A stretch of DNA of 64,000 nt from an uncultured Acidimicrobiaceae bacterium (GTDB lineage Bacteria; Actinomycetota; Acidimicrobiia; Acidimicrobiales; RAAP-2), in NCBI GenBank assembly GCA_903894295.1, contig CAITPI010000087.1, forward strand, positions 1 to 64,000. The letters are read 5' to 3'. The notes beneath the pieces are model-generated. The model was given only the letters and a program-made list of their open reading frames with translations. It was not told where the DNA came from and did no database searches. Made by a program: the position numbers and the translations under genes. Positions 1 to 64,000 of the stretch are shown here, piece by piece; the first letter of the stretch is position 1, and every line of letters begins with the position of its first letter.

Positions 1-128
1 ATCCGGCGGTCAACGAGACCTACGTGGCGGCCTTCGGGGACCACCGCCCGGCCCGTTCCGTGGTCGGTGTGGCGGCCTTGCCCATGGGGGCCGAAGTCGA
101 GATCGAACTCTGGGCCCGGCGGGACTGA
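1..128 (+). CDS. RidA-family protein, C-terminal fragment
   Basis: The open frame from base 3 to the TGA at 126-128 encodes the last 41 residues of a protein cut by the left edge. It reads ETYVAAFGDHRPARS, then GVAALPMGAEVEIELWA. This matches the C-terminal signature of the RidA/YjgF/L-PSP family (an FG..RPARS stretch followed by L..GA.VEIE). RidA proteins are small trimeric enzymes that hydrolyse reactive enamine/imine intermediates made by PLP enzymes; the Arg of RPARS normally lies in the active site. The rest of the gene and its operon context lie outside the window. It converges on the GlnR-like gene. The subgroup cannot be assigned from this fragment. Confidence 0.75.
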   Translation, partial: PAVNETYVAAFGDHRPARSVVGVAALPMGAEVEIELWARRD

Positions 129-161
129 GGTTCCCTCGGTGTCCCTGCACTCCCCAAGGGG

Positions 162-845
162 TCAGGGCGCCCACGAGGTGGTGGAGAAGCGGTAGCCAAC
201 GGAGCGCACGGTCTGGATCAGGTGGGCGTGCTCTTCCCCGATCTTGGCCCGCAACCGGCGGATGTGGACGTCGACGGTGCGGGCCCCGCCGTAGTACTCA
301 TAGCCCCAGACCCGGCTGAGCAGGGTCTCGCGGGTGAAGACCTTGCCGGGCCGAGAAGCGAGGAAGCGCAGCAGCTCGTACTCCATGTAGGTGAGGTCGA
401 GAACCCGGCCGCCGACTGCGGCCTGGTAGGTCTCGACATTGAGGACCAGTGGTCCGGACCGGACGAGATCTTCCCGGCTGGTCTCGCGGCCGGCCCGCCA
501 CAGCGCCAGGTTGAGCCGCCGGTCGAGTTCTGTCGGGTTGACGGGCTCCAGGCACAGGTCGTCGAAGAGGTCTTCGCGCAACTCGAGCTCGCCGAGTTGC
601 TGGGGCGGAAGGACGATGATGACCGGGGACAGCGGATTCTCCCGCTTGCGCAGGTGTCGACACAGCAGAAAGGCGCCGAGGGGATCCTCTCCGGTGCAGA
701 TGACGGCGCCACCCCAGCCGGATTCGGGCTCGTGCCGGTCGGCCGACTCCGGCCGGTCCATCCCCCGCCAGGCCAGGCCGGCCCGGTCGAGGACGGCGGC
801 AACATCAGGAGGCGGCACCGCCGGAAAGCAGAGCAGCGGATTCAT
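162..845 (-). CDS. glnR: GlnR-like OmpR-family transcriptional regulator
   Basis: A 227-residue protein. Residues ~1-115 form a degenerate receiver-like domain without the usual acidic pocket, and ~130-223 form an OmpR-type winged helix (LDLTYMEYELLRFL, VFTRETLLSRVWGYEYYGG, TVDVHIRRLRAKIG, TVRSVGYRF). The VWGYEYYGGARTVDVHIRRL stretch is typical of actinobacterial GlnR, an orphan regulator of nitrogen assimilation. The track ORF starts far upstream inside glnA. I chose the ATG at 845 because AAAGGAGG lies about 9 nt before it; an ATG at 854 is the alternative. It sits directly downstream of two glutamine synthetase genes on the same strand, which supports a nitrogen role. No classical GlnR box was found nearby. 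Confidence 0.85.
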   Translation of the reverse strand: MNPLLCFPAVPPPDVAAVLDRAGLAWRGMDRPESADRHEPESGWGGAVICTGEDPLGAFLLCRHLRKRENPLSPVIIVLPPQQLGELELREDLFDDLCLEPVNPTELDRRLNLALWRAGRETSREDLVRSGPLVLNVETYQAAVGGRVLDLTYMEYELLRFLASRPGKVFTRETLLSRVWGYEYYGGARTVDVHIRRLRAKIGEEHAHLIQTVRSVGYRFSTTSWAP

Positions 846-915
846 GGCGGTCATCCTCCTTTCGACGTGGGCTTGATGGCGTTGGCGGTTCCCGGCCGGG
901 CCGAGGGGCCGGCAC

Positions 916-2262
916 CTAGAGCAGGGGCAGATACCGGTCGAGTTCGAACTGGCTGACGTGGGCTTTGTAGTCGGACCATTCTGCCCGCTTGTTGCGGATG
1001 AACCACTCGAAGACGTGCTCGCCCAGACATTCGGCCAGCAGTTCCGAGTTCTCCATCCGGGCCAACGCTTCGTGCAGGCTGCCCGGAAGGGGCTGGATGC
1101 CCTGGGCGGCGAGGGTTTCGGCGTCGAGGGTGAAGAGGTTGGCATCGGCTTCCGGTGGGAGTTCGTACCCCTGCTCGATTCCCCGCAGGCCGGCGGCCAG
1201 GATCACGGCGAAGGCCAGGTAGGGGTTGCAGGCGCTGTCGGGTGCCCGGTATTCGATCCGGGTGGATTCGAACTTGCCGGGCTTGACCACCGGGACGCGA
1301 ACCAGCGCCGAGCGGTTGTTGCGGGCCCAGGAGACATGGATCGGTGCCTCGTAGCCGGAGACGAGACGCTTGTAGGAGTTCACCCACTGGTTGGTGACCG
1401 CCGTGATCTCGCCGGCGTGATGGAGGAGTCCGGCGATGAACTGTTCGGCGATCACCGAGAGCCCGCTCGGGCGGTCCCGGTCCACAAAGGCATTGGTGTC
1501 GCCCTGGAAGAGCGACATGTGGGTGTGCATGCCCGAGCCCTGCACCCCGGCCAGCGGCTTCGGCATGAAGCTGGCGAAGACGCCTTGCTGGCGGGCCATC
1601 TCCTTGGCCACCAGACGCACCGTCATCACGGTGTCGGCCATGGTCAGGGCGTCGGTGTACCGCAGGTCGATCTCGTGCTGGCTGGGTGCGTCCTCGTGCT
1701 GGGCGTGTTCGACCGGTATGCCCATCTCTTCGAGGGTGAGCACCGTCTGTTGGCGGATGTCGCTGGCCCGGTCGGCCACCGTGAGTTCGAAGTAGGACCC
1801 GGAGTCGAGCGTGGTCGGCGGGTGGGCCGGATCGGAATCGGCAAAGTAGAAGTACTCGATTTCCGGGGCGGCATAGAACGTGAAGCCGGCATCCCGGGCC
1901 CGGCCCATGGCCCGGCGCAACACGTGGCGGGGGCAGCCTTCGAACGGTGACCGGTCAAGGTTCACGATGTCGCAGAAGACCCGGGCGACCTGCGCCTGCT
2001 GTCCCTCACCGTGCCCGTGCCAGGGCAGCAACTGGAAGGTCGAGGCGTCCGGCCGGGCCAGCACGTCGCTCTCCTGGACCCGGCTGAAGCCGTCGATGGC
2101 CGAACCGTCGAAGGTCATTCCCTCGTCGAGGGCGTTGTCGAGTTCGGCCGGGGTGATGGAGAAGGTCTTCGGCGTTCCGAGCACGTCGGTGAACCACAAC
2201 TGCACGAAGCGGATGCCGCGCTCTTCCACGGTGCGCAGGACGTACTCTTCCTGGCTGCTCAT
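916..2262 (-). CDS. glnA: Type I glutamine synthetase
   Basis: 448 residues. It makes glutamine from glutamate, ammonia and ATP in the cytoplasm. Family motifs include DGSAIDGFSRVQESD (Asp latch region), EIEYFYF and EHAQHEDAPSQHEID (metal and glutamate site), GSGMHTHMSLF, NSYKRLVSGYEAP (flexible Glu loop), RIEYRAPDSACNPYLAFA and a C-terminal FEWFIRNKRAEWSDY. Length and the lack of the usual adenylylation Tyr (ANLFTL where the beta type has NLY) fit the GSI-alpha class, controlled by feedback rather than adenylylation. The gene lies between glnII and the GlnR-like gene and probably shares their nitrogen-responsive control. The start follows a weak Shine-Dalgarno sequence; no better start is visible. 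Confidence 0.95.
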   Translation of the reverse strand: MSSQEEYVLRTVEERGIRFVQLWFTDVLGTPKTFSITPAELDNALDEGMTFDGSAIDGFSRVQESDVLARPDASTFQLLPWHGHGEGQQAQVARVFCDIVNLDRSPFEGCPRHVLRRAMGRARDAGFTFYAAPEIEYFYFADSDPAHPPTTLDSGSYFELTVADRASDIRQQTVLTLEEMGIPVEHAQHEDAPSQHEIDLRYTDALTMADTVMTVRLVAKEMARQQGVFASFMPKPLAGVQGSGMHTHMSLFQGDTNAFVDRDRPSGLSVIAEQFIAGLLHHAGEITAVTNQWVNSYKRLVSGYEAPIHVSWARNNRSALVRVPVVKPGKFESTRIEYRAPDSACNPYLAFAVILAAGLRGIEQGYELPPEADANLFTLDAETLAAQGIQPLPGSLHEALARMENSELLAECLGEHVFEWFIRNKRAEWSDYKAHVSQFELDRYLPLL

Positions 2263-2340
2263 GGTCTCGCCGTCCGGCTGGTGCGGGGGGTATCGGTCAT
2301 CACTTGTTTCATTCTCTCAGGTTCGATCGGACATCGGCGC

Positions 2341-2396
2341 CGGGAACGCACAGAGCCGGACCCCCGAGAGGATCCGGCTCTGCAAGGTGGTTCCCG
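2341..2396 (-). terminator. Hairpin between glnII and glnA
   Basis: CAGAGCCGGA at 2351-2360 pairs perfectly with TCCGGCTCTG at 2373-2382, and an outer CGGGAAC/GTTCCCG pair (2341-2347 with 2390-2396) extends it. It lies 9 nt after the glnII stop. There is no U-tract, which is common in high-GC actinobacteria. It would separate glnII from glnA transcription or act as a processing or attenuation hairpin. Confidence 0.65.
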
Positions 2397-2404
2397 TCCG
2401 GGAC

Positions 2405-3475
2405 TCAGCGCTTGGCGGCTGCCTTCTTGGCCGGAGCCTTCCTGGCGGCTGCCTTCTTGGCCGGAGCCTTCTTGGCGGCGGCACCGCACACCGTCTCCAC
2501 CAGGATGCCGGTCACCTGGTAGGGGTCCATGTTGGCGTTCGGCCGACGGTCCTCGAGCCAGCCCTTCCGGTTCTTGGCCACGGCCCACGGGATGCGGATC
2601 GATGCACCCCGGTCCGAGGTTCCGTAGCTGAACTTTGTGTAGTGGGCGGTCTCGTGCGCGCCGGTCAGGCGGTCGGCGATCCCGACGCCGTAGACGGCGA
2701 TGTGCTCGTCCACCCGGGTCCCGATGGCCTCACAGCCGGCGATGATGGCCTTCCAGCCACCGTCCTCGCGCATGGCCTTGGTGGAGAAGTTGGTGTGGGC
2801 CCCCGCACCGTTCCAGTCACCGAGCACCGGCTTGGGCTCGAGGGTGGCGTAGACGTCGAAGTCCTCGGCGATGCGGAAGAGCAGCCACCGGGCCACCCAC
2901 AGCTGGTCGCTGATCTCGAGCGGCGGGAGCACGCCAACCTGGAACTCCCACTGGCCCATCATGACTTCGGCATTGGTGCCTTCGATGCCGATGCCGGCGT
3001 CCATGCAGGCCCGGGTGTGCTCTTCGACGATCTCCCGTCCGGGCATCTTGTCGCCACCGACGCCGCAGTAGTAGGGACCCTGCGGGGCCGGGTAGCCGAC
3101 GGCCGGCCAGCCGAGCGGGCGGCCGTCCTTGAAGAAGGTGTACTCCTGCTCGATGCCGAACATCGGCTCCTGGTCGGCATACTGCTTGGCGATCCGGGCC
3201 AGCCGGGCACGGGTGTTCGTGGGGTGGGGCCGCATGTTGGGCAGGAGGACCTCGCACATCACCAGTCGGTCTTCGAGGCCGCGCAGGGGATCCGGGCAGG
3301 ACCACACCGGCCGGAGCACGCAGTCCGAGTCGCTGCCCACGGCCTGGTTGGTGCTCGATCCGTCGAAGCCCCAGATGCCGGGCTGCTCGCCGTCGGCAAT
3401 GATCCTGGTCTTGCTGCGGAGGAGCGGCGAGGGCTCGGTTCCGTCGATCCAGATGTACTCAGCTTGGTAAGGCAC
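2405..3475 (-). CDS. glnII: Type II (eukaryotic-type) glutamine synthetase with Lys/Ala-rich tail
   Basis: 356 residues from the GTG at 3475, preceded by GAGGAG; the track's upstream start has no support. GSII motifs are clear: IWGFDGSSTNQA near the N-terminus, MFGIEQEYTFF, GPYYCGVGG, GIEGTNAEVMMGQWEFQVG, VLGDWNGAGAHTNFSTKAMR and SYGTSDRGASIRIP. The enzyme duplicates the GlnA reaction; in Streptomyces GSII genes are GlnR-controlled. Unusual is the C-terminus: after TVCGAA the protein ends in about 22 residues of two near-identical 10-residue Lys/Ala/Pro repeats (AAKKAPAKKA, AARKAPAKKA), encoded by a 30-bp tandem repeat. Ordinary GSII proteins end near residue 335-345, so this tail is an added module of unknown purpose. 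Confidence 0.95.
   Translation of the reverse strand: MPYQAEYIWIDGTEPSPLLRSKTRIIADGEQPGIWGFDGSSTNQAVGSDSDCVLRPVWSCPDPLRGLEDRLVMCEVLLPNMRPHPTNTRARLARIAKQYADQEPMFGIEQEYTFFKDGRPLGWPAVGYPAPQGPYYCGVGGDKMPGREIVEEHTRACMDAGIGIEGTNAEVMMGQWEFQVGVLPPLEISDQLWVARWLLFRIAEDFDVYATLEPKPVLGDWNGAGAHTNFSTKAMREDGGWKAIIAGCEAIGTRVDEHIAVYGVGIADRLTGAHETAHYTKFSYGTSDRGASIRIPWAVAKNRKGWLEDRRPNANMDPYQVTGILVETVCGAAAKKAPAKKAAARKAPAKKAAAKR
2412..2471. repeat. 30-bp tandem repeat encoding the glnII tail
   Basis: Two copies (2412-2441 and 2442-2471) match at 29 of 30 bases. On the minus strand they encode two 10-residue Lys/Ala/Pro repeats. The near-perfect DNA identity suggests a recent tandem duplication and possible length polymorphism. 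Confidence 0.9.
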
Positions 3476-3853
3476 GTGCACTCCTCGGTTGCTTGTCTGA
3501 TCGGACCCGCACTCCTGACGTGACAGGGGTCCCTTTGATGGTGGGAAGTTACCACCGGGGGTTTTCCCGGGCGGCTTCCGGTGGATCACCTCCTGCGCAC
3601 CGGTCCTGATTTCACGGCGCTGAACTGGGGTTTTGGCTCGTGTGAACAGATGATGAACAGGTCGGAACCAGCGACGAATTCCCGGTCGTCACGTCGATGC
3701 GGAAAGACAATGCGGCGAAGGAAGTGCCGGCCGGGCCGGGAGATCGCCCTGACCGGTCGGGGCCGGCGGGGTACCCAAGGCCGGGCCGGGACCATGGTGA
3801 AGTGGCTCTGCGTGGGGTCCGGGCGTGCCGGCACTCCCCGATAGGCTTGACGG
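3476..3853. promoter_or_regulatory. Divergent intergenic region glnII / nadE
   Basis: 378 bp between divergent genes. It must hold the glnII promoter on the minus strand and the nadE promoter on the plus strand (a separate entry). I looked for GlnR-type GTNAC-N6-GAAAC boxes and found only unconvincing half sites. The track ORFs here (3581-3844, 3586-3834) have low-complexity Arg/Gly/Pro products and no family resemblance, so I treat the region as non-coding. Confidence 0.5.
3842..3847 (+). promoter_or_regulatory. -10 box of nadE, leaderless type
   Basis: TAGGCT ends 6 nt before the nadE ATG at 3854, so transcription should begin at or next to the start codon. No Shine-Dalgarno sequence is present, which agrees with a leaderless mRNA. 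No clear -35 box was seen. Confidence 0.5.
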
Positions 3854-5611
3854 ATGGCCCGGGTGCGGATCGCCGCCGCTCAGATCAACACGGTGGTGGG
3901 AGATCTCGCCGGCAACACCTCCCGGATCCTCGAGGTCATCGGCCAGGTGGAGCAAGCCGACGTCGACCTCGTTGTGTTTCCCGAGCTGACCATCACCGGG
4001 TATCCGCCCGAAGATCTTCTGGCCCGGCCCGGCTTCGTCACCGACAACCTGGCCGCCCTGAACCGCATCGTGTCCGCTTCGGCATCGTGTGCCGTCGTGG
4101 TGGGCTACGTCGACCGCACCGGGAGCGGTGGTTTGCTGAACGGTGCCGTCCTGTGCGCCAACGGAGAGGTGAAGCGTCGTTACGCCAAAGCCCTGCTGCC
4201 GAACTACGGGGTCTTTGACGAGCAGCGCTGGTTCACCCCGGGCGATGGCACCATGGCTCCCTGCGTCGTGGCCGGGGTTCCGGTCGGGATCACGATCTGT
4301 GAGGACCTGTGGTTTGCCGATGGCCCGATGGCCCGCCAGGCCCAAAGTGGAGCCCGCCTCTTTGTGAATCTCAACGCCTCGCCCTACTCGCGGGGTCGTC
4401 GGGCCGAACGCCTCGGTGTCCTGGGTGAGCGGGCCACCGAGACCGGGGCCGTCATCGTCTACGTGAACCAGGTAGGAGGCCAGGACGAGCTGGTGTTCGA
4501 CGGCGCCTCGATGGTGGTCGACGCCACCGGGCGCGAGCTGGCCCGGGCCGTCCAGTTCTCCGAGGAACTGCTCATCGTCGATCTCGACGTCGAGGTGCCG
4601 GCCGCATCCGATCGAACCGCACCATCGGGAGCAGGCGAGCCGGTGAGCACGGTGTCGCGTGTCGCCGGGGGGGAGATGGTTTCCCCCAACTGGCCGGAAC
4701 TTCTCGACCCGGCCGCCGAGGTCTACGAGGCGCTGGTGCTCGGAACCCGGGATTATCTGGCCAAGAACGGCTTTGTCGATGCGGTGATCGGCCTGTCCGG
4801 AGGCATCGACTCGTCGCTCGTGGCCGCCATTGCCGTCGATGCCCTCGGTCCCGACCACGTCCGGGGCGTCGCCATGCCGTCCCGCTATTCGAGCACCGGT
4901 TCCATCACCGACGCCGAGGCTCTGGCGGCCAATCTCGGCATTCGGTGCGAGACGGTCCCTATCGAAGAACTGCACCGGAGCTTCACCGGATCGCTGACCT
5001 CCCTGTTGGGGGAAGAGCCCCGTGGCCTCACCGACGAGAACCTCCAGTCGCGGCTCCGGGGAGTGCTTCTCATGGCGCTCTCCAACGCCACGGGCGCCAT
5101 CGTGTTGACCACCGGCAACAAGAGCGAGATGGCCACCGGCTACTCCACCCTCTATGGCGATTCGGCCGGTGGTTTCGCCGTGATCAAGGACGTTCCAAAG
5201 ACACTGGTCTACGAACTTTGCCGGTATCGCAACCGCATCGGCACCAGCCCGGTGATCCCCGAGGACGTACTGACCAAGCCGCCATCGGCGGAACTGCGAC
5301 CCGACCAGCGCGACGACGAGTCCCTTCCCCCTTACGACGTGCTCGATCCGTTGATCGGTGGCTACGTCGAACAGGACCGGTCTCCGGCCGACCTCGTGGC
5401 CGACGGCTTCCGGGCCGAAGATGTGGCCCGGGTGGTGGGACTGGTCGACCGCGCCGAGTACAAACGTCGCCAGATGCCGCCCGGGGTGAAGATCACCACC
5501 AAGGCGTTCGGAAAGGACCGGCGGATGCCCATCACGAACCGTTACCGACCAACCACCGAAGCGGCGAAGGATGCCGACGTCTCTTCCGAGGGCCGAGGAG
5601 ATCTCCCATGA
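3854..5611 (+). CDS. nadE: Glutamine-dependent NAD+ synthase
   Basis: 585 residues in two parts. The N-terminal nitrilase-type glutaminase (~1-270) shows FPELTITGYPPEDLL with the catalytic Glu and GITICEDLWF with the nucleophile Cys149. The C-terminal ATP pyrophosphatase synthase has the P-loop SGGIDSS at 315-321 and TTGNKSEMATGYSTLYGD. It amidates nicotinic acid adenine dinucleotide to NAD+, using ammonia channelled from glutamine. It is the last step of the pathway whose first steps (nadB, nadC) are encoded 25 kb downstream. The ATG at 3854 lies 6 nt after a -10 box. Its stop overlaps the next start (ATGA), so the following gene is translationally coupled. Confidence 0.96.
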   Translation: MARVRIAAAQINTVVGDLAGNTSRILEVIGQVEQADVDLVVFPELTITGYPPEDLLARPGFVTDNLAALNRIVSASASCAVVVGYVDRTGSGGLLNGAVLCANGEVKRRYAKALLPNYGVFDEQRWFTPGDGTMAPCVVAGVPVGITICEDLWFADGPMARQAQSGARLFVNLNASPYSRGRRAERLGVLGERATETGAVIVYVNQVGGQDELVFDGASMVVDATGRELARAVQFSEELLIVDLDVEVPAASDRTAPSGAGEPVSTVSRVAGGEMVSPNWPELLDPAAEVYEALVLGTRDYLAKNGFVDAVIGLSGGIDSSLVAAIAVDALGPDHVRGVAMPSRYSSTGSITDAEALAANLGIRCETVPIEELHRSFTGSLTSLLGEEPRGLTDENLQSRLRGVLLMALSNATGAIVLTTGNKSEMATGYSTLYGDSAGGFAVIKDVPKTLVYELCRYRNRIGTSPVIPEDVLTKPPSAELRPDQRDDESLPPYDVLDPLIGGYVEQDRSPADLVADGFRAEDVARVVGLVDRAEYKRRQMPPGVKITTKAFGKDRRMPITNRYRPTTEAAKDADVSSEGRGDLP

Positions 5612-6243
5612 CCGAACAGGAAACCGGTGACAACGTCGCAGGGGAAGGCTCCCGGGCCTTGACGCTGGACCACTCGGCCCGCCTGGCCGGTGGTTTCCGA
5701 TGGGTCGAACAGCGGCTGTTCGAGGTGATGGGGAAGTGGTCGCTCACGTACCCGGACCCGTCGGTCCAGATCTTCCTCGACACCTACTCCCTGCGCCACG
5801 GATGGCACGCCGACCTGTGGCGGGATCGTCTGCCCGTAATGGCCGGGAGCGACCCTGACGCCTGGACCCGCCCCCTTGGTGCGACCGCCGCGCTGTTCGA
5901 CCGGCTCGGGGCCGAAGTTGGCGAAGACGGCAGTGGGGGCGAAGCGGACCCCGAAGGGTCCGCCGTCGTTGGGTTGGCCGGCCTCTACCGGGTCGTCCTG
6001 CCCCGCCTCATGACCACCTATGCCCTCCGACAGGAACTGGCAACCCCGGTTGCCGACGGCCCGGCGTTGAGGGTCCTCTCCCTCGTGATGCGCGACGACC
6101 TCGAGGAGTGGCTGGCCGGCGAACGCCTGGTCGAGGCCCAACTGGACCGAAGGGACCTGGTCGAACGGGCCCACCGGTTCCAGGCCGAGCTCGAGGCGAT
6201 GGTGGTCGGGACCGCCCCGGAGCCGGGACTGTTTGCGCTCTGA
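5608..6243 (+). CDS. Unknown protein, ferritin-like/helical
   Basis: 211 residues starting at the ATG that overlaps the nadE stop; the much longer track ORF runs through nadE and is not real. I do not recognise a named family. It is predicted mostly helical, with RWVEQRLFEVMGKW near the N-terminus, DTYSLRHGWHADLWRDRLP in the first third, and a C-terminal helix rich in Glu and Arg (LVEAQLDRRDLVERAHRFQAEL). Regularly spaced His and Glu residues recall a ferritin-like four-helix bundle, but no complete diiron ligand set is evident. Coupling to nadE suggests co-expression. A role in NAD metabolism would be only a guess. Confidence 0.6.
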   Translation: MTEQETGDNVAGEGSRALTLDHSARLAGGFRWVEQRLFEVMGKWSLTYPDPSVQIFLDTYSLRHGWHADLWRDRLPVMAGSDPDAWTRPLGATAALFDRLGAEVGEDGSGGEADPEGSAVVGLAGLYRVVLPRLMTTYALRQELATPVADGPALRVLSLVMRDDLEEWLAGERLVEAQLDRRDLVERAHRFQAELEAMVVGTAPEPGLFAL

Positions 6244-6467
6244 GGGGACCGGTCCTGAATGGTTGTTTGCCACCCGCCGGTAGAGTGATGGGCGGTTGGT
6301 GTGCCCTGGATCCTCGGGACCGGGGGAGTTGACACCACCGGTAAACTCACGGTGCGGCAGATGTCGCACGATGTCGACATCACGACGGTAGGATCTCTCC
6401 GGTCTCAGGGGTTGGGAATCGGGCTGTCGTTGTGCCCCCATGGTGCATGGGGTGAACAAAGGATTCG

Positions 6468-7412
6468 GTGACCTTGGCAAGAGAGCGACTCGAACGAGAC
6501 GATGAAGATCTGGTTCGCCTGTATCTGACCGACATCGGTCAGTACCAGCTGTTGACCAAAGACGACGAGGTCCGTCTGGCCCAGGCCATCGAGGAAGGCC
6601 GCGATGCGGCCGCCGTCCTGGCCAGCCCGCCCAAAGGTCTCAGCGTGGCCAAGCGCCGTGAACTCACCCGGACGTCGCGACGGGGTGAGGACGCCCAACA
6701 GACCTTCGTGCAGTCCAACCTCCGTCTGGTCGTATCCATCGCCAAGAAGTACCAGGCCTCGGGCCTGCCGCTGCTCGATCTCATCCAGGAGGGCAACCTG
6801 GGCCTGATGCACGCCGTCGAGAAGTTCGACTGGCGCAAGGGCTTCAAGTTCTCGACGTACGCCACCTGGTGGATCCGTCAGGCCATCACCCGGGGTATCG
6901 CCAACACCGGTCGGACCATCCGGCTTCCCGTACACGCCGGGGACACCCTGGCCCGGGTACAGAAGGCCCAGGCCCGTCTGGAACTCAAGTACGGCCGGCC
7001 GGCCACCTTGGCCGAACTCGGGGCCGAAGTGGAGATGCCGGAAGACAAACTGGTCGAAGCCCTGCGTTTCCGGGCCGAACCCCTGTCGTTGTCCGAACCG
7101 TTGCGGGAAGACGGCGACGCCGAGCTGGGTGACGTGGTCGAGGACCGTTCGGCCGACTCCCCCTTCGAGGTGGCGGCGGTCTCGCTGCTGCCCGAAGAGA
7201 TCGGTCGCCTGCTGTCGCCCCTTGACGAACGCGAGCGGGAGATCCTGCGACTGCGCTTCGGCCTGGACCGGGGCGAGCCGCGGACGCTGGAAGAAGTGGG
7301 CGAGCATTTCAACCTGACCCGGGAGCGGATCCGCCAGATCGAGGCCCGGGCCATGTCGAAGTTGCGGCACCCGTCCTCGGACACCGGCGCCCGCGACCTT
7401 CTGACGGTCTGA
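6468..7412 (+). CDS. Sigma-70 factor, group 2 (SigA/SigB-like)
   Basis: 314 residues. Region 1.2 (DLVRLYLTDIGQYQLLTKDDEV), region 2 (NLRLVVSIAKKYQASGLPLLDLIQEGNLGLMHAVEKFDWRKG, FSTYATWWIRQAITRG), region 3 (GRPATLAELGAEVEMP) and region 4 (LDEREREILRLRFGLDRGEPRTLEEVGEHFNLTRERIRQIEARAMSKLRHP) are all complete. The short N-terminus without region 1.1 marks a non-essential group 2 factor rather than the housekeeping RpoD. It directs RNA polymerase to promoters of the general -35/-10 type. The GTG at 6468 follows AAAGGA at normal spacing. It is probably monocistronic, with a 224-bp upstream region. Confidence 0.92.
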   Translation: MTLARERLERDDEDLVRLYLTDIGQYQLLTKDDEVRLAQAIEEGRDAAAVLASPPKGLSVAKRRELTRTSRRGEDAQQTFVQSNLRLVVSIAKKYQASGLPLLDLIQEGNLGLMHAVEKFDWRKGFKFSTYATWWIRQAITRGIANTGRTIRLPVHAGDTLARVQKAQARLELKYGRPATLAELGAEVEMPEDKLVEALRFRAEPLSLSEPLREDGDAELGDVVEDRSADSPFEVAAVSLLPEEIGRLLSPLDEREREILRLRFGLDRGEPRTLEEVGEHFNLTRERIRQIEARAMSKLRHPSSDTGARDLLTV

Positions 7413-7426
7413 CCGACTTCGTCAGT

Positions 7427-7439
7427 CCGACTTCGTCGG
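7427..7439 (+). terminator. Short hairpin after the sigma gene
   Basis: CCGAC-TTC-GTCGG lies about 15 nt after the sigma factor stop and within a repeated CCGACTTCGTC. The stem is only 5 bp and no T-tract follows, so this is a weak terminator candidate. Confidence 0.3.
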
Positions 7440-7492
7440 GCCGAAACGTCGTGGCGGGGACATCTCCGGTGTATGGATCGGCGCCGAGCCAC

Positions 7493-7498
7493 TATCAT
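7493..7498 (+). promoter_or_regulatory. -10 box of the 24-residue peptide gene, leaderless type
   Basis: TATCAT ends 7 nt before the ATG at 7506. This is the best -10 match in the gap and predicts a leaderless transcript for the small ORF. Confidence 0.5.
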
Positions 7499-7505
7499 GG
7501 GCACC

Positions 7506-7580
7506 ATGAAGAAGCTCCTCCTCCTCGCCATCGTGATCGCCCTCGGCGCTGTTGCCGCCAAGAAGCTCCGCACGTCCTGA
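7506..7580 (+). CDS. 24-residue single-pass membrane peptide
   Basis: This ORF is too short for the track. It starts at ATG 7506 and ends at TGA 7578-7580. The product is MKKLLLLAIVIALG followed by AVAAKKLRTS. It has a charged N-terminus, about 16 hydrophobic residues and a KKLR C-terminus, which fits a small single-pass membrane protein. It resembles the start of the small conserved actinobacterial DLW-39 type peptides (MKKLLLLA...), but lacks their acidic Trp-containing tail, so I do not assign it there. A -10 box sits 7 nt upstream. Function is unknown. Chance is possible, but start, promoter and composition together make a real gene likely. Confidence 0.55.
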   Translation: MKKLLLLAIVIALGAVAAKKLRTS

Positions 7581-7649
7581 CCTCCGGCGGTACCGGCGTC
7601 CGGGCCTGACCGGAGCAGCGCGGCAGATCGTGGCGGGTCAACCGGCGCG

Positions 7650-8444
7650 CTAGGAGGCGCGTGGGGTTCGTCGCAGCAGACGCCAGACTGCCAGGATGAT
7701 GACCATGGTGGCGGCCGTGAAGCCGGCCGCTGTTGCCGTCCTTGGCAGGCTCGGCACGGTGACCTTGTCCCGCAGGCGGACCGGTTTGGTGAACTGCAGG
7801 ATCTCCCAGCCGCGCTCTCGGGCCACTTTGGCCAGCACCCGGTCGGGGTTGACCGCAACGGGGTGGCCCACGATCTCCAACATGGGGAGGTCGGTGTAGG
7901 AGTCCGAGTACGCCGATGACTCCTCGAGGTCCAGCCCTTCGATTTCAGCCAGTTCCTTGATGGCCTCGGCCTTGAACGGGCCGTAGGCGTAGAACTCCAT
8001 CTCGCCGGCGTAGCGTCCCTCGTCATCCACCACGGCCCGGGTGGCGATGGCTCCGTCCACTCCGAGGTGGTCGGCCAACGGCTGGACGATCTCTTCGGGT
8101 GAGGCCGAGACCAGATAGACCTTGTGTCCGGCGGCCCGGTGGGCTTCGATCAGGTCGAGCGCTTCGGCGTAGATGATCGGTTCCACCGTCTCTTCCAGGG
8201 CTTCGCGCACGATCTCCTGGATCAGGGCCCGGTCCCATCCCTTGGTCAGCGTCAGCATCGACTCGCGCACCCGGGCCAGCTTCTGCTCGCTGGCTCCGAG
8301 GTGGAGGTAGATCAACTGGGAGACCACGGCCCGGGCGATCAACCTCCGGTTGATCAGACCACCCCGGTAGAACGGTCGGCCGAAGGCGGCGATGGACGCC
8401 TTGGCGATGACCGTCTTGTCGAGGTCGAAGAACGCTGCCCGCAT
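7650..8444 (-). CDS. HAD-superfamily phosphatase, subfamily IB, membrane-anchored
   Basis: 264 residues. Motif I is FFDLDKTVIA (Asp7 and Asp9), motif II lies in VYLVSASPEEIV, and motif III is YGPFKAEAI with SDSYTDLPMLEIVGHPVAVNPD as motif IV. This layout is the SerB-like IB group (phosphoserine phosphatase or CicA relatives), with an all-helical cap following motif I. A hydrophobic segment near residues 239-255 before a basic tail suggests a C-terminal membrane anchor. The substrate is unknown; phosphoserine or a lysophospholipid phosphate are both plausible. It begins 4 nt after the TrkA gene stop, so it is the last gene of a trkA-trkA-HAD operon. Confidence 0.88.
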   Translation of the reverse strand: MRAAFFDLDKTVIAKASIAAFGRPFYRGGLINRRLIARAVVSQLIYLHLGASEQKLARVRESMLTLTKGWDRALIQEIVREALEETVEPIIYAEALDLIEAHRAAGHKVYLVSASPEEIVQPLADHLGVDGAIATRAVVDDEGRYAGEMEFYAYGPFKAEAIKELAEIEGLDLEESSAYSDSYTDLPMLEIVGHPVAVNPDRVLAKVARERGWEILQFTKPVRLRDKVTVPSLPRTATAAGFTAATMVIILAVWRLLRRTPRAS

Positions 8445-8448
8445 GGCC

Positions 8449-9111
8449 TTACGGGCCGACGAGCAGTTGCTGGACGCTGGCTTCCGCGTCCTTGGTCACC
8501 AGAAGAAGAACTTCATCGCCGACCGAAAGGCGGGTGTCGCCCCGGGGGACGATCAACCGGTCACCCCGCACGACAGCCACCACGGTGGCGTCCCGGGGAA
8601 TGTTGAGATCGGCCAGGGTGACTTCGGCCGCCGGCGAATCATCGGCCAGCGTCACTTCGACGAGGTGGGCGGATCCGCCTTCGAAGGCCAGCAGGCGGAC
8701 CAGACTGCCGACCGAAACCGCTTCTTCCACCAGGGCAGTCAGGAGTTGGGGGGTGGACACCGAGACGTCGACGCCCCAGGTCTCGGTGAACAGCCACTGG
8801 TTCTTCGGGTGGTTCACCCGGGCCACCACCCGGGGCACGGCGAACTCCTGCTTGGCCAGAAGGGAGACAACCAGGTTGTCCTCGTCGTCACCGGTGGCGG
8901 CGACCACCACGTCGACCGTGTCCATGCCGGCCGCTTGCAGCGAAGCGACTTCGCAGGCATCGGCGATGACCCACTCCACGTCGACCTCGTCACGTTCCCG
9001 CTGGACCGTATCCGGGTCGCGCTCGATCAGCATGACCTGGTGGCCGGCCCGGTGGAGATCCTCGGCAATGGCGATGCCCACGCTGCCTGCCCCGGCGATG
9101 GCGACCTTCAT
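8449..9111 (-). CDS. trkA: TrkA-family potassium uptake regulator (second copy)
   Basis: 220 residues. An N-terminal Rossmann RCK domain opens with MKVAIAGAGSVGIAIAEDL and carries the acidic end of beta-2 (MLIERD). A C-terminal RCK_C (TrkA-C) domain covers roughly 138-218. Such proteins form rings on the cytoplasmic face of Trk/Ktr or related K+ transporters, gate them in response to NAD(H) or nucleotides, and in several bacteria bind c-di-AMP through RCK_C. Its start overlaps the stop of the upstream trkA gene (ATGA), so the two subunits are coupled, matching the CeoB/CeoC pair of mycobacteria. The divergent permease gene is the likely partner. Confidence 0.92.
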   Translation of the reverse strand: MKVAIAGAGSVGIAIAEDLHRAGHQVMLIERDPDTVQRERDEVDVEWVIADACEVASLQAAGMDTVDVVVAATGDDEDNLVVSLLAKQEFAVPRVVARVNHPKNQWLFTETWGVDVSVSTPQLLTALVEEAVSVGSLVRLLAFEGGSAHLVEVTLADDSPAAEVTLADLNIPRDATVVAVVRGDRLIVPRGDTRLSVGDEVLLLVTKDAEASVQQLLVGP

Positions 9112-9773
9112 TCCGGACTCCCTTCGAGATGGAGATGGAGTGCCGGCATGGCCCGTTCCATGGCCATGAAGTGCAGGATGTCGCCGTCCTGGCCCACCAG
9201 TTCCTGGAAGTCGAGCCGCGGCACCCCGCTGCGGGTGACGGCGGTCAGGGTGAACTGGCCGGCGACGCTGAGGTCAGATAGTTTACGACCGGCCCAACCA
9301 TCGGGCAGGCGCCGTTCCACGAGGGTCATGGAGCCGGTGGCGTCGATCCAGTCGGTGCTGAGCGACGACGGGAAGAGCCCCCGACGCACCTGGTCGATGG
9401 TCCAGGACACGGTGGCCACCGTCGGAATGCCGAGGCGGAGGTAGATCTGGGCGCGCCGCGGATCGTAGATGCGGGCCACCACGTTCGGGATGTTGTAGGT
9501 CTCGCGGGCGATTCGGGCGGTGAGGATGTTGGAGTTGTCCCCACTGGTCACGGCGGCGAGCGAGTCAGCCGAACCGGCCCGGGCCAGGTCGAGGTCGTCA
9601 CGGTCGAATCCCGATCCGACGATCTTCTGGCCCGTCCAGTCCGGAGGCAGCCGGCGAAAGGCCTTGGGGTTCCGGTCGATGATGGCCACGCTGTGACCCT
9701 GTTCGACCAGTTCGATCCCCAGCCCGGAACCAACCCGGCCACAGCCGACGATGACGATGTGCACCCAACCCAT
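9108..9773 (-). CDS. trkA: TrkA-family potassium uptake regulator (first copy)
   Basis: 221 residues from the ATG at 9773. A GTG at 9764 (VHIVIVGCGRVG) is an equally reasonable start, and the track start at 9800 adds an unlikely Cys-rich leader. The Rossmann fingerprint is GCGRVGSGLG, with AIIDRN ending beta-2 and a TSGDNSNILTARIAR stretch typical of RCK domains. The C-terminal half (LVERRLPDGWAGRKLSDL, FTLTAVTRSG) is the RCK_C domain. It is the CeoB-like member of the pair and is translated first. It is divergent from the permease across a 233-bp spacer, which would hold both promoters. Confidence 0.92.
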   Translation of the reverse strand: MGWVHIVIVGCGRVGSGLGIELVEQGHSVAIIDRNPKAFRRLPPDWTGQKIVGSGFDRDDLDLARAGSADSLAAVTSGDNSNILTARIARETYNIPNVVARIYDPRRAQIYLRLGIPTVATVSWTIDQVRRGLFPSSLSTDWIDATGSMTLVERRLPDGWAGRKLSDLSVAGQFTLTAVTRSGVPRLDFQELVGQDGDILHFMAMERAMPALHLHLEGSPE

Positions 9774-10006
9774 GCAACACGGTCCGGCGCCGGTACACAA
9801 CTCTTTGGTCGATCTTTCCCTGGATCAACGGGCCGAACCTCCCGGTCAAAACGGGTGGGGCGACACCGGTGAGGCAATGGGAACACAGGGCCCCGTTGTC
9901 GGCGTGATGGAACATCACCGAACCCTGGACGGCCGGAGCCGGTCGTCAACGTTCCTGCCCTGGGCCGGGTTACCGGATCACGCCACCGAGGTGGTTTACT
10001 GGCGTC

Positions 10007-12517
10007 GTGGATCCCGACGCAACCGGGCCCGTCCCGGGCCACATTGACGAATCATCCCCGGCGGCTGCCACAACGGTGGACCGTCCGGAGGAAAAGGTCG
10101 GGCGGACGGAAGATCCGAGGATGCGGCCCCAGGCCATGCCCCAGGTGTCCGTGGACCTGCCCGAGACGCTGCGCTACCGCATAAAGAACGTCCTCCTCGG
10201 GCCGCCCCTGGTGAATGAGCGCCTGTCGGGTGAGCGGTTGGGCCGACCTTCGGCGCTGGGCGTGCTTGCCCCGGACTGCATCTCGTCTTCGGCCTACGGG
10301 TCCGAGGAGATGTTGAACCAGCTGATCCCCTTCATCGGTCTCTCCGCCTTCGCCCTGGTGGTGCCGATCACCATGGCCATCCTCGGCGTGCTGTTCTTTG
10401 TCACCCTCTCCTACCTTGACGTCATCAAGCGTTACACCCAGGCCGGCGGGGCGTACGTGGTGGCTCGGGAAAACTTCGGGCCGCGCATCGCCCAGGTGGC
10501 GTCGGTGGCGCTCTTGATCGACTACACCGTGACCGTCGCCGTGCAGACGGCGGCCGGCACGGACGGACTGACGAGCGCCTTTCCGTCACTTACCCCGTGG
10601 ACGGTGGAGATCACCGTGGGGGTGATTCTGCTGTTGCTCTACGGCAACCTGCGGGGAATCCGGGAAGCGGGGAAGATCTTTGCCTTCCCCACCTACTTCT
10701 TCATCTTCTCCCTGGCCTTCGTGGTGGTCGCGGGTTATGTCGCCAAGGCCATGGGCCACCTGCACGCCCAGGCCATCTCGGCGCACTGCACGGCGACCGC
10801 GGCGGCCGGCTGCCCGTTGGTGCAAACCCACGCCGCCACCGGTAGGAGCTTCCTTTACGGGGCCACCTTCATCGTGCTGTTGCGGAGTTTCGCCAACGGT
10901 GGTTCGTCGCTCACCGGTCTCGAGGCCATCTCCAACGGGGTGGGTACCTTCCGTGAACCGACGGCCCGGAACGCCCGGCAGACCCTGGTCATCATGAGTT
11001 CGGTTCTCGGTTTCCTCGTGCTTGGCGTGACCCTGCTGGCCCACTGGACGCACGCCGTTCCCTACACGAACGGGACACCGACGGTCGTCTCCCAGGAGGT
11101 CAAGCTCGTCTTCGGCCACGGCACGTTCGGGACCACGGTCTTCTTCATTGTCCAGGCCGCCACGGTGCTCGTGCTCTACACCGGAGGCAACACCAGTTTC
11201 AACGGCTTTCCCTTCCTGGCCAGTTATGTGGCCCACGACGGTTATCTGCCCAAGCGCCTGTTGAAACGGGGCCACCGCCTCGTGTTCTCCGACGGCATCA
11301 TCGTCCTCACGGTGGTCGCCCTGGCGTTGGTTCTGGCCACCGGAGCCAACCTGGCGTCGCTGGTGGCGCTCTATGCCATCGGGGTGTTCACCGGGTTCAC
11401 CATGGCCGGCAGTGGAATGGTGAAGTTCTGGCTCGACAAGCGGGGCCCGAACTGGAAGTGGCACGTGGCCATCAACGGGTTCTCGGCCCTGTTGTCGCTC
11501 TCGGTGGTGCTGATCTTTGCCATCGTGAAGTTCCGGGAAGGGGCGTGGGTTGTCGTGGTGGTCGGTCCCTTGATGTTCTGGGGTCTGATCCGGGTTCGCA
11601 AGCAGACAGTCGAAGAAGACGAGCAACTTGTGGAAGGTGTGAACGAAGCGGCGGAGGCGCCGACCATGAAGCGCCACAGCGTGATCGTGATGGTCGACCG
11701 CCTCGACCTCGCCACGGCCCGGGCCCTGCAGTACGCCCGCACCCTGCATCCCGACGAGTTGCGGGCGGTGCACTTCGCACTTGATGAAGTGGCGTCCCGG
11801 GCCCTCGAGGCCGAGTGGAGCCGCCTCGGACTGTCGCAGCTGCCGCTCGACATCGAAGCCTGCGAGGACCGGCGCCTGACCCGGGCTTCGCTGCAACTGG
11901 CCGCCGAAACGGTGGCCGACGGTCAGACCGAACTGACGGTGCTGTTGCCCCGAAGGGGCTTCGCCGCCGGGTGGCAGCGCATCCTGCACGACGCCACCGC
12001 CGACCGGATCGCTTCCGCCGTTGGTGAACTGACCCATGTCAACGCCACCGTGGTTCCTTACCAGCTGTCCGGAGGGTGGCTGGCCAACCGTCGCAACTGG
12101 GGGAGACGCAAGGAGGCCGAGAAGATGCCCGTGCCTTCGGGTGCGGGCCAGCGCTCGTCGGACCGGGCCCAGGACCCGGCGGCGGCGGCCCAGGCCCTGC
12201 TGCACCGGGAGGCCTTCGGCGAACGGGCCCGGGGGACGGTACCCATCAGCGACATCCAGTGGCGCAGCCGGGTGCGGGTGGCGGGCCGGATCAAGTCGGT
12301 CCGGGTGCAGCCCCGTGCCGGCACCTCGAATCTCGAGTGCGTGTTGGCGGATGCCACCGGCCAACTGACGTTGGTCTTCCAGGGTCGCCGGCGGGTGCCG
12401 GGTATCCAGCCGGGAGCCCGTCTGGTCGTTGAGGGAATGGTCGGGGACTGGGCCCGGCACCACGCCATGCTCAATCCCGACTACGAACTCGTGGCCGGAC
12501 CCGACGCCGACGACTGA
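10007..12517 (+). CDS. APC-superfamily permease fused to a C-terminal OB-fold domain
   Basis: 836 residues. The first ~90 are a soluble leader. Residues ~95-545 form an APC/KUP-like transporter of about 12 helices, beginning SALGVLAPDCISSSAYGSEE. A cytoplasmic region (~565-700, HSVIVMVDRLDLATARALQYARTL) resembles a universal-stress-type fold. The last ~89 residues from SDIQWRSRVRVAG are a clear OB-fold (LECVLADATGQLTLVFQGRR, GARLVVEGMVG). Many actinobacteria encode such a permease and a small OB-fold protein as separate neighbours of the TrkA pair; here they are one polypeptide. Potassium transport is inferred from the divergent trkA genes, but amino-acid transport cannot be excluded. The GTG at 10007 lies 6 nt after a TTTACT box. 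Confidence 0.88.
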   Translation: MDPDATGPVPGHIDESSPAAATTVDRPEEKVGRTEDPRMRPQAMPQVSVDLPETLRYRIKNVLLGPPLVNERLSGERLGRPSALGVLAPDCISSSAYGSEEMLNQLIPFIGLSAFALVVPITMAILGVLFFVTLSYLDVIKRYTQAGGAYVVARENFGPRIAQVASVALLIDYTVTVAVQTAAGTDGLTSAFPSLTPWTVEITVGVILLLLYGNLRGIREAGKIFAFPTYFFIFSLAFVVVAGYVAKAMGHLHAQAISAHCTATAAAGCPLVQTHAATGRSFLYGATFIVLLRSFANGGSSLTGLEAISNGVGTFREPTARNARQTLVIMSSVLGFLVLGVTLLAHWTHAVPYTNGTPTVVSQEVKLVFGHGTFGTTVFFIVQAATVLVLYTGGNTSFNGFPFLASYVAHDGYLPKRLLKRGHRLVFSDGIIVLTVVALALVLATGANLASLVALYAIGVFTGFTMAGSGMVKFWLDKRGPNWKWHVAINGFSALLSLSVVLIFAIVKFREGAWVVVVVGPLMFWGLIRVRKQTVEEDEQLVEGVNEAAEAPTMKRHSVIVMVDRLDLATARALQYARTLHPDELRAVHFALDEVASRALEAEWSRLGLSQLPLDIEACEDRRLTRASLQLAAETVADGQTELTVLLPRRGFAAGWQRILHDATADRIASAVGELTHVNATVVPYQLSGGWLANRRNWGRRKEAEKMPVPSGAGQRSSDRAQDPAAAAQALLHREAFGERARGTVPISDIQWRSRVRVAGRIKSVRVQPRAGTSNLECVLADATGQLTLVFQGRRRVPGIQPGARLVVEGMVGDWARHHAMLNPDYELVAGPDADD

Positions 12518-12825
12518 ACCACGACCGACCTGCCTTAGGGGCCGAACGGGCCCGAGCGGTCGGTCCCTATGGCGGTGAAGTCCGGGTAACTGCCGGTCCG
12601 GGAATGTTTCTCTTGGCGAGCCTTAATCTTGCCGTGGGGTTCGAATCTGGCTAACTTGCCTGTGCTGTGGAGTGGGCGTTTTCACGCCAACAGACACCTG
12701 TGGCAGGAACGCTTGGGGCGTGAGCGGGAAGTTGTCCTGACGGTGGCTGGCGCGCGTGGAGGCCCCGTTCTTCGGATGGCATCGTCCGTGACCCGATACG
12801 GATCTACTCGAAGGGAGCATCACCC
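12518..12825 (+). promoter_or_regulatory. Intergenic region before hppA
   Basis: 308 bp. It starts with the terminator-like hairpin of the permease gene and ends with GAAGGGAG, the Shine-Dalgarno sequence of hppA. A short GGCGT-TTTC-ACGCC hairpin lies near 12675. I looked for a ydaO-type c-di-AMP riboswitch because of the potassium context and found no match to its conserved elements. The long leader could still be regulatory. Confidence 0.4.
12536..12569 (+). terminator. Hairpin after the permease gene
   Basis: TAGGGGCCGA pairs with TCGGTCCCTA with one mismatch, around a 14-nt GC-rich loop, 18 nt after the stop codon. No T-tract follows. It probably ends the permease transcript. Confidence 0.5.
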
Positions 12826-15198
<2,373 letters not shown>

Positions 15199-15554
15199 CA
15201 ACGGCCGGAACAACGGGATGTCGATTCGGGCCACCGGTCCGGTCATCCCGGAAATGTGACGCCGGGCCCTGGCCCGACGGTTGCCGTGGCGGGGGTACGT
15301 CCCCCGCCACGGTCGCGTCCGTGACCCGATGTGACCCCGTACCGTGCCCTTGGCCCGAACCCCTCGGCGCCCTGCCCGGTGCCCGAGGGCGGTGGTTCCG
15401 GCCGTGGGGGAGAGCGGCTTCGGTTGGATTCGACCGGCCAGGGAAAAAAATTTCCGCCGGTTCGATCACGTAGTGATCGGCAGGTCCCGATCAAGCGGAT
15501 AGGGTCCTCCGGGGTTGACAACGTTGTCCCCAGCGTTCACCCTGTGCCGAGCCC
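15199..15554 (+). promoter_or_regulatory. Intergenic region hppA / topA
   Basis: 356 bp. It holds the hppA terminator (15284-15312), a run of seven A at about 15444-15450 that is unusual for this DNA, and, close to topA, TTGACA at 15515 overlapping a 12-bp perfect palindrome GACAACGTTGTC (15517-15528). The palindrome lies 27 bp before the topA ATG and could be an operator or part of the promoter. No convincing -10 box was seen. Confidence 0.45.
15284..15312 (+). terminator. Terminator after hppA
   Basis: CCGTGGCGGGGG and CCCCCGCCACGG form a perfect 12-bp stem around a TACGT loop, about 85 nt after the stop. It is very stable. The trailing sequence is not T-rich, as is usual in high-GC genomes. 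Confidence 0.75.
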
Positions 15555-18401
15555 ATGACTACCACCGAACCTGATTTCACAGACTCCGTATCCACCGCTC
15601 CGGCCACCTCCGGAGGCACGAGGCGTGCCCGTCCGGCGGGGGGAACCCGGCCGCTCGTCATTGTCGAGAGCCCGTCCAAGGCCAAGACGATCTCGGGCAT
15701 CCTCGGCTCGAACTATGTGGTGGAGTCCTCCATCGGACACATCCGCGACCTGGCGACCAAGAAGGACCTGCCGGAAGCCATCAAGAAGGAGTCGTGGGCC
15801 GACCTGGCCGTGGACGTCGACAACGGTTTCAAGCCGCAGTACATCGTCTCGCCGGCCAAGAAAGAGCAGGTCCGCAAACTCAAGCGCCTGGCCAAGGAGG
15901 CCGGCGAAGTCTATCTGGCCACCGATGAAGACCGCGAAGGGGAGTCCATCGCCTGGCACCTGAGCCAGGTCCTCGGCCTGCCCGAAGACACGCCCCGGAT
16001 GGTCTTCCACGAGATCACGCCCCAGGCCATCGAGCGGGCGGTGGATGAGTGCCGGACCATCGATTACCACCTGGTCGAGGCTCAGGAAGCCCGCCGGATC
16101 TTCGACCGCATCTACGGCTTCAAGCTGTCCGACGTGATGCGGCGGAAGACCAACGGCCGTTCCGCCGGCCGGGTCCAGAGCGTGGCAACCCGGATGGTGG
16201 TCGACCGGGAGCGGGAGCGCATGGCGTTCCGTTCGGCGTCCTGGTGGGGGATCGACGTCCTGGTGACGGCCGAAGGCGAACAGGCCAAGGCGGCCGAAGC
16301 CGACACGCCACGGAGTTTCCAGGCCGCTCTCGTGGGCATCGACTCCCAGGTGTTGGCCGGAGGCAAGGACTTTGATACCAACGGGCAGCTGACCACCTCG
16401 GCGGTCGTCCTCGACGAAGCCCGGGCCCAGGCTCTGGCCGCCGGTGTCCGCCCCGGAAGTTTCCGGGTCTCGGCCATGACCCACAAGCCCTACCGGCGCT
16501 CGCCCCGGGCTCCGTTCATCACGTCCACCCTGCAGCAGGAGGCGGGGCGCAAACTGCGGTTCAGTTCGAACCGGACGATGCAGGTGGCCCAGCGCCTCTA
16601 TGAAGAGGGTTGGATCACCTACATGCGGACCGACTCCACCACCCTTTCGGACCAGGCCATCTCGGCCGCCCGCAGCCAGGCGGCTGCCCTCTATGGACCC
16701 GAGTATGTTCCGTCCGCCCCCCGTTCCTATGCCCGGAAGGTGAAGAACGCCCAGGAGGCCCACGAGGCGATCCGGCCGGCCGGGGAGAGTTTCCGCACCC
16801 CGGACGAGGCGGCCCGGTCGCTCTCGGGTGACGAGCTGCGGCTCTATGACCTCATCTGGAAGCGCACGGTGGCCTCCCAGATGGCCGACGCCACCGGCAC
16901 CAGCGCCCAGGTTCGCCTGCTCGGAACCTCGGTGGCCGACGGGGCGGAACACCAGCTCGAGTTGAGCGCTTCGGGCACGGTCATCGAGTTCCCGGGATTC
17001 CAACGGGCCTATGTGGAAGGCAGCGACGACCCCGAGGCCGACCTGGCCGACCGGGAAGTGCACCTTCCGCCCATGGCCGAAGGCGACCCGGCCTCGGTGA
17101 GCGAGGTCACCCCGGGTGGCCACGCCACCCAGCCACCGGCCCGCTATACCGAAGCATCGTTGATCAAGGACATGGAGGAGCTCGGCGTGGGTCGCCCCTC
17201 GACCTATGCCGCCATTGTCTCCACCATCGAGGACCGGGGATACGTGTGGAAGAAGGGATCGGCCATGGTGCCCTCCCTGCTGGCCTTCGGTGCGATCCGG
17301 CTGCTCGAGCAGCACTTTGCCGACCTCGTTGACTACGGGCTCACGGCGGCCATGGAGGACGATCTCGACGACATTGCCGGAGGGACCCGGGACCTCGAGG
17401 CCTGGCTGGGCGACTTCTACTTCGGCCCCGACGGCACGGGTGGACTGCGCGACCAGGTGGTGGCCAACCTTGAGCTGATCGACCCTGCCGCCATCAACGG
17501 CATCTCGCTTGGCGTGGCCGAGGACGGCGAAGAGATCGTGGCCCGCTCGGGGAAGTTCGGGCCGTACCTGAAGAAGGGTGAGCAGTCGGTCTCGATCCCC
17601 GAGGACGTCGCACCCGACGAGTTGACCGTCGAGCGGGCGCTGGAGTTGCTGGCCGCCCCGTCCGCCGACCGGGAGCTTGGTATCGACGAGGCCACCGGTC
17701 AGCCGGTCTTCGTCAAGGTCGGGCGGTTCGGACCCTATGTCCAGCTTGGTGAGTTGGTCGAAGGGGAGGAGAAGCCCCGGACGTCGTCCCTGTTTGCCTC
17801 GATGTCGCCGGCCACCCTGACCCTGGACGACGCCCAGAAGTTGCTCTCCATTCCCCGTTTGGTGGGCCACGACCCCGCCACCGGGGCCGAGATCATGGCC
17901 CACAACGGCCGGTTCGGTGCCTACGTGAAGATGGGCACGGACAGCCGCAGCCTGACCAGCGAGGACCAGATCCTCACCGTCACGCTCGACGAGGCTCTGG
18001 CCATCTTCGCCCAGCCGAAGCAGCGGGGCCGGAACGCCAAGGCTCCGCTGCGGGACATGGGCGCCGATCCGGTGACCGGGCTGGCCATGGTGGTGAAGGA
18101 CGGCCGGTTCGGACCGTATGTGACCGACGGTACGACCAATGCATCGCTCCGTCGGGGCGACAGCGTGGAAGAACTGACCCCGGAGCGGGCATCGGACCTC
18201 CTCGCCGAACGTCGGGCCGCCGGTCCGGCCAAGAAGGCCACCAAGAAGAAGGCGGTCGCCAAGAAGACGACTGCCAAAAAGACGACAGCGAAAAAGGCGA
18301 CAGCCAAAAAGACGGCCGCCAGGAAAACGGCGGCCAAGAAGGCTCCGGCCGTGAAGACGGTGGCGGCCGAAGAGTCGCTCCCGCCTGACGACGCCTTCTA
18401 G
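15555..18401 (+). CDS. topA: DNA topoisomerase I
   Basis: 948 residues. The Toprim domain starts LVIVESPSKAKTI (about 34-46), with the acidic TDEDREGESIAWHL. The active-site Tyr356 lies in GWITYMRTDST. RIYGFKLSDVMRRKTNGRSAGRVQS and the decatenation-loop region fit type IA enzymes. The C-terminal part lacks Cys4 zinc fingers and instead has four topo C-terminal repeats of the form GRFGPYV.xG, then a lysine tail of 5-residue repeats (AKKTT, AKKAT, ARKTA) near residues 890-935. Such a basic tail is normal in actinobacterial TopA, where it aids DNA binding and processivity. It relaxes negative supercoils. The tmk start overlaps its TAG stop. Confidence 0.97.
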   Translation: MTTTEPDFTDSVSTAPATSGGTRRARPAGGTRPLVIVESPSKAKTISGILGSNYVVESSIGHIRDLATKKDLPEAIKKESWADLAVDVDNGFKPQYIVSPAKKEQVRKLKRLAKEAGEVYLATDEDREGESIAWHLSQVLGLPEDTPRMVFHEITPQAIERAVDECRTIDYHLVEAQEARRIFDRIYGFKLSDVMRRKTNGRSAGRVQSVATRMVVDRERERMAFRSASWWGIDVLVTAEGEQAKAAEADTPRSFQAALVGIDSQVLAGGKDFDTNGQLTTSAVVLDEARAQALAAGVRPGSFRVSAMTHKPYRRSPRAPFITSTLQQEAGRKLRFSSNRTMQVAQRLYEEGWITYMRTDSTTLSDQAISAARSQAAALYGPEYVPSAPRSYARKVKNAQEAHEAIRPAGESFRTPDEAARSLSGDELRLYDLIWKRTVASQMADATGTSAQVRLLGTSVADGAEHQLELSASGTVIEFPGFQRAYVEGSDDPEADLADREVHLPPMAEGDPASVSEVTPGGHATQPPARYTEASLIKDMEELGVGRPSTYAAIVSTIEDRGYVWKKGSAMVPSLLAFGAIRLLEQHFADLVDYGLTAAMEDDLDDIAGGTRDLEAWLGDFYFGPDGTGGLRDQVVANLELIDPAAINGISLGVAEDGEEIVARSGKFGPYLKKGEQSVSIPEDVAPDELTVERALELLAAPSADRELGIDEATGQPVFVKVGRFGPYVQLGELVEGEEKPRTSSLFASMSPATLTLDDAQKLLSIPRLVGHDPATGAEIMAHNGRFGAYVKMGTDSRSLTSEDQILTVTLDEALAIFAQPKQRGRNAKAPLRDMGADPVTGLAMVVKDGRFGPYVTDGTTNASLRRGDSVEELTPERASDLLAERRAAGPAKKATKKKAVAKKTTAKKTTAKKATAKKTAARKTAAKKAPAVKTVAAEESLPPDDAF

Positions 18402-19048
18402 TGGTCATGGGTCAACCCGGTCGGCTGATCGCCTTCGAGGGCATCGACGGGTGCGGGAAGTCCACCCAGGCCCGGGCGCTGGCCGACCGACTGGGAGCCC
18501 GTCTGACCTTTGAACCGGGAGCGACCCCACTCGGTGCCTCGCTGCGGACGCTGCTATTGACCCCGGGGGACGATGCCCCACGGGAGCGGGCCGAGGCCCT
18601 GATGATGGCGGCCGACCGGGCCCAGCACGTGGCCACGGTGATCGACCCGTGTCTGGCCCGTGGTGAGTGGGTGGTCACCGACCGCTATGGCGCCTCCACC
18701 CTGGCCTACCAGGGGTTCGGACGAGGTCTGGACCACAACGAACTTGACTCGTTGGTGGCCTGGGCCACCGGTGGACGGTGGCCGGACCTCACGATCTTTC
18801 TTGATGTTCCGGTCGAAGTGGCCCGGGAACGACGCAGTGGTCAGGCCGCCGACCGGTTCGAAGGAGAGGCCGGGTCGTTCCTCGAACGGGTGGCCGAGGG
18901 CTACCGGACGCTGGCGAAAGGCTCGACCGGGGTTGACTGGCTGGTGCTGGATGGCACCTTGTCGGAGGACGAAGTGCAGCGCCTGATCGTCGCCGGCCTC
19001 GTCGAGCGCTGGGGTGACGAACTTCAAGAGCGGGGGTTCGACCGGTGA
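18401..19048 (+). CDS. tmk: Thymidylate kinase
   Basis: 215 residues. The P-loop is FEGIDGCGKSTQARAL, followed by the DRYGASTLAYQGFGRG motif that binds dTMP and by DLTIFLDVPVEVARERR with the lid region (SGQAADRFEGE). It phosphorylates dTMP to dTDP. The GTG at 18401 shares one base with the topA stop; an ATG at 18407 (MGQPG) is the alternative, and neither has a strong Shine-Dalgarno sequence. It is translationally coupled between topA and holB, so three DNA-replication functions share one transcript. Confidence 0.95.
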   Translation: MVMGQPGRLIAFEGIDGCGKSTQARALADRLGARLTFEPGATPLGASLRTLLLTPGDDAPRERAEALMMAADRAQHVATVIDPCLARGEWVVTDRYGASTLAYQGFGRGLDHNELDSLVAWATGGRWPDLTIFLDVPVEVARERRSGQAADRFEGEAGSFLERVAEGYRTLAKGSTGVDWLVLDGTLSEDEVQRLIVAGLVERWGDELQERGFDR

Positions 19049-20163
19049 GTCACGACGGCGATGCCGGTGTCCATCCGGTGGACGCACTGTTCTCCGGTGT
19101 CATCGGACAACCCCGGGCCGTCACCCAACTGAAGGCGGCTGCCCGACATCCGGTGCACGCCTACCTGCTGTTCGGACCACCGGGTTCGGGCCGGGCCGCC
19201 GCCGCCCGGGGTTTGGCCGCGGCCCTCTTGTGTGCCGAGAACGGGTGCGGGAACTGTCCGGAGTGTCGTCGGGCGCTGTCCGGCCTCCATCCCGACGTCG
19301 TCGAGTACGCCCGCACCGGTGCCACCTTGACGGTCGAGGATGCGGGGGTGATCCGGCGCCAGGCCCTCATGAAACCGGTAGAAGGAGATCGCCAGATCCT
19401 GGTGGTGCGGGACATCCAGTCGGCGGTGCGATCGGCCCCGGCGCTGTTGAAGACGATCGAGGAGCCTCCGCCGGGAACCATCTTCGTGCTCCTGGCCGAC
19501 GATCTGCCGGCCGAGATGGCCACCATCGTGAGCCGGTGTGTCCTCATCCGCTTTGACGCGGTCCCCGAACAGGTCGTGGCCCGGTGGCTGGTGGAACAGG
19601 GAGTGGACCCGGATCTCAGCGCCACGGTCGCTGCGGCTTCCGGTGGGCGTCTTGACCGGGCCCGTTTGATGTCCGAGGATCCGGGGTTTGCCCACCGCCA
19701 GCGACTCTGGCGATCGGTGGCCCAACGGCTTGACGGCACCGGCACGGCGGTCTGTGAACTCGCCAGTGAACTCCTGGCGGCCACCGAGGAGGGCCTGGCT
19801 CCCTTGCGGGCCCGACACGCCCAGGAACTGGCCGCCCTGGTGGAACAGTCCGAGGCGGCCGGCCAGCGTGGTGTGGCCGGCCGCAAGCAGATCGACGACC
19901 GGATGAAGCGGGAAGAACGTCGGTGGCGCACGGACGACCTCCGCTTCGGCCTGACCGCGCTCGCCGAGGAGTACCGGGACCGGCTGCTCGGGGCCGTGGC
20001 CATGCCGCACCCGGGAGCGATGCCGGTCGGTGCTCCGGAACGGCGCCGGATGGCCCGTCATCTGGACGCCATCCACGCCGCATCGGCGGCCCTCGACCGG
20101 AACGTCAACGAACTTCTCCTGCTGGACGGCCTGCTGGTGGAACTGTCCGATCTGGACCAGTAG
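19045..20163 (+). CDS. holB: DNA polymerase III delta' subunit
   Basis: 372 residues, AAA+ clamp-loader subunit. The N-terminal domain has VIGQPRAVTQLKAAA, the P-loop-like GPPGSGRAAAARG and a four-Cys zinc module (CAENGCGNCPEC), then VVRDIQSAVRSAPALLKTIEEPPPGTIFVLL and an SRC motif at IVSRCVLIRF. In the P-loop the catalytic Lys is Arg, in line with delta' being the non-hydrolysing stator of the clamp loader. The GTG at 19045 overlaps the tmk stop (GTGA). The pairing tmk-holB is widespread. After the stop there is only a short gap to tRNA-Thr. Confidence 0.93.
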   Translation: MSHDGDAGVHPVDALFSGVIGQPRAVTQLKAAARHPVHAYLLFGPPGSGRAAAARGLAAALLCAENGCGNCPECRRALSGLHPDVVEYARTGATLTVEDAGVIRRQALMKPVEGDRQILVVRDIQSAVRSAPALLKTIEEPPPGTIFVLLADDLPAEMATIVSRCVLIRFDAVPEQVVARWLVEQGVDPDLSATVAAASGGRLDRARLMSEDPGFAHRQRLWRSVAQRLDGTGTAVCELASELLAATEEGLAPLRARHAQELAALVEQSEAAGQRGVAGRKQIDDRMKREERRWRTDDLRFGLTALAEEYRDRLLGAVAMPHPGAMPVGAPERRRMARHLDAIHAASAALDRNVNELLLLDGLLVELSDLDQ

Positions 20164-20233
20164 GGCGGGACGGAACCCGGCGGGGCGACCGGGGTTTCCG
20201 AACCGTTGTCCGTTCCGGTAGTTTGGGGGCTTC

Positions 20234-20306
20234 GCCTGGGTAGCTCAGTCGGTAGAGCAACGCACTCGTAATGCGTAGGTCAGGAGTTCGATTCTCCTCC
20301 CAGGCT
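20234..20306 (+). tRNA. tRNA-Thr (anticodon CGT)
   Basis: A complete 73-nt cloverleaf. The acceptor stem is GCCTGGG/CCCAGGC, the D arm is GCTC-AGTCGGTAGA-GC, the anticodon stem ACGCA/TGCGT encloses CTCGTAA (anticodon CGT), and the T arm AGGAG/CTCCT encloses TTCGATT. CCA is encoded at 20307-20309. It decodes ACG. A TAGTTT -10-like box lies at 20219-20224. A second tRNA-Thr (TGT) lies at 51.9 kb. Confidence 0.97.
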
Positions 20307-20328
20307 CCAATCTGCGTCGGAGCGGGGA

Positions 20329-20370
20329 CCGGAGCGTTGCCGTCCGGAGCGTTGCCGTCCGGAGCGTGGC
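20329..20370. repeat. 15-bp tandem repeat before the ECF sigma gene
   Basis: The unit CCGGAGCGTTGCCGT occurs twice perfectly and a third time in part (CCGGAGCGTGGC), ending 7 bp before the sigma -10 box. It lies between the tRNA and the sigma gene, in the region expected to hold the -35 box and any activator site. Confidence 0.85.
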
Positions 20371-20376
20371 ACTGGC

Positions 20377-20382
20377 TAAGGT
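20377..20382 (+). promoter_or_regulatory. -10 box of the ECF sigma gene, leaderless type
   Basis: TAAGGT ends 6 nt before the ATG at 20389, predicting a leaderless transcript. I also looked for a SigR autoregulatory GGGAAY-N16/17-GTT promoter and found no good match. Confidence 0.45.
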
Positions 20383-20388
20383 TCTGCC

Positions 20389-20967
20389 ATGGCCGACCAA
20401 TCGGAGTTCGCCGCACTGGCGATGGAGTACATGTCGGCGCTCTATACGGCGGCCTTGCGCATGACCCGCAACCAGGCCGACGCCGAAGACCTCGTGCAGG
20501 AAACCTACCTGAAGGCCTACCGGTCCTTTGGCGGCTTCGAGGCCGGTACCAACCTGAAAGCGTGGCTGTACCGGATCCTCACCAACACCTACATCAACAC
20601 CTACCGGGCCAGGAAACGCCGCCCCGAACAGGCCGATGTGGAGAACGTCGAAGACCTCTACCTCTACCACCAGTTGGCGGCAGGAACGGCGCCGGGTGTG
20701 GGGCGGAGCGCCGAGGACGAGGTCCTCGACCAGTTCACCGACGACGACGTGAAGGCGGCCATCGAAGCGCTCCCCGACACCTTCCGGATGGCGGTGTTGC
20801 TGTCGGACGTCGAAGGGTTCTCCTACAAGGAGATTGCCGAGATCACCGACGTCCCGATCGGCACCGTGATGAGCCGTCTCCATCGGGGAAGAAAAGCGCT
20901 GCAAAAGGCGTTGATGGACGTGGGCGTGGCCCGGGGGTTGGTTGGTGTCGGCGATCAACAGCAGTGA
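20389..20967 (+). CDS. sigR: ECF sigma factor, SigR/SigH type
   Basis: 192 residues. Region 2 is complete ([55 protein letters not shown]), and region 4 reads [45 protein letters not shown]. The [20 protein letters not shown] stretch and the [13 protein letters not shown] helix are typical of actinobacterial SigR/SigH, which controls the thiol-oxidative and heat stress response. The next gene encodes its matching zinc anti-sigma factor, which strengthens the assignment. Stop-to-start spacing to that gene is 12 nt with GGGAGAAG as ribosome binding site, so both are made from one mRNA. Confidence 0.93.
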
Positions 20968-20979
20968 CAGGGAGAAGAC

Positions 20980-21285
20980 GTGAGCGAAGAACGCGATGAG
21001 GGTGTGAACCAGGACCGGCCCGGCCCGACCACGTTCGTTGACTGCGACGAGACGATCCGGCGCCTCTATGCCTATCTCGATGGCGAGTTGACCGAGCAAC
21101 GACGGGCCGAGATTGCCCAGCATCTCGACCTCTGTGGCCCCTGTGTGGGTGCCTTTGGTTTCGAAGCCGAACTGCGGGCCGCCATCGCCAACCGCTGCAA
21201 GGACCGGGTGCCGGACTCGTTGGTGGAGCGGGTGGCCGCCGCCTTGCGGCAGGAGTCCGAAGCAGCCGCCGGAGAAGGCTCGTAG
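20980..21285 (+). CDS. rsrA: Zinc anti-sigma factor, RsrA/RshA type
   Basis: 101 residues. It has the ZAS motif H-x3-C-x2-C (HLDLCGPC, His48, Cys52, Cys55) plus an upstream Cys22, which together give the zinc and redox ligands of RsrA. In that family disulfide formation expels zinc and frees the sigma factor. It lies directly behind the SigR-like gene, the normal arrangement. The GTG start follows GGGAGAAG. Several mycothiol-linked actinobacteria carry the same pair; whether this organism makes mycothiol cannot be judged here, though ergothioneine genes occur at 49-51 kb. Confidence 0.9.
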   Translation: MSEERDEGVNQDRPGPTTFVDCDETIRRLYAYLDGELTEQRRAEIAQHLDLCGPCVGAFGFEAELRAAIANRCKDRVPDSLVERVAAALRQESEAAAGEGS

Positions 21286-21314
21286 TCCGGTGACCCGGTC
21301 GGAGGAGCACGACC

Positions 21315-22436
21315 GTGGGTGACGAGCGACCCGACGGCAACGGTGCCGTGTCGTGGGAGATGGCGTCCCGGGTGGCCACCTGGGTGGGACTGCGCACCAA
21401 CGTGCCGGCACCGTACCGACCGGACCTCCTCCAGGACGATTTCGACGAACTGACGGCCGAGGCCGAGCATCTGGTGGAAGCGGCTACCGGTCTTCGTTCT
21501 GCCGCCGGCACGGCCCGGGCCCGGGTGGTCGACCGGTCGCAGTGGGTATCGGCCAACATCGCCAGTTTTCAGCGCCTGCTCGGCCCCCAACTTGAACGGC
21601 TGGACCCGTCACGCCTGGTGGGGAACTCATCCCGGAGCGCCCCCTGGACCTCATCGCTGCGAGGCGTGAGCCGGTCGGTGGCCGGGACCCAGATGGGAGT
21701 GGTGCTCGGCTGGCTTTCGACCCGGGTGTTGGGCCAGTACGACCTGCTGCTCACCGAAGAGGCCATCGAGGACCAGGACCTCGTCTACTACGTGGGACCC
21801 AACATCGTGGCCCTGGAGCGGGCCCACGGATTCCCGCCCCGGGAGTTCCGGTTGTGGCTGGCCCTGCACGAGGTGACGCATCGATGCCAGTTCACCGGCA
21901 TCGACTGGATGCGGGAGTACTTCGTCTCGCTGGTCAACGACGGCATCAACTCGCTGGATCCCGACCCGGCCCGGATGGCCGAAGCGCTGAAGCGGACGGC
22001 CGAGATGGTTCTGGCCGGGAAGAACCCGCTCAAGGAGAACGGCATGATCGGCCTGGTGACTTCGGCCTCCCAGCTCGAAGGCATCCAGCGCATCCAGGCC
22101 CTGATGAGTCTGCTCGAAGGTCACGGGGACATCACGATGGACCGGGCCGGAGCGGCCGAGATCCCGAGTGCGGACCGCTTCGGCGAAGTACTGCGCCAGC
22201 GGCGCACGCAGAGCCGGTTCCCGGCCCGGCTGCTTCAACAGCTGCTCGGGTTCGAGGCCAAGATGCGCCAGTACGAAGAGGGTGAGCGTTTCATCACCGC
22301 CGTCGAGGACGAGGCGGGGGCCGGCTTTCTCGACCATGCGTGGCAGGGGCCGGAGTGGCTCCCGACCATCGACGAGATCCGGAACCCCACCTCGTGGGTG
22401 CGTCGGGTGAACGCAGCAAGTGCCCTGGTTGTCTGA
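21315..22436 (+). CDS. Zincin-like metalloprotease (DUF2342 family)
   Basis: 373 residues. It has an HExxH zinc motif, HEVTH at 185-189, inside REFRLWLALHEVTHRCQFTGIDWMREYF, with the downstream acidic stretches typical of this actinobacterial family (once named F420 biosynthesis associated). VSRSVAGTQMGVVLGWLSTRVLGQYDL and LVYYVGPNI also match that family. The true substrate is unknown. The gene order zincin-tilS-hpt is that of mycobacteria, so the family is tied to this locus. GTG 21315 has GGAGGAGC upstream. Its 3' end overlaps the possible tilS start by 17 nt. Confidence 0.88.
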   Translation: MGDERPDGNGAVSWEMASRVATWVGLRTNVPAPYRPDLLQDDFDELTAEAEHLVEAATGLRSAAGTARARVVDRSQWVSANIASFQRLLGPQLERLDPSRLVGNSSRSAPWTSSLRGVSRSVAGTQMGVVLGWLSTRVLGQYDLLLTEEAIEDQDLVYYVGPNIVALERAHGFPPREFRLWLALHEVTHRCQFTGIDWMREYFVSLVNDGINSLDPDPARMAEALKRTAEMVLAGKNPLKENGMIGLVTSASQLEGIQRIQALMSLLEGHGDITMDRAGAAEIPSADRFGEVLRQRRTQSRFPARLLQQLLGFEAKMRQYEEGERFITAVEDEAGAGFLDHAWQGPEWLPTIDEIRNPTSWVRRVNAASALVV

Positions 22437-23379
22437 CCCGGTATTCGCAACGTTGGATCCCGGGGGGCGGGGCGTCACCGGGAAGTCGGACGGCGAGGCC
22501 GGAGTGACCCGGATGGTGGCCGACCTGCTGGCCCGCTGCACCTTCCCGGAAAGGGGCGCACCGTGTCGGGTCGCCGTCTCCGGTGGGGCCGACTCACTCG
22601 CACTGTTGGTCCTGGCGGTGGCTGCCGGGTGTGAAGTCACGGCGCTGCACGTCGACCACGGGCTTCGCCCCGGCTCGGCGGCCGAGGCCGACGTCGTGGC
22701 CGCCGCGGCGGGACGTTTCGGTGCCGACTTCATCTCCCTGAGCATCGACCCCGGGGAGGGGCCCAATCTGGAAGCCCGGGCCCGGGTGGCCCGCAAGGAG
22801 GTACTCGGGCCGGGTGTGGCCACCGGCCACACTGCTGACGACCAGGCCGAGACGGTGTTGATCAACCTGCTGCGCGGCGCGGGGGTGGACGGACTGGCCG
22901 GTATGCGTCGTGGTCCCGAACATCCGTTGCTCGACCTTCGTCGGAGCGAAACGGCCGGCCTCTGCGCCGCCCTCGGACTGCATCCGGTCAACGATCCGAC
23001 CAACACCGACACCCGCTTCGTCCGGGTCCGGATCCGCCATGAACTGTTGCCGTTGTGCGAGGAGATCGCCGGCCGGGATCTGGTGCCCGTCCTCGCCCGA
23101 CAGGCCGATCTGCTGGCTGGCGACGCCGAGGTGCTGGCCGCGGTGGCCGACCTGCTCAACCCGACCGAGGCGGCCCGGCTGGTGGCCGGGCCGGAGACGG
23201 TTGCCCGCCGCAGCGTGCGTCGGTGGCTGACCGGAGACGACGGGTATCCACCGTCGCAGGCGGCGGTGGAACGGGTGCTTGACGTTGCCCGCAAGAGGTT
23301 TCGGGCCACCGAACTGCCGGGCGGACGGCGGGTCTGGCGGTCCGCCGGACAACTCCACCGGTCTGAGCCCGATTCGTGA
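22420..23379 (+). CDS. tilS: tRNA(Ile)-lysidine synthase
   Basis: 319 residues from the first GTG. The PP-loop ATP-binding motif is AVSGGADSLALL, followed by VTALHVDHGLRPGSAAEADVV, the GHTADDQAETVLINLLRGAGVDGLAGM block and NDPTNTDTRFVRVRIRHELLP. The enzyme attaches lysine to C34 of tRNA-Ile(CAU), so that the tRNA reads AUA. The start is uncertain: GTG 22420 overlaps the previous gene, and GTG 22504 (VTRMVADLL) would remove 28 residues that look unstructured. The protein is short compared with E. coli TilS and lacks most of the C-terminal domains, as is usual in actinobacteria. Confidence 0.93.
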   Translation: MPWLSDPVFATLDPGGRGVTGKSDGEAGVTRMVADLLARCTFPERGAPCRVAVSGGADSLALLVLAVAAGCEVTALHVDHGLRPGSAAEADVVAAAAGRFGADFISLSIDPGEGPNLEARARVARKEVLGPGVATGHTADDQAETVLINLLRGAGVDGLAGMRRGPEHPLLDLRRSETAGLCAALGLHPVNDPTNTDTRFVRVRIRHELLPLCEEIAGRDLVPVLARQADLLAGDAEVLAAVADLLNPTEAARLVAGPETVARRSVRRWLTGDDGYPPSQAAVERVLDVARKRFRATELPGGRRVWRSAGQLHRSEPDS

Positions 23380-23401
23380 ACGCGGCCACCCGCTGCTCCG
23401 A

Positions 23402-23407
23402 TACAGT
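23402..23407 (+). promoter_or_regulatory. -10 box of hpt, leaderless type
   Basis: TACAGT ends 6 nt before the GTG at 23414. It indicates that hpt has its own leaderless promoter in addition to read-through from tilS. Confidence 0.45.
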
Positions 23408-23413
23408 CGCGCT

Positions 23414-24001
23414 GTGACCTCCGCACTGTCTGGCCCGACCGGTCAGTCCCATCGTCTGGCCGACTCGGCGGAGATCGGACCGGCCATTGTCACCGAAGCC
23501 GATCTGCAGCGTCGCATCCGTGAACTCGGGGCCCAGATCACCGAGGACTATCCCGACGAACCTCCGTTGCTGGTGGGCGTGCTGAAGGGCGCCTTCATGT
23601 TCATGGCCGACCTCTCCCGGGCCATCGACCGGCCCGTTGAGGTCGATTTCATGGCGGTCTCCTCGTATGGAAGCGCCACCCACACCTCGGGCGTGGTGCG
23701 GATCGTGAAGGATCTCGACGTGGACCTTCAGGGTCGACACGTGCTGGTCGTGGAGGACATCGTCGACAGCGGATTGACGCTCAACTACCTCCAGCGCTAC
23801 CTGCTGGCCCGCGAGCCGGCCAGTCTCGAAGTCTGTGCCCTGCTCCTGAAGGACGGCCAGCAGCGCACCGAGTTGAAGCTTCGTTACGTGGGTTTCCACA
23901 TCCCGGCCGATTTCGTCGTCGGCTACGGCCTCGACGTGGCCGAACGCTTCCGCAACCTGAACGCCATCCACGCCTACATCCCACCTCGTTCGCCAAGATG
24001 A
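23414..24001 (+). CDS. hpt: Hypoxanthine phosphoribosyltransferase
   Basis: 195 residues from GTG 23414; the track start at 23279 lies inside tilS. The PRPP-binding motif is VLVVEDIVDSGLTLNYL, preceded by the flexible loop VDFMAVSSYGSATHTSGVVRIVKDLDVDLQGRH and followed by FHIPADFVVGYGLDVAERFRNL with the purine-contacting residues. It salvages hypoxanthine and guanine to IMP and GMP. In many actinobacteria ftsH follows hpt; here the next gene is folE, so ftsH is missing from this locus. Confidence 0.95.
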   Translation: MTSALSGPTGQSHRLADSAEIGPAIVTEADLQRRIRELGAQITEDYPDEPPLLVGVLKGAFMFMADLSRAIDRPVEVDFMAVSSYGSATHTSGVVRIVKDLDVDLQGRHVLVVEDIVDSGLTLNYLQRYLLAREPASLEVCALLLKDGQQRTELKLRYVGFHIPADFVVGYGLDVAERFRNLNAIHAYIPPRSPR

Positions 24002-24088
24002 GCGGACTCTTGGGCTCCCGCCTCCGGATGGATACCGGTCGTTCCGTTTCGTTCCGACTGTTCCCTGGACCCAGAAAGGGTTGAAGCA

Positions 24089-24658
24089 ATGAGTGTCGAC
24101 ATTCCGAGAATCGAAGCGGCCGTCCGGGAGTTGTTGGCCGCCATTGGCGAGGACCCGGAGCGGGACGGGCTCCTCGAGACGCCCAAGCGGGTCGCCCACA
24201 TGTACGGTGAACTCTTCTCCGGACTGGCCGAAGACCCGGCCGACCACCTCATGGTGACCTTCGAGGCCCACCACGACGAGATGGTGATGGTGCGGGACAT
24301 CCCGTTCACTTCGCTCTGTGAGCACCATCTGGTGCCGTTCATGGGCCGGGCCCACGTGGCCTACATCCCGGGCAACGACGGACGGATCACCGGGTTGTCC
24401 AAGATGGCCCGGCTGGTCGACGGTTTCGCCCGCCGCCTTCAGGTCCAGGAGCGGATGACGGCCCAGATCGCCGACTCCATGGAGAAGGTGCTGGACCCGA
24501 AGGGCGTACTGGTCGTGGTCGAAGCCGAGCACCAGTGCATGTCGATGAGGGGCGTGAAGAAGTCCGGCACGATGACGGTGACCTCGGCCGTGCGGGGCCT
24601 GTTCCGCCAGGATGCAGCAACCCGGGCCGAGGCGATGCAGTTCATCCACGGACGCTGA
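24089..24658 (+). CDS. folE: GTP cyclohydrolase I
   Basis: 189 residues. Motifs: [21 protein letters not shown], the zinc-binding [50 protein letters not shown], and [29 protein letters not shown] (second zinc Cys in HQCM). It opens GTP to 7,8-dihydroneopterin triphosphate, the first step of folate synthesis, and begins the folE-folP-folB-folK run. The ATG follows AGAAAGGG at good spacing. The zinc-dependent FolE1 type is evident from the Cys/His set. Confidence 0.97.
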
Positions 24659-24762
24659 CGGTTCCGACCCGGGGGGCCGTACCGGGTTCGTGCTGCGCGT
24701 GAAAACCCCGCAAATCCCGGGAAAAGTGGGAGGTTTCGGGGAAGCGGTCGCTTGTCGTGGCC

Positions 24763-24768
24763 TACGCT
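24763..24768 (+). promoter_or_regulatory. -10 box of folP, leaderless type
   Basis: TACGCT ends 7 nt before the ATG at 24776. It supports this start over the upstream in-frame GTG and predicts a second promoter within the folate cluster. Confidence 0.45.
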
Positions 24769-24775
24769 GCCCTTC

Positions 24776-25606
24776 ATGGCAATCGGGAGTGGGGACCAGC
24801 GGCCACTGGTGATGGGGATTCTGAACGTCACGGAGGACTCGTTCTCCGATGGCGGAAAGTGGTTCACCGTCGAGCGGGCCATCGCCCACGGTCGCGACCT
24901 CATCGCCCAGGGCGCCGATGTCGTTGACGTCGGTGGCGAATCGAGCCGGCCCGGGGCGGTGGCGGTCGACGTCGACGAGGAGATCCGTCGGGTGGTCCCG
25001 GTCATCGAGGCCCTGCACGGCGAGGTCCGACTCTCGGTGGACACCGTGAAGCCCGAGGTGGCGAGGGCGGCAGTGGCCGCCGGCGTCAGCCTGATCAACG
25101 ATGTCTCGGCCACGCTCGGCCCGGTGGCGGCTGACCTTGGGGTGGGGTGGATCGCCATGCACCGTCAGGGCACGCCACAGACCATGCAGGACAACCCCAG
25201 GTACGTAAACGTGGTCCACGAGGTCACCCGCTTCCTTCTGGAACGGGCGAGCGACGCCGCGGACCGGGGCGTGGGCGAGATCTGGATCGATCCGGGCATC
25301 GGCTTTGGGAAGACCGTGGCCCACAACCTGACCCTGCTGGGTCACCTCGACGAACTGGTGGCCCACGGGTGGCCGGTGGCGGTCGGAACCAGTCGCAAGA
25401 TGTTTGTCGGAGTCGCGGGCAGCCGTTCGGAGGAGATCCTCCCGGTGGCTGACCGACTGCCGGGTTCACTGGCCACTGCCACCTGGGCCATGGAGTTGGG
25501 GGCCGGACTCGTACGCGTCCACGACGTGGCGGCTACCCTCCATGCGGCTCGACTGGTTGGCCCCATCCGGAGGGGATCGGAGATGAAGGTGGAGGTAGCG
25601 ACATGA
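24776..25606 (+). CDS. folP: Dihydropteroate synthase
   Basis: 276 residues from ATG 24776, chosen because a -10 box lies 7 nt upstream; GTG 24752 is less likely. TIM-barrel motifs: LVMGILNVTEDSFSDGG, GADVVDVGGESSRPGA, SVDTVKPEVARAA, LINDVSATLGP, WIAMHRQGTPQTMQ, IWIDPGIGFGKTVAHNLTLL and AVGTSRKMF. It joins p-aminobenzoate to the pterin pyrophosphate and is the sulfonamide target. The stop overlaps the next start (ATGA at 25603), so the tailed pseudophosphatase-like protein is translated from the same message. Confidence 0.96.
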   Translation: MAIGSGDQRPLVMGILNVTEDSFSDGGKWFTVERAIAHGRDLIAQGADVVDVGGESSRPGAVAVDVDEEIRRVVPVIEALHGEVRLSVDTVKPEVARAAVAAGVSLINDVSATLGPVAADLGVGWIAMHRQGTPQTMQDNPRYVNVVHEVTRFLLERASDAADRGVGEIWIDPGIGFGKTVAHNLTLLGHLDELVAHGWPVAVGTSRKMFVGVAGSRSEEILPVADRLPGSLATATWAMELGAGLVRVHDVAATLHAARLVGPIRRGSEMKVEVAT

Positions 25607-26337
25607 AGGGCAAGTGGGCGTCGGGGATTCCTCCTCGCAACTTCACCTGGGTGATCGAAGGCAAGCTGGCGATGAGCGAGCGGCCGGGTGGCTTTGCCCC
25701 CAACCACCGCAAGGTGCGTCGTCAGGAGGAGATCATCTGGCTCCAGGTCCAGGGCTTCAACCGGGTGGTGTCGCTCCTCCCGTCCTCTCACAACCTGCAG
25801 GCGTATGACGAACTCTCCATGGCCAGCGTCCACTATCCGGTGCCGGTGTCCGGCGACGTGCGGGCCGTCCTCGTCGATCTCTACCGTGACCTGCAGGTCC
25901 GTCTGGCCAACGGGGAGCGGCTCCTGATCCACCAGGAAGAACTCGGCGACCGGGTGACGGGCGTGGTGGCCGGGTATCTGCTGTGCACCGATGTCCGTGT
26001 TGGCACGGCCCAGCAGGCGGTGACGGTACTCGAGAACCTGACCCGCCATCCGATGGGGGCCGCCGGCCGCGAACTGGTGACCCAGGCAGCCCAGATCCTG
26101 GCCGCCACCAAGGCCAGGTCGGACGAGGTCTCCGAGCCGCCCGAGCCGGCCAGGAAGGCTTCGGCCAGGAAAGCCCCGGCCAAGAAGGTCGCGGGGACCA
26201 AAACCCCGGCCAAAAAGGTTGCGGGGACCAAAACCCCGGCCAAGAAGGTTGCGGCGACCAAGGCTCCGGCCAAGAAGGTTGCGGCCGGAGAGGCTCCGGC
26301 CACCGGACCGACGAAGTCGAAGCCCCGATCGGCATGA
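25603..26337 (+). CDS. Dual-specificity-phosphatase-like protein with Cys-to-Gln change and Lys/Ala/Pro tail
   Basis: 244 residues. Residues 12-150 look like a cyclin-dependent-kinase-inhibitor/dual-specificity phosphatase fold: PRNFTWVIEGKLAMSERPGG, EEIIWLQVQGFNRVVSLLPS and VHYPVPVSGDV, then LLIHQEELGDRVTGVVAGYLL. The last matches the H-C-x5-R loop of cysteine phosphatases (His110, Arg117, followed by VVAGYLL), but position 111 is Gln instead of the nucleophile Cys. The usual general-acid Asp after HxPVP also seems absent. From ~183 the protein is a tail of four 10-residue units (APAKKVAGTK type). It is coupled to folP (ATGA) and folB (ATGA). Function is unknown; a non-catalytic phosphoprotein or ligand-binding role is inferred. 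Confidence 0.75.
   Translation: MKGKWASGIPPRNFTWVIEGKLAMSERPGGFAPNHRKVRRQEEIIWLQVQGFNRVVSLLPSSHNLQAYDELSMASVHYPVPVSGDVRAVLVDLYRDLQVRLANGERLLIHQEELGDRVTGVVAGYLLCTDVRVGTAQQAVTVLENLTRHPMGAAGRELVTQAAQILAATKARSDEVSEPPEPARKASARKAPAKKVAGTKTPAKKVAGTKTPAKKVAATKAPAKKVAAGEAPATGPTKSKPRSA
26170..26289. repeat. 30-bp tandem repeat encoding the tail of the folP-folB protein
   Basis: Four consecutive 30-bp units (from 26170, 26200, 26230 and 26260) of the form AAAACCCCGGCCAAGAAGGT plus GCGGGGACC encode TPAKKVAGTK-like decapeptides. The middle two differ by only two bases. Same unit length as the glnII tail repeat. Confidence 0.85.
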
Positions 26338-26717
26338 CCAGCCACACGTCGTCGCCGGACCGGATCGAGATCCGGGGCCTCCGTCTGGTGGGAACCCATG
26401 GGGTGCTGGTCGAGGAGAAGGAACGGGCCCAGCCCTTCGAGGTCGACCTTGACCTGGTGGCCGACCTGACGGCGGCGGGTCGTTCCGACCAGCTTTTGGA
26501 CACCGTCGACTACGGGGCGGTGGTGGCCCGGGTGGCCGAACTGGTCGCGGGCGGTCCGTCGCACGAGCTGCTCGAGTCCCTGGCCCGCCAACTCGGCCAG
26601 GAGGTCCTGGCCCTCGACGGACGGATCGAGCAGGTGGTGGTGACCCTGCGCAAGCTCCGGCCGCCGCTCCCCGCCGATCTTGCCTCGGTGGGGGTGCGGG
26701 TCACGAGCGTCCGGTGA
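26334..26717 (+). CDS. folB: Dihydroneopterin aldolase
   Basis: 127 residues from the ATG overlapping the previous stop; the track ORF begins far upstream in another gene's frame. FolB features: IEIRGLRLVGTHGVLVEEKERAQPFEVDLDL, TVDYGAVVARVAELV, SHELLESLARQLGQEVL and VTLRKLRPPL. It cleaves dihydroneopterin to 6-hydroxymethyl-dihydropterin and glycolaldehyde. Catalytic Glu (in GVLVEEKE) and Lys (in LRKLRPP) are in place. The stop overlaps the folK start (GTGA). Confidence 0.95.
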   Translation: MTSHTSSPDRIEIRGLRLVGTHGVLVEEKERAQPFEVDLDLVADLTAAGRSDQLLDTVDYGAVVARVAELVAGGPSHELLESLARQLGQEVLALDGRIEQVVVTLRKLRPPLPADLASVGVRVTSVR

Positions 26718-27214
26718 CCCAGACCGCCGGTTCGGAGCCTCTGGTCCGGGCCTTTCTCGGCCTCGGTTCGAACCTGGGCGACCGGCAGGGCTACCTGCGC
26801 CGGGCCGTCGACCAGTTGCGCACGTCCCGGGAGTTTCCGGTCATCGCCGTGTCGAACGTGTACGAGACCGAGCCGATGGGTGGCCCCGACGACCAGGGTG
26901 CCTTCCTGAACCTCGTCGTCGAGGTGGCCGTACCACCCGGTGTCGATCCCTACCGTCTCCTTCGGGAGTGTCACCGCCTGGAAGCGGCGGCCGCCCGCGT
27001 GCGCACCGTGCACTGGGGTCCGAGGACCCTCGACGTCGATGTGGTGTGGATCGACGGCGTGGACCTGGCTGACCCGGCCCTGACCGTGCCCCATCCCCGG
27101 TGGAAGGAGCGCCGGTTCGTGCTGGCGCCGTTGGCCGAACTCGCTCCGGACCTGGTGGATCAGGAAGATCTGCTCCGGGCTGGTGGCGAGGTCTCGAACG
27201 TGGGTACACTCTGA
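26714..27214 (+). CDS. folK: 2-amino-4-hydroxy-6-hydroxymethyldihydropteridine diphosphokinase
   Basis: 166 residues. The family signatures are FLGLGSNLGDRQGYLRRAVDQL, VYETEPMGGPDDQGAFLNLVVEV and RTVHWGPRTLDVDVVWIDG (normally RxxRWGPRTLDLDLL), with VPHPRWKERRFVLAPLAELAP following. It pyrophosphorylates hydroxymethyl-dihydropterin for FolP. The GTG at 26714 is coupled to folB. A 60-bp gap follows before the DUF2520 gene. Confidence 0.96.
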   Translation: MTQTAGSEPLVRAFLGLGSNLGDRQGYLRRAVDQLRTSREFPVIAVSNVYETEPMGGPDDQGAFLNLVVEVAVPPGVDPYRLLRECHRLEAAAARVRTVHWGPRTLDVDVVWIDGVDLADPALTVPHPRWKERRFVLAPLAELAPDLVDQEDLLRAGGEVSNVGTL

Positions 27215-27274
27215 CCACGCAGGGTTCCTGACACGAACGGCACCTCCGGGGCCGGAACGTCCAAAGGAGGTCGC

Positions 27275-28156
27275 ATGACCACATTCCGTCTTATTGGCGC
27301 CGGCCGGGCAGGTCGGTCCATCCATCAAGCGCTCGAGGCGACCGGCCGGTACCGGTGCGTCGGGATACTTGGTCGCGACGACGATCTGGCCGATGCCGCC
27401 CAAGGGGTCGACCTTTTGATCATCGCCACGCCCGACCAGGCGGTGGGTGAGGTGGCCCGGGCCGTGACCCCGGTGACGAGCACGACCGTCCTTCACCTGT
27501 CGGGATCGCTGGGACTCGGAGTCCTGATCCCGCATCCCCGCCGGGCGTCGGTGCACCCCTTGGTGCCCCTGCCCAACGCCGAAGTCGGTGCCCTGCGACT
27601 GGCCTCGGGCATCTCGTTCGCCGTGGCCGGTGACTCCATGGCCCGCCGGGTGGTGGAAGACCTGGCCGGCCGGGCCTTTGCCGTGGCCGACGGCGACCGT
27701 GACCGCTACCACGCCGCAGCCGCCATCGCCGCCAACCATCTGGTGGCCCTGTTGGGGCAGGTTGAACGGGTGGCCGCCACGGTCGGCCTTCCCCTCGATG
27801 CCTTCGCCGGTCTCGTGCGGGCCGCCACCGATGACGCCATGGCCCTGGGGCCCCGTCAGGCCCTCACCGGGCCGGCCATGCGGGGTGACTGGGACACCGT
27901 CGAGCGCCATCGACGGGAGTTGCGGACCATGGCCGGCAGTCGGACCGAACTTTCCGGTTATGACGCCATGGTGGCCATGGCCCGTCGGCTGTCGCTGGAG
28001 GAGGCCGAGTCGGTGCCGACGGGCCCCGGGGTGCCGTCTGTCAGCGATGTCGATCTCGGCCGGGACCTCCTTGAAGCTCTGTGGGACGTCGAGGTGGACG
28101 TGGCCGGACCGGAGTTCCAGGTCCCGGCCCTCGCTGCGGTCGAAGACGTGGCATGA
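27275..28156 (+). CDS. Rossmann-fold DUF2520 protein
   Basis: 293 residues. The N-terminal dinucleotide-binding domain has FRLIGAGRAGRSIHQAL and LLIIATPDQAVGEVA; the C-terminal DUF2520 part is helical (RDRYHAAAAIAANHLVALLGQVERVA, RAATDDAMALGPRQALTGPAMRGDWDTVERH). The family is consistently found next to panC in actinobacteria and has ketopantoate-reductase-like architecture, so a role in pantothenate synthesis is often suspected but not established to my knowledge. ATG 27275 has AAAGGAGG at 5-nt spacing, the strongest ribosome binding site in this cluster. It is coupled to panC by ATGA. Confidence 0.87.
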   Translation: MTTFRLIGAGRAGRSIHQALEATGRYRCVGILGRDDDLADAAQGVDLLIIATPDQAVGEVARAVTPVTSTTVLHLSGSLGLGVLIPHPRRASVHPLVPLPNAEVGALRLASGISFAVAGDSMARRVVEDLAGRAFAVADGDRDRYHAAAAIAANHLVALLGQVERVAATVGLPLDAFAGLVRAATDDAMALGPRQALTGPAMRGDWDTVERHRRELRTMAGSRTELSGYDAMVAMARRLSLEEAESVPTGPGVPSVSDVDLGRDLLEALWDVEVDVAGPEFQVPALAAVEDVA

Positions 28157-29172
28157 CCGAAGTCGTGGCTCCTGTCGAGGAGGAGTCACCGAAGTCCGGA
28201 CCATCGTCGGTCGGAGAACCTGACCAGCCTGAGCAACCGTCCGGTGCCCGGGGTGACATGGCCGACGCCTCTCCTTTGGTCTACGGCAACATCGGGGACT
28301 ACTCCCTGATGTTGGAGACAGTCCGCGCCGAGGGTCTGTCGGTGGGATTCGTCCCGACCATGGGCGCCCTCCATGCCGGCCACGCCTCCCTGGTCGCCCG
28401 GGCCGCCCGGGAGTGTGACGTGGTGGCCGTCTCGATCTTTGTGAACCCCACCCAGTTCGGCGACGCCACGGATCTGGCTTCCTATCCCCGGCCGCTCGAT
28501 GACGACCTCGAGCTCGTGGCCGCGTTCGGCGGCCAGGTGGTGCTGGCCCCTTCGGTGGAGGAGATGTATCCGGGCGGACCCGGCGCCCGGGCCACCACGG
28601 TGAGGGTGGCCCGCCTGGGCGACCGTTGGGAAGGGGCGGCCCGCCCCGGCCACTTCGACGGAATGGCGACCGTGGTGACCAAACTGCTGGCCATGACCGG
28701 GCGCTGCCGGGCCTACTTCGGGGAGAAGGACTTCCAACAACTGGCCATCGTGCGTCAACTGGTGCGGGACCTTTCCTTGCCGGCGGAGATCGTCGGCTGT
28801 CCCACCGTCCGCGACGAGGATGGCCTGGCGTTGTCGAGTCGCAACGCCCGACTGTCCGACGACCAGCGCCGTCAGGCGTTGGCCCTCAGTGAGGCACTCC
28901 GGGCCGGAGCCACGATCTGGCAATCGGCGGATCCGACGCCCGACGCCGTGGTGGCGGCCATGGACGAAGTCCTGCGGGCCACCACCGGGGTGACGGTGGA
29001 CTATGCCGCGCTCGTGCGGGCCGGAGACCTCGAACCGGCCACGGCCGTTGGCGATGTTTCGGCCATGCGTCTGCTGGTGGCGGCCGATGTTGGAGGCGTG
29101 CGTCTGATCGACAACCTTGACCCGGCAGACAAGGCGATCATGGCCGAGGGTCGGATCGGGGAGAGCCGGTGA
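28153..29172 (+). CDS. panC: Pantothenate synthetase
   Basis: 339 residues. The core begins near residue 55 with LSVGFVPTMGALHAGHASLV (HIGH-like), and continues with VSIFVNPTQFG, DLASYPRPLDDDLEL, FDGMATVVTKLL, AYFGEKDFQQLAIVRQ and GLALSSRNARLS. It condenses pantoate and beta-alanine using ATP. About 45 extra N-terminal residues rich in Glu, Ser and Pro precede the fold; a start near ATG 28258 (MADASPLVYG) would give a normal-length enzyme, but the ATGA overlap at 28153 favours the long form. panD, which follows panC in many relatives, is absent and nadB-nadC occupy its place. Confidence 0.94.
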   Translation: MTEVVAPVEEESPKSGPSSVGEPDQPEQPSGARGDMADASPLVYGNIGDYSLMLETVRAEGLSVGFVPTMGALHAGHASLVARAARECDVVAVSIFVNPTQFGDATDLASYPRPLDDDLELVAAFGGQVVLAPSVEEMYPGGPGARATTVRVARLGDRWEGAARPGHFDGMATVVTKLLAMTGRCRAYFGEKDFQQLAIVRQLVRDLSLPAEIVGCPTVRDEDGLALSSRNARLSDDQRRQALALSEALRAGATIWQSADPTPDAVVAAMDEVLRATTGVTVDYAALVRAGDLEPATAVGDVSAMRLLVAADVGGVRLIDNLDPADKAIMAEGRIGESR

Positions 29173-30839
29173 TCCCTGAACCGCTCGATGTCCTGGTGCT
29201 GGGCAGCGGTGTGGCCGGACTTTCGGTCGCGGTCCGCCTGGCGGCACCGTTGGAGCTCAGCCAGTCGAACGAGTCGGCCGGTTCGCCGACCCTGCGGGTG
29301 GGTGTGCTCACCAAGGCCGAACTCTCCCAGTCGGCCACCCGCTGGGCCCAGGGGGGAGTGGCGGCGGTGCTGGGCGAGGATGACGACTCGACCGATCTCC
29401 ACCTGGCCGACACGCTGGCCGCCGGGGTTGGCCTGTGCGACGCCTCGGCCGTCCGGGTTCTGGTGGACGAGGGTGGAGCCCGGATCCACGAACTGATCGC
29501 CATGGGCGCAGTGTTTGACCGGCTGCCGGGTGGTGCCCTCTCGTTGGCCCGGGAGGGTGGGCACTCGACCGCCCGGATCGTCCATGCCGGTGGTGCCGCC
29601 ACCGGAGCCGAGGTCGAACGGGCCCTCGTCGAGGCCACCCGGTCCACCGCCGCGGCGGTCATGGAGGAGTGGTTCGCCCTCGATCTGCTGGTCGAAGACG
29701 GCCGGTGCCGGGGGGTTCGGGCCCTCGACGCGTCCGGGCAACTGGTCGAAGTGCGGGCGCACCACACGGTGCTGGCCACCGGAGGGGCCGGCCAGTTGTT
29801 CGCAGTCACCACCAATCCGGCCGAGGCCACGGGAGACGGGCTCGCCATGGCCCTCCGGGCCGGTGTGCCGGTGGCTGACGTTGAGTTCATGCAGTTCCAT
29901 CCCACGGCCCTTCACCACCCGGCCATGCCCCGACCGTTGCTGTCCGAAGCGTTGCGGGGCCACGGTGCCCTGCTGCGGGACGCCAACGGTGAGCGGTTCG
30001 TGGACGAGTTGGCGCCCCGGGACGTGGTGAGCCGGGCCATGGCCCAACGGATGCTCGAACAAGGTGTCGACTTCCTGTGGCTGGACGCCACCGGACTCGA
30101 GGCATTCGACACCCGCTTTCCAACCATCTCGGCGTCCCTCACGGTGATCGGGCTGGACCCCGCATCCGACTGGCTGCCGATCGCTCCGGCCGCCCACTAT
30201 CTCTCCGGTGGTGTGGTGACCGACCTCAAGGGAGCAACCGCCCTGCCCGGGCTGTGGGCGGCGGGAGAAGTTGCGTGCACCGGGGTGCATGGCGCCAACC
30301 GGTTGGCGTCCAACTCGCTGCTCGAAGGCATGGTGTTCGGTGCCCGGCTGGCCGAGGCCATCCGGGACGGTGTCGAGGGTCCTGCTCCCACCGGAGTGAT
30401 GGAAGCCTGGCTGGTCGGACCCCGGGTCACCCTGGAGCGGGTCGAACCTGTTCAGGCGCCGGATGCCGGGTCGGTGGACGATCTCGTGCCCGGGATTGAC
30501 AAGGCCCGTGACCAGTTGCAGCGGGCCATGACGCTGGGTGCGGGAGTGGTGCGCAGTGCCGGTTCGCTCGCCGAGGCGGCGGAGGTGGTGGACGGGTTGC
30601 GATCGGCCACTGCCGGGATGACTCCCGGCAACCGCACCGAAGGGGAGTTGGCCAATCTGGTGACCGTGGCCCGATGCGTCCTCGACTCGGCCACCCTCCG
30701 CACCGAGAGCCGGGGATCGCACGCCCGGAGCGACTATCCGGCCACCGAGCCCGACTGGCGGCGACGCATTGTGCATGCGGACGATTCGGTCGAGGTCATG
30801 GACGGGCCGGTGGGAGTTGGTGGAGGATCGGTATCGTGA
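29169..30839 (+). CDS. nadB: L-aspartate oxidase
   Basis: 556 residues. FAD-binding signatures are DVLVLGSGVAGLSVAVRLA, LSQSATRWAQGGVAAVLG, GGHSTARIVHAGGAATG and HTVLATGGAGQLFAVTTNPAEATGDGLAMALRAG, with EFMQFHPTALHH and APAAHYLSGGVVTDLKGATALPGLWAAGEVACTGVHGANRLASNSLLEGMVFG. It oxidises L-aspartate to iminoaspartate for quinolinate formation. The GTG overlaps the panC stop (GTGA). nadA (quinolinate synthase) is not in this cluster. Inside the first 40 residues there is a short insertion (LELSQSNESAGSP) between beta-1 and LTKAELSQSAT. Confidence 0.95.
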   Translation: MIPEPLDVLVLGSGVAGLSVAVRLAAPLELSQSNESAGSPTLRVGVLTKAELSQSATRWAQGGVAAVLGEDDDSTDLHLADTLAAGVGLCDASAVRVLVDEGGARIHELIAMGAVFDRLPGGALSLAREGGHSTARIVHAGGAATGAEVERALVEATRSTAAAVMEEWFALDLLVEDGRCRGVRALDASGQLVEVRAHHTVLATGGAGQLFAVTTNPAEATGDGLAMALRAGVPVADVEFMQFHPTALHHPAMPRPLLSEALRGHGALLRDANGERFVDELAPRDVVSRAMAQRMLEQGVDFLWLDATGLEAFDTRFPTISASLTVIGLDPASDWLPIAPAAHYLSGGVVTDLKGATALPGLWAAGEVACTGVHGANRLASNSLLEGMVFGARLAEAIRDGVEGPAPTGVMEAWLVGPRVTLERVEPVQAPDAGSVDDLVPGIDKARDQLQRAMTLGAGVVRSAGSLAEAAEVVDGLRSATAGMTPGNRTEGELANLVTVARCVLDSATLRTESRGSHARSDYPATEPDWRRRIVHADDSVEVMDGPVGVGGGSVS

Positions 30840-31786
30840 GTAGCCATGGCGTGAACCCGGATGAGGTTTCAAGGGAGCCGGCGACGGTGGGACCGGTGGA
30901 TCCACCCGCTCTCGCCGTGACGGCGGCGGTGACGCTCGCCCTGTCCGAGGACCTCTTGCCCATGGGTGACCTGACCGCCGCACTGGTGCCCGACGATCTG
31001 GTCCGTCGGGTCGACGTGGTCAGCCGGGCCGAAGGCGTCGTGGCCGGCCGGGCCTGCGCTCTGGAGGCATTTCGCCAGATCGACGCCGGACTCAAGGTCT
31101 CCTGGCCGATGCCCGACGGCACCCGGGTCGCCCCGGGTGACGTGGTCGCTCGCGTGGATGGCCGCCTCGTCTCCATCCTGACCGCCGAGAGGACGGTGCT
31201 GAACTTCGTGGGTCATCTCTCCGGAGTGGCCACCCTCACCCGGCGGTATGTCGACGCCGTGGCGTCGGTGACCAATCCGCCGAGGATCCTCGACACCCGC
31301 AAGACAACCCCGGGTCTGCGGTCGCTCGAGAAGGCGGCCGTGCGGGCCGGTGGAGGATCCAACCACCGGGCCAGCCTCTCGGATGCGGTGTTGATCAAGG
31401 ACAACCACCTTGGAGGCCTGTCCATCACCGAGGCGGTGGCGAGGGCCCGACGACTCTGGCCGGGCCGGATGGTCGAAGTGGAGTGCGACACGGACGCCCA
31501 GGTGGCCGAGGCCACGGCAGCCGGAGCCACCGTGATCATGTTCGACAACATGCCTCCCGCCCAGGTGGCGGAGAACGTACAACGGGTGCGGGCCGCCGCC
31601 CCGTCCATTCTCCTCGAGGTCTCCGGAGGCGTCACCCTGGCGCTGGTGGCCGACCTGGCGGCCACCGGAGTCGACCTCATCTCGGTCGGAGCGCTGACCC
31701 ACTCGGCCCCGGTGCTCGATCTCGGTTTCGATCTCGGCTCCCGGGAGTCGGACGCCTCACGACCCACTTCTTCCGAAAGGAACTGA
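30836..31786 (+). CDS. nadC: Nicotinate-nucleotide pyrophosphorylase (carboxylating)
   Basis: 316 residues from GTG 30836, coupled to nadB by GTGA and preceded by GGTGGAGG; the track start at 30674 is inside nadB. Signatures are LSEDLLPMGDLTAALVP, ILTAERTVLNFVGHLSGVATLTRRYVDAV, RILDTRKTTPGLRSLEKAAVRAGGGSNHRASLSDAVLIKDNH, VEVECDT, IMFDNMPP and LEVSGGVTLALVADLAATGVDLISVGALTHSAPVLD. It converts quinolinate and PRPP to nicotinate mononucleotide. The first ~25 residues are extra relative to short homologues. Confidence 0.95.
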   Translation: MSSHGVNPDEVSREPATVGPVDPPALAVTAAVTLALSEDLLPMGDLTAALVPDDLVRRVDVVSRAEGVVAGRACALEAFRQIDAGLKVSWPMPDGTRVAPGDVVARVDGRLVSILTAERTVLNFVGHLSGVATLTRRYVDAVASVTNPPRILDTRKTTPGLRSLEKAAVRAGGGSNHRASLSDAVLIKDNHLGGLSITEAVARARRLWPGRMVEVECDTDAQVAEATAAGATVIMFDNMPPAQVAENVQRVRAAAPSILLEVSGGVTLALVADLAATGVDLISVGALTHSAPVLDLGFDLGSRESDASRPTSSERN

Positions 31787-31788
31787 CC

Positions 31789-32631
31789 ATGCTTCTGGCC
31801 ATCGATGTAGGGAACACCGAGACGGTGGTCGGCCTGTTTGCCGACACCCTGGACGACCCGGACGAGTCGACCGGGCCTCGCGACGGCAGTGAGCCGGTCG
31901 GCCTCACCCATCACTGGCGTCTCTCCACGGTGTCGGAGCGCACCGCCGACGAACACGCCTTGCTGCTCACCCAGCTGCTGGACCTCGACGGGTTGAGCAT
32001 CGAAGACACGATCACCGGAATCGCCGTGACCTCGTCGGTGCCGTCGGTCACGGCCCACCTGCGCCAGATGGCCTCCCGGTGGTTCAACGTGCCCCACCTG
32101 GTGCTCGAACCCGGCGTGAAGAGCGGCATGCCCATCCTCTATGACAACCCCAAGGAGGTGGGCGCCGACCGCATCGCCAACGCGGTGGGAGCCCACGACC
32201 TCTTCGGCGGTCCGTGCGTGGTGGTCGACCTGGGCACGGCGACCACCTTCGATGCCATCTCGGAAAAGGGTGAGTACCTCGGTGGGGCCATCACGCCGGG
32301 CGTGGCCATCAGTCTTGACGCCCTGTTCGCCCATGCCGCCGCCCTCCGCCGGGTCGAACTCGTCGAACCGCGCAGTGTGATCGGCAAGTCGACGGTGGAG
32401 TCGATCCAGTCCGGCTCCCTCTACGGCTTCGCCGCACAGGTCGACGGCCTGTGCCGGCGGTTCATCGGCGAGTTGGGCGAGAGCACCGTGGTGGCGACCG
32501 GTGGGCTCTCCGAACTGATCGCCCCGTTCTCGGACGAGATCGAGTACGTGGAGCCCTGGCTGACGTTGCACGGACTCCGGATCATCTTCAGCCGGAATGT
32601 GGCGAGTGGGGCCCTCCGTTCCGACCGGTAA
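31789..32631 (+). CDS. coaX: Type III pantothenate kinase
   Basis: 280 residues from ATG 31789, with GAAAGGAA upstream and 2 nt after the nadC stop. ASKHA-fold motifs: MLLAIDVGNTETVVGLF, GADRIANAVGAHDLFGGPCVVVDLGTATTFDAIS and GEYLGGAITPGVAISLDALFAHAAALRRVEL. It catalyses the first step from pantothenate to coenzyme A and, unlike type I/II kinases, is not feedback-inhibited by CoA. It closes the folate-pantothenate-NAD run. A 14-residue insertion (DDPDESTGPRDGSE) sits between the first two strands. Confidence 0.95.
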   Translation: MLLAIDVGNTETVVGLFADTLDDPDESTGPRDGSEPVGLTHHWRLSTVSERTADEHALLLTQLLDLDGLSIEDTITGIAVTSSVPSVTAHLRQMASRWFNVPHLVLEPGVKSGMPILYDNPKEVGADRIANAVGAHDLFGGPCVVVDLGTATTFDAISEKGEYLGGAITPGVAISLDALFAHAAALRRVELVEPRSVIGKSTVESIQSGSLYGFAAQVDGLCRRFIGELGESTVVATGGLSELIAPFSDEIEYVEPWLTLHGLRIIFSRNVASGALRSDR

Positions 32632-32671
32632 CCACCACCGGGGACCGGTGGATACGGCCTCGCCTCGGCGC

Positions 32672-32677
32672 TAGGTT
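32672..32677 (+). promoter_or_regulatory. -10 box of the LLM oxidoreductase gene, leaderless type
   Basis: TAGGTT ends 7 nt before the ATG at 32685. No Shine-Dalgarno sequence is present before this start. Confidence 0.45.
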
Positions 32678-32684
32678 CCCTCCC

Positions 32685-33566
32685 ATGAAGCTTTCCACCG
32701 TCATCCTGCCCCACGAACGCTGGAGCGGGGCCCGGGCGACGTGGCAGCGGGCCGAAGCCCTGGGCTTTCATGCCGCCTACACCTATGACCACCTGTCGTG
32801 GCGCTCCTTCCGGAACTCTCCGTGGTTCGATGCCGTGACGACCCTGGCGGCAGCGGCCGGGGTGACGGAGCGGATCCGGCTGGGGCCACTTGTCACGTCG
32901 CCGAACTTCCGGCATCCGGTCCCGCTCGCCAAGGCGATCCTCTCGCTGGACGACCTCTCGCAAGGTCGACTCGTCGTCGGGATCGGTTCGGGCGGCGGGG
33001 GTTTCGATGCCACGGTCCTCGGCGGTGAGGAGTGGAGCGCCCGGGAGCGAAGCGACCGCTTTTCCGAGTTTGTGGAGCGGCTCGACCAGTTGCTGACCCG
33101 GGAGGTGACCAACGAAGCCGGCCCCTACTACCCGGTGCGCGACGCCGTGCGGTATCCCGAACCGTTGGCCGTCCCCCGACCACCGTTCGTCGTCGGGGGT
33201 TATGGACCAAAGGCGCTGGCGGTGGTGGCCACCCATGGAGAAGGGTGGGTTACCTACGGCGCCGGGCCCGGAGACCGTCATCCGACCGGCCAGGCCGCCG
33301 TGGCCGACCAGATCGCCCGGCTCGACGAGGCCCTGGCCGTCGTCGGCCGGTCACCGGAGAGTGTGGAGCGCCTGCTGCTCGACGGGCTTGGAGACGAACG
33401 ACCTCTGGTGTCGCTTGACGCCTTTGTCGACATGGCCGGCCGCTACCGGGAGATCGGCATCACCGAGATCGTCCTCCACTGGCCGATCCCGGACTCCCTC
33501 TTCGCCGCCGACCAGGACGTCTTCGAGCGCATCGCCGTGGAAGGCCTGGCCCAACTCGGGACCTGA
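32685..33566 (+). CDS. Luciferase-like (LLM) flavin/F420-dependent oxidoreductase
   Basis: 293 residues from ATG 32685; the track ORF starts inside coaX. The TIM-barrel LLM family is visible in WQRAEALGFHAAYTYDHLSWR, PWFDAVTTLAAAAGVTERIRLGPLVTSPNFRHPVPLAKAILSLDDLSQGRLVVGIGSGGGGFDA and PPFVVGGYGPKALAVVATHGEGWVTYG. These enzymes use FMN or F420; in actinobacteria F420 is more common for this size class. The substrate is unknown. It has its own leaderless promoter and converges on the beta-propeller gene with only 17 bp between stops. Confidence 0.87.
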   Translation: MKLSTVILPHERWSGARATWQRAEALGFHAAYTYDHLSWRSFRNSPWFDAVTTLAAAAGVTERIRLGPLVTSPNFRHPVPLAKAILSLDDLSQGRLVVGIGSGGGGFDATVLGGEEWSARERSDRFSEFVERLDQLLTREVTNEAGPYYPVRDAVRYPEPLAVPRPPFVVGGYGPKALAVVATHGEGWVTYGAGPGDRHPTGQAAVADQIARLDEALAVVGRSPESVERLLLDGLGDERPLVSLDAFVDMAGRYREIGITEIVLHWPIPDSLFAADQDVFERIAVEGLAQLGT

Positions 33567-33583
33567 GCCGGGTGACGACGCGC

Positions 33584-34870
33584 TCAGGCGGCCGGCGTGG
33601 GCTCGATGCGGCAGATGTTGACCATGCTGCACAGGTAGGCGTCGCCGGAGAAGCCAAGGGTGGGGAAGACCGGCGACTGGAAGAGGCTGCCCGAAGGGGC
33701 CCGGGCCAGTTCGGCACCGGTGGCGATGTCGAGGATGACGACCTCCTCGGCCATGGCTTCGGCGTCGTGATCCTCGGAGAGCACCTGGCCGGACTCCGGG
33801 AAGAGCAGCAGGTGGGCGGCGTGGTTCTGCTCCCGGGTCCATCGCAGGCTGAGCGATCCGTCCCCGGCGATGTCGAAGGCCGACATGATGCCGTTTCCGC
33901 TGTCGTAGGCGACGGCGATGCGACGCCGGGGATCGACCAGCGGGGGATTGGCGATCAGTCCGTTCGCCCGGCCGCAGACCTCGGTCAGCGTCACCCCGGC
34001 CGTCTCGAGGTCGACCCGGACCAGATGAAGGGGGGCCGTCGAGACTCCGTGACCGCGCATGGAGCCGGTGTAGGCGTGGCTTCCGTCCCCGTTGTCGAGG
34101 AACCAGGCGGCACCGAGGGCCAGCGTGCAGTCCCAGCCGTAGGTCTGGCCTTCCATGGTCCGGTAGGGCGCAACGAAGGTCCTGTCCTCGGTGAGGTTCT
34201 GTCCGTCCCAGTGAACCTTCAGCAAACTGGTGTCACCGACCACATAGAGATCGTTGTCGAGGGCGGAGAGACGGGCGATGGACGGCTCGGAGAGGGTGCA
34301 GCGGGCCACGATCTCCAGGGTGTCGGGCTCGAGGACGACCAGCTCGCACGGCTCGCGGTCGGCTTCGGGAACGATGAGGTCGGGCCGGGATCCGGCAAAG
34401 TCCTTGGTGACCAGGTGCCCATCGTCCAGAATGACCAGACCGTTGTACGGCCGGTTGCGGGGGAGCCGGGTGGTGGCGCTGACACCAAGGTCCACTTCCA
34501 GACGGTGGGCGTGGTTGTTGGCCACGACGTAGAGCGAGCCGTTGGCGTGGGCGGCGATCGAACCGGGCCAGTTCGGACCGGTCGGCAGGTGCACCGAGGT
34601 GGCCAGTGGTTCGAGGCTGACCGGATCGATGCGCTCCACATAGGGGATGGGACCGGCCGGGTCGGGAGTGGTCAGGAGAAGGAAGAGCTCTCCCTCGTCC
34701 CGGGTGACGGCCATTTGGGCCACCGGGGCGAACCGGGGGGTGACGGTGATCCCGCCTCCGGGAGGAACGGCGAAGGTGGTTGCGTCCCGGTCGGATTCCA
34801 TGGTGGCGAACTGGGGCCGGGACGCCCCGCCGTCCTCGCCCGGCCAGGGTCCGGGCCGGTAGGAAGCCAT
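33584..34870 (-). CDS. Predicted beta-propeller protein next to sulfatase
   Basis: 428 residues from ATG 34870, which shares one base with the sulfatase stop (TGATG). No family name can be given. Repeating strand-turn segments such as ERIDPVSLEPLATSVHL, GSLYVVANNHAHRLEV, ELVVLEPDTLEIVARCTL, LYVVGDTSLLKVHW and EVVILDIATGAELARAPSG look like blades of a YVTN/WD40-type or quinoprotein-like propeller. No signal peptide is evident, so it is likely cytoplasmic. Coupling to the sulfatase suggests joint action on a shared, unknown substrate. Confidence 0.7.
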   Translation of the reverse strand: MASYRPGPWPGEDGGASRPQFATMESDRDATTFAVPPGGGITVTPRFAPVAQMAVTRDEGELFLLLTTPDPAGPIPYVERIDPVSLEPLATSVHLPTGPNWPGSIAAHANGSLYVVANNHAHRLEVDLGVSATTRLPRNRPYNGLVILDDGHLVTKDFAGSRPDLIVPEADREPCELVVLEPDTLEIVARCTLSEPSIARLSALDNDLYVVGDTSLLKVHWDGQNLTEDRTFVAPYRTMEGQTYGWDCTLALGAAWFLDNGDGSHAYTGSMRGHGVSTAPLHLVRVDLETAGVTLTEVCGRANGLIANPPLVDPRRRIAVAYDSGNGIMSAFDIAGDGSLSLRWTREQNHAAHLLLFPESGQVLSEDHDAEAMAEEVVILDIATGAELARAPSGSLFQSPVFPTLGFSGDAYLCSMVNICRIEPTPAA

Positions 34871-36414
34871 CAGACCGGAGCCTCGACCGCCAGGCGCTCG
34901 GCCCGGGTCGGTGGCTGGGAGGCCCACAGGTCGTCGACGAGGTCGTCACGAATGGCCCGAAGCGACGGGTCATCCCACCGGTTGTGCTGCTGGAGCGGGT
35001 CGTTCACCAGGTCGTAGAGCTCGCCCTCGGTTCCGTCGTGGCTGGTGCCGGGCCGGTAGGCGGTGGCCACCCAGGTGTCGCGCATGATGGTGCGCACGTG
35101 TACCTCGACGCCGAAGAGGTCGCTGTCCCACTCGGTCAACACCCGCTCGAAGCCCCGGGCATCGGCGTCCGAGTCGTCGACCGGAAGGGCCTGGCCCTGC
35201 ATCCACCCGGGGGTGGGCAGACCGGCGATGGCGCAGAAGGTCGGTGCCAGGTCGACGAGGCCCACCGGACGGGTGACGACCGAGGAGGTGGCCTGGCTCG
35301 ACGGAGCCGGACGCCAGATGAGCGGGAGCCGCATCAGGCCGTCCACGTGGTAGGGACCCTTGAAGAGCAAGCCGAAATCTCCCTGGAGCTCGCCGTGGTC
35401 GGTGGTGAAGAGCACGTCGACATCGTCGTTCCAGCCCCGTTCGGTGATCCGGCCCATGACCCGTCCGATGGCCTCGTCGATCAGTTCCACCTCGACCGCG
35501 TTGCGGGCATTGACTTCGCGGACCTGGTCGGCGGTCAAGGTGGCCGGGACCCACTCGGCCGGCGCTTCGTAGTTGGAAACCAGTTCGCCGTCGTACCAGG
35601 CCCGCCAGTGGCGCGGCTTCTCGTCCAGAATGGCTTCCCGGCGGGCGGCGTCCTCGACGTAGCCCGCCGGCAGGGGCACCTCGCGCCAGTCCACCCGGTG
35701 CATCTCGGATTCCGGCGGATCCCAGGGGTGGTGAGGGTCGGGGAAGCTCATCCAGCAGAACCAGTCGGCGTCGGGATCCAGGGAGTCGAGCCAGGCGATG
35801 GTGCGGTCAGCCACCCAGTCGGTGTGGTAGATCCCCCGCTCGATCGGATTGATCTTGACCTGGGGCGCGCCCGAGTAGCCGCCGGACTCGGCATTCACCT
35901 GCAGCTTCATGTCGATGGCCGAGTAGTACTGGCCGATCGCCTCGGGGTGTTCGGCCAGCAGCCACTTGGCGTAGTGAAAGGGTCCGACCCCTCCGTGGGC
36001 GGCAAACTCCATGTGCTCGAAACCGCGGTGGGAACCGCCGGTGGGAACGGTGCCGGACTGGGAAAGGGCGTTGTCCGGGAAGCGCAGGAAGGGATCGAGG
36101 AACGGCTCGAAATGGGACTTGCCCACAAGTGCGGTGTGGTAGCCGGCGTCGTGCAGCACCGCTGCCACCGACGGGGCGTCGGCTGGAAGTGGCACCCCGT
36201 TCATCCAGACCCCGTGGGTGGAGGGATGCTGGCCGGTGAGGATCGTGGAGCGCGACGGCATGCACACCACCGACTGGGGGTGGGCCCGCTCGAACCGGAT
36301 GCCGTTCTTGGCCAGGGCGTCGATGGCGGGTGTGCGCGACAGCACCCCTCCGTTGCACGCCAGGGTGTCGTAGCGCTGTTGGTCGGTGGTGATCAGCAGG
36401 ATCTTGCGGCCCAT
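34870..36414 (-). CDS. Sulfatase-family hydrolase (Cys-type)
   Basis: 514 residues. The alkaline-phosphatase-superfamily fold is shown by ILLITTDQQRYDTL (metal Asp pair), the sulfatase signature VCMPSRSTILTGQHPSTHGV, YHTALVGKSHFEPF, PDPHHPWDPPE and VLFTTDHGELQGDFGLLFKG. The Cys in C-x-P-S-R is the residue converted to formylglycine in type I sulfatases, so activity would need a maturation enzyme; none is evident in this window. No signal peptide is visible. The substrate (sulfate, phosphonate or phosphodiester) cannot be told. AAAGGA precedes the ATG. Confidence 0.88.
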   Translation of the reverse strand: MGRKILLITTDQQRYDTLACNGGVLSRTPAIDALAKNGIRFERAHPQSVVCMPSRSTILTGQHPSTHGVWMNGVPLPADAPSVAAVLHDAGYHTALVGKSHFEPFLDPFLRFPDNALSQSGTVPTGGSHRGFEHMEFAAHGGVGPFHYAKWLLAEHPEAIGQYYSAIDMKLQVNAESGGYSGAPQVKINPIERGIYHTDWVADRTIAWLDSLDPDADWFCWMSFPDPHHPWDPPESEMHRVDWREVPLPAGYVEDAARREAILDEKPRHWRAWYDGELVSNYEAPAEWVPATLTADQVREVNARNAVEVELIDEAIGRVMGRITERGWNDDVDVLFTTDHGELQGDFGLLFKGPYHVDGLMRLPLIWRPAPSSQATSSVVTRPVGLVDLAPTFCAIAGLPTPGWMQGQALPVDDSDADARGFERVLTEWDSDLFGVEVHVRTIMRDTWVATAYRPGTSHDGTEGELYDLVNDPLQQHNRWDDPSLRAIRDDLVDDLWASQPPTRAERLAVEAPV

Positions 36415-36571
36415 GGGGGTCCTTTCGTCGGAACTCCGGCGATGGCCGGTTCGAAGTGATGGTGGTCGACCGTTCGGTGGTGGGCCGAAGGGCGGATGTC
36501 AGGGATGGAGATCTCGTCGGTGGGAACTGGATCGTGGGCCGAGGGCAACCCGACGACCCGGTGCATCCGGG

Positions 36572-37000
36572 TCAGGTGGCCAGGGTGTTCTCCCGGGACT
36601 CGGTCAGGCCAAGGAGGCCGGGCAGGCTGTGGAGTCCGGCCCGGGCGGCCCCACCGATGATGAGAGCCATGACCGCCGGGGCGGCATCGGTGCTGTAGAC
36701 GACGTAGGACGAAGAGTCGCCGAGGTCGTGGACGTCGATGGTTCCGAGATGCTCCTCGAACAGGGGGGAGGTGACCCGGTACTGGAAACGGTGGTTCGAG
36801 TTGTCCACGGTGAGGATCTCCTCGGGCATCGGAATCCCGGACCCGGTGACGATGGTCCTCGAGGAGCCTTCGACGACACACGAGGCCACACCGGGGAACC
36901 ACTCGGCCAGGCGGGTCGGGTCTCCGACGAGCTCCCAGACGACATCGGGTGGGCAGTCAAGGCGGATGGCATGGCGCACGCTGCCCCGACGCAGACTCAT
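36572..37000 (-). CDS. SRPBCC (polyketide cyclase/START-like) protein
   Basis: 142 residues from ATG 37000; the longer track ORF runs through a repeat and is unlikely. The fold is shown by VRHAIRLDCPPDVVWELVGDPTRLAEWFPGVASCVVEG, a classic SRPBCC start, with HRFQYRVTSPLFEEHLGTIDVHDLGDSSSYVVYSTD and a long C-terminal helix (AVMALIIGGAARAGLHSLPGLLG). Such proteins bind hydrophobic ligands or act as cyclases; no ligand can be named. It is followed 157 bp later by the sulfatase on the same strand. Confidence 0.8.
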   Translation of the reverse strand: MSLRRGSVRHAIRLDCPPDVVWELVGDPTRLAEWFPGVASCVVEGSSRTIVTGSGIPMPEEILTVDNSNHRFQYRVTSPLFEEHLGTIDVHDLGDSSSYVVYSTDAAPAVMALIIGGAARAGLHSLPGLLGLTESRENTLAT

Positions 37001-37384
37001 GACCGGGGCTCCCGGACGGGGCCCGGCTGGCGATCGGGGTTCGCAGGTTGTCGTTTCGTCACGATGTCTCCGTCCGGGCCTTTCTGGCCCTGGTGGCTGG
37101 TGGCTGGTGGCTGGTGGATGGTGGCTGGTGGTGGCTCTGGCGATGTGCACCGGTGGCCATCCGGATTCCGAGGCAGGGCGGAACGCCCGGAAACGGCCCG
37201 GTGCGGGACCCGGTCTCCCGGTGGCCGTCGGCGTACTCCGGCGGACAACTCTTGACACTACTACTGACAAGTGTTTCAGTGGCAGGCATCGGACCCGACG
37301 GTGGGGTCACCGACCGGAGTGGTTTTGCCCCGGGCCGGCGGAACTCCCGACCGCCGGCTGAACAGGACGGATGGTTCCCAGCCC
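37001..37384. promoter_or_regulatory. Divergent region SRPBCC / DinB-like with heptamer repeat
   Basis: 384 bp between divergent starts. It contains a (TGGTGGC)n repeat (separate entry) and TTGACACTACTACTGACAAGTG near 37252, which includes a good -35-like TTGACA. The rest holds no recognisable gene; ORFs across it encode Pro/His or Gly/Trp low complexity. Confidence 0.5.
37090..37135. repeat. Heptanucleotide repeat (TGGTGGC)n
   Basis: About six consecutive units of CTGGTGG/TGGTGGC with one variant (TGGTGGA) and a final extra TGG. G-runs of two recur every 3-4 bases on the plus strand, so slippage or a two-tier G-quadruplex is possible. It lies 90-135 bp upstream of the SRPBCC start. Confidence 0.85.
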
Positions 37385-37954
37385 ATGAGCGACAGCCTGC
37401 TTCTCGACAGCCTCCAGCGCCGAATGAAAGCGCTGTTCTCGTTGTACTACGACGCCCTCGACACGATGGAGTTGGAGCACGTCAACCATTTCGAACGCGA
37501 GGGCGTGCTCCCCATCGCCTTCAGCCTGTTCCACATCACGATGATGATCGACGAGTCGTTCATGATGCTGACCGGCCAGATGCCGGTGTGGAACGACGAG
37601 TGGGAGGCCCGGGTCCAGCCGGCCATTGCCAACCACGGCAAGGCCAAGACGGTCGACGAGATGATCCATCAACGGATCGGCAACTACGACGAGTTCAAGC
37701 GGTATCTGCGGGAGGTCTTCTCGCGGGTGGAGGAGTGGCTGACCACCCTGGGCGACGAGGACATCCGGCGGGTCGTGATCGCCAGGCCGCTGCCCGACGT
37801 GGTGGCGTCGACCTTCTCGGCCCGGGTCGCCGGTCCCGAGGGGATCACCGTTCTCGACGGCATCGAGTGCTGGATGTACCAGCACGGCCTCCGTCACATG
37901 GGCGAGATCGAGTTGGCCCGGGGTCTGGTGGGCCTGCAGGGGATGACCTCCTGA
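37385..37954 (+). CDS. DinB-superfamily protein
   Basis: 189 residues from ATG 37385. A helical bundle with FSLFHITMMIDESFMMLTGQ (first metal-ligand His), VDEMIHQRIGNYDEFKRYLREVFSRVEEWLTTL, and the C-terminal helix GIECWMYQHGLRHMGEIELARGLVGLQG. The HxxxH pair plus the N-terminal His is the metal site of DinB/YfiT-type thiol transferases. Possible cofactors in actinobacteria include mycothiol, but that is inference. The gene is flanked by the repeat-bearing spacer and a small secreted protein gene. Confidence 0.72.
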   Translation: MSDSLLLDSLQRRMKALFSLYYDALDTMELEHVNHFEREGVLPIAFSLFHITMMIDESFMMLTGQMPVWNDEWEARVQPAIANHGKAKTVDEMIHQRIGNYDEFKRYLREVFSRVEEWLTTLGDEDIRRVVIARPLPDVVASTFSARVAGPEGITVLDGIECWMYQHGLRHMGEIELARGLVGLQGMTS

Positions 37955-38158
37955 GCGCCTGGAAGAGGATCCGGGGTCCCCTGGGCCAGATCGCGCTGGT
38001 CAAAATCTGATATCGGTAGTAACGTTTGAGTTGAAGTGGATCTGACGTCCGGGCGGTGGGAGAGGTAGTTCCTTCCGGACCCGGTGATCCGGTTTCGTGT
38101 TTGGGCATTGTGATCAAGGGTCGGCTGAACCGGCCCAGTCAATGAGGAGCGGGCAGAG

Positions 38159-38551
38159 ATGGCAACTTGGGTCATGTGGTTGAAGAAGATGGCAGTCGCC
38201 TCGGTGGCGGTAGGAACCCTCACCATGGGTACGGCCGGCGTTGCCGGTGCGGCCCATGCCGCCAAACCCTACGGCCGGGAGACCAAGGTCTTCTCGTGCA
38301 AGCAGGTTTCGGCCCAGCTCGGTCGTCAGGGACGCAATCTGGCCACCATTGACAAGCACATCGCCGCCTTCACGGTCAAGGAGACCCAGGCCACAGCGGC
38401 GAACAACACGGCCCGGGCCAAGTTCTGGGGGCACCTGATCACAAAGTCCCAAGCCCGTGAGGCCAAGATCAAGGCGAACAGCAAGTACGCGGCCCGCATG
38501 GCCAAGTTGGCTCAGCGCTACTCGCTCAAGTGCCCCGGAGTGGGTGCCTGA
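38159..38551 (+). CDS. Small secreted two-cysteine protein, unknown
   Basis: 130 residues. The start has WLKKMAVASVAVGTLTMGTAGVAGAAHA, a Sec signal peptide with a likely cleavage after AHA near residue 35. The mature part, about 95 residues, is strongly basic and Ala/Lys-rich, predicted helical (QGRNLATIDKHIAAF, AKFWGHLITKSQAREAKIKANSKYAARMAKLAQRYS). It carries just two Cys, at 47 and 125, bracketing the helices, so a disulfide closing a helical hairpin is plausible. No family is recognised. GAGGAG lies upstream of the ATG. Confidence 0.7.
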   Translation: MATWVMWLKKMAVASVAVGTLTMGTAGVAGAAHAAKPYGRETKVFSCKQVSAQLGRQGRNLATIDKHIAAFTVKETQATAANNTARAKFWGHLITKSQAREAKIKANSKYAARMAKLAQRYSLKCPGVGA

Positions 38552-38712
38552 TCCACCCGCACCGACGTTGCCGAACCGTAAGGCCGGCAACCGTCCGTCC
38601 GTCCTGCGGCTCGGTTTGGCGGTTTCCACTTGGGCGGATTCCAACTGGGGGTTCTTCCGTGCCGGAACGGCGGGATGATCGCCGTCAGGAGTTTCCTGTG
38701 CCCTGCTGATTG

Positions 38713-38743
38713 CCTCTCCTCTTGACGACGTCAAGGGAAGAGG
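38713..38743. terminator. Bidirectional terminator hairpin
   Basis: CCTCTCCTCTTGAC and GTCAAGGGAAGAGG pair at 12 of 14 positions around a GAC loop. It lies between convergent genes (secreted protein and polyprenyl synthase) and can serve both. Confidence 0.65.
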
Positions 38744-38783
38744 ACCGGGTTGACGGGCTTCGCGTCTGCGCCTTGCGGTATGG

Positions 38784-39761
38784 CTAGAGCGACGGAAGGG
38801 TGTCTACAAAGCCCCTGGTCAGGTTTTCGAGACTTTCCCTGGTGGGCCCGACGGTGGCGACTTCGAGGGCCAGACGGGCCTCGTCGGCGTACTTCCGGGC
38901 CAGGGCCACCGACTCCCCGATGGCTGCGGGGTTGTTGACGATCTCCCGGGCCTTCTCCCGTTCCGGTTCGTCAAGGGGTCGACCGAGCAGGACCCGCAGT
39001 TCCCGGCCCCGCTCGGGGTCGCGCAAGGTGGAAAGAGCCGGGAGGGTGTAGATGCCTTCGGCCAGATCCTGCCCCGGCGGCTTGCCGAGCAGTTCTTCGG
39101 TGCCGATGACGTCCAGAATGTCGTCACGGATCTGGAAGATCATGCCAAAGGCCCGGCCGAAGTCCGTGAAGGCGTCGACCTGTGGCCGCCCCAGACCGGC
39201 GGTGAGGGCGCCGATCCGGGCCGAAGTGGCCATGAGGGCGGCCGTCTTTCCCGAGATGGCGGCCAAATACTGCTCCTCGGTGCGACCAGCGTGGAAGGCC
39301 GTGTGGACTTCGGCAACCTGACCCCGGCACAGATCGGCCAACGTGGAGGCCAGCAGTTGGGCGATCTCGGTGCCCAGGCCGGCGGCGATCTCGGCCGAAC
39401 GGGCGAGGAGGAAGTCGCCGGCCACGATGGCCACCAGGTTGCCGAACCGGGCGTTCACGCTCTCCACATTCCGGCGCATGGTTGCTTCATCCATGACGTC
39501 GTCGTGGTAGAGCGAGGCGAGGTGGACCAGTTCGACGGCCACCCCACCGAGGAGGTCCTCCCGGGTGGCCGTGGCTCCTTCCGAGGAGGCGGCCGCAAGG
39601 GCGAGGACCGGACGGATGCGCTTGCCACCGGCGGCCAGCAGATGGGTGGTGACCTCGTCCAGAAACGGGTCACCGGTCACCACGGACTCCACGAGCAAAG
39701 GCTCGAGCAGACCCAGTTGTCCGGTAATGGAGGGCAGTCCCAACAGTTCGATCACGTTCAC
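38784..39761 (-). CDS. Polyprenyl diphosphate synthase
   Basis: 325 residues. Trans-prenyltransferase motifs: GGKRIRPVLALAAA, the first Asp-rich motif in HLASLYHDDVMDEATMRRN, the GDFLLARSAE helix, and the second Asp-rich motif GMIFQIRDDILDVIG. Residues before the first motif (HLASLY) are small or medium, which favours a long-chain product such as an octa- or nonaprenyl menaquinone side chain, but chain length cannot be fixed. A TATCGT box (minus strand, 39776-39771) lies 9 nt before the GTG, giving a very short leader. Confidence 0.92.
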   Translation of the reverse strand: MNVIELLGLPSITGQLGLLEPLLVESVVTGDPFLDEVTTHLLAAGGKRIRPVLALAAASSEGATATREDLLGGVAVELVHLASLYHDDVMDEATMRRNVESVNARFGNLVAIVAGDFLLARSAEIAAGLGTEIAQLLASTLADLCRGQVAEVHTAFHAGRTEEQYLAAISGKTAALMATSARIGALTAGLGRPQVDAFTDFGRAFGMIFQIRDDILDVIGTEELLGKPPGQDLAEGIYTLPALSTLRDPERGRELRVLLGRPLDEPEREKAREIVNNPAAIGESVALARKYADEARLALEVATVGPTRESLENLTRGFVDTLPSL

Positions 39762-39959
39762 TGACTACAGACGATAGGCGAGGATGCCGATAGATCAGAC
39801 AAGAGTGTGGCGGTGGCGGGATGAAGGGGCGCCACGACTCGCCGGAGGCGTCATGGGGGCGTAACTTCGTCAGTCAGTGCAATGCGGTCTGCGGGTGCGG
39901 CGAAGGCCTTGACCTGTAGACTGGGAGTTCAGTTACGGACCGCGGATGGAGGCGGTGGA

Positions 39960-42515
<2,556 letters not shown>

Positions 42516-42544
42516 ACCGGAGCCGGGAACACCGGAGTTGCCTC

Positions 42545-42579
42545 CGACACGACCCACCGGAATCCGGTGGGTCGTGTCG
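42545..42579 (+). terminator. Strong terminator after clpC
   Basis: CGACACGACCCACCGG pairs perfectly (16 bp) with CCGGTGGGTCGTGTCG around a 3-nt AAT loop, 29 nt after the stop. It is the longest perfect inverted repeat noticed in the window. No T-tract follows. Confidence 0.8.
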
Positions 42580-42652
42580 CGTCCCGAGGTCGACCGGGCA
42601 GCCGCGAAGGGAAACAAGGTGGCCGATGGCTGCAGGCGACACAGCCAGTCCC

Positions 42653-42658
42653 TAGCAT
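42653..42658 (+). promoter_or_regulatory. -10 box of radA, leaderless type
   Basis: TAGCAT ends 6 nt before the ATG at 42665, downstream of the clpC terminator, so radA starts a new leaderless transcript. Confidence 0.5.
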
Positions 42659-42664
42659 CGGTCC

Positions 42665-44074
42665 ATGGCCAGATCCACCATGCACCATCGCTGCCTTGAT
42701 TGTGGCGCCACGACGATCCGGTGGGCCGGACGTTGCCCGACCTGTGGCGAGTGGAACACGCTGGTCGAAGAGGACATTCTCGATCCGTTGGTCAAGGCGG
42801 TGGACGCCCTGGATCTCCGGGCAGAGGCCATTCAGCTGGCGTCGGTCGACGTCTCGGAAGCGGCCGCCGTTGCCACCGGGGTCGGCGAGTTCGACCGGGT
42901 GCTGTCGGGAGGACTCGTTCCCGGATCGGTGACCTTGCTCGGCGGTGAGCCCGGCATCGGAAAGTCAACCTTGCTTCTGCAGGTTCTCGCCGCCCGGGCG
43001 GCCAAGGGACACAAGGTGCTCCTGGTCTCGGCCGAAGAGTCGGCCCACCAGGTCCGGCTCCGGGCCGAGCGGCTCGGTCCGATCCCTGACGGGTTGATGA
43101 TCCTGGGCACCACCGAGGTGCAGGCCGTCCTGGCCGTGGTGGAGGACACCCGGCCGGACCTGGTGGTGGTCGACTCCATACAGGCCGTCTCGGCCGGCCC
43201 GACGGGTCCCGGGGAGCGGCGCACCTCCGGGGTGCCCGGCAGCGTGACCCAGGTTCGCGAGAGCGCCGACCTGCTGGTGGGCATGGCGAAGTCCCGCCAG
43301 GTGGCCACGGTCCTGGTGGGGCACGTCACCAAGGACGGAGGTCTGGCCGGTCCCCGGGCCCTCGAGCACATGGTCGACACCGTGCTCTCGTTTGAAGGTG
43401 ACCGTCACCACTCGCTCCGCCTGTTGCTGGCGGTCAAACACCGCTTCGGGCCCACCGGCGAACTGGGTCTCTTCGAGATGGGTGACCAGGGACTGAACGC
43501 AGTGGTCGACCCGGGCCGTCTTCTGCTCGGCGACCGGTTGACCGGGGTGCCGGGCGGGGTGATCATGCCGGCCATGCAAGGCCGACGGACCCTGCTGGTG
43601 GAGTTGCAGGCGCTGGTGGCCCCCATGGCCCTGTCCCAGCCCAAGCGCTCCGTCGTGGGTCTGGACGCCAACCGCTTGGTGATGAGCCTCGCCGTGCTCG
43701 ACCGACATGCCCGGATGCCACTCGGAAACTCCGATGTCTTCGCATCGGTGGTCGGGGGGATCCGGGTCACCGAGCCGGCAGCCGATCTTGCCGTGATCAT
43801 GGCGGTGGTGTCGGCCAACCTCGGCCACCCCCTGCCCCCGGACCTTGCCGCCCTCGGCGAGGTCGGTCTGGCCGGCGAACTTCGCCAGGTGACCGGCATG
43901 CCCCGAAGGCTCGAGGAGTGCGCCCGGCTGGGCATCGGCCAGGTGGTGGTGCCCCGATCGACTCCTCCGGGACCGGACGAGGTCCAACTTCTCCGAGCCG
44001 AATCCGTGCCCGAGGCCCTCGCTCTCTGCTTCCCGGCTGACACACCGTGGAACGGTTCCCGCCCCTCTGCCTGA
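42665..44074 (+). CDS. radA: DNA repair protein RadA
   Basis: 469 residues. The N-terminal zinc finger is CLDCGATTIRWAGRCPTCGEW, followed by the RecA-like ATPase with GEPGIGKSTLLLQVLAARA, LVSAEESAHQVRLRAERLG, and the RadA-specific KHRFGPTGELGLFEM (KNRFG motif with His for Asn). The C-terminal Lon-like domain is present (DVFASVVGGIRVTEPAADLAVIMAVVSANLG). It aids branch migration in recombination. It shares a region with disA, its common genomic partner, with an ATP-grasp gene between them. Confidence 0.95.
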   Translation: MARSTMHHRCLDCGATTIRWAGRCPTCGEWNTLVEEDILDPLVKAVDALDLRAEAIQLASVDVSEAAAVATGVGEFDRVLSGGLVPGSVTLLGGEPGIGKSTLLLQVLAARAAKGHKVLLVSAEESAHQVRLRAERLGPIPDGLMILGTTEVQAVLAVVEDTRPDLVVVDSIQAVSAGPTGPGERRTSGVPGSVTQVRESADLLVGMAKSRQVATVLVGHVTKDGGLAGPRALEHMVDTVLSFEGDRHHSLRLLLAVKHRFGPTGELGLFEMGDQGLNAVVDPGRLLLGDRLTGVPGGVIMPAMQGRRTLLVELQALVAPMALSQPKRSVVGLDANRLVMSLAVLDRHARMPLGNSDVFASVVGGIRVTEPAADLAVIMAVVSANLGHPLPPDLAALGEVGLAGELRQVTGMPRRLEECARLGIGQVVVPRSTPPGPDEVQLLRAESVPEALALCFPADTPWNGSRPSA

Positions 44075-44098
44075 TGCGCGGACCCACGGGCTGATCCG

Positions 44099-44998
44099 GT
44101 GGGACCGCGTGACGTGCTGCTTCTGACCGAGCCCAAGCATCCGCCCCGGAGCGGTCCGCCGTCGGCGTTCTACGAACCCGGCCGGGGCAATCTCCTGGCC
44201 GAGGCTCTACTGGCCCGGGGGCACCGGGTGGTGATGTGGTGGGACCACCCGGTCGGCCCGATGGTGCCCGCCGACCCCGGTGTGGTCGCCCTCCGGTCCT
44301 CCCACCCGGTCCAGTTGGCCCGGGCCGAGGTCTTCGCCCGGATGGGGGTGCCGGTGGTGAACGATCCGGTGGCCCATCGCCGGGCCCGGGACAAGCTCCA
44401 CCAGCACGAAGTTCTGGGGGCGGCCGGACTTCTGGTGCCCGAGACGACCGGGGTCGGGACGGCGACGGCCCGTTGGCACGGGAACGACCTGGTGGTCGTC
44501 AAACCCCGGGTCGGCACCTCGGGTCGGTCTGTGCGCCGGGGCCGGTGGGGCGTCATGGCCCCGGAGGTGGGACCGGACGATCTGGTGCAGCGCTTCGTTG
44601 ACGCCGAGGTCGAACTCCGGGCCACGGTCGTGAGGTCCCGGTACGGATCGGTGCCTTTGGTCAACTGGTCCCGTCGCCGGGCGGCCCCCGGCGACTTCCG
44701 GGCCAACCTGGCCCAGGGAGGAAGCATGGAGGAGTATGGACCGGTGGACCCGGCCGTCGACGAGGTGGCGGTGGCGGCGGTCGAGTTGCTCGGGCTGCAG
44801 GTGGGAGGCGTCGACGTGCTGTTGACCTCTTCGGGTCCGGTCATCCTGGAAGTGAACGCCGCCACCACCCTGCACGGTCCGACCCGGGTGGCGACCGAAC
44901 ACGTGGTGGCGGCGGTGTGCGACGTGTTGGTCGACGAGTCGACGCCACCCGGGCCGGGAAGCGGGCCGACTGCAGTGCTCGCACCGGGACATCCGTAA
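44099..44998 (+). CDS. ATP-grasp (RimK-like) enzyme
   Basis: 299 residues. The RimK-type ATP-grasp layout shows in VLLLTEPKHPPRSGPPSAFYEPGRGNLLAEALLARGHRVVMWW, NDPVAHRRARDKLHQHEVLGAAGLLVPET, NDLVVVKPRVGTSGRSVRRG, DDLVQRFVDAEVELRATVVRSRYGSVPLVNWSRR, FRANLAQGGS and GVDVLLTSSGPVILEVNAATTL. These enzymes join a carboxylate to an amine or thiol via acyl phosphate. The partner substrates are unknown. It starts 24 nt after radA and ends 56 nt before disA, which has its own promoter. Alternative start GTG 44108. Confidence 0.82.
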   Translation: MGPRDVLLLTEPKHPPRSGPPSAFYEPGRGNLLAEALLARGHRVVMWWDHPVGPMVPADPGVVALRSSHPVQLARAEVFARMGVPVVNDPVAHRRARDKLHQHEVLGAAGLLVPETTGVGTATARWHGNDLVVVKPRVGTSGRSVRRGRWGVMAPEVGPDDLVQRFVDAEVELRATVVRSRYGSVPLVNWSRRRAAPGDFRANLAQGGSMEEYGPVDPAVDEVAVAAVELLGLQVGGVDVLLTSSGPVILEVNAATTLHGPTRVATEHVVAAVCDVLVDESTPPGPGSGPTAVLAPGHP

Positions 44999-45042
44999 CG
45001 CACTCTTCACATGCCGCCCGACAGCACCGGGGTTTTGGGGGT

Positions 45043-45048
45043 TACCAT
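45043..45048 (+). promoter_or_regulatory. -10 box of disA, leaderless type
   Basis: TACCAT ends 6 nt before the GTG at 45055, giving a leaderless disA transcript. It also decides the start against the far upstream track start. Confidence 0.5.
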
Positions 45049-45054
45049 GCCAAC

Positions 45055-46143
45055 GTGATCGTCCGTCACGGAACGCCGATGAGCGATGCCCTGTCGTTGG
45101 TGGCTCCGGGCCGTCCATTCCGCGCCGGACTGGACCGGATCCTGCACGCCAAGCGAGGTGGACTGGTCGTGGTGGGTGACGGCCCCGACGTGCTCGCCAT
45201 CTGCTCCGGTGGCTTCCTGCTGGACGCCGAGTTCACTCCGCAGCGACTTTCCGAGTTGGCCAAGATGGACGGAGCCATCATCGTGACCCCGGATGTCTCC
45301 CGCATCGCCCGGGCCAATGTGCAACTGATGCCCGATGCGGCTACCCCAACGAGCGAGACCGGAACCCGGCACCGCACCGCCGAGCGGGTGGCCCGTTCCA
45401 TCGACGTGCCCGTGCTCGCCGTCTCGGCTTCCATGTCCATGATCACCGTCTACCGGCAGGCCGGAAAGCACGCCATCCAGCCGACACCGTGGCTGCTCGG
45501 GCGGACCGACCAGGCGTTGGCGACGATGCAGCGGTTCCGGGCCCGCTTTGACGCCGCCCTCGGGTCCCTCTCCACCCTCGAAGTCGAAGACTCGGTCTCC
45601 CTGGGCGACGTGGTGGCGGCCATCCAGTCGGCGGAGATGGTCCTGCGGATTGCCGAGGAGGTCGATGGCTACCTTGTGGAACTGGGCGACGACGGCCGGT
45701 TGGTCGGTCTGCAGTCGGCCGAGCTGGTCGACGGCGTGGCCACTGCCTTGCATCTGGTTGTCCGGGACTACGCCGACCTGGCGGACAGCGATGCCGACCT
45801 GGTCGTGACGGCCAACCGGGTGGCCGCCCTGTTGGCAGAACTCCCCTCCGACGAACTGCGCCATCCGGCCCGGGTGGCCGAGGTGGCCAACCTTCCGGGT
45901 TCGTTCCTCGATGCCGAGTCGGCCATGGAGTCCCGGGGATTCCGGCTGCTGTCGCGCCTGCCCCGGCTCTCGGACGCCCTGATCCTGCGCATCGTCGAAC
46001 GGTTCGGCCGCCTGCCGCACCTGATGCGGGCGTCCATCACCGAACTCGAACAGGTCGAGGGCGTCGGCCAGATGCGGGCCCGTCAGGTCAAGGAAGGTCT
46101 GGCCCGCCTGGCTGAAGCCAGCATCTTCGAGCGCTACCAGTAG
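45055..46143 (+). CDS. disA: Diadenylate cyclase / DNA integrity scanning protein DisA
   Basis: 362 residues. The DAC domain has the DGA motif (LAKMDGAIIVTPD) and RHR motif (GTRHRTAERVARS), both needed to join two ATP into c-di-AMP. A linker helical domain and C-terminal HhH DNA-binding module follow (ASITELEQVEGVGQMRARQVKEGLARLAE). DisA senses branched DNA and is linked functionally and genomically to RadA, encoded 1 kb upstream. c-di-AMP usually controls potassium and osmolyte transport; the TrkA pair at 8-10 kb are candidate receptors, by inference only. Confidence 0.95.
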   Translation: MIVRHGTPMSDALSLVAPGRPFRAGLDRILHAKRGGLVVVGDGPDVLAICSGGFLLDAEFTPQRLSELAKMDGAIIVTPDVSRIARANVQLMPDAATPTSETGTRHRTAERVARSIDVPVLAVSASMSMITVYRQAGKHAIQPTPWLLGRTDQALATMQRFRARFDAALGSLSTLEVEDSVSLGDVVAAIQSAEMVLRIAEEVDGYLVELGDDGRLVGLQSAELVDGVATALHLVVRDYADLADSDADLVVTANRVAALLAELPSDELRHPARVAEVANLPGSFLDAESAMESRGFRLLSRLPRLSDALILRIVERFGRLPHLMRASITELEQVEGVGQMRARQVKEGLARLAEASIFERYQ

Positions 46144-46224
46144 GGATCGGCCGTCCGGAGATGCGGTCTCCGGGGCGGCCGGGGTGGCCGGGGTGGGTCG
46201 ACCGGGGCCGGGGCCGTCACCGTG

Positions 46225-46230
46225 TAGAAT
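46225..46230 (+). promoter_or_regulatory. -10 box of carD
   Basis: TAGAAT, preceded by GTG, is the best -10 match between disA and carD. It implies a leader of about 65 nt ending in AGGAGG. No good -35 was seen at 16-18 nt, as is common for this genome. Confidence 0.45.
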
Positions 46231-46301
46231 GGCTTTCTCCCCCGGACGCATCCCAAGGAACGGCCCGGGCGCGGAGTTTGCACGCAACGCCAGGAGGAAC
46301 G

Positions 46302-46778
46302 GTGTTCGACATCGGAGACAAAGTGGTCTATCCCCATCACGGCGCCGCCGTGGTGGAGAAGCGGGAGACCATCGAGGCGTTCGGCAACAAGCAGGAGTAT
46401 CTGGTGCTGCGACTCGCCTATGGCGACCTGACGCTCAAGGTACCGGCCGACAACACCGACGGAGTGGGCCTGCGCGAAGTGATCAACGACGAAGAAGTCG
46501 AGGAAGTCTTCGCCGTGCTGCGCAAGAAGGAAGCCCGCATGCCCACCAACTGGTCCCGCCGTTACAAGAACCACTCGGAGAAACTCCGTTCCGGCGACAT
46601 CTACCAGGTGGCCGAAGTGGTGCGGAACCTCTCGATCCGGGACAAGGACAAGGGCCTCTCGGCCGGGGAGAAGCGCATGCTGAGCCGGGCCCGCCAGATC
46701 CTGGTGTCCGAGTTGACCTTTGCCCTGAACGTCGACGAAGAGACGGCCGAAGTGCGTCTCGACGAGGCGCTGCCCTGA
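46302..46778 (+). CDS. carD: CarD-family RNA polymerase-binding regulator
   Basis: 158 residues from GTG 46302, preceded by AGGAGG. The N-terminal RNAP-interaction domain (VFDIGDKVVYPHHGAAVVEKRETIEAFGNKQEYLVLRLAYGDLTLKVPADN) matches CarD closely; the C-terminal helical DNA-binding domain includes NWSRRYKNHSEKLRSGDIYQVAEVVRNL and KRMLSRARQILVSEL. It stabilises open complexes at rRNA and many other promoters. The pairing carD-ispD-ispF is conserved in actinobacteria. Its TGA overlaps the proposed ispD start. Confidence 0.95.
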   Translation: MFDIGDKVVYPHHGAAVVEKRETIEAFGNKQEYLVLRLAYGDLTLKVPADNTDGVGLREVINDEEVEEVFAVLRKKEARMPTNWSRRYKNHSEKLRSGDIYQVAEVVRNLSIRDKDKGLSAGEKRMLSRARQILVSELTFALNVDEETAEVRLDEALP

Positions 46779-47440
46779 GCCGACCCGGCTCGGTCTGGGC
46801 CGTGGTGGTGGCCGGAGGGTCGGGCCAGCGGTTCGGGGCACCCAAGCAGTTTCTTCCTCTGGACGGCCGGCCCGTGGTGACCTGGGCGGTCGAGTCCGCC
46901 CGCAGCGTGGCCGAGGCTGTCGTGCTGGTGGTCCCGGCCGAAGTTGGCCCGGAGGACGACGGCACCCACTGGGGAGCGGACCTGGTGGTCACCGGCGGAG
47001 CCACCCGGTCGGCTTCGGTGCGCCGGGGTCTGGCGTTGGTCCCTGATGACGTCGAACTCGTACTGGTCCACGATGCGGCCCGTCCGCTCGCCTCTCCCGG
47101 TCTGTTCGCGTCGGTGGTGGATGCCCTTGCCGGCGACAGGGAATGCTCGGGCGTCGTGCCGCTCCTGCCGGTGGCCGACACCCTGAAGTACTACCGCGAC
47201 GACGTGGTCACGGGAACCCTGGACCGGGATGGAATCGGCATGGTGCAGACCCCCCAGGGGTTTCGGGCCGCCACGCTGCGCCAGGTGCACGCCGCCGGTG
47301 ATGACGCCACCGATGACGCCGCCTTGCTCGAAGCCCACGGCCACCGGGTCGGCGTGGTGCCGGGGGAATCGACGAACCTGAAGATCACCCGGAGGGAAGA
47401 CCTCGCCGTGATCGAAGCGCTGCGTAGGGTGGAGCCATGA
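46775..47440 (+). CDS. ispD: 2-C-methyl-D-erythritol 4-phosphate cytidylyltransferase
   Basis: 221 residues if translation begins at CTG 46775, which overlaps the carD stop (CTGA). The first in-frame GTG (46802) would cut into the first beta strand of SVWAVVVAGGSGQRFGAPKQFLPL, the CTP-binding loop; the track ORF starts inside carD. Other motifs: VLVVPAEV, LVLVHDAARPL, VVPLLPVADTLKY and MVQTPQGFRAATLRQVH. It forms CDP-methylerythritol in the MEP isoprenoid pathway. The stop is coupled to ispF by ATGA. The start codon remains uncertain. Confidence 0.88.
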   Translation: MSRPGSVWAVVVAGGSGQRFGAPKQFLPLDGRPVVTWAVESARSVAEAVVLVVPAEVGPEDDGTHWGADLVVTGGATRSASVRRGLALVPDDVELVLVHDAARPLASPGLFASVVDALAGDRECSGVVPLLPVADTLKYYRDDVVTGTLDRDGIGMVQTPQGFRAATLRQVHAAGDDATDDAALLEAHGHRVGVVPGESTNLKITRREDLAVIEALRRVEP

Positions 47441-47961
47441 CCGGCGAAGAACGAGCTGGATCCGGATTCCGGGTGGGACAGGGGGTCGACGTGCACCGTT
47501 TCTCCCCGGAAGCCGACCGGGCGCTCAAACTCGGCGGGGTGGAGATCACCGGAGACGGCGTGCGGGGGCTCGAAGGCCACAGCGACGCCGACTGCGCCAC
47601 CCACGCCATCGCGGATGCCCTACTGGGGGCGGCCGGTCTGGGTGACCTCGGTCGCCACTTTGCCGACACCGATGCGCGCTGGGCCGGTGCCGACAGCCTG
47701 GAGTTGCTGGTGATCGTGATGGAACGGGTGCGTTCGGCCGGGTGGCAGGTGATGAACGCCGACTGCACCATCGTGGCCGAAGCGCCCCGCCTGGCCCCGT
47801 TTGTCGGGGAGATGGGGGAGCGGTTGTCGGCGATCCTCCGGGCCCCGGTCAACGTGAAGGCGACCCGGGCCGAAGGCATGGGTGCGCTGGGTCGCCACGA
47901 AGGGATCGGGGCGACCGCCGTGGTGTTGTTGACGGGATCGGGAACGGGAGGGAACACATGA
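47437..47961 (+). CDS. ispF: 2-C-methyl-D-erythritol 2,4-cyclodiphosphate synthase
   Basis: 174 residues. Metal and substrate signatures: RVGQGVDVHRFSPE (Asp and His zinc ligands), GVEITGDGVRGLEGHSDADCATHAIADALLGAAGLGDLGRHFAD, MNADCTIVAEAPRLAPFVGEM and KATRAEGMGALGRHEGIGATAVVLL. It cyclises the MEP intermediate downstream of IspD and IspE. Here ispD and ispF are separate but coupled genes. About 10 extra N-terminal residues precede the fold. The stop overlaps the rlmB start. Confidence 0.95.
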   Translation: MTGEERAGSGFRVGQGVDVHRFSPEADRALKLGGVEITGDGVRGLEGHSDADCATHAIADALLGAAGLGDLGRHFADTDARWAGADSLELLVIVMERVRSAGWQVMNADCTIVAEAPRLAPFVGEMGERLSAILRAPVNVKATRAEGMGALGRHEGIGATAVVLLTGSGTGGNT

Positions 47962-48899
47962 GCCCAGGAGCATCAGGACGGGGCCGGAGTCCGGCCCGGG
48001 GCGGAGGACGGGGCCGTACCTCCGCATCATCGAACCGGGCAGGCAAGCGGGTCTCCCCCGGGCGGACCGGGGGTGGTCGGCCGGAGAGGGGTCGGGACGA
48101 AAGGGCTGTTCCCGGCCCGAAGCCGACCCGTGACAAGGAAGGTCTCGGGGGCAACCAGGTGGAGGGCCGTCAGGCGGTGCGTGAACTGCTCAGTGCCGGT
48201 CGGCGCCCGGTGACCACGCTGGCCATCGCCGAGGGCATGGACGCCGCTCCCATCCTGGACGAGATCGAGGATCTGGCGGCCCGACGGCGGGTCAAGATCG
48301 ACTACCTGTCGAAGAAGCGACTGGACTCGCTGGCCCGCACGGAGTCGTCCCAGGGCGTGGTGGCCCTGGCCCGGCCCATTCCGGAGACGCCGCTCGAGGA
48401 TCTCTGTCAGCCGACGAAGCGGGGGAAGGTTCCGTTCCTCCTGGTGCTCGACGGTGTCACCGATCCCCACAATCTGGGCTCGATCCTCCGCAGCGCCGAG
48501 TGCGCCGGGGTGACGGGCATCGTGCTGCCCCGTCACCGCAGCGCCCACCTGTCGCCCACGGTGACGAAGGTGGCGGCGGGCGCCATCGAGTACCTGCCGA
48601 TGTCGTTGGTGGCCGGAGTGCCGACCGCCCTGACCCAGTTGGCCGCCCTCGGAGTGTGGTCGGTGGGGTTGGTGGGTGAAGCCAAAGATCCGCTCTATGG
48701 ACTCGACCTCGGCAGCCAGCCGGTGGCCCTGGTGCTGGGCTCCGAGGGAAACGGTCTGGCCGCGTTGACCCGGAAGCGGTGCGACTCGTTGGCGGCCATC
48801 CCCCAGCACGGCACCCTGTCCTCGTTGAACGTCGCCACGGCGGGCGCCATCGCCTGCTTTGACGTGGCCCGTCAGCGGGGTGAGGCCGGAGTTCTTTGA
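47958..48899 (+). CDS. rlmB: 23S rRNA/tRNA 2'-O-methyltransferase, SpoU family
   Basis: 313 residues from ATG 47958 (ATGA overlap with ispF). The first ~65 residues are a disordered, Arg/Gly-rich basic region (RGRSPARGGGRGRTS) that may bind RNA. Then the RlmB substrate-binding domain (GNQVEGRQAVRELLSAGRRP) and the SPOUT knot with FLLVLDGVTDPHNLGSILRSAECAGVTGIVLP, ALVLGSEGNGL and IPQHGTLSSLNVATAGAIACFDVARQ. It methylates a ribose in 23S rRNA or tRNA; the exact site is unknown. The ispD-ispF-rlmB order is common in actinobacteria, often with cysS between. Confidence 0.92.
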   Translation: MSPGASGRGRSPARGGGRGRTSASSNRAGKRVSPGRTGGGRPERGRDERAVPGPKPTRDKEGLGGNQVEGRQAVRELLSAGRRPVTTLAIAEGMDAAPILDEIEDLAARRRVKIDYLSKKRLDSLARTESSQGVVALARPIPETPLEDLCQPTKRGKVPFLLVLDGVTDPHNLGSILRSAECAGVTGIVLPRHRSAHLSPTVTKVAAGAIEYLPMSLVAGVPTALTQLAALGVWSVGLVGEAKDPLYGLDLGSQPVALVLGSEGNGLAALTRKRCDSLAAIPQHGTLSSLNVATAGAIACFDVARQRGEAGVL

Positions 48900-48910
48900 G
48901 GCGAACCGCC

Positions 48911-48941
48911 CTGTTCCGGCCCGATGCCGGAGCTGGGACAG
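48911..48941. terminator. Bidirectional hairpin rlmB / DUF427
   Basis: TCCGGC-CCGAT-GCCGGA forms a 6-bp core, extended by CTGT/ACAG at the base. It lies between the convergent rlmB and DUF427 genes. Confidence 0.45.
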
Positions 48942-48950
48942 CGGGGGTCG

Positions 48951-49241
48951 TCAGACCTCTTCGACCTTGACGCCCTTCCAGAAGGCGAAGCGGTCCTTGA
49001 TCTCGGCCGCCGCGTCTTTGGGCTCGGGATAGAACCAGGCGGCGTCGGCGTTCGTCTGGCCGTTGACCACCACGGACTTGTAGTGGGCGGTTCCCTTCCA
49101 CGGGCAGACCGTCGTGGTGGCACTCGCCTCGAGCAGCCCGGCCACCACGTCTTCGGACGGGAAGTAGTGGTTTCCTTCCACCACGACCGTCCGGTCGCTT
49201 CGGGCAAGTTCGGTTCCGTTCCAGGTGGCGATGATCGTCAT
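48951..49241 (-). CDS. DUF427 protein
   Basis: 96 residues. The family pattern is complete: IIATWNGTELARSDRTVVVEGNHYFPSEDVV, TVCPWKGTAHYKSVVVNG and AAWFYPEPKDAAAEIKDRFAFWKGVKVE. The conserved CPWKGxA.Y motif holds a likely active-site or ligand pocket, but no reaction is established for the family. A TACCCT box (minus, 49253-49248) lies 6 nt before the ATG, so a leaderless mRNA is likely. It lies downstream of egtB and egtD on the same strand. Confidence 0.9.
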   Translation of the reverse strand: MTIIATWNGTELARSDRTVVVEGNHYFPSEDVVAGLLEASATTTVCPWKGTAHYKSVVVNGQTNADAAWFYPEPKDAAAEIKDRFAFWKGVKVEEV

Positions 49242-49247
49242 GACCGC

Positions 49248-49253
49248 AGGGTA
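49248..49253 (-). promoter_or_regulatory. -10 box of the DUF427 gene, leaderless type
   Basis: TACCCT on the minus strand ends 6 nt before the ATG at 49241, within the 46-bp gap to egtD. Confidence 0.45.
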
Positions 49254-49287
49254 GCGGGCCCGGGGCCGCCCCGGTGCGCCCGGGAGG

Positions 49288-50268
49288 TCACTTCGGCGTG
49301 GCCAGGGTCAGCAGAAAGTCGTCACCGGGCGAGAACCACGAGGACTCCACGGCGAACCCGCTGGCGTCGAGTTCCCTGCGCAGGTCCTCGGGGTCGAACT
49401 TGGTGCTGATCTCGGTCCGCATCGCTTCCCCGGCGGCAAACTCGATTCTGAGTCCGAGGTCGGAGATCTCGACGGTGGTCGCCTCGGCGCACTCCAGCCA
49501 CATCTCGATCCGGTGGTCCTCGGCGTTCCAGCGGGCCTGGTGGATGAACCGGTCAACGTCAAAGTCGGCCCCGAGTTCGGCGTTGATGACGTGGAGCACA
49601 TTCCGGTTGAACTCGGCGGTGACGCCCTGGGCGTCGTCGTAGGCGGCGATCAGCCGGGCCGGGTCCTTGATGAGGTCACACCCGAGAAGCAGGTGGTCGC
49701 CCGGGAGCATGTCGGCCAGAAGGTCGGCGTAAAAGCCCTGTCGCTGGGTGGGATCCAGGTTGCCGATGGTGCCTCCGAGGAAGGCGAAGAGCCGGACTCC
49801 TTCACGGGGCAGGCAGGCCAGGTGTTCGTGGAAGTCACCGACCACAGCGGTCATGGCCACGCCGGGGTACTCGACGGCAAGCGCACTGACGGCTTCCCAC
49901 AGCGTCGTGTCGCTGACATCGAGGGGAGCGAACCCGCCGAGGAGCCCCTCGTCCCGCATGGCGTCCAGGATGACCCGGGACTTGTCGCAGGTTCCGGCCC
50001 CGAGCTCCACCAGGATCGACGCCCCGGCCGTTCTGGCGATGTCCCGTCCGTGCTGTTCGAGGATCGCCCGCTCGGCCCGGGTGGGGTAGTACTCGGGAAG
50101 CCGGGTGATTTCGTCGAAGAGCCGGCTGCCGCGGTCGTCGTAGAAGTAGACGGGTGGCAACTCTTTCGGAGACGAGTCAAGTCCCCGACGTACGTCCCGC
50201 TCCATGGCGACCCGCAGATCGGCCGGAGTGAGGTGGACCTCCATGGTGGGTGGGATGACCGGTGGCAT
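49288..50268 (-). CDS. egtD: L-histidine N-alpha-methyltransferase EgtD
   Basis: 326 residues from ATG 50268; the track start lies inside egtB. It has the DUF2260/EgtD pattern: LPPVYFYDDRGSRLFDEITRLPEYYPTRAERAIL, SAM-binding ILVELGAGTCDKSRVILDAM, FAPLDVSDTTLWEA, RLFAFLGGTIGNLDPTQRQGFYADLLADMLPGDHLLLGCDLIKDP and FNRNVLHVINAELGADFDVDRFIHQARWNAEDHRIEMWLE. It trimethylates histidine to hercynine, the first step of ergothioneine synthesis. It follows egtB closely (44-nt gap) on the same strand. Confidence 0.94.
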   Translation of the reverse strand: MPPVIPPTMEVHLTPADLRVAMERDVRRGLDSSPKELPPVYFYDDRGSRLFDEITRLPEYYPTRAERAILEQHGRDIARTAGASILVELGAGTCDKSRVILDAMRDEGLLGGFAPLDVSDTTLWEAVSALAVEYPGVAMTAVVGDFHEHLACLPREGVRLFAFLGGTIGNLDPTQRQGFYADLLADMLPGDHLLLGCDLIKDPARLIAAYDDAQGVTAEFNRNVLHVINAELGADFDVDRFIHQARWNAEDHRIEMWLECAEATTVEISDLGLRIEFAAGEAMRTEISTKFDPEDLRRELDASGFAVESSWFSPGDDFLLTLATPK

Positions 50269-50312
50269 CAGGGATCTTTCTTCTGGGCACGAACGACCGC
50301 AGTCGTTGGCGG

Positions 50313-51644
50313 CTACAGCGTACGGGCCAGACGCAGGCCGGAGAACATCCACCGGCTGGCGGCCGGGAAAAAGTTCCGGTAGGTGGCCCGGACGTGACCG
50401 GGAGGGGTAACGCAGCATCCGCCCCGGAGCACGTACTGGTTGACCATGAACTTCCCGTTGTACTCGCCCACGGCCCCTTCGGCCGGCGCAAAGCCGGGGT
50501 AGGGCGAGTACGTCGACGAGGTCCACTGCCAGACGTCGCCGAACAGGGAGGGAACCGGGTCTTCGGACGGAGTTGCCCCGTCGCCCGGGGGGGCGGACAT
50601 GAAGGAGTCCGGGTGCAGTCGGTCAAGGTCGAGGAAGTGGCCGGTCACCGCCTGGTCGGCGGCGGCCAGCTCCCACTCGGCCTCGGTGGGCAGGCGGCAT
50701 CCGGCCCACCGGGCAAAGGCGTCGGCCTCGAAGTAGCTGACATGGCAGACCGGTCGGTCGGGATCGACTGCTTCCAGACCGTGCAGGGTGAACTCCTGCC
50801 AACCGTCGCCGGAGGGCTGCCAGTAGAGCGGGGCGGTCCAGTCGTGTTGACGGACGGTGGCCCAACCTTCCGACAGCCAGATGTTCGGCTGCCGGTAGCC
50901 ACCGTCTTCGATGAACGAAAGCCAGTCCCCGTTGGTCGCGAGCCGTCGGGTCAGGGCGTAAGGCTCGACCACCACACGATGGCGGGGGCCCTCGTTGTCA
51001 AAGGAGAACCCTTCACCGTCGTGGCCGATGCTGACGATGCCGCCCGGATACCCGGTCCAGGCCGTTTCCGTGCCGGCCGAGGATCGGCTCCCTTCACCGG
51101 TTTTGACCGCGGTCGGCCGGTCGAGATGGCCGGCGGTCCTTGGTCGATAGGCCGGCCGGAGGGGGTTCTGGGCGAAGGCATGCTTGATGTCCATCAGCAG
51201 AAGTTCCTGGTGTTGCTGCTCATGGTGGATCCCGAGTTCGACGAGGGCCAGAGATCCGGAATCCAGTGGGGTTTCCATCAGGCGCTCCATCCCCTGACGG
51301 ACGTGGCGACGGTAGGCGCCGACCTCCTCGGCTCCCGGTCGGGAGATCAGACCTCGCTGCGCCCGGGGATGCCTCTCGCCGACACCCTCGTAGTACGAGT
51401 TGAAGAGGTAGCCGAATGCCGGGTGGAACTCCTCGTAGTCGACAAGGTGGGGGATGAGCAGGAAGGTTTCGAAGAACCAGGCAGTGTGGGCCCGGTGCCA
51501 TTTGGTGGGGCTGGCGTCCGGCATGGACTGCATCATCTGGTCCTCGGCCGAAACGGTTCCCGCCAACTCCTCGGTCAGGGCCTGGCTGGTCAGATACCGA
51601 CCCAGGAGTTCGGCCTGGGCCCCGTCGGAAGTTGTGGTGGTCAT
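50313..51644 (-). CDS. egtB: Ergothioneine biosynthesis sulfoxide synthase EgtB
   Basis: 443 residues from ATG 51644, chosen because GAGGAG lies 9 nt upstream; the longer track start (51731) has no ribosome binding site. The N-terminal DinB-like part carries the iron ligands (KWHRAHTAWFFETFLL and IHHEQQHQELLLMD, an HxxxHxE motif). The C-terminal FGE-sulfatase domain has WLSFIEDGGYRQPNIWLSEGW, CRLPTEAEWELAA and GDVWQWTSSTYSPYPGF. It joins hercynine to cysteine or gamma-glutamylcysteine. egtA, egtC and egtE are not nearby, so the thiol donor cannot be told. Confidence 0.93.
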   Translation of the reverse strand: MTTTTSDGAQAELLGRYLTSQALTEELAGTVSAEDQMMQSMPDASPTKWHRAHTAWFFETFLLIPHLVDYEEFHPAFGYLFNSYYEGVGERHPRAQRGLISRPGAEEVGAYRRHVRQGMERLMETPLDSGSLALVELGIHHEQQHQELLLMDIKHAFAQNPLRPAYRPRTAGHLDRPTAVKTGEGSRSSAGTETAWTGYPGGIVSIGHDGEGFSFDNEGPRHRVVVEPYALTRRLATNGDWLSFIEDGGYRQPNIWLSEGWATVRQHDWTAPLYWQPSGDGWQEFTLHGLEAVDPDRPVCHVSYFEADAFARWAGCRLPTEAEWELAAADQAVTGHFLDLDRLHPDSFMSAPPGDGATPSEDPVPSLFGDVWQWTSSTYSPYPGFAPAEGAVGEYNGKFMVNQYVLRGGCCVTPPGHVRATYRNFFPAASRWMFSGLRLARTL

Positions 51645-51866
51645 GCGAACGGTCTCCTCGACGTCGGCCGGGAACGACGGCCGCCGCCAGTGGCGGTCTG
51701 GGACGGAAGTCTGCCGGGTGGACTCCGTCATCCACTGTCCACTCAGGTTACCGGCCCCATTGGGCCAAGGTAGTCAGGACCGGCCGACCGATGGCCACCT
51801 CCCTTACCCGCAGGTAAGCCCGTCGGCCGACACGGGTCGAAGGTGTCTCCGAAGTCCCGCCACAAG

Positions 51867-51939
51867 AGCCGGCGGTGGGAATCGAACCCACGACCTGACG
51901 ATTACAAGTCGTCTGCGCTACCAACTGCGCCACACCGGC
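51867..51939 (-). tRNA. tRNA-Thr (anticodon TGT)
   Basis: A 73-nt cloverleaf on the minus strand. Acceptor GCCGGTG/CGCCGGC (one G-U pair), D arm GCGC-AGTTGGTA-GCGC, anticodon stem GACGA/TCGTC around CTTGTAA (anticodon TGT), T arm GTGGG/CCCAC around TTCGATT. CCA is not encoded, unlike the CGT isoacceptor at 20.2 kb. It decodes ACA and, by wobble, other Thr codons. Confidence 0.97.
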
Positions 51940-52026
51940 TGGCCCGGACGCCTCCGGTCCGATGTCCAGTCTAGGTTCCGGGCTACCCGGGGCAACGGGA
52001 GATTTCCGAAATAGTGACGACAGACC

Positions 52027-52055
52027 TTGCGTCGCGTGCGCCGGGTTGGCATTGT
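52027..52055 (+). promoter_or_regulatory. Promoter of the LytR_C gene
   Basis: TTGCGT at 52027-52032 and CATTGT at 52050-52055 are 17 nt apart, and the -10 ends 7 nt before the GTG at 52063. This is the best spaced -35/-10 pair among the leaderless candidates. Confidence 0.45.
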
Positions 52056-52062
52056 GGCACCA

Positions 52063-52635
52063 GTGGACGACACACCGACATCCTCCGAGCCATCGGGCAC
52101 CCCCGGCCGGGACCGGACCGGCCCGGGAATCCGCATGGACCGGGCTCTCGGGCTGCTCATTACCTTCGTCGTGATCTGCTTCGCCTTGCTGGCCGGCCTC
52201 TCGGGTTCGTCGACCTCTTCGACCCAGGCCTCCTCCGGCACCAAAGCTTCCTCGGGATCGTCTGCGACCGGAGGTTCCCACCGGCATCCGACACCGGCGT
52301 CGACCACCACAACCGTGCCGCCGGCCCAGGTGACCGTTCTCGTGGCCAACGGCTCCGGTGTCACCGGAGCCGCCGCCGCCGTGCGCAACCAACTGCAGGA
52401 GTTGGCATGGAACGTGACCGGAGCCGTCAACGCCTCGGCGGTGGTGCCGGCCTCGGAGGTGCTCTACCAAGCCGGCCAGCAGTCCCAGGCGAAGAACATC
52501 GCCACCGACCTGAAACTGCCGGCGTCCACCGTGGCCCCGCTGACGTCGGCGGCTCCGGTCTCGGGGGCCAGTTCCGATGATGTCGTGGTGATCGTCGGCC
52601 CCGAACTGGCCAACAGCGCCAACAACGCCGGATAG
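52063..52635 (+). CDS. Membrane-anchored LytR_C-domain protein
   Basis: 190 residues from GTG 52063. A short cytoplasmic leader is followed by one membrane helix (ALGLLITFVVICFALLAGLSG), a Ser/Thr-rich linker and a C-terminal LytR_C domain (QVTVLVANGSGVTGAAAAVRNQLQELAWNV, VLYQAGQQSQAKNIATDL, VVVIVGPEL). LytR_C domains occur at the C-terminus of some LCP wall-polymer ligases and as stand-alone exported proteins in actinobacteria; the stand-alone function is unknown, with peptidoglycan or wall-polymer binding suspected. It faces outward and lies 18 nt upstream of otsB. Confidence 0.85.
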   Translation: MDDTPTSSEPSGTPGRDRTGPGIRMDRALGLLITFVVICFALLAGLSGSSTSSTQASSGTKASSGSSATGGSHRHPTPASTTTTVPPAQVTVLVANGSGVTGAAAAVRNQLQELAWNVTGAVNASAVVPASEVLYQAGQQSQAKNIATDLKLPASTVAPLTSAAPVSGASSDDVVVIVGPELANSANNAG

Positions 52636-52653
52636 TCCGGAACCCGGGTCAGG

Positions 52654-53451
52654 ATGGCTGACGACAACGTCCGGGCGGCGATGGCTCCCCTCGTATCCCG
52701 TCGCGATGGACTGGTTGTGCTGCTGGACTTCGACGGGACCCTGTCGGCCATCGTGACCGAACCCGATGCCGCCCGGCTGTGGCCCGGGTTCGGGGACGTA
52801 CTGGCCGGACTGCTGGAGCGTGGCGTCGCCGTCAACGTGATCTCGGGACGGCCGGTGGCGTTCCTTCGCCGGCAACTCGGTGCCCTGGAGCCACTCGGAC
52901 TCGGATTGGTCGGGCTCCATGGACTCGAGGCTTCCGGGGTGGCGGGCCATGGGCACACTGCTGAAGATCTGGCCGGTTGGCGACGGGACGTCTCGGCGAT
53001 GGTCGCAGAACTCCATTCCCGGGTCCCCGACGGCGTCCTGGTCGAAGATAAGGACATCGTGGTGACCGTGCACTGGCGCAAGGTCCCCCACCAGGCGGAC
53101 GACCTGGAAGCACTGGTTTCCGAAATGGCCGGACGGTTCGGGTTCGTGACGCATCCTGGTCGGCTCTCGTGCGAACTTCGGCCTCCGGTGGACCGGGACA
53201 AGGGAACGGTGGTTGAGGCGCTGGCCCTCGGGTACTCCGCCGTCCTTTACGCCGGGGATGATCTCGGCGACCTTCCCGCCTTTGCCGCCATCCACCGGTG
53301 GCGGACGGCGACCGGTGGGACCGGACTGTGCCTGGCGGTCAAAGACGGCGAAAGTGCTCCTGGAGTTCTCGAGGCCGCCGACGTCGTGGTGGATGGTCCG
53401 GGGGGGCTGATGACCGCCTTGCAGACATTGCTCGCCGATCCTCCCGGCTGA
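52654..53451 (+). CDS. otsB: Trehalose-6-phosphate phosphatase-like HAD enzyme
   Basis: 265 residues. HAD motifs of the OtsB type: VVLLDFDGTLSAIVTEPDAA (nucleophile Asp pair), VNVISGRPVAFLRRQLG, GLVGLHGLEA, RPPVDRDKGTVVEALAL and VLYAGDDLGDLPAFAAIH. It would remove phosphate from trehalose-6-phosphate. As the neighbours include a GpgS-like gene, a glucosyl-3-phosphoglycerate phosphatase is a second possibility. It converges on the otsA gene, 54 bp between stops. Confidence 0.87.
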   Translation: MADDNVRAAMAPLVSRRDGLVVLLDFDGTLSAIVTEPDAARLWPGFGDVLAGLLERGVAVNVISGRPVAFLRRQLGALEPLGLGLVGLHGLEASGVAGHGHTAEDLAGWRRDVSAMVAELHSRVPDGVLVEDKDIVVTVHWRKVPHQADDLEALVSEMAGRFGFVTHPGRLSCELRPPVDRDKGTVVEALALGYSAVLYAGDDLGDLPAFAAIHRWRTATGGTGLCLAVKDGESAPGVLEAADVVVDGPGGLMTALQTLLADPPG

Positions 53452-53505
53452 TCACTGGGCGAGGTCTCCGGCCCCACCGGCGCCAGGTTGGCCCGGAACC
53501 CTTTG

Positions 53506-55011
53506 CTACCGGCGCGGCCCGGGAATCCGGGCGGCGACGAGTTGCTCGTCGAGCCAGTCGCGCGGATGGCGGGACCGGATGATGGCATTCAGCGTGTCGT
53601 GGTGGGCCCGTCGTTCGCCGGCCGGCATCACGAGGGCCCGCTGGAGGGCTTCGGCCATGTCCTGGACGTCAAAGGGATCGACAGGGACCACGCCCGGGGC
53701 AAGTTCATCGTAGGCACCGGCTTCCCTCGAGAGCACGAGGACGCCATGGCGTTCGTTGACCAGAGGACCTTCCTTGGCCACGAGGTTCAGTCCGTCCCGG
53801 GTCGGATTGACGAGCAGGACGTCGTAGCGGGTGAGGGCGGCCAGTGACCGCGGGTAGTTGTCGTCGGTCAGCAGTTCGATTGGTCTCCAGTCCTCCCGGC
53901 CGAAACGCTCGTTGATGGCGGCCACGGTGGCCGCCACTTCCTGTTCATACGCCTGGTATTCGACGAGGTCCTGACGGGTCGGATAGGCCATGGCGAGAAA
54001 GACCACCCGGCCATGGTGTTCCGGATGGCGCTCGAGCAGTTCCCCGTAGGCGAGAAAACCCCGGACGAGGTTCTTGGACAGCTCCATGCGGTCGACCCGG
54101 ACAATCACCTTCCGGCCGGGGTCGCCGACGAGGGTGTTGATCGTGGCGAGGGCATCGGCCACGGCCGGCTGTTCGACCGACTCTTCCAGCAGGGCGGGGT
54201 CGGTCGACAGGGGGGAGAGGTAGACCTCGGGTTTGGGAGCATCGGGTCCGAGAAACTCGGCCCGGGCAGCCAGAAAGGCGTTGGCCCAGCGGGCCGAGTG
54301 GAAGCCACAGGCGCCGTAGGAACCGAGCCCCTCGAGCAGTTCGGCGGCGACGCCGCCCGGAAGGGACCGGAGGGCGTCAAGGCCGGCGAACGGCGTATGG
54401 GTGAAGTGGGCGCTGGCGAGGTCGGGGCGAAGTCGACCGAGTTCCCGGCCCATCAGGGCCAGGTGGTAGTCCTGGGCCAGCACCGTTCCCCCCTGGGGGG
54501 CGACGGCCGCCACCGAGTGGGCCATGAGGCGGTTGAACTCCTTGTAGGCAGCCCACGCTCCGGCCCACGTCGCCATGCGCTCCGGATCGTCGTCGGCCGG
54601 GGCCGGGCTTCCCAGATGGTGATGGCAGAACCAGAGGGTGGCGTTCGACACCACGTTGTAGGCCAGGTGGAACAGATCAGGGTCGATGTCGACCAACTCG
54701 ACGGACATGCCTTCGCTCTGCATCAGGCCGGCTTTGGCCGCCGCCCGGTCGGCCGGGCCGAGGGCACAGGCAACCCAGGTGATGCCGGTCCCCACCAGCA
54801 GCGGTCGCAGGCTTCCGGCCAGGCCACCTCCGACCGGGGCGGGCACCAGTTGTCCATCCTCGTACCGGAACGCCAGGGGGCCGCGGTTCGACACCATGAC
54901 CGCCTGGTCGAGCCTCGGGGGGCCTTCCTCCGGACCGGCGACCCTCTTCTCCGGCGTTGCACCGGACCGGCCCGATGACCCGGGCGGCATGACGGTTGAC
55001 TCCTCGGTCAC
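53506..55011 (-). CDS. otsA: Trehalose-6-phosphate synthase-like GT20 glycosyltransferase
   Basis: 501 residues from GTG 55011, which overlaps the GpgS-like gene stop (GTGA). GT20 signatures: VMVSNRGPLAF with PVGGGLAGSLRPLL, LWFCHHHL, AQDYHLALMGRELGRLRPDLASAHFTHTPFAG, GACGFHSARWANAFL and YDVLLVNPTRDGLNLVAKEGPLVN. The phosphate-contact loop reads RVDRMELSKNLVRGF where E. coli OtsA has a VDRLDYTKG type sequence, so the acceptor or donor preference may differ. The expected product is trehalose-6-phosphate from UDP- or GDP-glucose. It is probably coupled with the upstream glycosyltransferase. Confidence 0.87.
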   Translation of the reverse strand: MTEESTVMPPGSSGRSGATPEKRVAGPEEGPPRLDQAVMVSNRGPLAFRYEDGQLVPAPVGGGLAGSLRPLLVGTGITWVACALGPADRAAAKAGLMQSEGMSVELVDIDPDLFHLAYNVVSNATLWFCHHHLGSPAPADDDPERMATWAGAWAAYKEFNRLMAHSVAAVAPQGGTVLAQDYHLALMGRELGRLRPDLASAHFTHTPFAGLDALRSLPGGVAAELLEGLGSYGACGFHSARWANAFLAARAEFLGPDAPKPEVYLSPLSTDPALLEESVEQPAVADALATINTLVGDPGRKVIVRVDRMELSKNLVRGFLAYGELLERHPEHHGRVVFLAMAYPTRQDLVEYQAYEQEVAATVAAINERFGREDWRPIELLTDDNYPRSLAALTRYDVLLVNPTRDGLNLVAKEGPLVNERHGVLVLSREAGAYDELAPGVVPVDPFDVQDMAEALQRALVMPAGERRAHHDTLNAIIRSRHPRDWLDEQLVAARIPGPRR

Positions 55012-55814
55012 GCCGTCGAGCTCAATCCGGTGTGCATTCCGGCCCGCACGAGGGCCGCCCGCAGGATGTCGGTGGCCTGGGGCCGCAACTGGGAGAGCGG
55101 TCGGTTGCGGTGTTCCCGGACGCCGAGATCGACCTGGGCGACCGTGGAGATGTCGAAGTAGGTGATGACGTCGACCAGCAGGGCGATCTCGACGGCGTAA
55201 CCGTCGGCCAGACCGCACTTCTCCAGCACTGTCCTCGGAGCTGCGGTTTCGCCGGCCAACGGTTGCTCGATGTCGGACAGAACCGGAAACAGCACGTCGA
55301 TCAGTGGCTTGGCCATCAGCTCGGTGACCCGCCCTCCGCCATCGGCCATCCCGTGCAACGGGCGCTGGTAGTAGCCCTTCACCAGATTGAGATTCCCGTC
55401 GACGAGGAGAGGCCCCACCATGGACGTCACGAACTGGATCCCGAAGTTCGTGACGTCGGCATCGCAGTACACGAGCAGGTCGCCGGTCGAGACCCGCAGG
55501 CCGGTCCGCATGGCCTGGCCCTTGCCGCCACCGTGGTCGTCCGAGGGAACCACGGTGGCTCCGGCATGACGGGCCACTTCCCCGGTTCCGTCGTTCGATC
55601 CGTCATCGATGACGAGAATCTCGTCAACGAGCGGTACGCCACCACCGACGGCGGTGAGGGCCGACACGATGATGTCGACGATGGGCCCGATGGTGGCCGC
55701 TTCATTGCGGGCCGGAATGCACACCGAGATGGTGCGGTCACCCTTGAGGGACGCCAGGGTGGAGGGATCGAAACCGTCGGCCGGAAATCGGGTGATGGGA
55801 GTGAGATCGCTCAC
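55008..55814 (-). CDS. gpgS: Glucosyl-3-phosphoglycerate synthase-like GT2 glycosyltransferase
   Basis: 268 residues. The GT-A fold shows TISVCIPARNEAATIGPIVDII, LVDEILVIDDGSNDGTGEVA, LLVYCDADVTNFG (the DxD-like metal site), NLVKGYYQRPLHG, GGGRVTELMAKPLIDVLFP and GYAVEIALLVDVITYF. These match mycobacterial GpgS (GT81), which makes glucosyl-3-phosphoglycerate for glucosylglycerate and methylglucose lipopolysaccharides. It is somewhat short. It forms an operon with the GT20 gene, suggesting an osmolyte island. Mannosyl-3-phosphoglycerate synthase is a less likely alternative. Confidence 0.82.
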   Translation of the reverse strand: MSDLTPITRFPADGFDPSTLASLKGDRTISVCIPARNEAATIGPIVDIIVSALTAVGGGVPLVDEILVIDDGSNDGTGEVARHAGATVVPSDDHGGGKGQAMRTGLRVSTGDLLVYCDADVTNFGIQFVTSMVGPLLVDGNLNLVKGYYQRPLHGMADGGGRVTELMAKPLIDVLFPVLSDIEQPLAGETAAPRTVLEKCGLADGYAVEIALLVDVITYFDISTVAQVDLGVREHRNRPLSQLRPQATDILRAALVRAGMHTGLSSTA

Positions 55815-56135
55815 GGGGTCACATTCCGGGGGCCGGACGGACGCCGGGCAGAAGAGTCGGTGGGAGACACGTCCCTATCTTCCCTCATGACGGGGCCTCG
55901 GGGAAACGGCAGCGCTGGCAACCTGCCCGGGCCAGGTGGGACAGGCTCGTGGGTCCGAAAAGTTCCAGGGTGAGGATTGACGGCCTCGTCCCCATCAGCC
56001 ACAATGGATGCATCATCCAGAGCAGCTGAGGGACCGGGCCCGAAGACGCTGCGGCAACCAGATCGACTCCGGGCCGTTTCGTGAAGCGGTTCCCCGTCGT
56101 GCCAGGTGCCAATGCCCGAGCGATGAGGAGACGAT
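55815..56135 (+). promoter_or_regulatory. Divergent region gpgS-like / thrC
   Basis: 321 bp. The right 120 bp are the SAM riboswitch (separate entry). TTGACG at 55977-55982 could be its -35 box, with CACAATGG about 18 nt further on; a good -10 was not found. The left part must hold the minus-strand promoter of the GpgS-like gene. Confidence 0.45.
56009..56130 (+). ncRNA. SAM-I (S-box) riboswitch
   Basis: The conserved core is present in order: CATCATCCAGAG, GCAGCTGAGGGACCGGGCCC, GAAGACGCTGCGGCAACC, a P3 arm, GGTGCCAATGCCCGAG and GATGAGG. GCAGC pairs with GCTGC (P2), CGAC with GTCG and CCGTTTC with GAAGCGG (P3, with bulges), and CATC with GATG (P1). The 3' strand of P1 runs directly into GAGGAG, the thrC ribosome binding site, at 56125-56130. 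Binding of SAM should stabilise P1 and limit ribosome access, so control is probably translational. Confidence 0.88.
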
Positions 56136-57389
56136 ATGGATTGTGTTGCCGGTTTGCGCTGTCGTGAATGCGCCCGTACCTACCCAGCCGAGGCGTTGCA
56201 CGTCTGTGACTTCTGCTTCGGACCCCTTGAGGTCACCTACGACTACGAGCGCATCGCTTCGGTGGTGACGCGGGAACGGATCAGTGCAGGGCCCCGCACG
56301 ATCTGGCGATATGCCGACCTGCTGCCGGTGGCCGACGAAGCCCCGGTCAGTCTCGGTGCCGGCTTCACCCCGTTGGTGCGGGCCGACCATCTGGCAGCCG
56401 AACTGGGTCTGCGGGACCTGTGGATCAAGGACGACACAGCCAATCCCACCGGTTCGTTCAAGGACCGGGTGGTCTCGGTGGCCCTGACCAAGGCCCGGCA
56501 GCTGGGGTTCAAGGTGGCCGCCTGTGCCTCGACGGGAAACCTGGCCAACTCGGTGGCGGCCCACGCCGCGCGGGCCGGCATGGACTCGGTGGTGTTGATT
56601 CCCTCCAACCTGGAGACGGCCAAGATCACCATGACCTCCGTCTACGGCGGCCGGGTCATTGCCGTCAACGGCAGTTATGACGACGTCAACCGTCTGTGTG
56701 CCGAGTTGACCAGTGAGCAGCCTTCGTGGGCCTTCGTCAACGTGAACGTGCGCACCTACTACGCCGAAGGTTCGAAGACACTGGCCTTCGAAGTGGCCGA
56801 GCAGCTGGGTTGGCAGACACCCGACCACGTCGTGGTGCCGATCGGATCCGGTAGCCAGCTCACCAAGGTGGCCAAGGGATTCCAGGAGCTCTATGAGGTC
56901 GGTTTGCTGGACGAAGAGCCTTCGGTGAGGATCTCGGGGGCCCAGGCCGCCGGCTGCGCCCCGGTGGCCACGGCGTTCGCAGAAGGCACCGATGCCATCC
57001 GACCGGTGAAGCCCGACACCATCGCCAAGTCGCTGGCCATCGGCAATCCGGCCGACGGCTGGTATGCGCTCGACACCATCCGCAAGTCCTCTGGCGCCTG
57101 CGCCGCGGTGACCGATGCCGAGGTCATCGAGGGCATCCGGCTTCTGGCCCGCACGGAAGGAATCTTCGCCGAGACGGCCGGTGGAGTGACCATCGCCACG
57201 CTGGCCAAGCTGGTGGCGGAGGGCGTCATCTCTCCCGACGAGCGGGTGGTGGCCATGGTCACCGGCCACGGCCTGAAAACGGTGGAAGCACTGGCCACGT
57301 CGGTCGGCCCCACCGCCACCATCGATCCCACGCTGGAGGCGTTCGAGGCAGCATTGGCTTCTGACGACCTGTTGGCCCGTTCCGCCTAG
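56136..57389 (+). CDS. thrC: Threonine synthase
   Basis: 417 residues. It starts with a zinc-ribbon-like Cys set (CRECARTYPAEALHVCDFCFG), then the fold-type II PLP domain with NPTGSFKDRVVSVAL (PLP Lys), AACASTGNLANSVAAHAARAG, VVVPIGSGSQLTKVAKGF, GAQAAGC and IFAETAGGVTIATLAKLV. It converts O-phosphohomoserine to threonine, the branch point with methionine. The SAM riboswitch upstream puts threonine formation under methionine-pathway control. The ATG is chosen from GAGGAG 5 nt upstream. The next gene, for a MoaD/ThiS protein, follows after 11 nt. Confidence 0.95.
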   Translation: MDCVAGLRCRECARTYPAEALHVCDFCFGPLEVTYDYERIASVVTRERISAGPRTIWRYADLLPVADEAPVSLGAGFTPLVRADHLAAELGLRDLWIKDDTANPTGSFKDRVVSVALTKARQLGFKVAACASTGNLANSVAAHAARAGMDSVVLIPSNLETAKITMTSVYGGRVIAVNGSYDDVNRLCAELTSEQPSWAFVNVNVRTYYAEGSKTLAFEVAEQLGWQTPDHVVVPIGSGSQLTKVAKGFQELYEVGLLDEEPSVRISGAQAAGCAPVATAFAEGTDAIRPVKPDTIAKSLAIGNPADGWYALDTIRKSSGACAAVTDAEVIEGIRLLARTEGIFAETAGGVTIATLAKLVAEGVISPDERVVAMVTGHGLKTVEALATSVGPTATIDPTLEAFEAALASDDLLARSA

Positions 57390-57400
57390 GAGGCGTTTTC

Positions 57401-57673
57401 ATGATCACCATCCGAGTCCCGACCCAGTTGCGCGCCCTGACCGGTGGTTCCGGCACCGTCGAAGTGGAGGGTTCCACCGTGGGTGAGGCCCTGAAGGCTC
57501 TGGACGCCGCCCATGCCGGGTTCGCCGAACGGCTGTTTGACGATGCGGGTGAGCTGCGTCGGTTTGTGAACATCTTCATCGACGACGAGGATGTGCGGTT
57601 TCTGGACGGGTTGGCCACGCCGGTTGTCGCCGGCCAGACCCTCTCCATCGTCCCGGCCGTCGCCGGGGGCTGA
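57401..57673 (+). CDS. MoaD/ThiS-family sulfur carrier protein
   Basis: 90 residues. The beta-grasp fold shows ITIRVPTQLRALTGGSGTVEVEGSTVGEALKALDAAHAGFAERLFDDAGELRRFVNIFIDDEDVRFLDG, and the chain ends in VPAVAGG, the di-Gly that is thiocarboxylated in sulfur carriers. Mycobacterial CysO, which donates sulfur for cysteine synthesis, is the closest type of relative. It is coupled to thrC as in many actinobacteria and is also under the SAM riboswitch. It might donate sulfur for methionine or cysteine formation. AGGAGG is the ribosome binding site. Confidence 0.87.
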   Translation: MITIRVPTQLRALTGGSGTVEVEGSTVGEALKALDAAHAGFAERLFDDAGELRRFVNIFIDDEDVRFLDGLATPVVAGQTLSIVPAVAGG

Positions 57674-57697
57674 GACCTTCCCGGATTTCCCGACGAC

Positions 57698-57719
57698 CCC
57701 CGGTCAATGGTGACCGGGG
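57698..57719. terminator. Bidirectional terminator thrC operon / tetR
   Basis: CCCCGGTCA and TGACCGGGG form a perfect 9-bp stem around ATGG, 25 nt after the MoaD-type gene. It lies between convergent operons and can serve both. Confidence 0.7.
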
Positions 57720-57761
57720 CTCCGGGGAGTGGGTGATACCCCCAGGACTTCCGGTGCCGAG

Positions 57762-58397
57762 CTAGGCGCCGAGGCCGTGGACGATGAAATCGGTGAGCAG
57801 GCCGACGGTTGTTGACCGCTCGGCCGGCAGAGGTTCGGCGGCCCGCACCGCCATGGCGCCGTAGATCTGCTGGCCGATGAGCGAGGTCGCCAGATCCGGG
57901 TCCATGGGACGGAAGATGCCCTGGGTCATTCCCTCTTCACACAACCCCCGCAGGAGCCGGGCGATGTTGAGGCCGATGGTGGCCAGTTCCTGTCGAATGG
58001 CGTCACCGCCCCGCCCGCTCGCCTCCTGGGTGACGAGCGCCATCCGGATGAAGGCCGGGGCGTCGTCCACCCGAGCCAACATTTCGTCGATGAGCAGACG
58101 GAGGCGCCCGGTGATGTCGGGCTCGCTCTCCCACGAGGCGGCCACGGCCGCCACCAGGTGACTGTGCAGACTCTCCAGGCAGGCCCGAACCAGTTCGTCC
58201 CGGTTGGCGAAGTAGACGTACACGGTGGAACGCGCGACCCCGGCCCGGGAGGCGATCTCGTCCATCGAGACGTCGATCGATCCCCGTTCCCCGAAGAGCT
58301 GGCGGGCCACGTCAATGACCTGTTCCCGTCGGAAGTCCCGGATGACGCCCTTCAGGCGGTCCTTGGAGTTCTCGGTCCCGGACGGGGAAGTGGCCAC
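57762..58397 (-). CDS. TetR-family transcriptional regulator
   Basis: 211 residues. The N-terminal helix-turn-helix reads RREQVIDVARQLFGERGSIDVSMDEIASRAGVARSTVYVYFANRDELVRACLESL. The C-terminal ligand domain is helical, with no recognisable effector class. It begins 8 nt after the P450 stop, so both are one operon. The perfect 17-bp palindrome upstream of the P450 gene is its probable operator, implying autoregulation with the P450 substrate or product as effector. Confidence 0.9.
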   Translation of the reverse strand: MATSPSGTENSKDRLKGVIRDFRREQVIDVARQLFGERGSIDVSMDEIASRAGVARSTVYVYFANRDELVRACLESLHSHLVAAVAASWESEPDITGRLRLLIDEMLARVDDAPAFIRMALVTQEASGRGGDAIRQELATIGLNIARLLRGLCEEGMTQGIFRPMDPDLATSLIGQQIYGAMAVRAAEPLPAERSTTVGLLTDFIVHGLGA

Positions 58398-58405
58398 CGG
58401 GACGC

Positions 58406-59656
58406 CTAGGGGTTGACGCGGGGGCCGGCCGGGAAGGCGATCGGCAGGTGCTTCACACCGGAGATGAACGGTGACTGGAGCCGCTGGGCCGGCCCGGCCT
58501 GTTCCATTTCGGCCATCCGGTCGAGCAGGTGCTCGAACATCACCTTGATCTCGAGGCGGGCCAGGTTGGCGCCCAGACAGAAGTGGGGTCCGCCTCCGCC
58601 GAAGGCGATGTGGGGATTGGGGTTCCGGGTGATGTCGAAGGTCTGGGGGTCGGTGAAGACGGACTCATCCCGGTTGGCCGAGATGTGGTAGAAGACGACC
58701 TTGGTGTCGGGCTCGATTTTCTGGCCTTCGATCTCGATGGTGGATGTGGTCTGGCGGCGGAAGTTCATCACCGGGGTGACGAAGCGGAGCATCTCCTCGA
58801 CGGCCGAAGGCAGCAGGGAGCGGTCGTTCTTCAGCAGTTCCCACTGGTCGGGAAACTGGAAGAAGGTGTTCATGGCGCCCGAGATCAGGTTGCGGGTGGT
58901 TTCGTTGCCGGCCACCGTCAACAGCAGAAAGAACAGTTCCAGCTCGAACGAACTCAGTTGCTCGCCCTCGATTTCAACCTGGGTCAGGACGCTCATCAGG
59001 TCTTCGTGCGGGTCCATCCGCTTCACTTCGAACAGTTGTGAGGCGTAGGCGTAGAGCTCCATCGAGGCCATCTGGGCCACTTCGCCCGTCGTCTGGTACT
59101 CGGGGTCCTGGCTGCCGATCATCCGGTTCGACCAGTCGAACATCTTGTGCCGGTCCTCGTTGGGAACACCCAGCAGCTCGGCGATGACCACCAGGGGAAG
59201 TTCGGCGGCGATGTCGGTCACAAAGTCGGCCGAACCCTGCTCGATCACCTGGTCGATGATGTGGTCGGTGGCGGCGTGGATCCTCTCGTGCAGTTGGTTG
59301 ACGATCCGGGGGGTGAATCCCTTGTTGACGAGACGCCGGTAGCGGGTGTGGAGCGGAGGATCCATGTTCAGCATGATCAGTTGCTGCTGGGCCAGGTCGT
59401 CCTGGCTCATCTCCCACAGGTAGGTCGCCCTGGCGTGCGACGAGAAGTGCTCGAAGTCCCGGTTGACCTGGGTGCAGCTCTTGTGCGAGGTGACCGCCCA
59501 AAAGCCGGGTCCGTCACTCTCTTCCTGCCACCACACGGGAGCGTTCTGACGAAGATAGGCAAACCATTCGTGGGGAACGTGGTCGCCGAAGATGACGGGG
59601 TCGGTGAGATCGATGGACCCCGGATCGACGTTGCTGACATCAAGTGAGGCGGTCAT
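58406..59656 (-). CDS. Cytochrome P450 (CYP125/124/142-like)
   Basis: 416 residues from ATG 59656. Heme ligand motif FGGGGPHFCLGANLARLE, I-helix FFLLLTVAGNETTRN and the ExxR stretch SAVEEMLRFVTPV are present. MLNMDPPLHTRYRRLVNKGFTPRIV and FWAVTSHKSCTQVNRDFEHFSS resemble the CYP125/CYP124/CYP142 group that hydroxylates the terminal carbon of cholesterol side chains or branched lipids, but the substrate is not proven. Redox partners are not encoded nearby. It is the first gene of the P450-tetR operon. Confidence 0.93.
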   Translation of the reverse strand: MTASLDVSNVDPGSIDLTDPVIFGDHVPHEWFAYLRQNAPVWWQEESDGPGFWAVTSHKSCTQVNRDFEHFSSHARATYLWEMSQDDLAQQQLIMLNMDPPLHTRYRRLVNKGFTPRIVNQLHERIHAATDHIIDQVIEQGSADFVTDIAAELPLVVIAELLGVPNEDRHKMFDWSNRMIGSQDPEYQTTGEVAQMASMELYAYASQLFEVKRMDPHEDLMSVLTQVEIEGEQLSSFELELFFLLLTVAGNETTRNLISGAMNTFFQFPDQWELLKNDRSLLPSAVEEMLRFVTPVMNFRRQTTSTIEIEGQKIEPDTKVVFYHISANRDESVFTDPQTFDITRNPNPHIAFGGGGPHFCLGANLARLEIKVMFEHLLDRMAEMEQAGPAQRLQSPFISGVKHLPIAFPAGPRVNP

Positions 59657-59678
59657 GTCGGATGCCCTTTCCGTCAAA

Positions 59679-59695
59679 TCGGACAATGTGTCCGA
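59679..59695. promoter_or_regulatory. Probable TetR operator before the P450 gene
   Basis: TCGGACA-ATG-TGTCCGA is a perfect 7+3+7 inverted repeat, 23 bp upstream of the P450 start and overlapping a TTGTCC and TTGACG stretch of its promoter on the minus strand. Size and position are typical of TetR sites. Confidence 0.7.
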
Positions 59696-59793
59696 CAGCC
59701 GAAGGGTAGGCCGGGCGACCCTCCGTGTCAATGCTGGCCCGGTCGTCCGCACCGCCGGAATCCGGACCGGGAGGAGATGCGGTCAGCGGCGGA

Positions 59794-60159
59794 CTAGGCG
59801 CTCCAGTCCACCTCGCCGTCGATGACCACGATCGGCTCCTCGGTCAGCACCATGTCGAGATGGTCGAGATCGAGGAACTTGGCGATGTCGTCCATCATGG
59901 CCGGGAAGTCCGCCTCGCCCATGTGGGCGTAGTACGCCTCCATCGAGGGAAACCACTGGACGGTGACGCCGTCATAGCCGGAACGGTCCTGGTCGTCCCG
60001 GTAGGAGTCAAGGGGCCGGGGGTTTTGCTCGTATCGGATGACGTAGTTGGCCGCGGTCGATCCGGCGATCAGCGGGCCGTGGTGGTTGCGCCAGTACTCC
60101 TGGAACTCGGCGGGCGTCATGCCTTCCTTCCGCTTGAGCAGGCAGGTCAGTTTGATCAC
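59794..60159 (-). CDS. EthD-domain protein
   Basis: 121 residues from GTG 60159, which follows GAAGGAGG at normal spacing; the track start adds a short basic leader. IKLTCLLKRKEGMTPAEFQEYWRNHHGPLI is the EthD/dimeric alpha-beta-barrel signature, and SYDG-type strand VTVQWFPSMEAYYAHM follows. Such proteins form dimeric ferredoxin-like barrels; EthD itself supports a P450 (ether degradation) system. Here it lies upstream of the P450 gene on the same strand, 137 bp away, and may work with it. Confidence 0.85.
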   Translation of the reverse strand: MIKLTCLLKRKEGMTPAEFQEYWRNHHGPLIAGSTAANYVIRYEQNPRPLDSYRDDQDRSGYDGVTVQWFPSMEAYYAHMGEADFPAMMDDIAKFLDLDHLDMVLTEEPIVVIDGEVDWSA

Positions 60160-60341
60160 GTAGGGCCTCCTTCGTCGTGGTGTTCGACCGGATGTCAACC
60201 GGATGTGGACCGGTGGTGGCCGGACCGGTGGGCAGTCATCCAGCGCTCCACCACTTTGTCACGGGCTCCGGTGGTCCGTCGCAACGGCCCGGGGCGAGGA
60301 GGGACGAGAATCCGGCTTGGCCCGGGGCGGGGCGTTTCGGG

Positions 60342-60347
60342 TACCGT
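60342..60347 (+). promoter_or_regulatory. -10 box of the hexapeptide acyltransferase gene, leaderless type
   Basis: TACCGT ends 6 nt before the GTG at 60354. It supports this start against the track start at 60177. Confidence 0.45.
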
Positions 60348-60353
60348 CTGGCC

Positions 60354-61079
60354 GTGCCTTTCGTTGATGCGCCAAGGCCCGTGACGCCGGCGGGGCGCTC
60401 TTCGTGGCCACAACTCCGCCACCGCCTGGTCAACCGGGCCATCCACGGTGCCCGCAGGTGGATTGTGCGGCATGGAGCCACCGGTCCCGACGACGATCTG
60501 GGCCGGGGCTTTGGCCGTTTCGGATCCGGGAGCTGTCTCGCCTTTCCGACGGGTGCCATCTTCGGTGAGCGGTGGATCCACATCGGGAACGACACCCTGA
60601 TCGGCCCCAATGTCTGTCTGTCGGCGGGCATGGTCCCCGGCCAGGAGATGGTGACCGATCCGGTCCTTCGGATCGGGGACCGGACCATGATCGGCCGGGG
60701 CAGCCACATCGTGAGCCACTTCAGCATCGACATCGGGGATGACATTCAGACCGGCCCGTACGTCTACATCACCGACCAGAACCATGGGTACGAGAATCCG
60801 GCGGAACCGGTGCACGTCCAGTGGCCCCACGACGTTCCGGTGAAGATCGGTTCGGGCAGCTGGATCGGGACCGGTGTGGTGATCCTGCCCGGCACCGAAC
60901 TCGGCCGCAATGTGGTGGTGGCCGCCGGTGCCGTGGTCCGGGGCAAGTTCCCTGACCACTGTGTGATCGCCGGTGTTCCGGCCAAGATGGTGCGCCGCTA
61001 CGTCGAAGGCGAAGGTTGGGTGTCCGGACCGGCCGTGGCCGGATCATCGGACGACATCGACGGGAAACCCAGCCGGTAG
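60354..61079 (+). CDS. Hexapeptide-repeat (left-handed beta-helix) acyltransferase
   Basis: 241 residues from GTG 60354. Hexapeptide repeats run through RIWHIGNDTLIGPNVCLS-like, LRIGDRTMIGRGSHIVSHFSIDIGDDIQTGPYVYITDQNHG, VKIGSGSWIGTGVVILPGTELGRNVVVAAGAVVRGKFPDHCVIAGVPAKMVRRY. The DQNHG catalytic His and the IAGVPAK end are typical of maltose/galactoside acetyltransferase-like enzymes acting on sugars or lipid-linked sugars; the substrate is unknown. Its last 82 bp overlap the 3' end of the patatin gene on the other strand. Confidence 0.87.
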   Translation: MPFVDAPRPVTPAGRSSWPQLRHRLVNRAIHGARRWIVRHGATGPDDDLGRGFGRFGSGSCLAFPTGAIFGERWIHIGNDTLIGPNVCLSAGMVPGQEMVTDPVLRIGDRTMIGRGSHIVSHFSIDIGDDIQTGPYVYITDQNHGYENPAEPVHVQWPHDVPVKIGSGSWIGTGVVILPGTELGRNVVVAAGAVVRGKFPDHCVIAGVPAKMVRRYVEGEGWVSGPAVAGSSDDIDGKPSR

Positions 61080-62089
61080 CGACGGACCACGTCCTCGGCC
61101 TCCCGGCGCCCCTCTTCAATCAACGCTTCGGTGTTGTCGAAGTCGTCGAAGTTCCGGCTGGAGGATTCCCCGCCGATGCAGAGGATGACCTCCACGTGAT
61201 CGGGCACGTCGGCCATGTCCCGGGCAAAACGGGAATGGATCGAGATGAACAGGGCGTTGACCATGGCTTCCGCCGGCCGTCGGGCCACCGGTGGTGCGAA
61301 GGTCGGCGGTGAGCACAACAGGACCACCACCCGGGTCGCCCCGGCATCAATGGCCCGCCGGATCGGAACATTGTCCACGACCCCCCCGTCGATGAAGAGA
61401 CCGCCGTCGATTTCGACCGGAGGATAGATGGCCGGGATGGCGGTGGAGGCCAGGACGATGGGCACCGCCGGCCCGGCGGTGAACCAGTGCTCCCGCCCGT
61501 CGGCGAGCGAGGTGGCCACCACTTCGACCGGTATCACGGTCTCCTCGAGTCTCTCGAAGGGGAAAGACGCCTCGAGGACTCCCCGTAGCCCGCTGTTGGC
61601 GTAGACGGCGTCTCGCTGCTGGATGTACATCCAGGGGCCGTGGAGGCGGCCCTGCGGGTAGACCGTGTCGGCCGTCAGTTCCCGCCAGATGTCGCCCATC
61701 TGGGTCACGCCGGACGGGGTCGGATTTCCGGCGAACCCGACACCGTTGATGGCGCCGACCGAAGTGCCGTAGATCCTGTCCGGCCGGAAGCCGTGCTCGC
61801 TCAGAACCTGGAGCATGCCGATCTGTACTGCTCCTCGGGTGCCCCCGCCCGCCAGAACCAGTGCCGTCCAGCCCGGGTCCCCATCTTCGTCATCTTCTTC
61901 GCCGTCACCGTCGTCATCCCCGCCGGTGTCCTTGCCATCGCGCTCTCCCGCCTGTCGGGCCAGCCAGGTCGCCCGGTCGGCTGCCGCCCGGCGAAAGGTG
62001 AAACGAAGGGTCAGGAACACCAGCACCAACGTGGCCACGACGAACGTCGAGAACCCCACGACAAAGACCGGACTCACGGCAGGCGTCAT
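60998..62089 (-). CDS. Patatin-like phospholipase with N-terminal membrane anchor
   Basis: 363 residues from ATG 62089; the track start lies beyond the promoter. A membrane helix at ~5-30 (VFVVGFSTFVVATLVLVFLTL) is followed by a basic stretch, a very acidic linker (GGDDDGDGEEDDEDGD), then the patatin domain with LVLAGGGTRGAVQIGML (oxyanion hole), RIYGTSVGAINGVGF (nucleophile in GxSxG) and FIDGGVVDNVPI (catalytic Asp in DGG). It should be an acyl hydrolase on membrane lipids facing the cytoplasm. A TAGCCT box (minus, 62103-62098) lies 8 nt before the ATG. Its stop is within the acyltransferase gene. Confidence 0.88.
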   Translation of the reverse strand: MTPAVSPVFVVGFSTFVVATLVLVFLTLRFTFRRAAADRATWLARQAGERDGKDTGGDDDGDGEEDDEDGDPGWTALVLAGGGTRGAVQIGMLQVLSEHGFRPDRIYGTSVGAINGVGFAGNPTPSGVTQMGDIWRELTADTVYPQGRLHGPWMYIQQRDAVYANSGLRGVLEASFPFERLEETVIPVEVVATSLADGREHWFTAGPAVPIVLASTAIPAIYPPVEIDGGLFIDGGVVDNVPIRRAIDAGATRVVVLLCSPPTFAPPVARRPAEAMVNALFISIHSRFARDMADVPDHVEVILCIGGESSSRNFDDFDNTEALIEEGRREAEDVVRRYRLGFPSMSSDDPATAGPDTQPSPST

Positions 62090-62256
62090 CACCCCAGAGG
62101 CTACCGGTCGACCCCGCCAACCGGGCGGGCGCACCGGGGAGACATGTGACACCCCTGGTCCACACTGTCGCCATGCGAGTGACAGAGAAGCAAATGGACG
62201 CAAGGGCGTCCGTGAACACTTCGAAGGCGACCCACCGTCCAAAGGAGCCGCAGCAG

Positions 62257-63534
62257 GTGACTGCGACCGTGGAGAGTTCGCGTTTGCGGGGCTGGACACC
62301 GCTGGCCGGAGAGGCGTTGCTGGACCGGTTGCGGGACCTCGGGCGCCCACGGTTGGTCGTCGATTCCGAAGCCATGGACCGCCTTCGTCGGCACCTTGAG
62401 GCGGCGTTGGCCACCGGACCGGTCCCGGCTGATGCCGGTAACGGAGACCCGGGACCGGTGGAGGTTTCAGGTCGCCGTGGCCCTTCGGTTCCCCTGCTCG
62501 TCACCCGTGAACGGCTTCGGAGGGCTCTTGCCTGTGCCACCCACGCTCCAGCCGGCGAGGGTGGGGCGCCACGGTCGTCCCACGGTCCAGTCGCCATCGG
62601 GTCCGGATCTTCCGGGGCGGATGAGGAGCGTCCGGACGTGTCGGAAGCGTTGGTCATCGAGGTGATGATGGGAATTGTGTTCCGGCAGGTCGTGACCACC
62701 GGCCAAGTTGACACCCCGTTTCTTGATGCCCGGTCGGTTCTGGCCATCGATCCCCGTCACGAAGGTCTGTTGAACTGGCTGGAGTCGCAGCCTCTGGGTC
62801 AACAACGGGCGCTGCAGTCCGAGGTGGATCGCCAGGGTCGGGACCTGATGGCCCGCTGGCCCCGTCTGCATGCCTCGTGGCTGCCCCGCACCGACCAGGC
62901 GATGCGGGTCGAACTCGCCGACGGGCAGATCGAGTTGCTGGCCCGGGCCGACCTGGCGGTGGGCCGCCCGGTTTCCGGAGAGGCGACGGTCGCTCTGGTG
63001 GATGTTCTGGCCGGGACACCTCGGCCGGGACACCGCCACGAGCGTCACCTGATGGCCCTCGTCGAGGCGCTGCGTTGGGGGACGCCCCCCTTTGTGGTTG
63101 CCACCTACTACACCAGGACCGGTGCCCTCGAGGTCGAGCCGGTTACCGAGTTGATGCTGGCCAGTGCAGCCCGGCGGTTGATCGCCGGTGTCCGGGTCCT
63201 GCGCACCCTGGGCCCGGTGGCATCCGGTGCCGTCGGCGGTGGCATCCGGCCGGCGAGCTCTGTGTGGTGTGGGAGTTGTGCGGCTGAAGCGTTCAGCCTG
63301 ATCGATGGCCCGGCCGGAGTCGGGTCGGACGGGGACGCACCGTCCGGCGAGGCGACCGCCGAGGGCCCTTTCGGACCCGCTCGAGATACCAGGATCGATC
63401 GGCGTGCTTCGGCCCCGCGCCTCGTCACCGGGGAAGGACGACGTTTGACCCCACGTCCGCCGGGTGCACCGGCCGGCCCGGTCGATGAGGCCGCAACCGG
63501 TCGTGACGGGCATCCCCTGGAACAGGTCGCGTGA
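62257..63534 (+). CDS. Unknown protein, possibly degenerate PD-(D/E)XK nuclease-like
   Basis: 425 residues from GTG 62257, preceded by AAAGGAG with 9-nt spacing; the track start at 62146 (another 37 residues) has no such site. I recognise no named family. The middle has VELADGQIELLARADLAVGRP and VALVDVLAG, and further on RHERHLMALVEALRWGTPPFVVATYYTRTGALEVEPVTELML and SSVWCGSCA. This order (D strand, VD strand, helix, xYYTRTG strand, CxxC) resembles Cas4/RecB-type nucleases, but the D/E-x-K Lys is not seen, so the site would be degenerate. It is coupled to the next gene (GTGA). Confidence 0.55.
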   Translation: MTATVESSRLRGWTPLAGEALLDRLRDLGRPRLVVDSEAMDRLRRHLEAALATGPVPADAGNGDPGPVEVSGRRGPSVPLLVTRERLRRALACATHAPAGEGGAPRSSHGPVAIGSGSSGADEERPDVSEALVIEVMMGIVFRQVVTTGQVDTPFLDARSVLAIDPRHEGLLNWLESQPLGQQRALQSEVDRQGRDLMARWPRLHASWLPRTDQAMRVELADGQIELLARADLAVGRPVSGEATVALVDVLAGTPRPGHRHERHLMALVEALRWGTPPFVVATYYTRTGALEVEPVTELMLASAARRLIAGVRVLRTLGPVASGAVGGGIRPASSVWCGSCAAEAFSLIDGPAGVGSDGDAPSGEATAEGPFGPARDTRIDRRASAPRLVTGEGRRLTPRPPGAPAGPVDEAATGRDGHPLEQVA

Positions 63535-64000
63535 TGGTCGCCACCGGTCACGTTGCTGGTGGACGGATGTTTCCCGAGGAGTTGGGTCGGGCCATCCTGG
63601 ATCCACTCAACGAACCGGTTGGGCCGGAGCCGCGGCGGTTGCTCGTCGAACGGCTGACGACGGAGTTGCACAGCGTGACGGCTGCAGTTCCCGGCCCCCC
63701 GGCCGACGTGGCGCCTGAAGTCGGGCCTCCCGTCGCCGACACCGAAGATTCGACGGAACAGCAACAGGTGGGAGGCGGATCGATCGTACGCGGGAGCGGT
63801 CGAGGTGGAGACACCAGCCCTCAACCGGTAGTGGTCACCCTGCCCCTGCTCCGTCGCCTGGCCAGTCGTCCTGGGGAGGGACCGTTTCCCGAGGAGCCCT
63901 TTGCCTGGAAACCCGGCTTCATACGACGGAGTCTGGGTGTGGCATTGCTCGGCGCCTGTCGCCGGGGTCTCCATGACGCACCCTCTGTGGCCGTTGGTCC
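63531..64000 (+). CDS. Unknown protein, N-terminal part, cut by window edge
   Basis: The frame is open from GTG 63531 (GTGATGG, overlapping the previous stop; ATG 63534 is the alternative) to the right edge, at least 155 residues. It is not in the track because it has no stop. MFPEELGRAILDPLNEPVGPEPRRLLVERLTTELH is followed by a Gln/Gly/Pro-rich loop, then VVVTLPLLRRLASRPGEGPFPEEPFAWKPGFIRRSLGVALLGACRRG. No family is recognised. Coupling to the previous gene suggests that the two work as a pair. Confidence 0.55.
   Translation, partial: MMVATGHVAGGRMFPEELGRAILDPLNEPVGPEPRRLLVERLTTELHSVTAAVPGPPADVAPEVGPPVADTEDSTEQQQVGGGSIVRGSGRGGDTSPQPVVVTLPLLRRLASRPGEGPFPEEPFAWKPGFIRRSLGVALLGACRRGLHDAPSVAVG

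Follow-up and report, generated by a model that had tools for sequence, protein, structure and literature searches.

The window, that is the whole stretch of 64,000 nucleotides analysed, is part of a fragmented draft assembly in 137 contigs. As described in the original prediction, it carries a single open reading frame of 836 residues divergent from two coupled trkA genes, which overlap by 4 nt (Table 1). Of these two, the one closer to the divergent promoter region probably starts at a GTG near 9767. The first ~40-50 residues of the large frame are disordered and poorly conserved, so that its true start may lie downstream of the listed GTG, for example at the ATG at 10118. Directly downstream is hppA, and its product carries a ten-residue motif which we take to mark the K+-independent type of H+-pyrophosphatase. 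Among KimA loci linked to TrkA, 31 of 64 have an H+-pyrophosphatase gene at a distance of up to 4 kb, versus 2 of 53 unlinked ones, hinting that TrkA-linked KimA loci are a neighbourhood of proton pumping and H+-K+ symport.

Farther along the window (42665-47440), radA-like, disA, carD-like and ispD-like genes are consecutive, all names except disA being assigned by eye from the sequences; this order is the usual disA neighbourhood of actinobacteria. An Rfam scan of the window found no riboswitch at the kimA/trkA locus, and elsewhere two tRNAs and one SAM riboswitch (RF00162, 54.7 bits, 56010-56129).

Table 1. Genes and protein domains discussed in the text, with their positions in the window
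Feature	Position	Strand	Remarks
second trkA gene	8449..9111	-	TrkA_N + TrkA_C
trkA gene proximal to divergent promoter region	9108..9800	-	TrkA_N match; NAD-type GxGxxG present, c-di-AMP motif of RCK_C absent
kimA-OB fusion gene	10007..12517	+	836 aa, GTG start as listed
12-TM KimA/KUP-type (APC superfamily) transmembrane domain	10169..11629	+	residues ~55-541
KimA cytosolic (PPAT-like) alpha/beta domain	11672..12064	+	residues ~556-686; c-di-AMP pocket site in KimA
variable, low-confidence linker	12065..12229	+	residues ~687-741
OB-fold domain	12245..12496	+	residues ~747-830; signature GRR.I.GI..G and NP.YEL
hppA, membrane H+-pyrophosphatase	12826..15198	+	
disA (diadenylate cyclase, c-di-AMP synthase)	44917..46143	+	

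A KimA-type transporter joined to an OB-fold

The APC/KUP-like character proposed for the permease was borne out: residues 93-507 match the APC superfamily (Pfam AA_permease_2, E = 1.1e-23), and a sequence search of the PDB gave KimA (YdaO) of Bacillus subtilis, a K+/H+ symporter of the KUP family, as the best and sole relative (PDB 6s3k/8b70/8b71; phmmer E = 1.7e-90, residues 57-667). The AlphaFold model of the protein also matches KimA 8b70 (Foldseek E = 3.4e-33). Judged by these matches, the segment of residues ~55-667 is a K+ transporter of the KimA type, presumably H+-coupled; no NCBIfam equivalog scored over its cut-off with the fused protein. The soluble alpha/beta region had been read as a separate, universal-stress-like module fused to the permease. 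This reading has to be abandoned, as a Pfam search with E up to 1 gave no Usp match in the 836-residue frame and the region aligns to the cytosolic domain of KimA; since the KimA match continues through it, it is KimA's own PPAT-like cytosolic domain. In KimA, K+ is coordinated by Asp36, Tyr43, Thr230 and Tyr377 (PMC10284832). The equivalent residues in the window protein are D90, Y97, T303 and Y456, and these four ligands are invariant in 136-137 of 137 fused members, the exception being one gapped row. The B. subtilis and window proteins have in common the 12-TM domain, the PPAT-like domain, the K+ ligands, a basic residue at the R337 position and H579. Unlike B. subtilis KimA, the window protein has an added C-terminal linker and OB-fold as well as substitutions in the c-di-AMP pocket (see below), and its gene adjoins a TrkA pair.

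The predicted C-terminal OB-fold was also recovered. Residues 756-828 match Pfam tRNA_anti-codon (cut-off 27 bits) with 30.1-30.6 bits when the C-terminus is scanned alone and with 26.3 bits in the full-length protein, and 54 of 60 members of this OB family match the same model (E <= 0.01). The AlphaFold model, a monomer, shows the domain as a beta-barrel (mean pLDDT 92), undocked at the end of a low-confidence linker. Its fold neighbours are the OB-folds of LysRS, RPA, SSB and polymerases, at ~10-21% identity, and its nearest relatives in sequence are the tRNA_anti-codon OB family and, with marginal scores, the wedge OB-fold of RecG. An identity as RecG was rejected, given a RecG_wedge score of 17.6 bits (Pfam cut-off 23) and no helicase domain in a Pfam search of the fused protein; the RecG wedge is joined to a DNA enzyme, whereas the domain here is joined to a transporter. 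Residues R753, G760, D782, G793-R794, G799, G803, G810, N823-P824 and Y826 are conserved in fused and standalone OB proteins. The net charge of the core is mildly positive, with means of +3.2 in fused and +3.8 in standalone forms,; individual fused proteins span -4 to +8.

The 836-residue frame is one gene and the fusion is real. In total, 117 distinct sequences of fused KimA-OB proteins were collected, and they come from many assemblies. The fusion is present in almost all genomes of the family to which the window's organism belongs, and in other families of its order and class. Carriers include Acidimicrobiaceae MAGs, Ca. Planktophila lacus (closed chromosome NZ_CP016769.1), Streptomyces sp. 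ICBB 8177, Kitasatospora, Embleya hyalina, Pseudonocardia acidicola and Catenulispora. That two genes were joined artificially near 12240, by a frameshift or by an error of assembly or sequencing, is excluded; nothing was found in favour of this besides the fragmented state of the draft, and against it the fusion recurs in all these sequences, the closed chromosome and isolate genomes among them, and both the reading frame and the third-position GC run on without a break across the junction.

Fused and split forms and their TrkA and TrkH context

In other actinobacteria the OB-fold protein is indeed encoded as a separate small neighbour, in many arrangements, and in the loci read the split gene is near KimA and/or the trkA pair. 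It may be directly downstream of kimA on the same strand, directly upstream of it (L097-L103 and L105, apart from L099 and L104), beyond the trkA pair (for example L051, L052, L054, L106-L112, L205 and L209-L215), a position also seen in several other classes, convergent (L053), or last in a kimA-trkA-trkA-OB operon (L206-L208). In all 16 downstream cases the OB could start at a codon -38 to +4 nt from the kimA stop, counted from its first base, and seven of them have ATGA or GTGA overlaps, which suggests that the two genes would be translationally coupled. Comparison of fused and split forms revealed repeated changes of state: a FastTree tree of 190 KimA-domain sequences requires at least 7 changes between fused and not fused over well-supported branches (10 by parsimony), and a smaller maximum-likelihood tree of KimA domains at least 4, these counts pooling fusions, fissions and losses. 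Some KimA proteins of Streptomyces and Amycolatopsis (L155, L161, L162, L187, L189, L193 and L195; ~660-690 aa), ~50% identical to the fused protein, have no OB nearby, apparently through loss of the OB or as paralogues that never had it.

The OB, KimA and the TrkA pair are one module in Actinomycetota. In a non-random sample of loci, some of which were fetched on account of a known OB or KimA match, the OB was fused or near in all 99 distinct TrkA-linked KimA loci, and the 23 KimA loci without an OB all lacked TrkA nearby. Another 58 fused loci had no TrkA in view, some of them at contig ends; thus the fused form does not require TrkA. A less biased sample, spread evenly over the class of the window's organism, comprised 247 genomes; 97 of them had a strong OB match, and every one of these also matched the KimA-OB query. 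KimA was not found in one of the 97 (G071), whose single match to that query is probably the OB itself. At the locus concerned (L196, G071:C4, 6568-8448) an OB gene and a TrkA pair have no KimA in view, and the next gene is major-facilitator-like. Either KimA was lost or missed in this genome, which may be an incomplete MAG, or another transporter is in its place.

The OB and TrkH are almost mutually exclusive across the 247 genomes, TrkH being present in 6 of the 97 with the OB versus 114 of the 150 without it (Fisher p = 8e-30, shared descent ignored). A search of the genome of the window's organism (95% complete) found no TrkH, while the same search was positive in 11 of 14 control genomes. 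The only strong TrkA_N matches of that genome are the two genes at the locus, two other matches being weak. The NAD-type motif GxGxxG is present in 207 of 208 TrkA proteins. In this the system resembles the TrkH-TrkA and KtrB-KtrA channels, whose TrkA/RCK proteins have the same NAD-type Rossmann motif; it differs from them in that TrkH is absent from the genome and the proposed membrane partner is a LeuT-fold symporter, not a TrkH channel. The two-subunit TrkA ring TM1088A/B of Thermotoga maritima is likewise a split, two-gene assembly, and we know of no OB-fold or KimA link for it. The paper on this ring (PMC4380455) deals with the cytosolic portion of a putative Trk transporter.

A putative K+ uptake module and its control

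The best explanation of these data, which we consider probable, is that the locus encodes a K+ uptake module of actinobacteria. Its membrane component would be KimA, and not TrkH, and the TrkA pair as well as the OB would serve KimA as dedicated regulators in the cytosol. The product of the fusion gene would be a K+ uptake transporter of the KimA type, presumably H+-coupled, to which an OB-fold subunit is permanently attached, and it would form one system with the divergently encoded NAD-binding TrkA (RCK) pair. Five observations underlie this explanation: the domains, the fusion, the conservation of the module, the complementarity with TrkH and the invariant K+ ligands. Transport activity itself is deduced from them, as are physical contact and the direction of regulation. 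Tethered flexibly through its linker, the OB would lie close to the dimer formed by the cytosolic part of KimA, and would most likely act by protein contact on this dimer and/or on the TrkA ring, setting transport activity. Against this explanation stand the 58 fused loci with no TrkA in view, the G071 locus with its OB and TrkA pair but no KimA, and the undocked OB of the monomer model. The original prediction took the fusion as demonstrating a physical action of the OB on the transporter. A fusion alone is insufficient for this. As a Rosetta-stone argument it supports a physical or functional link, which is strengthened by the repeated fused/split changes, the apparent translational coupling of the split forms and the phylogenetic profiles; taken together, this evidence makes such an action likely. 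That the OB acts physically on the transporter is therefore, in our view, a good inference, and the OB-fold protein is likely a dedicated part of a K+ uptake system replacing the absent TrkH channel.

As an alternative in line with the RNA- or nucleotide-sensing gate of the original prediction, the OB could bind RNA, ssDNA or a small nucleotide and signal its occupancy to the transporter. The tRNA_anti-codon score over the cut-off, the weak similarity to the RecG wedge, the match in fold to LysRS, RPA and SSB, the mean positive charge and the conserved GRR are all in line with such a gate. However, OB-folds also act as protein-protein modules, the likeness to nucleic-acid-binding members is at the level of fold only, the charge varies widely among fused members, and split OB genes adjoin one transporter and not RNA or DNA genes, which leaves this gate an unlikely candidate with some modest chance of being correct. 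Less probable still is that the OB has a separate job and is merely co-expressed, the fusion fixing its stoichiometry or membrane location with no regulation of transport. The long variable linker of the fused forms and the absence of the OB in some cases, for example in Streptomyces KimA (~670 aa, ~51% identity), would suit this possibility; the near-strict co-occurrence of OB and KimA across 247 genomes in several arrangements, the repeated fusion or fission and the apparent translational coupling argue against it.

The control of the fused KimA may also differ from that known in Bacillus, where KimA is inhibited by c-di-AMP bound at the cytosolic domain, with contacts including Arg337, His579, Gln581 and Ser582 (PMC10284832). 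It would be quite improbable that the fused protein is a standard c-di-AMP-inhibited KimA to which the OB is incidental. Such a standard transporter would fit the presence in the same window of disA, the single diadenylate cyclase gene found in the genome, so that c-di-AMP is probably made in this organism, and also the pocket residues that are retained, position 337 being basic (K/R) in most fused members, His579 kept and position 582 Ser or Thr (S582T in the window protein). Against it, the fused family has the fixed changes V457E, A481D, F568R and N580D, and positions P479 and Q581 are changed too; the window protein has E537 (just before the cytosolic domain), D564, R650, H661 and D662. 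Moreover, in several fused-type genomes, some of them 95-97% complete, no match to the DAC family of diadenylate cyclases was found, nor was one in the closed Ca. Planktophila lacus chromosome that encodes KimA-OB (L157), and the pocket letters are unchanged in these genomes. From the sequences it thus appears unlikely that c-di-AMP is the general ligand of the fused branch, whose pocket possibly binds another ligand or none. Sensing of c-di-AMP by the TrkA pair through RCK_C was rejected, the c-di-AMP motif of this domain being found in 0 of 208 TrkA proteins. This agrees with data on S. venezuelae, where only two of six RCK_C domains, those of CpeA and Vnz_28520, bind c-di-AMP, and where the non-binders include Vnz_27460, whose locus number adjoins that of the KimA-like Vnz_27465 (PMC10117811, which in part cites unpublished data).

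Implications for Trk systems of Actinomycetota

The M. tuberculosis genes ceoB, ceoC and Rv2690c resemble the window locus in that two TrkA genes lie beside a permease and TrkH is undescribed. The OB is separate there, in contrast to the fused form of the window, Rv2694c being the mycobacterial OB protein. Three reports describe the M. tuberculosis Trk system as two TrkA proteins (PMC13163235, PMC4553272, PMC6375644), and in the passages found the membrane subunit goes unnamed; in the first two the system is a constitutive one for K+ uptake, and both of its proteins are soluble. In a transposon screen, ceoB and the adjacent Rv2690c were grouped by a shared enhanced survival in rifampicin (PMC12216072). 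TrkH is absent from S. venezuelae, which carries two KimA-like transporters (PMC10117811). In the literature searched, Rv2690c is named neither as KimA nor as the membrane subunit of CeoBC; the open-access search returned no description of a KimA-CeoBC link or of a KimA-OB fusion, absence there being no proof. Our data suggest the neighbouring KimA as the membrane partner of "Trk" (CeoBC) systems that lack TrkH. In its widest form the proposal is more tentative, with a chance somewhat short of even: a hybrid complex of a KimA symporter, a two-gene TrkA/RCK assembly and the OB may replace TrkH in Actinomycetota and supply the CeoBC membrane subunit in mycobacteria and streptomycetes, with the pocket of the fused branch reading a ligand other than c-di-AMP.

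The module, the near-exclusion of TrkH and the OB-KimA fusion point to the neighbouring KimA-like permease as the membrane part of the M. tuberculosis Trk system. If the module reading is true, the OB protein would be a third, unstudied subunit of Trk systems of this type. The data also suggest that a branch of KimA transporters may have exchanged control by c-di-AMP for some other input.
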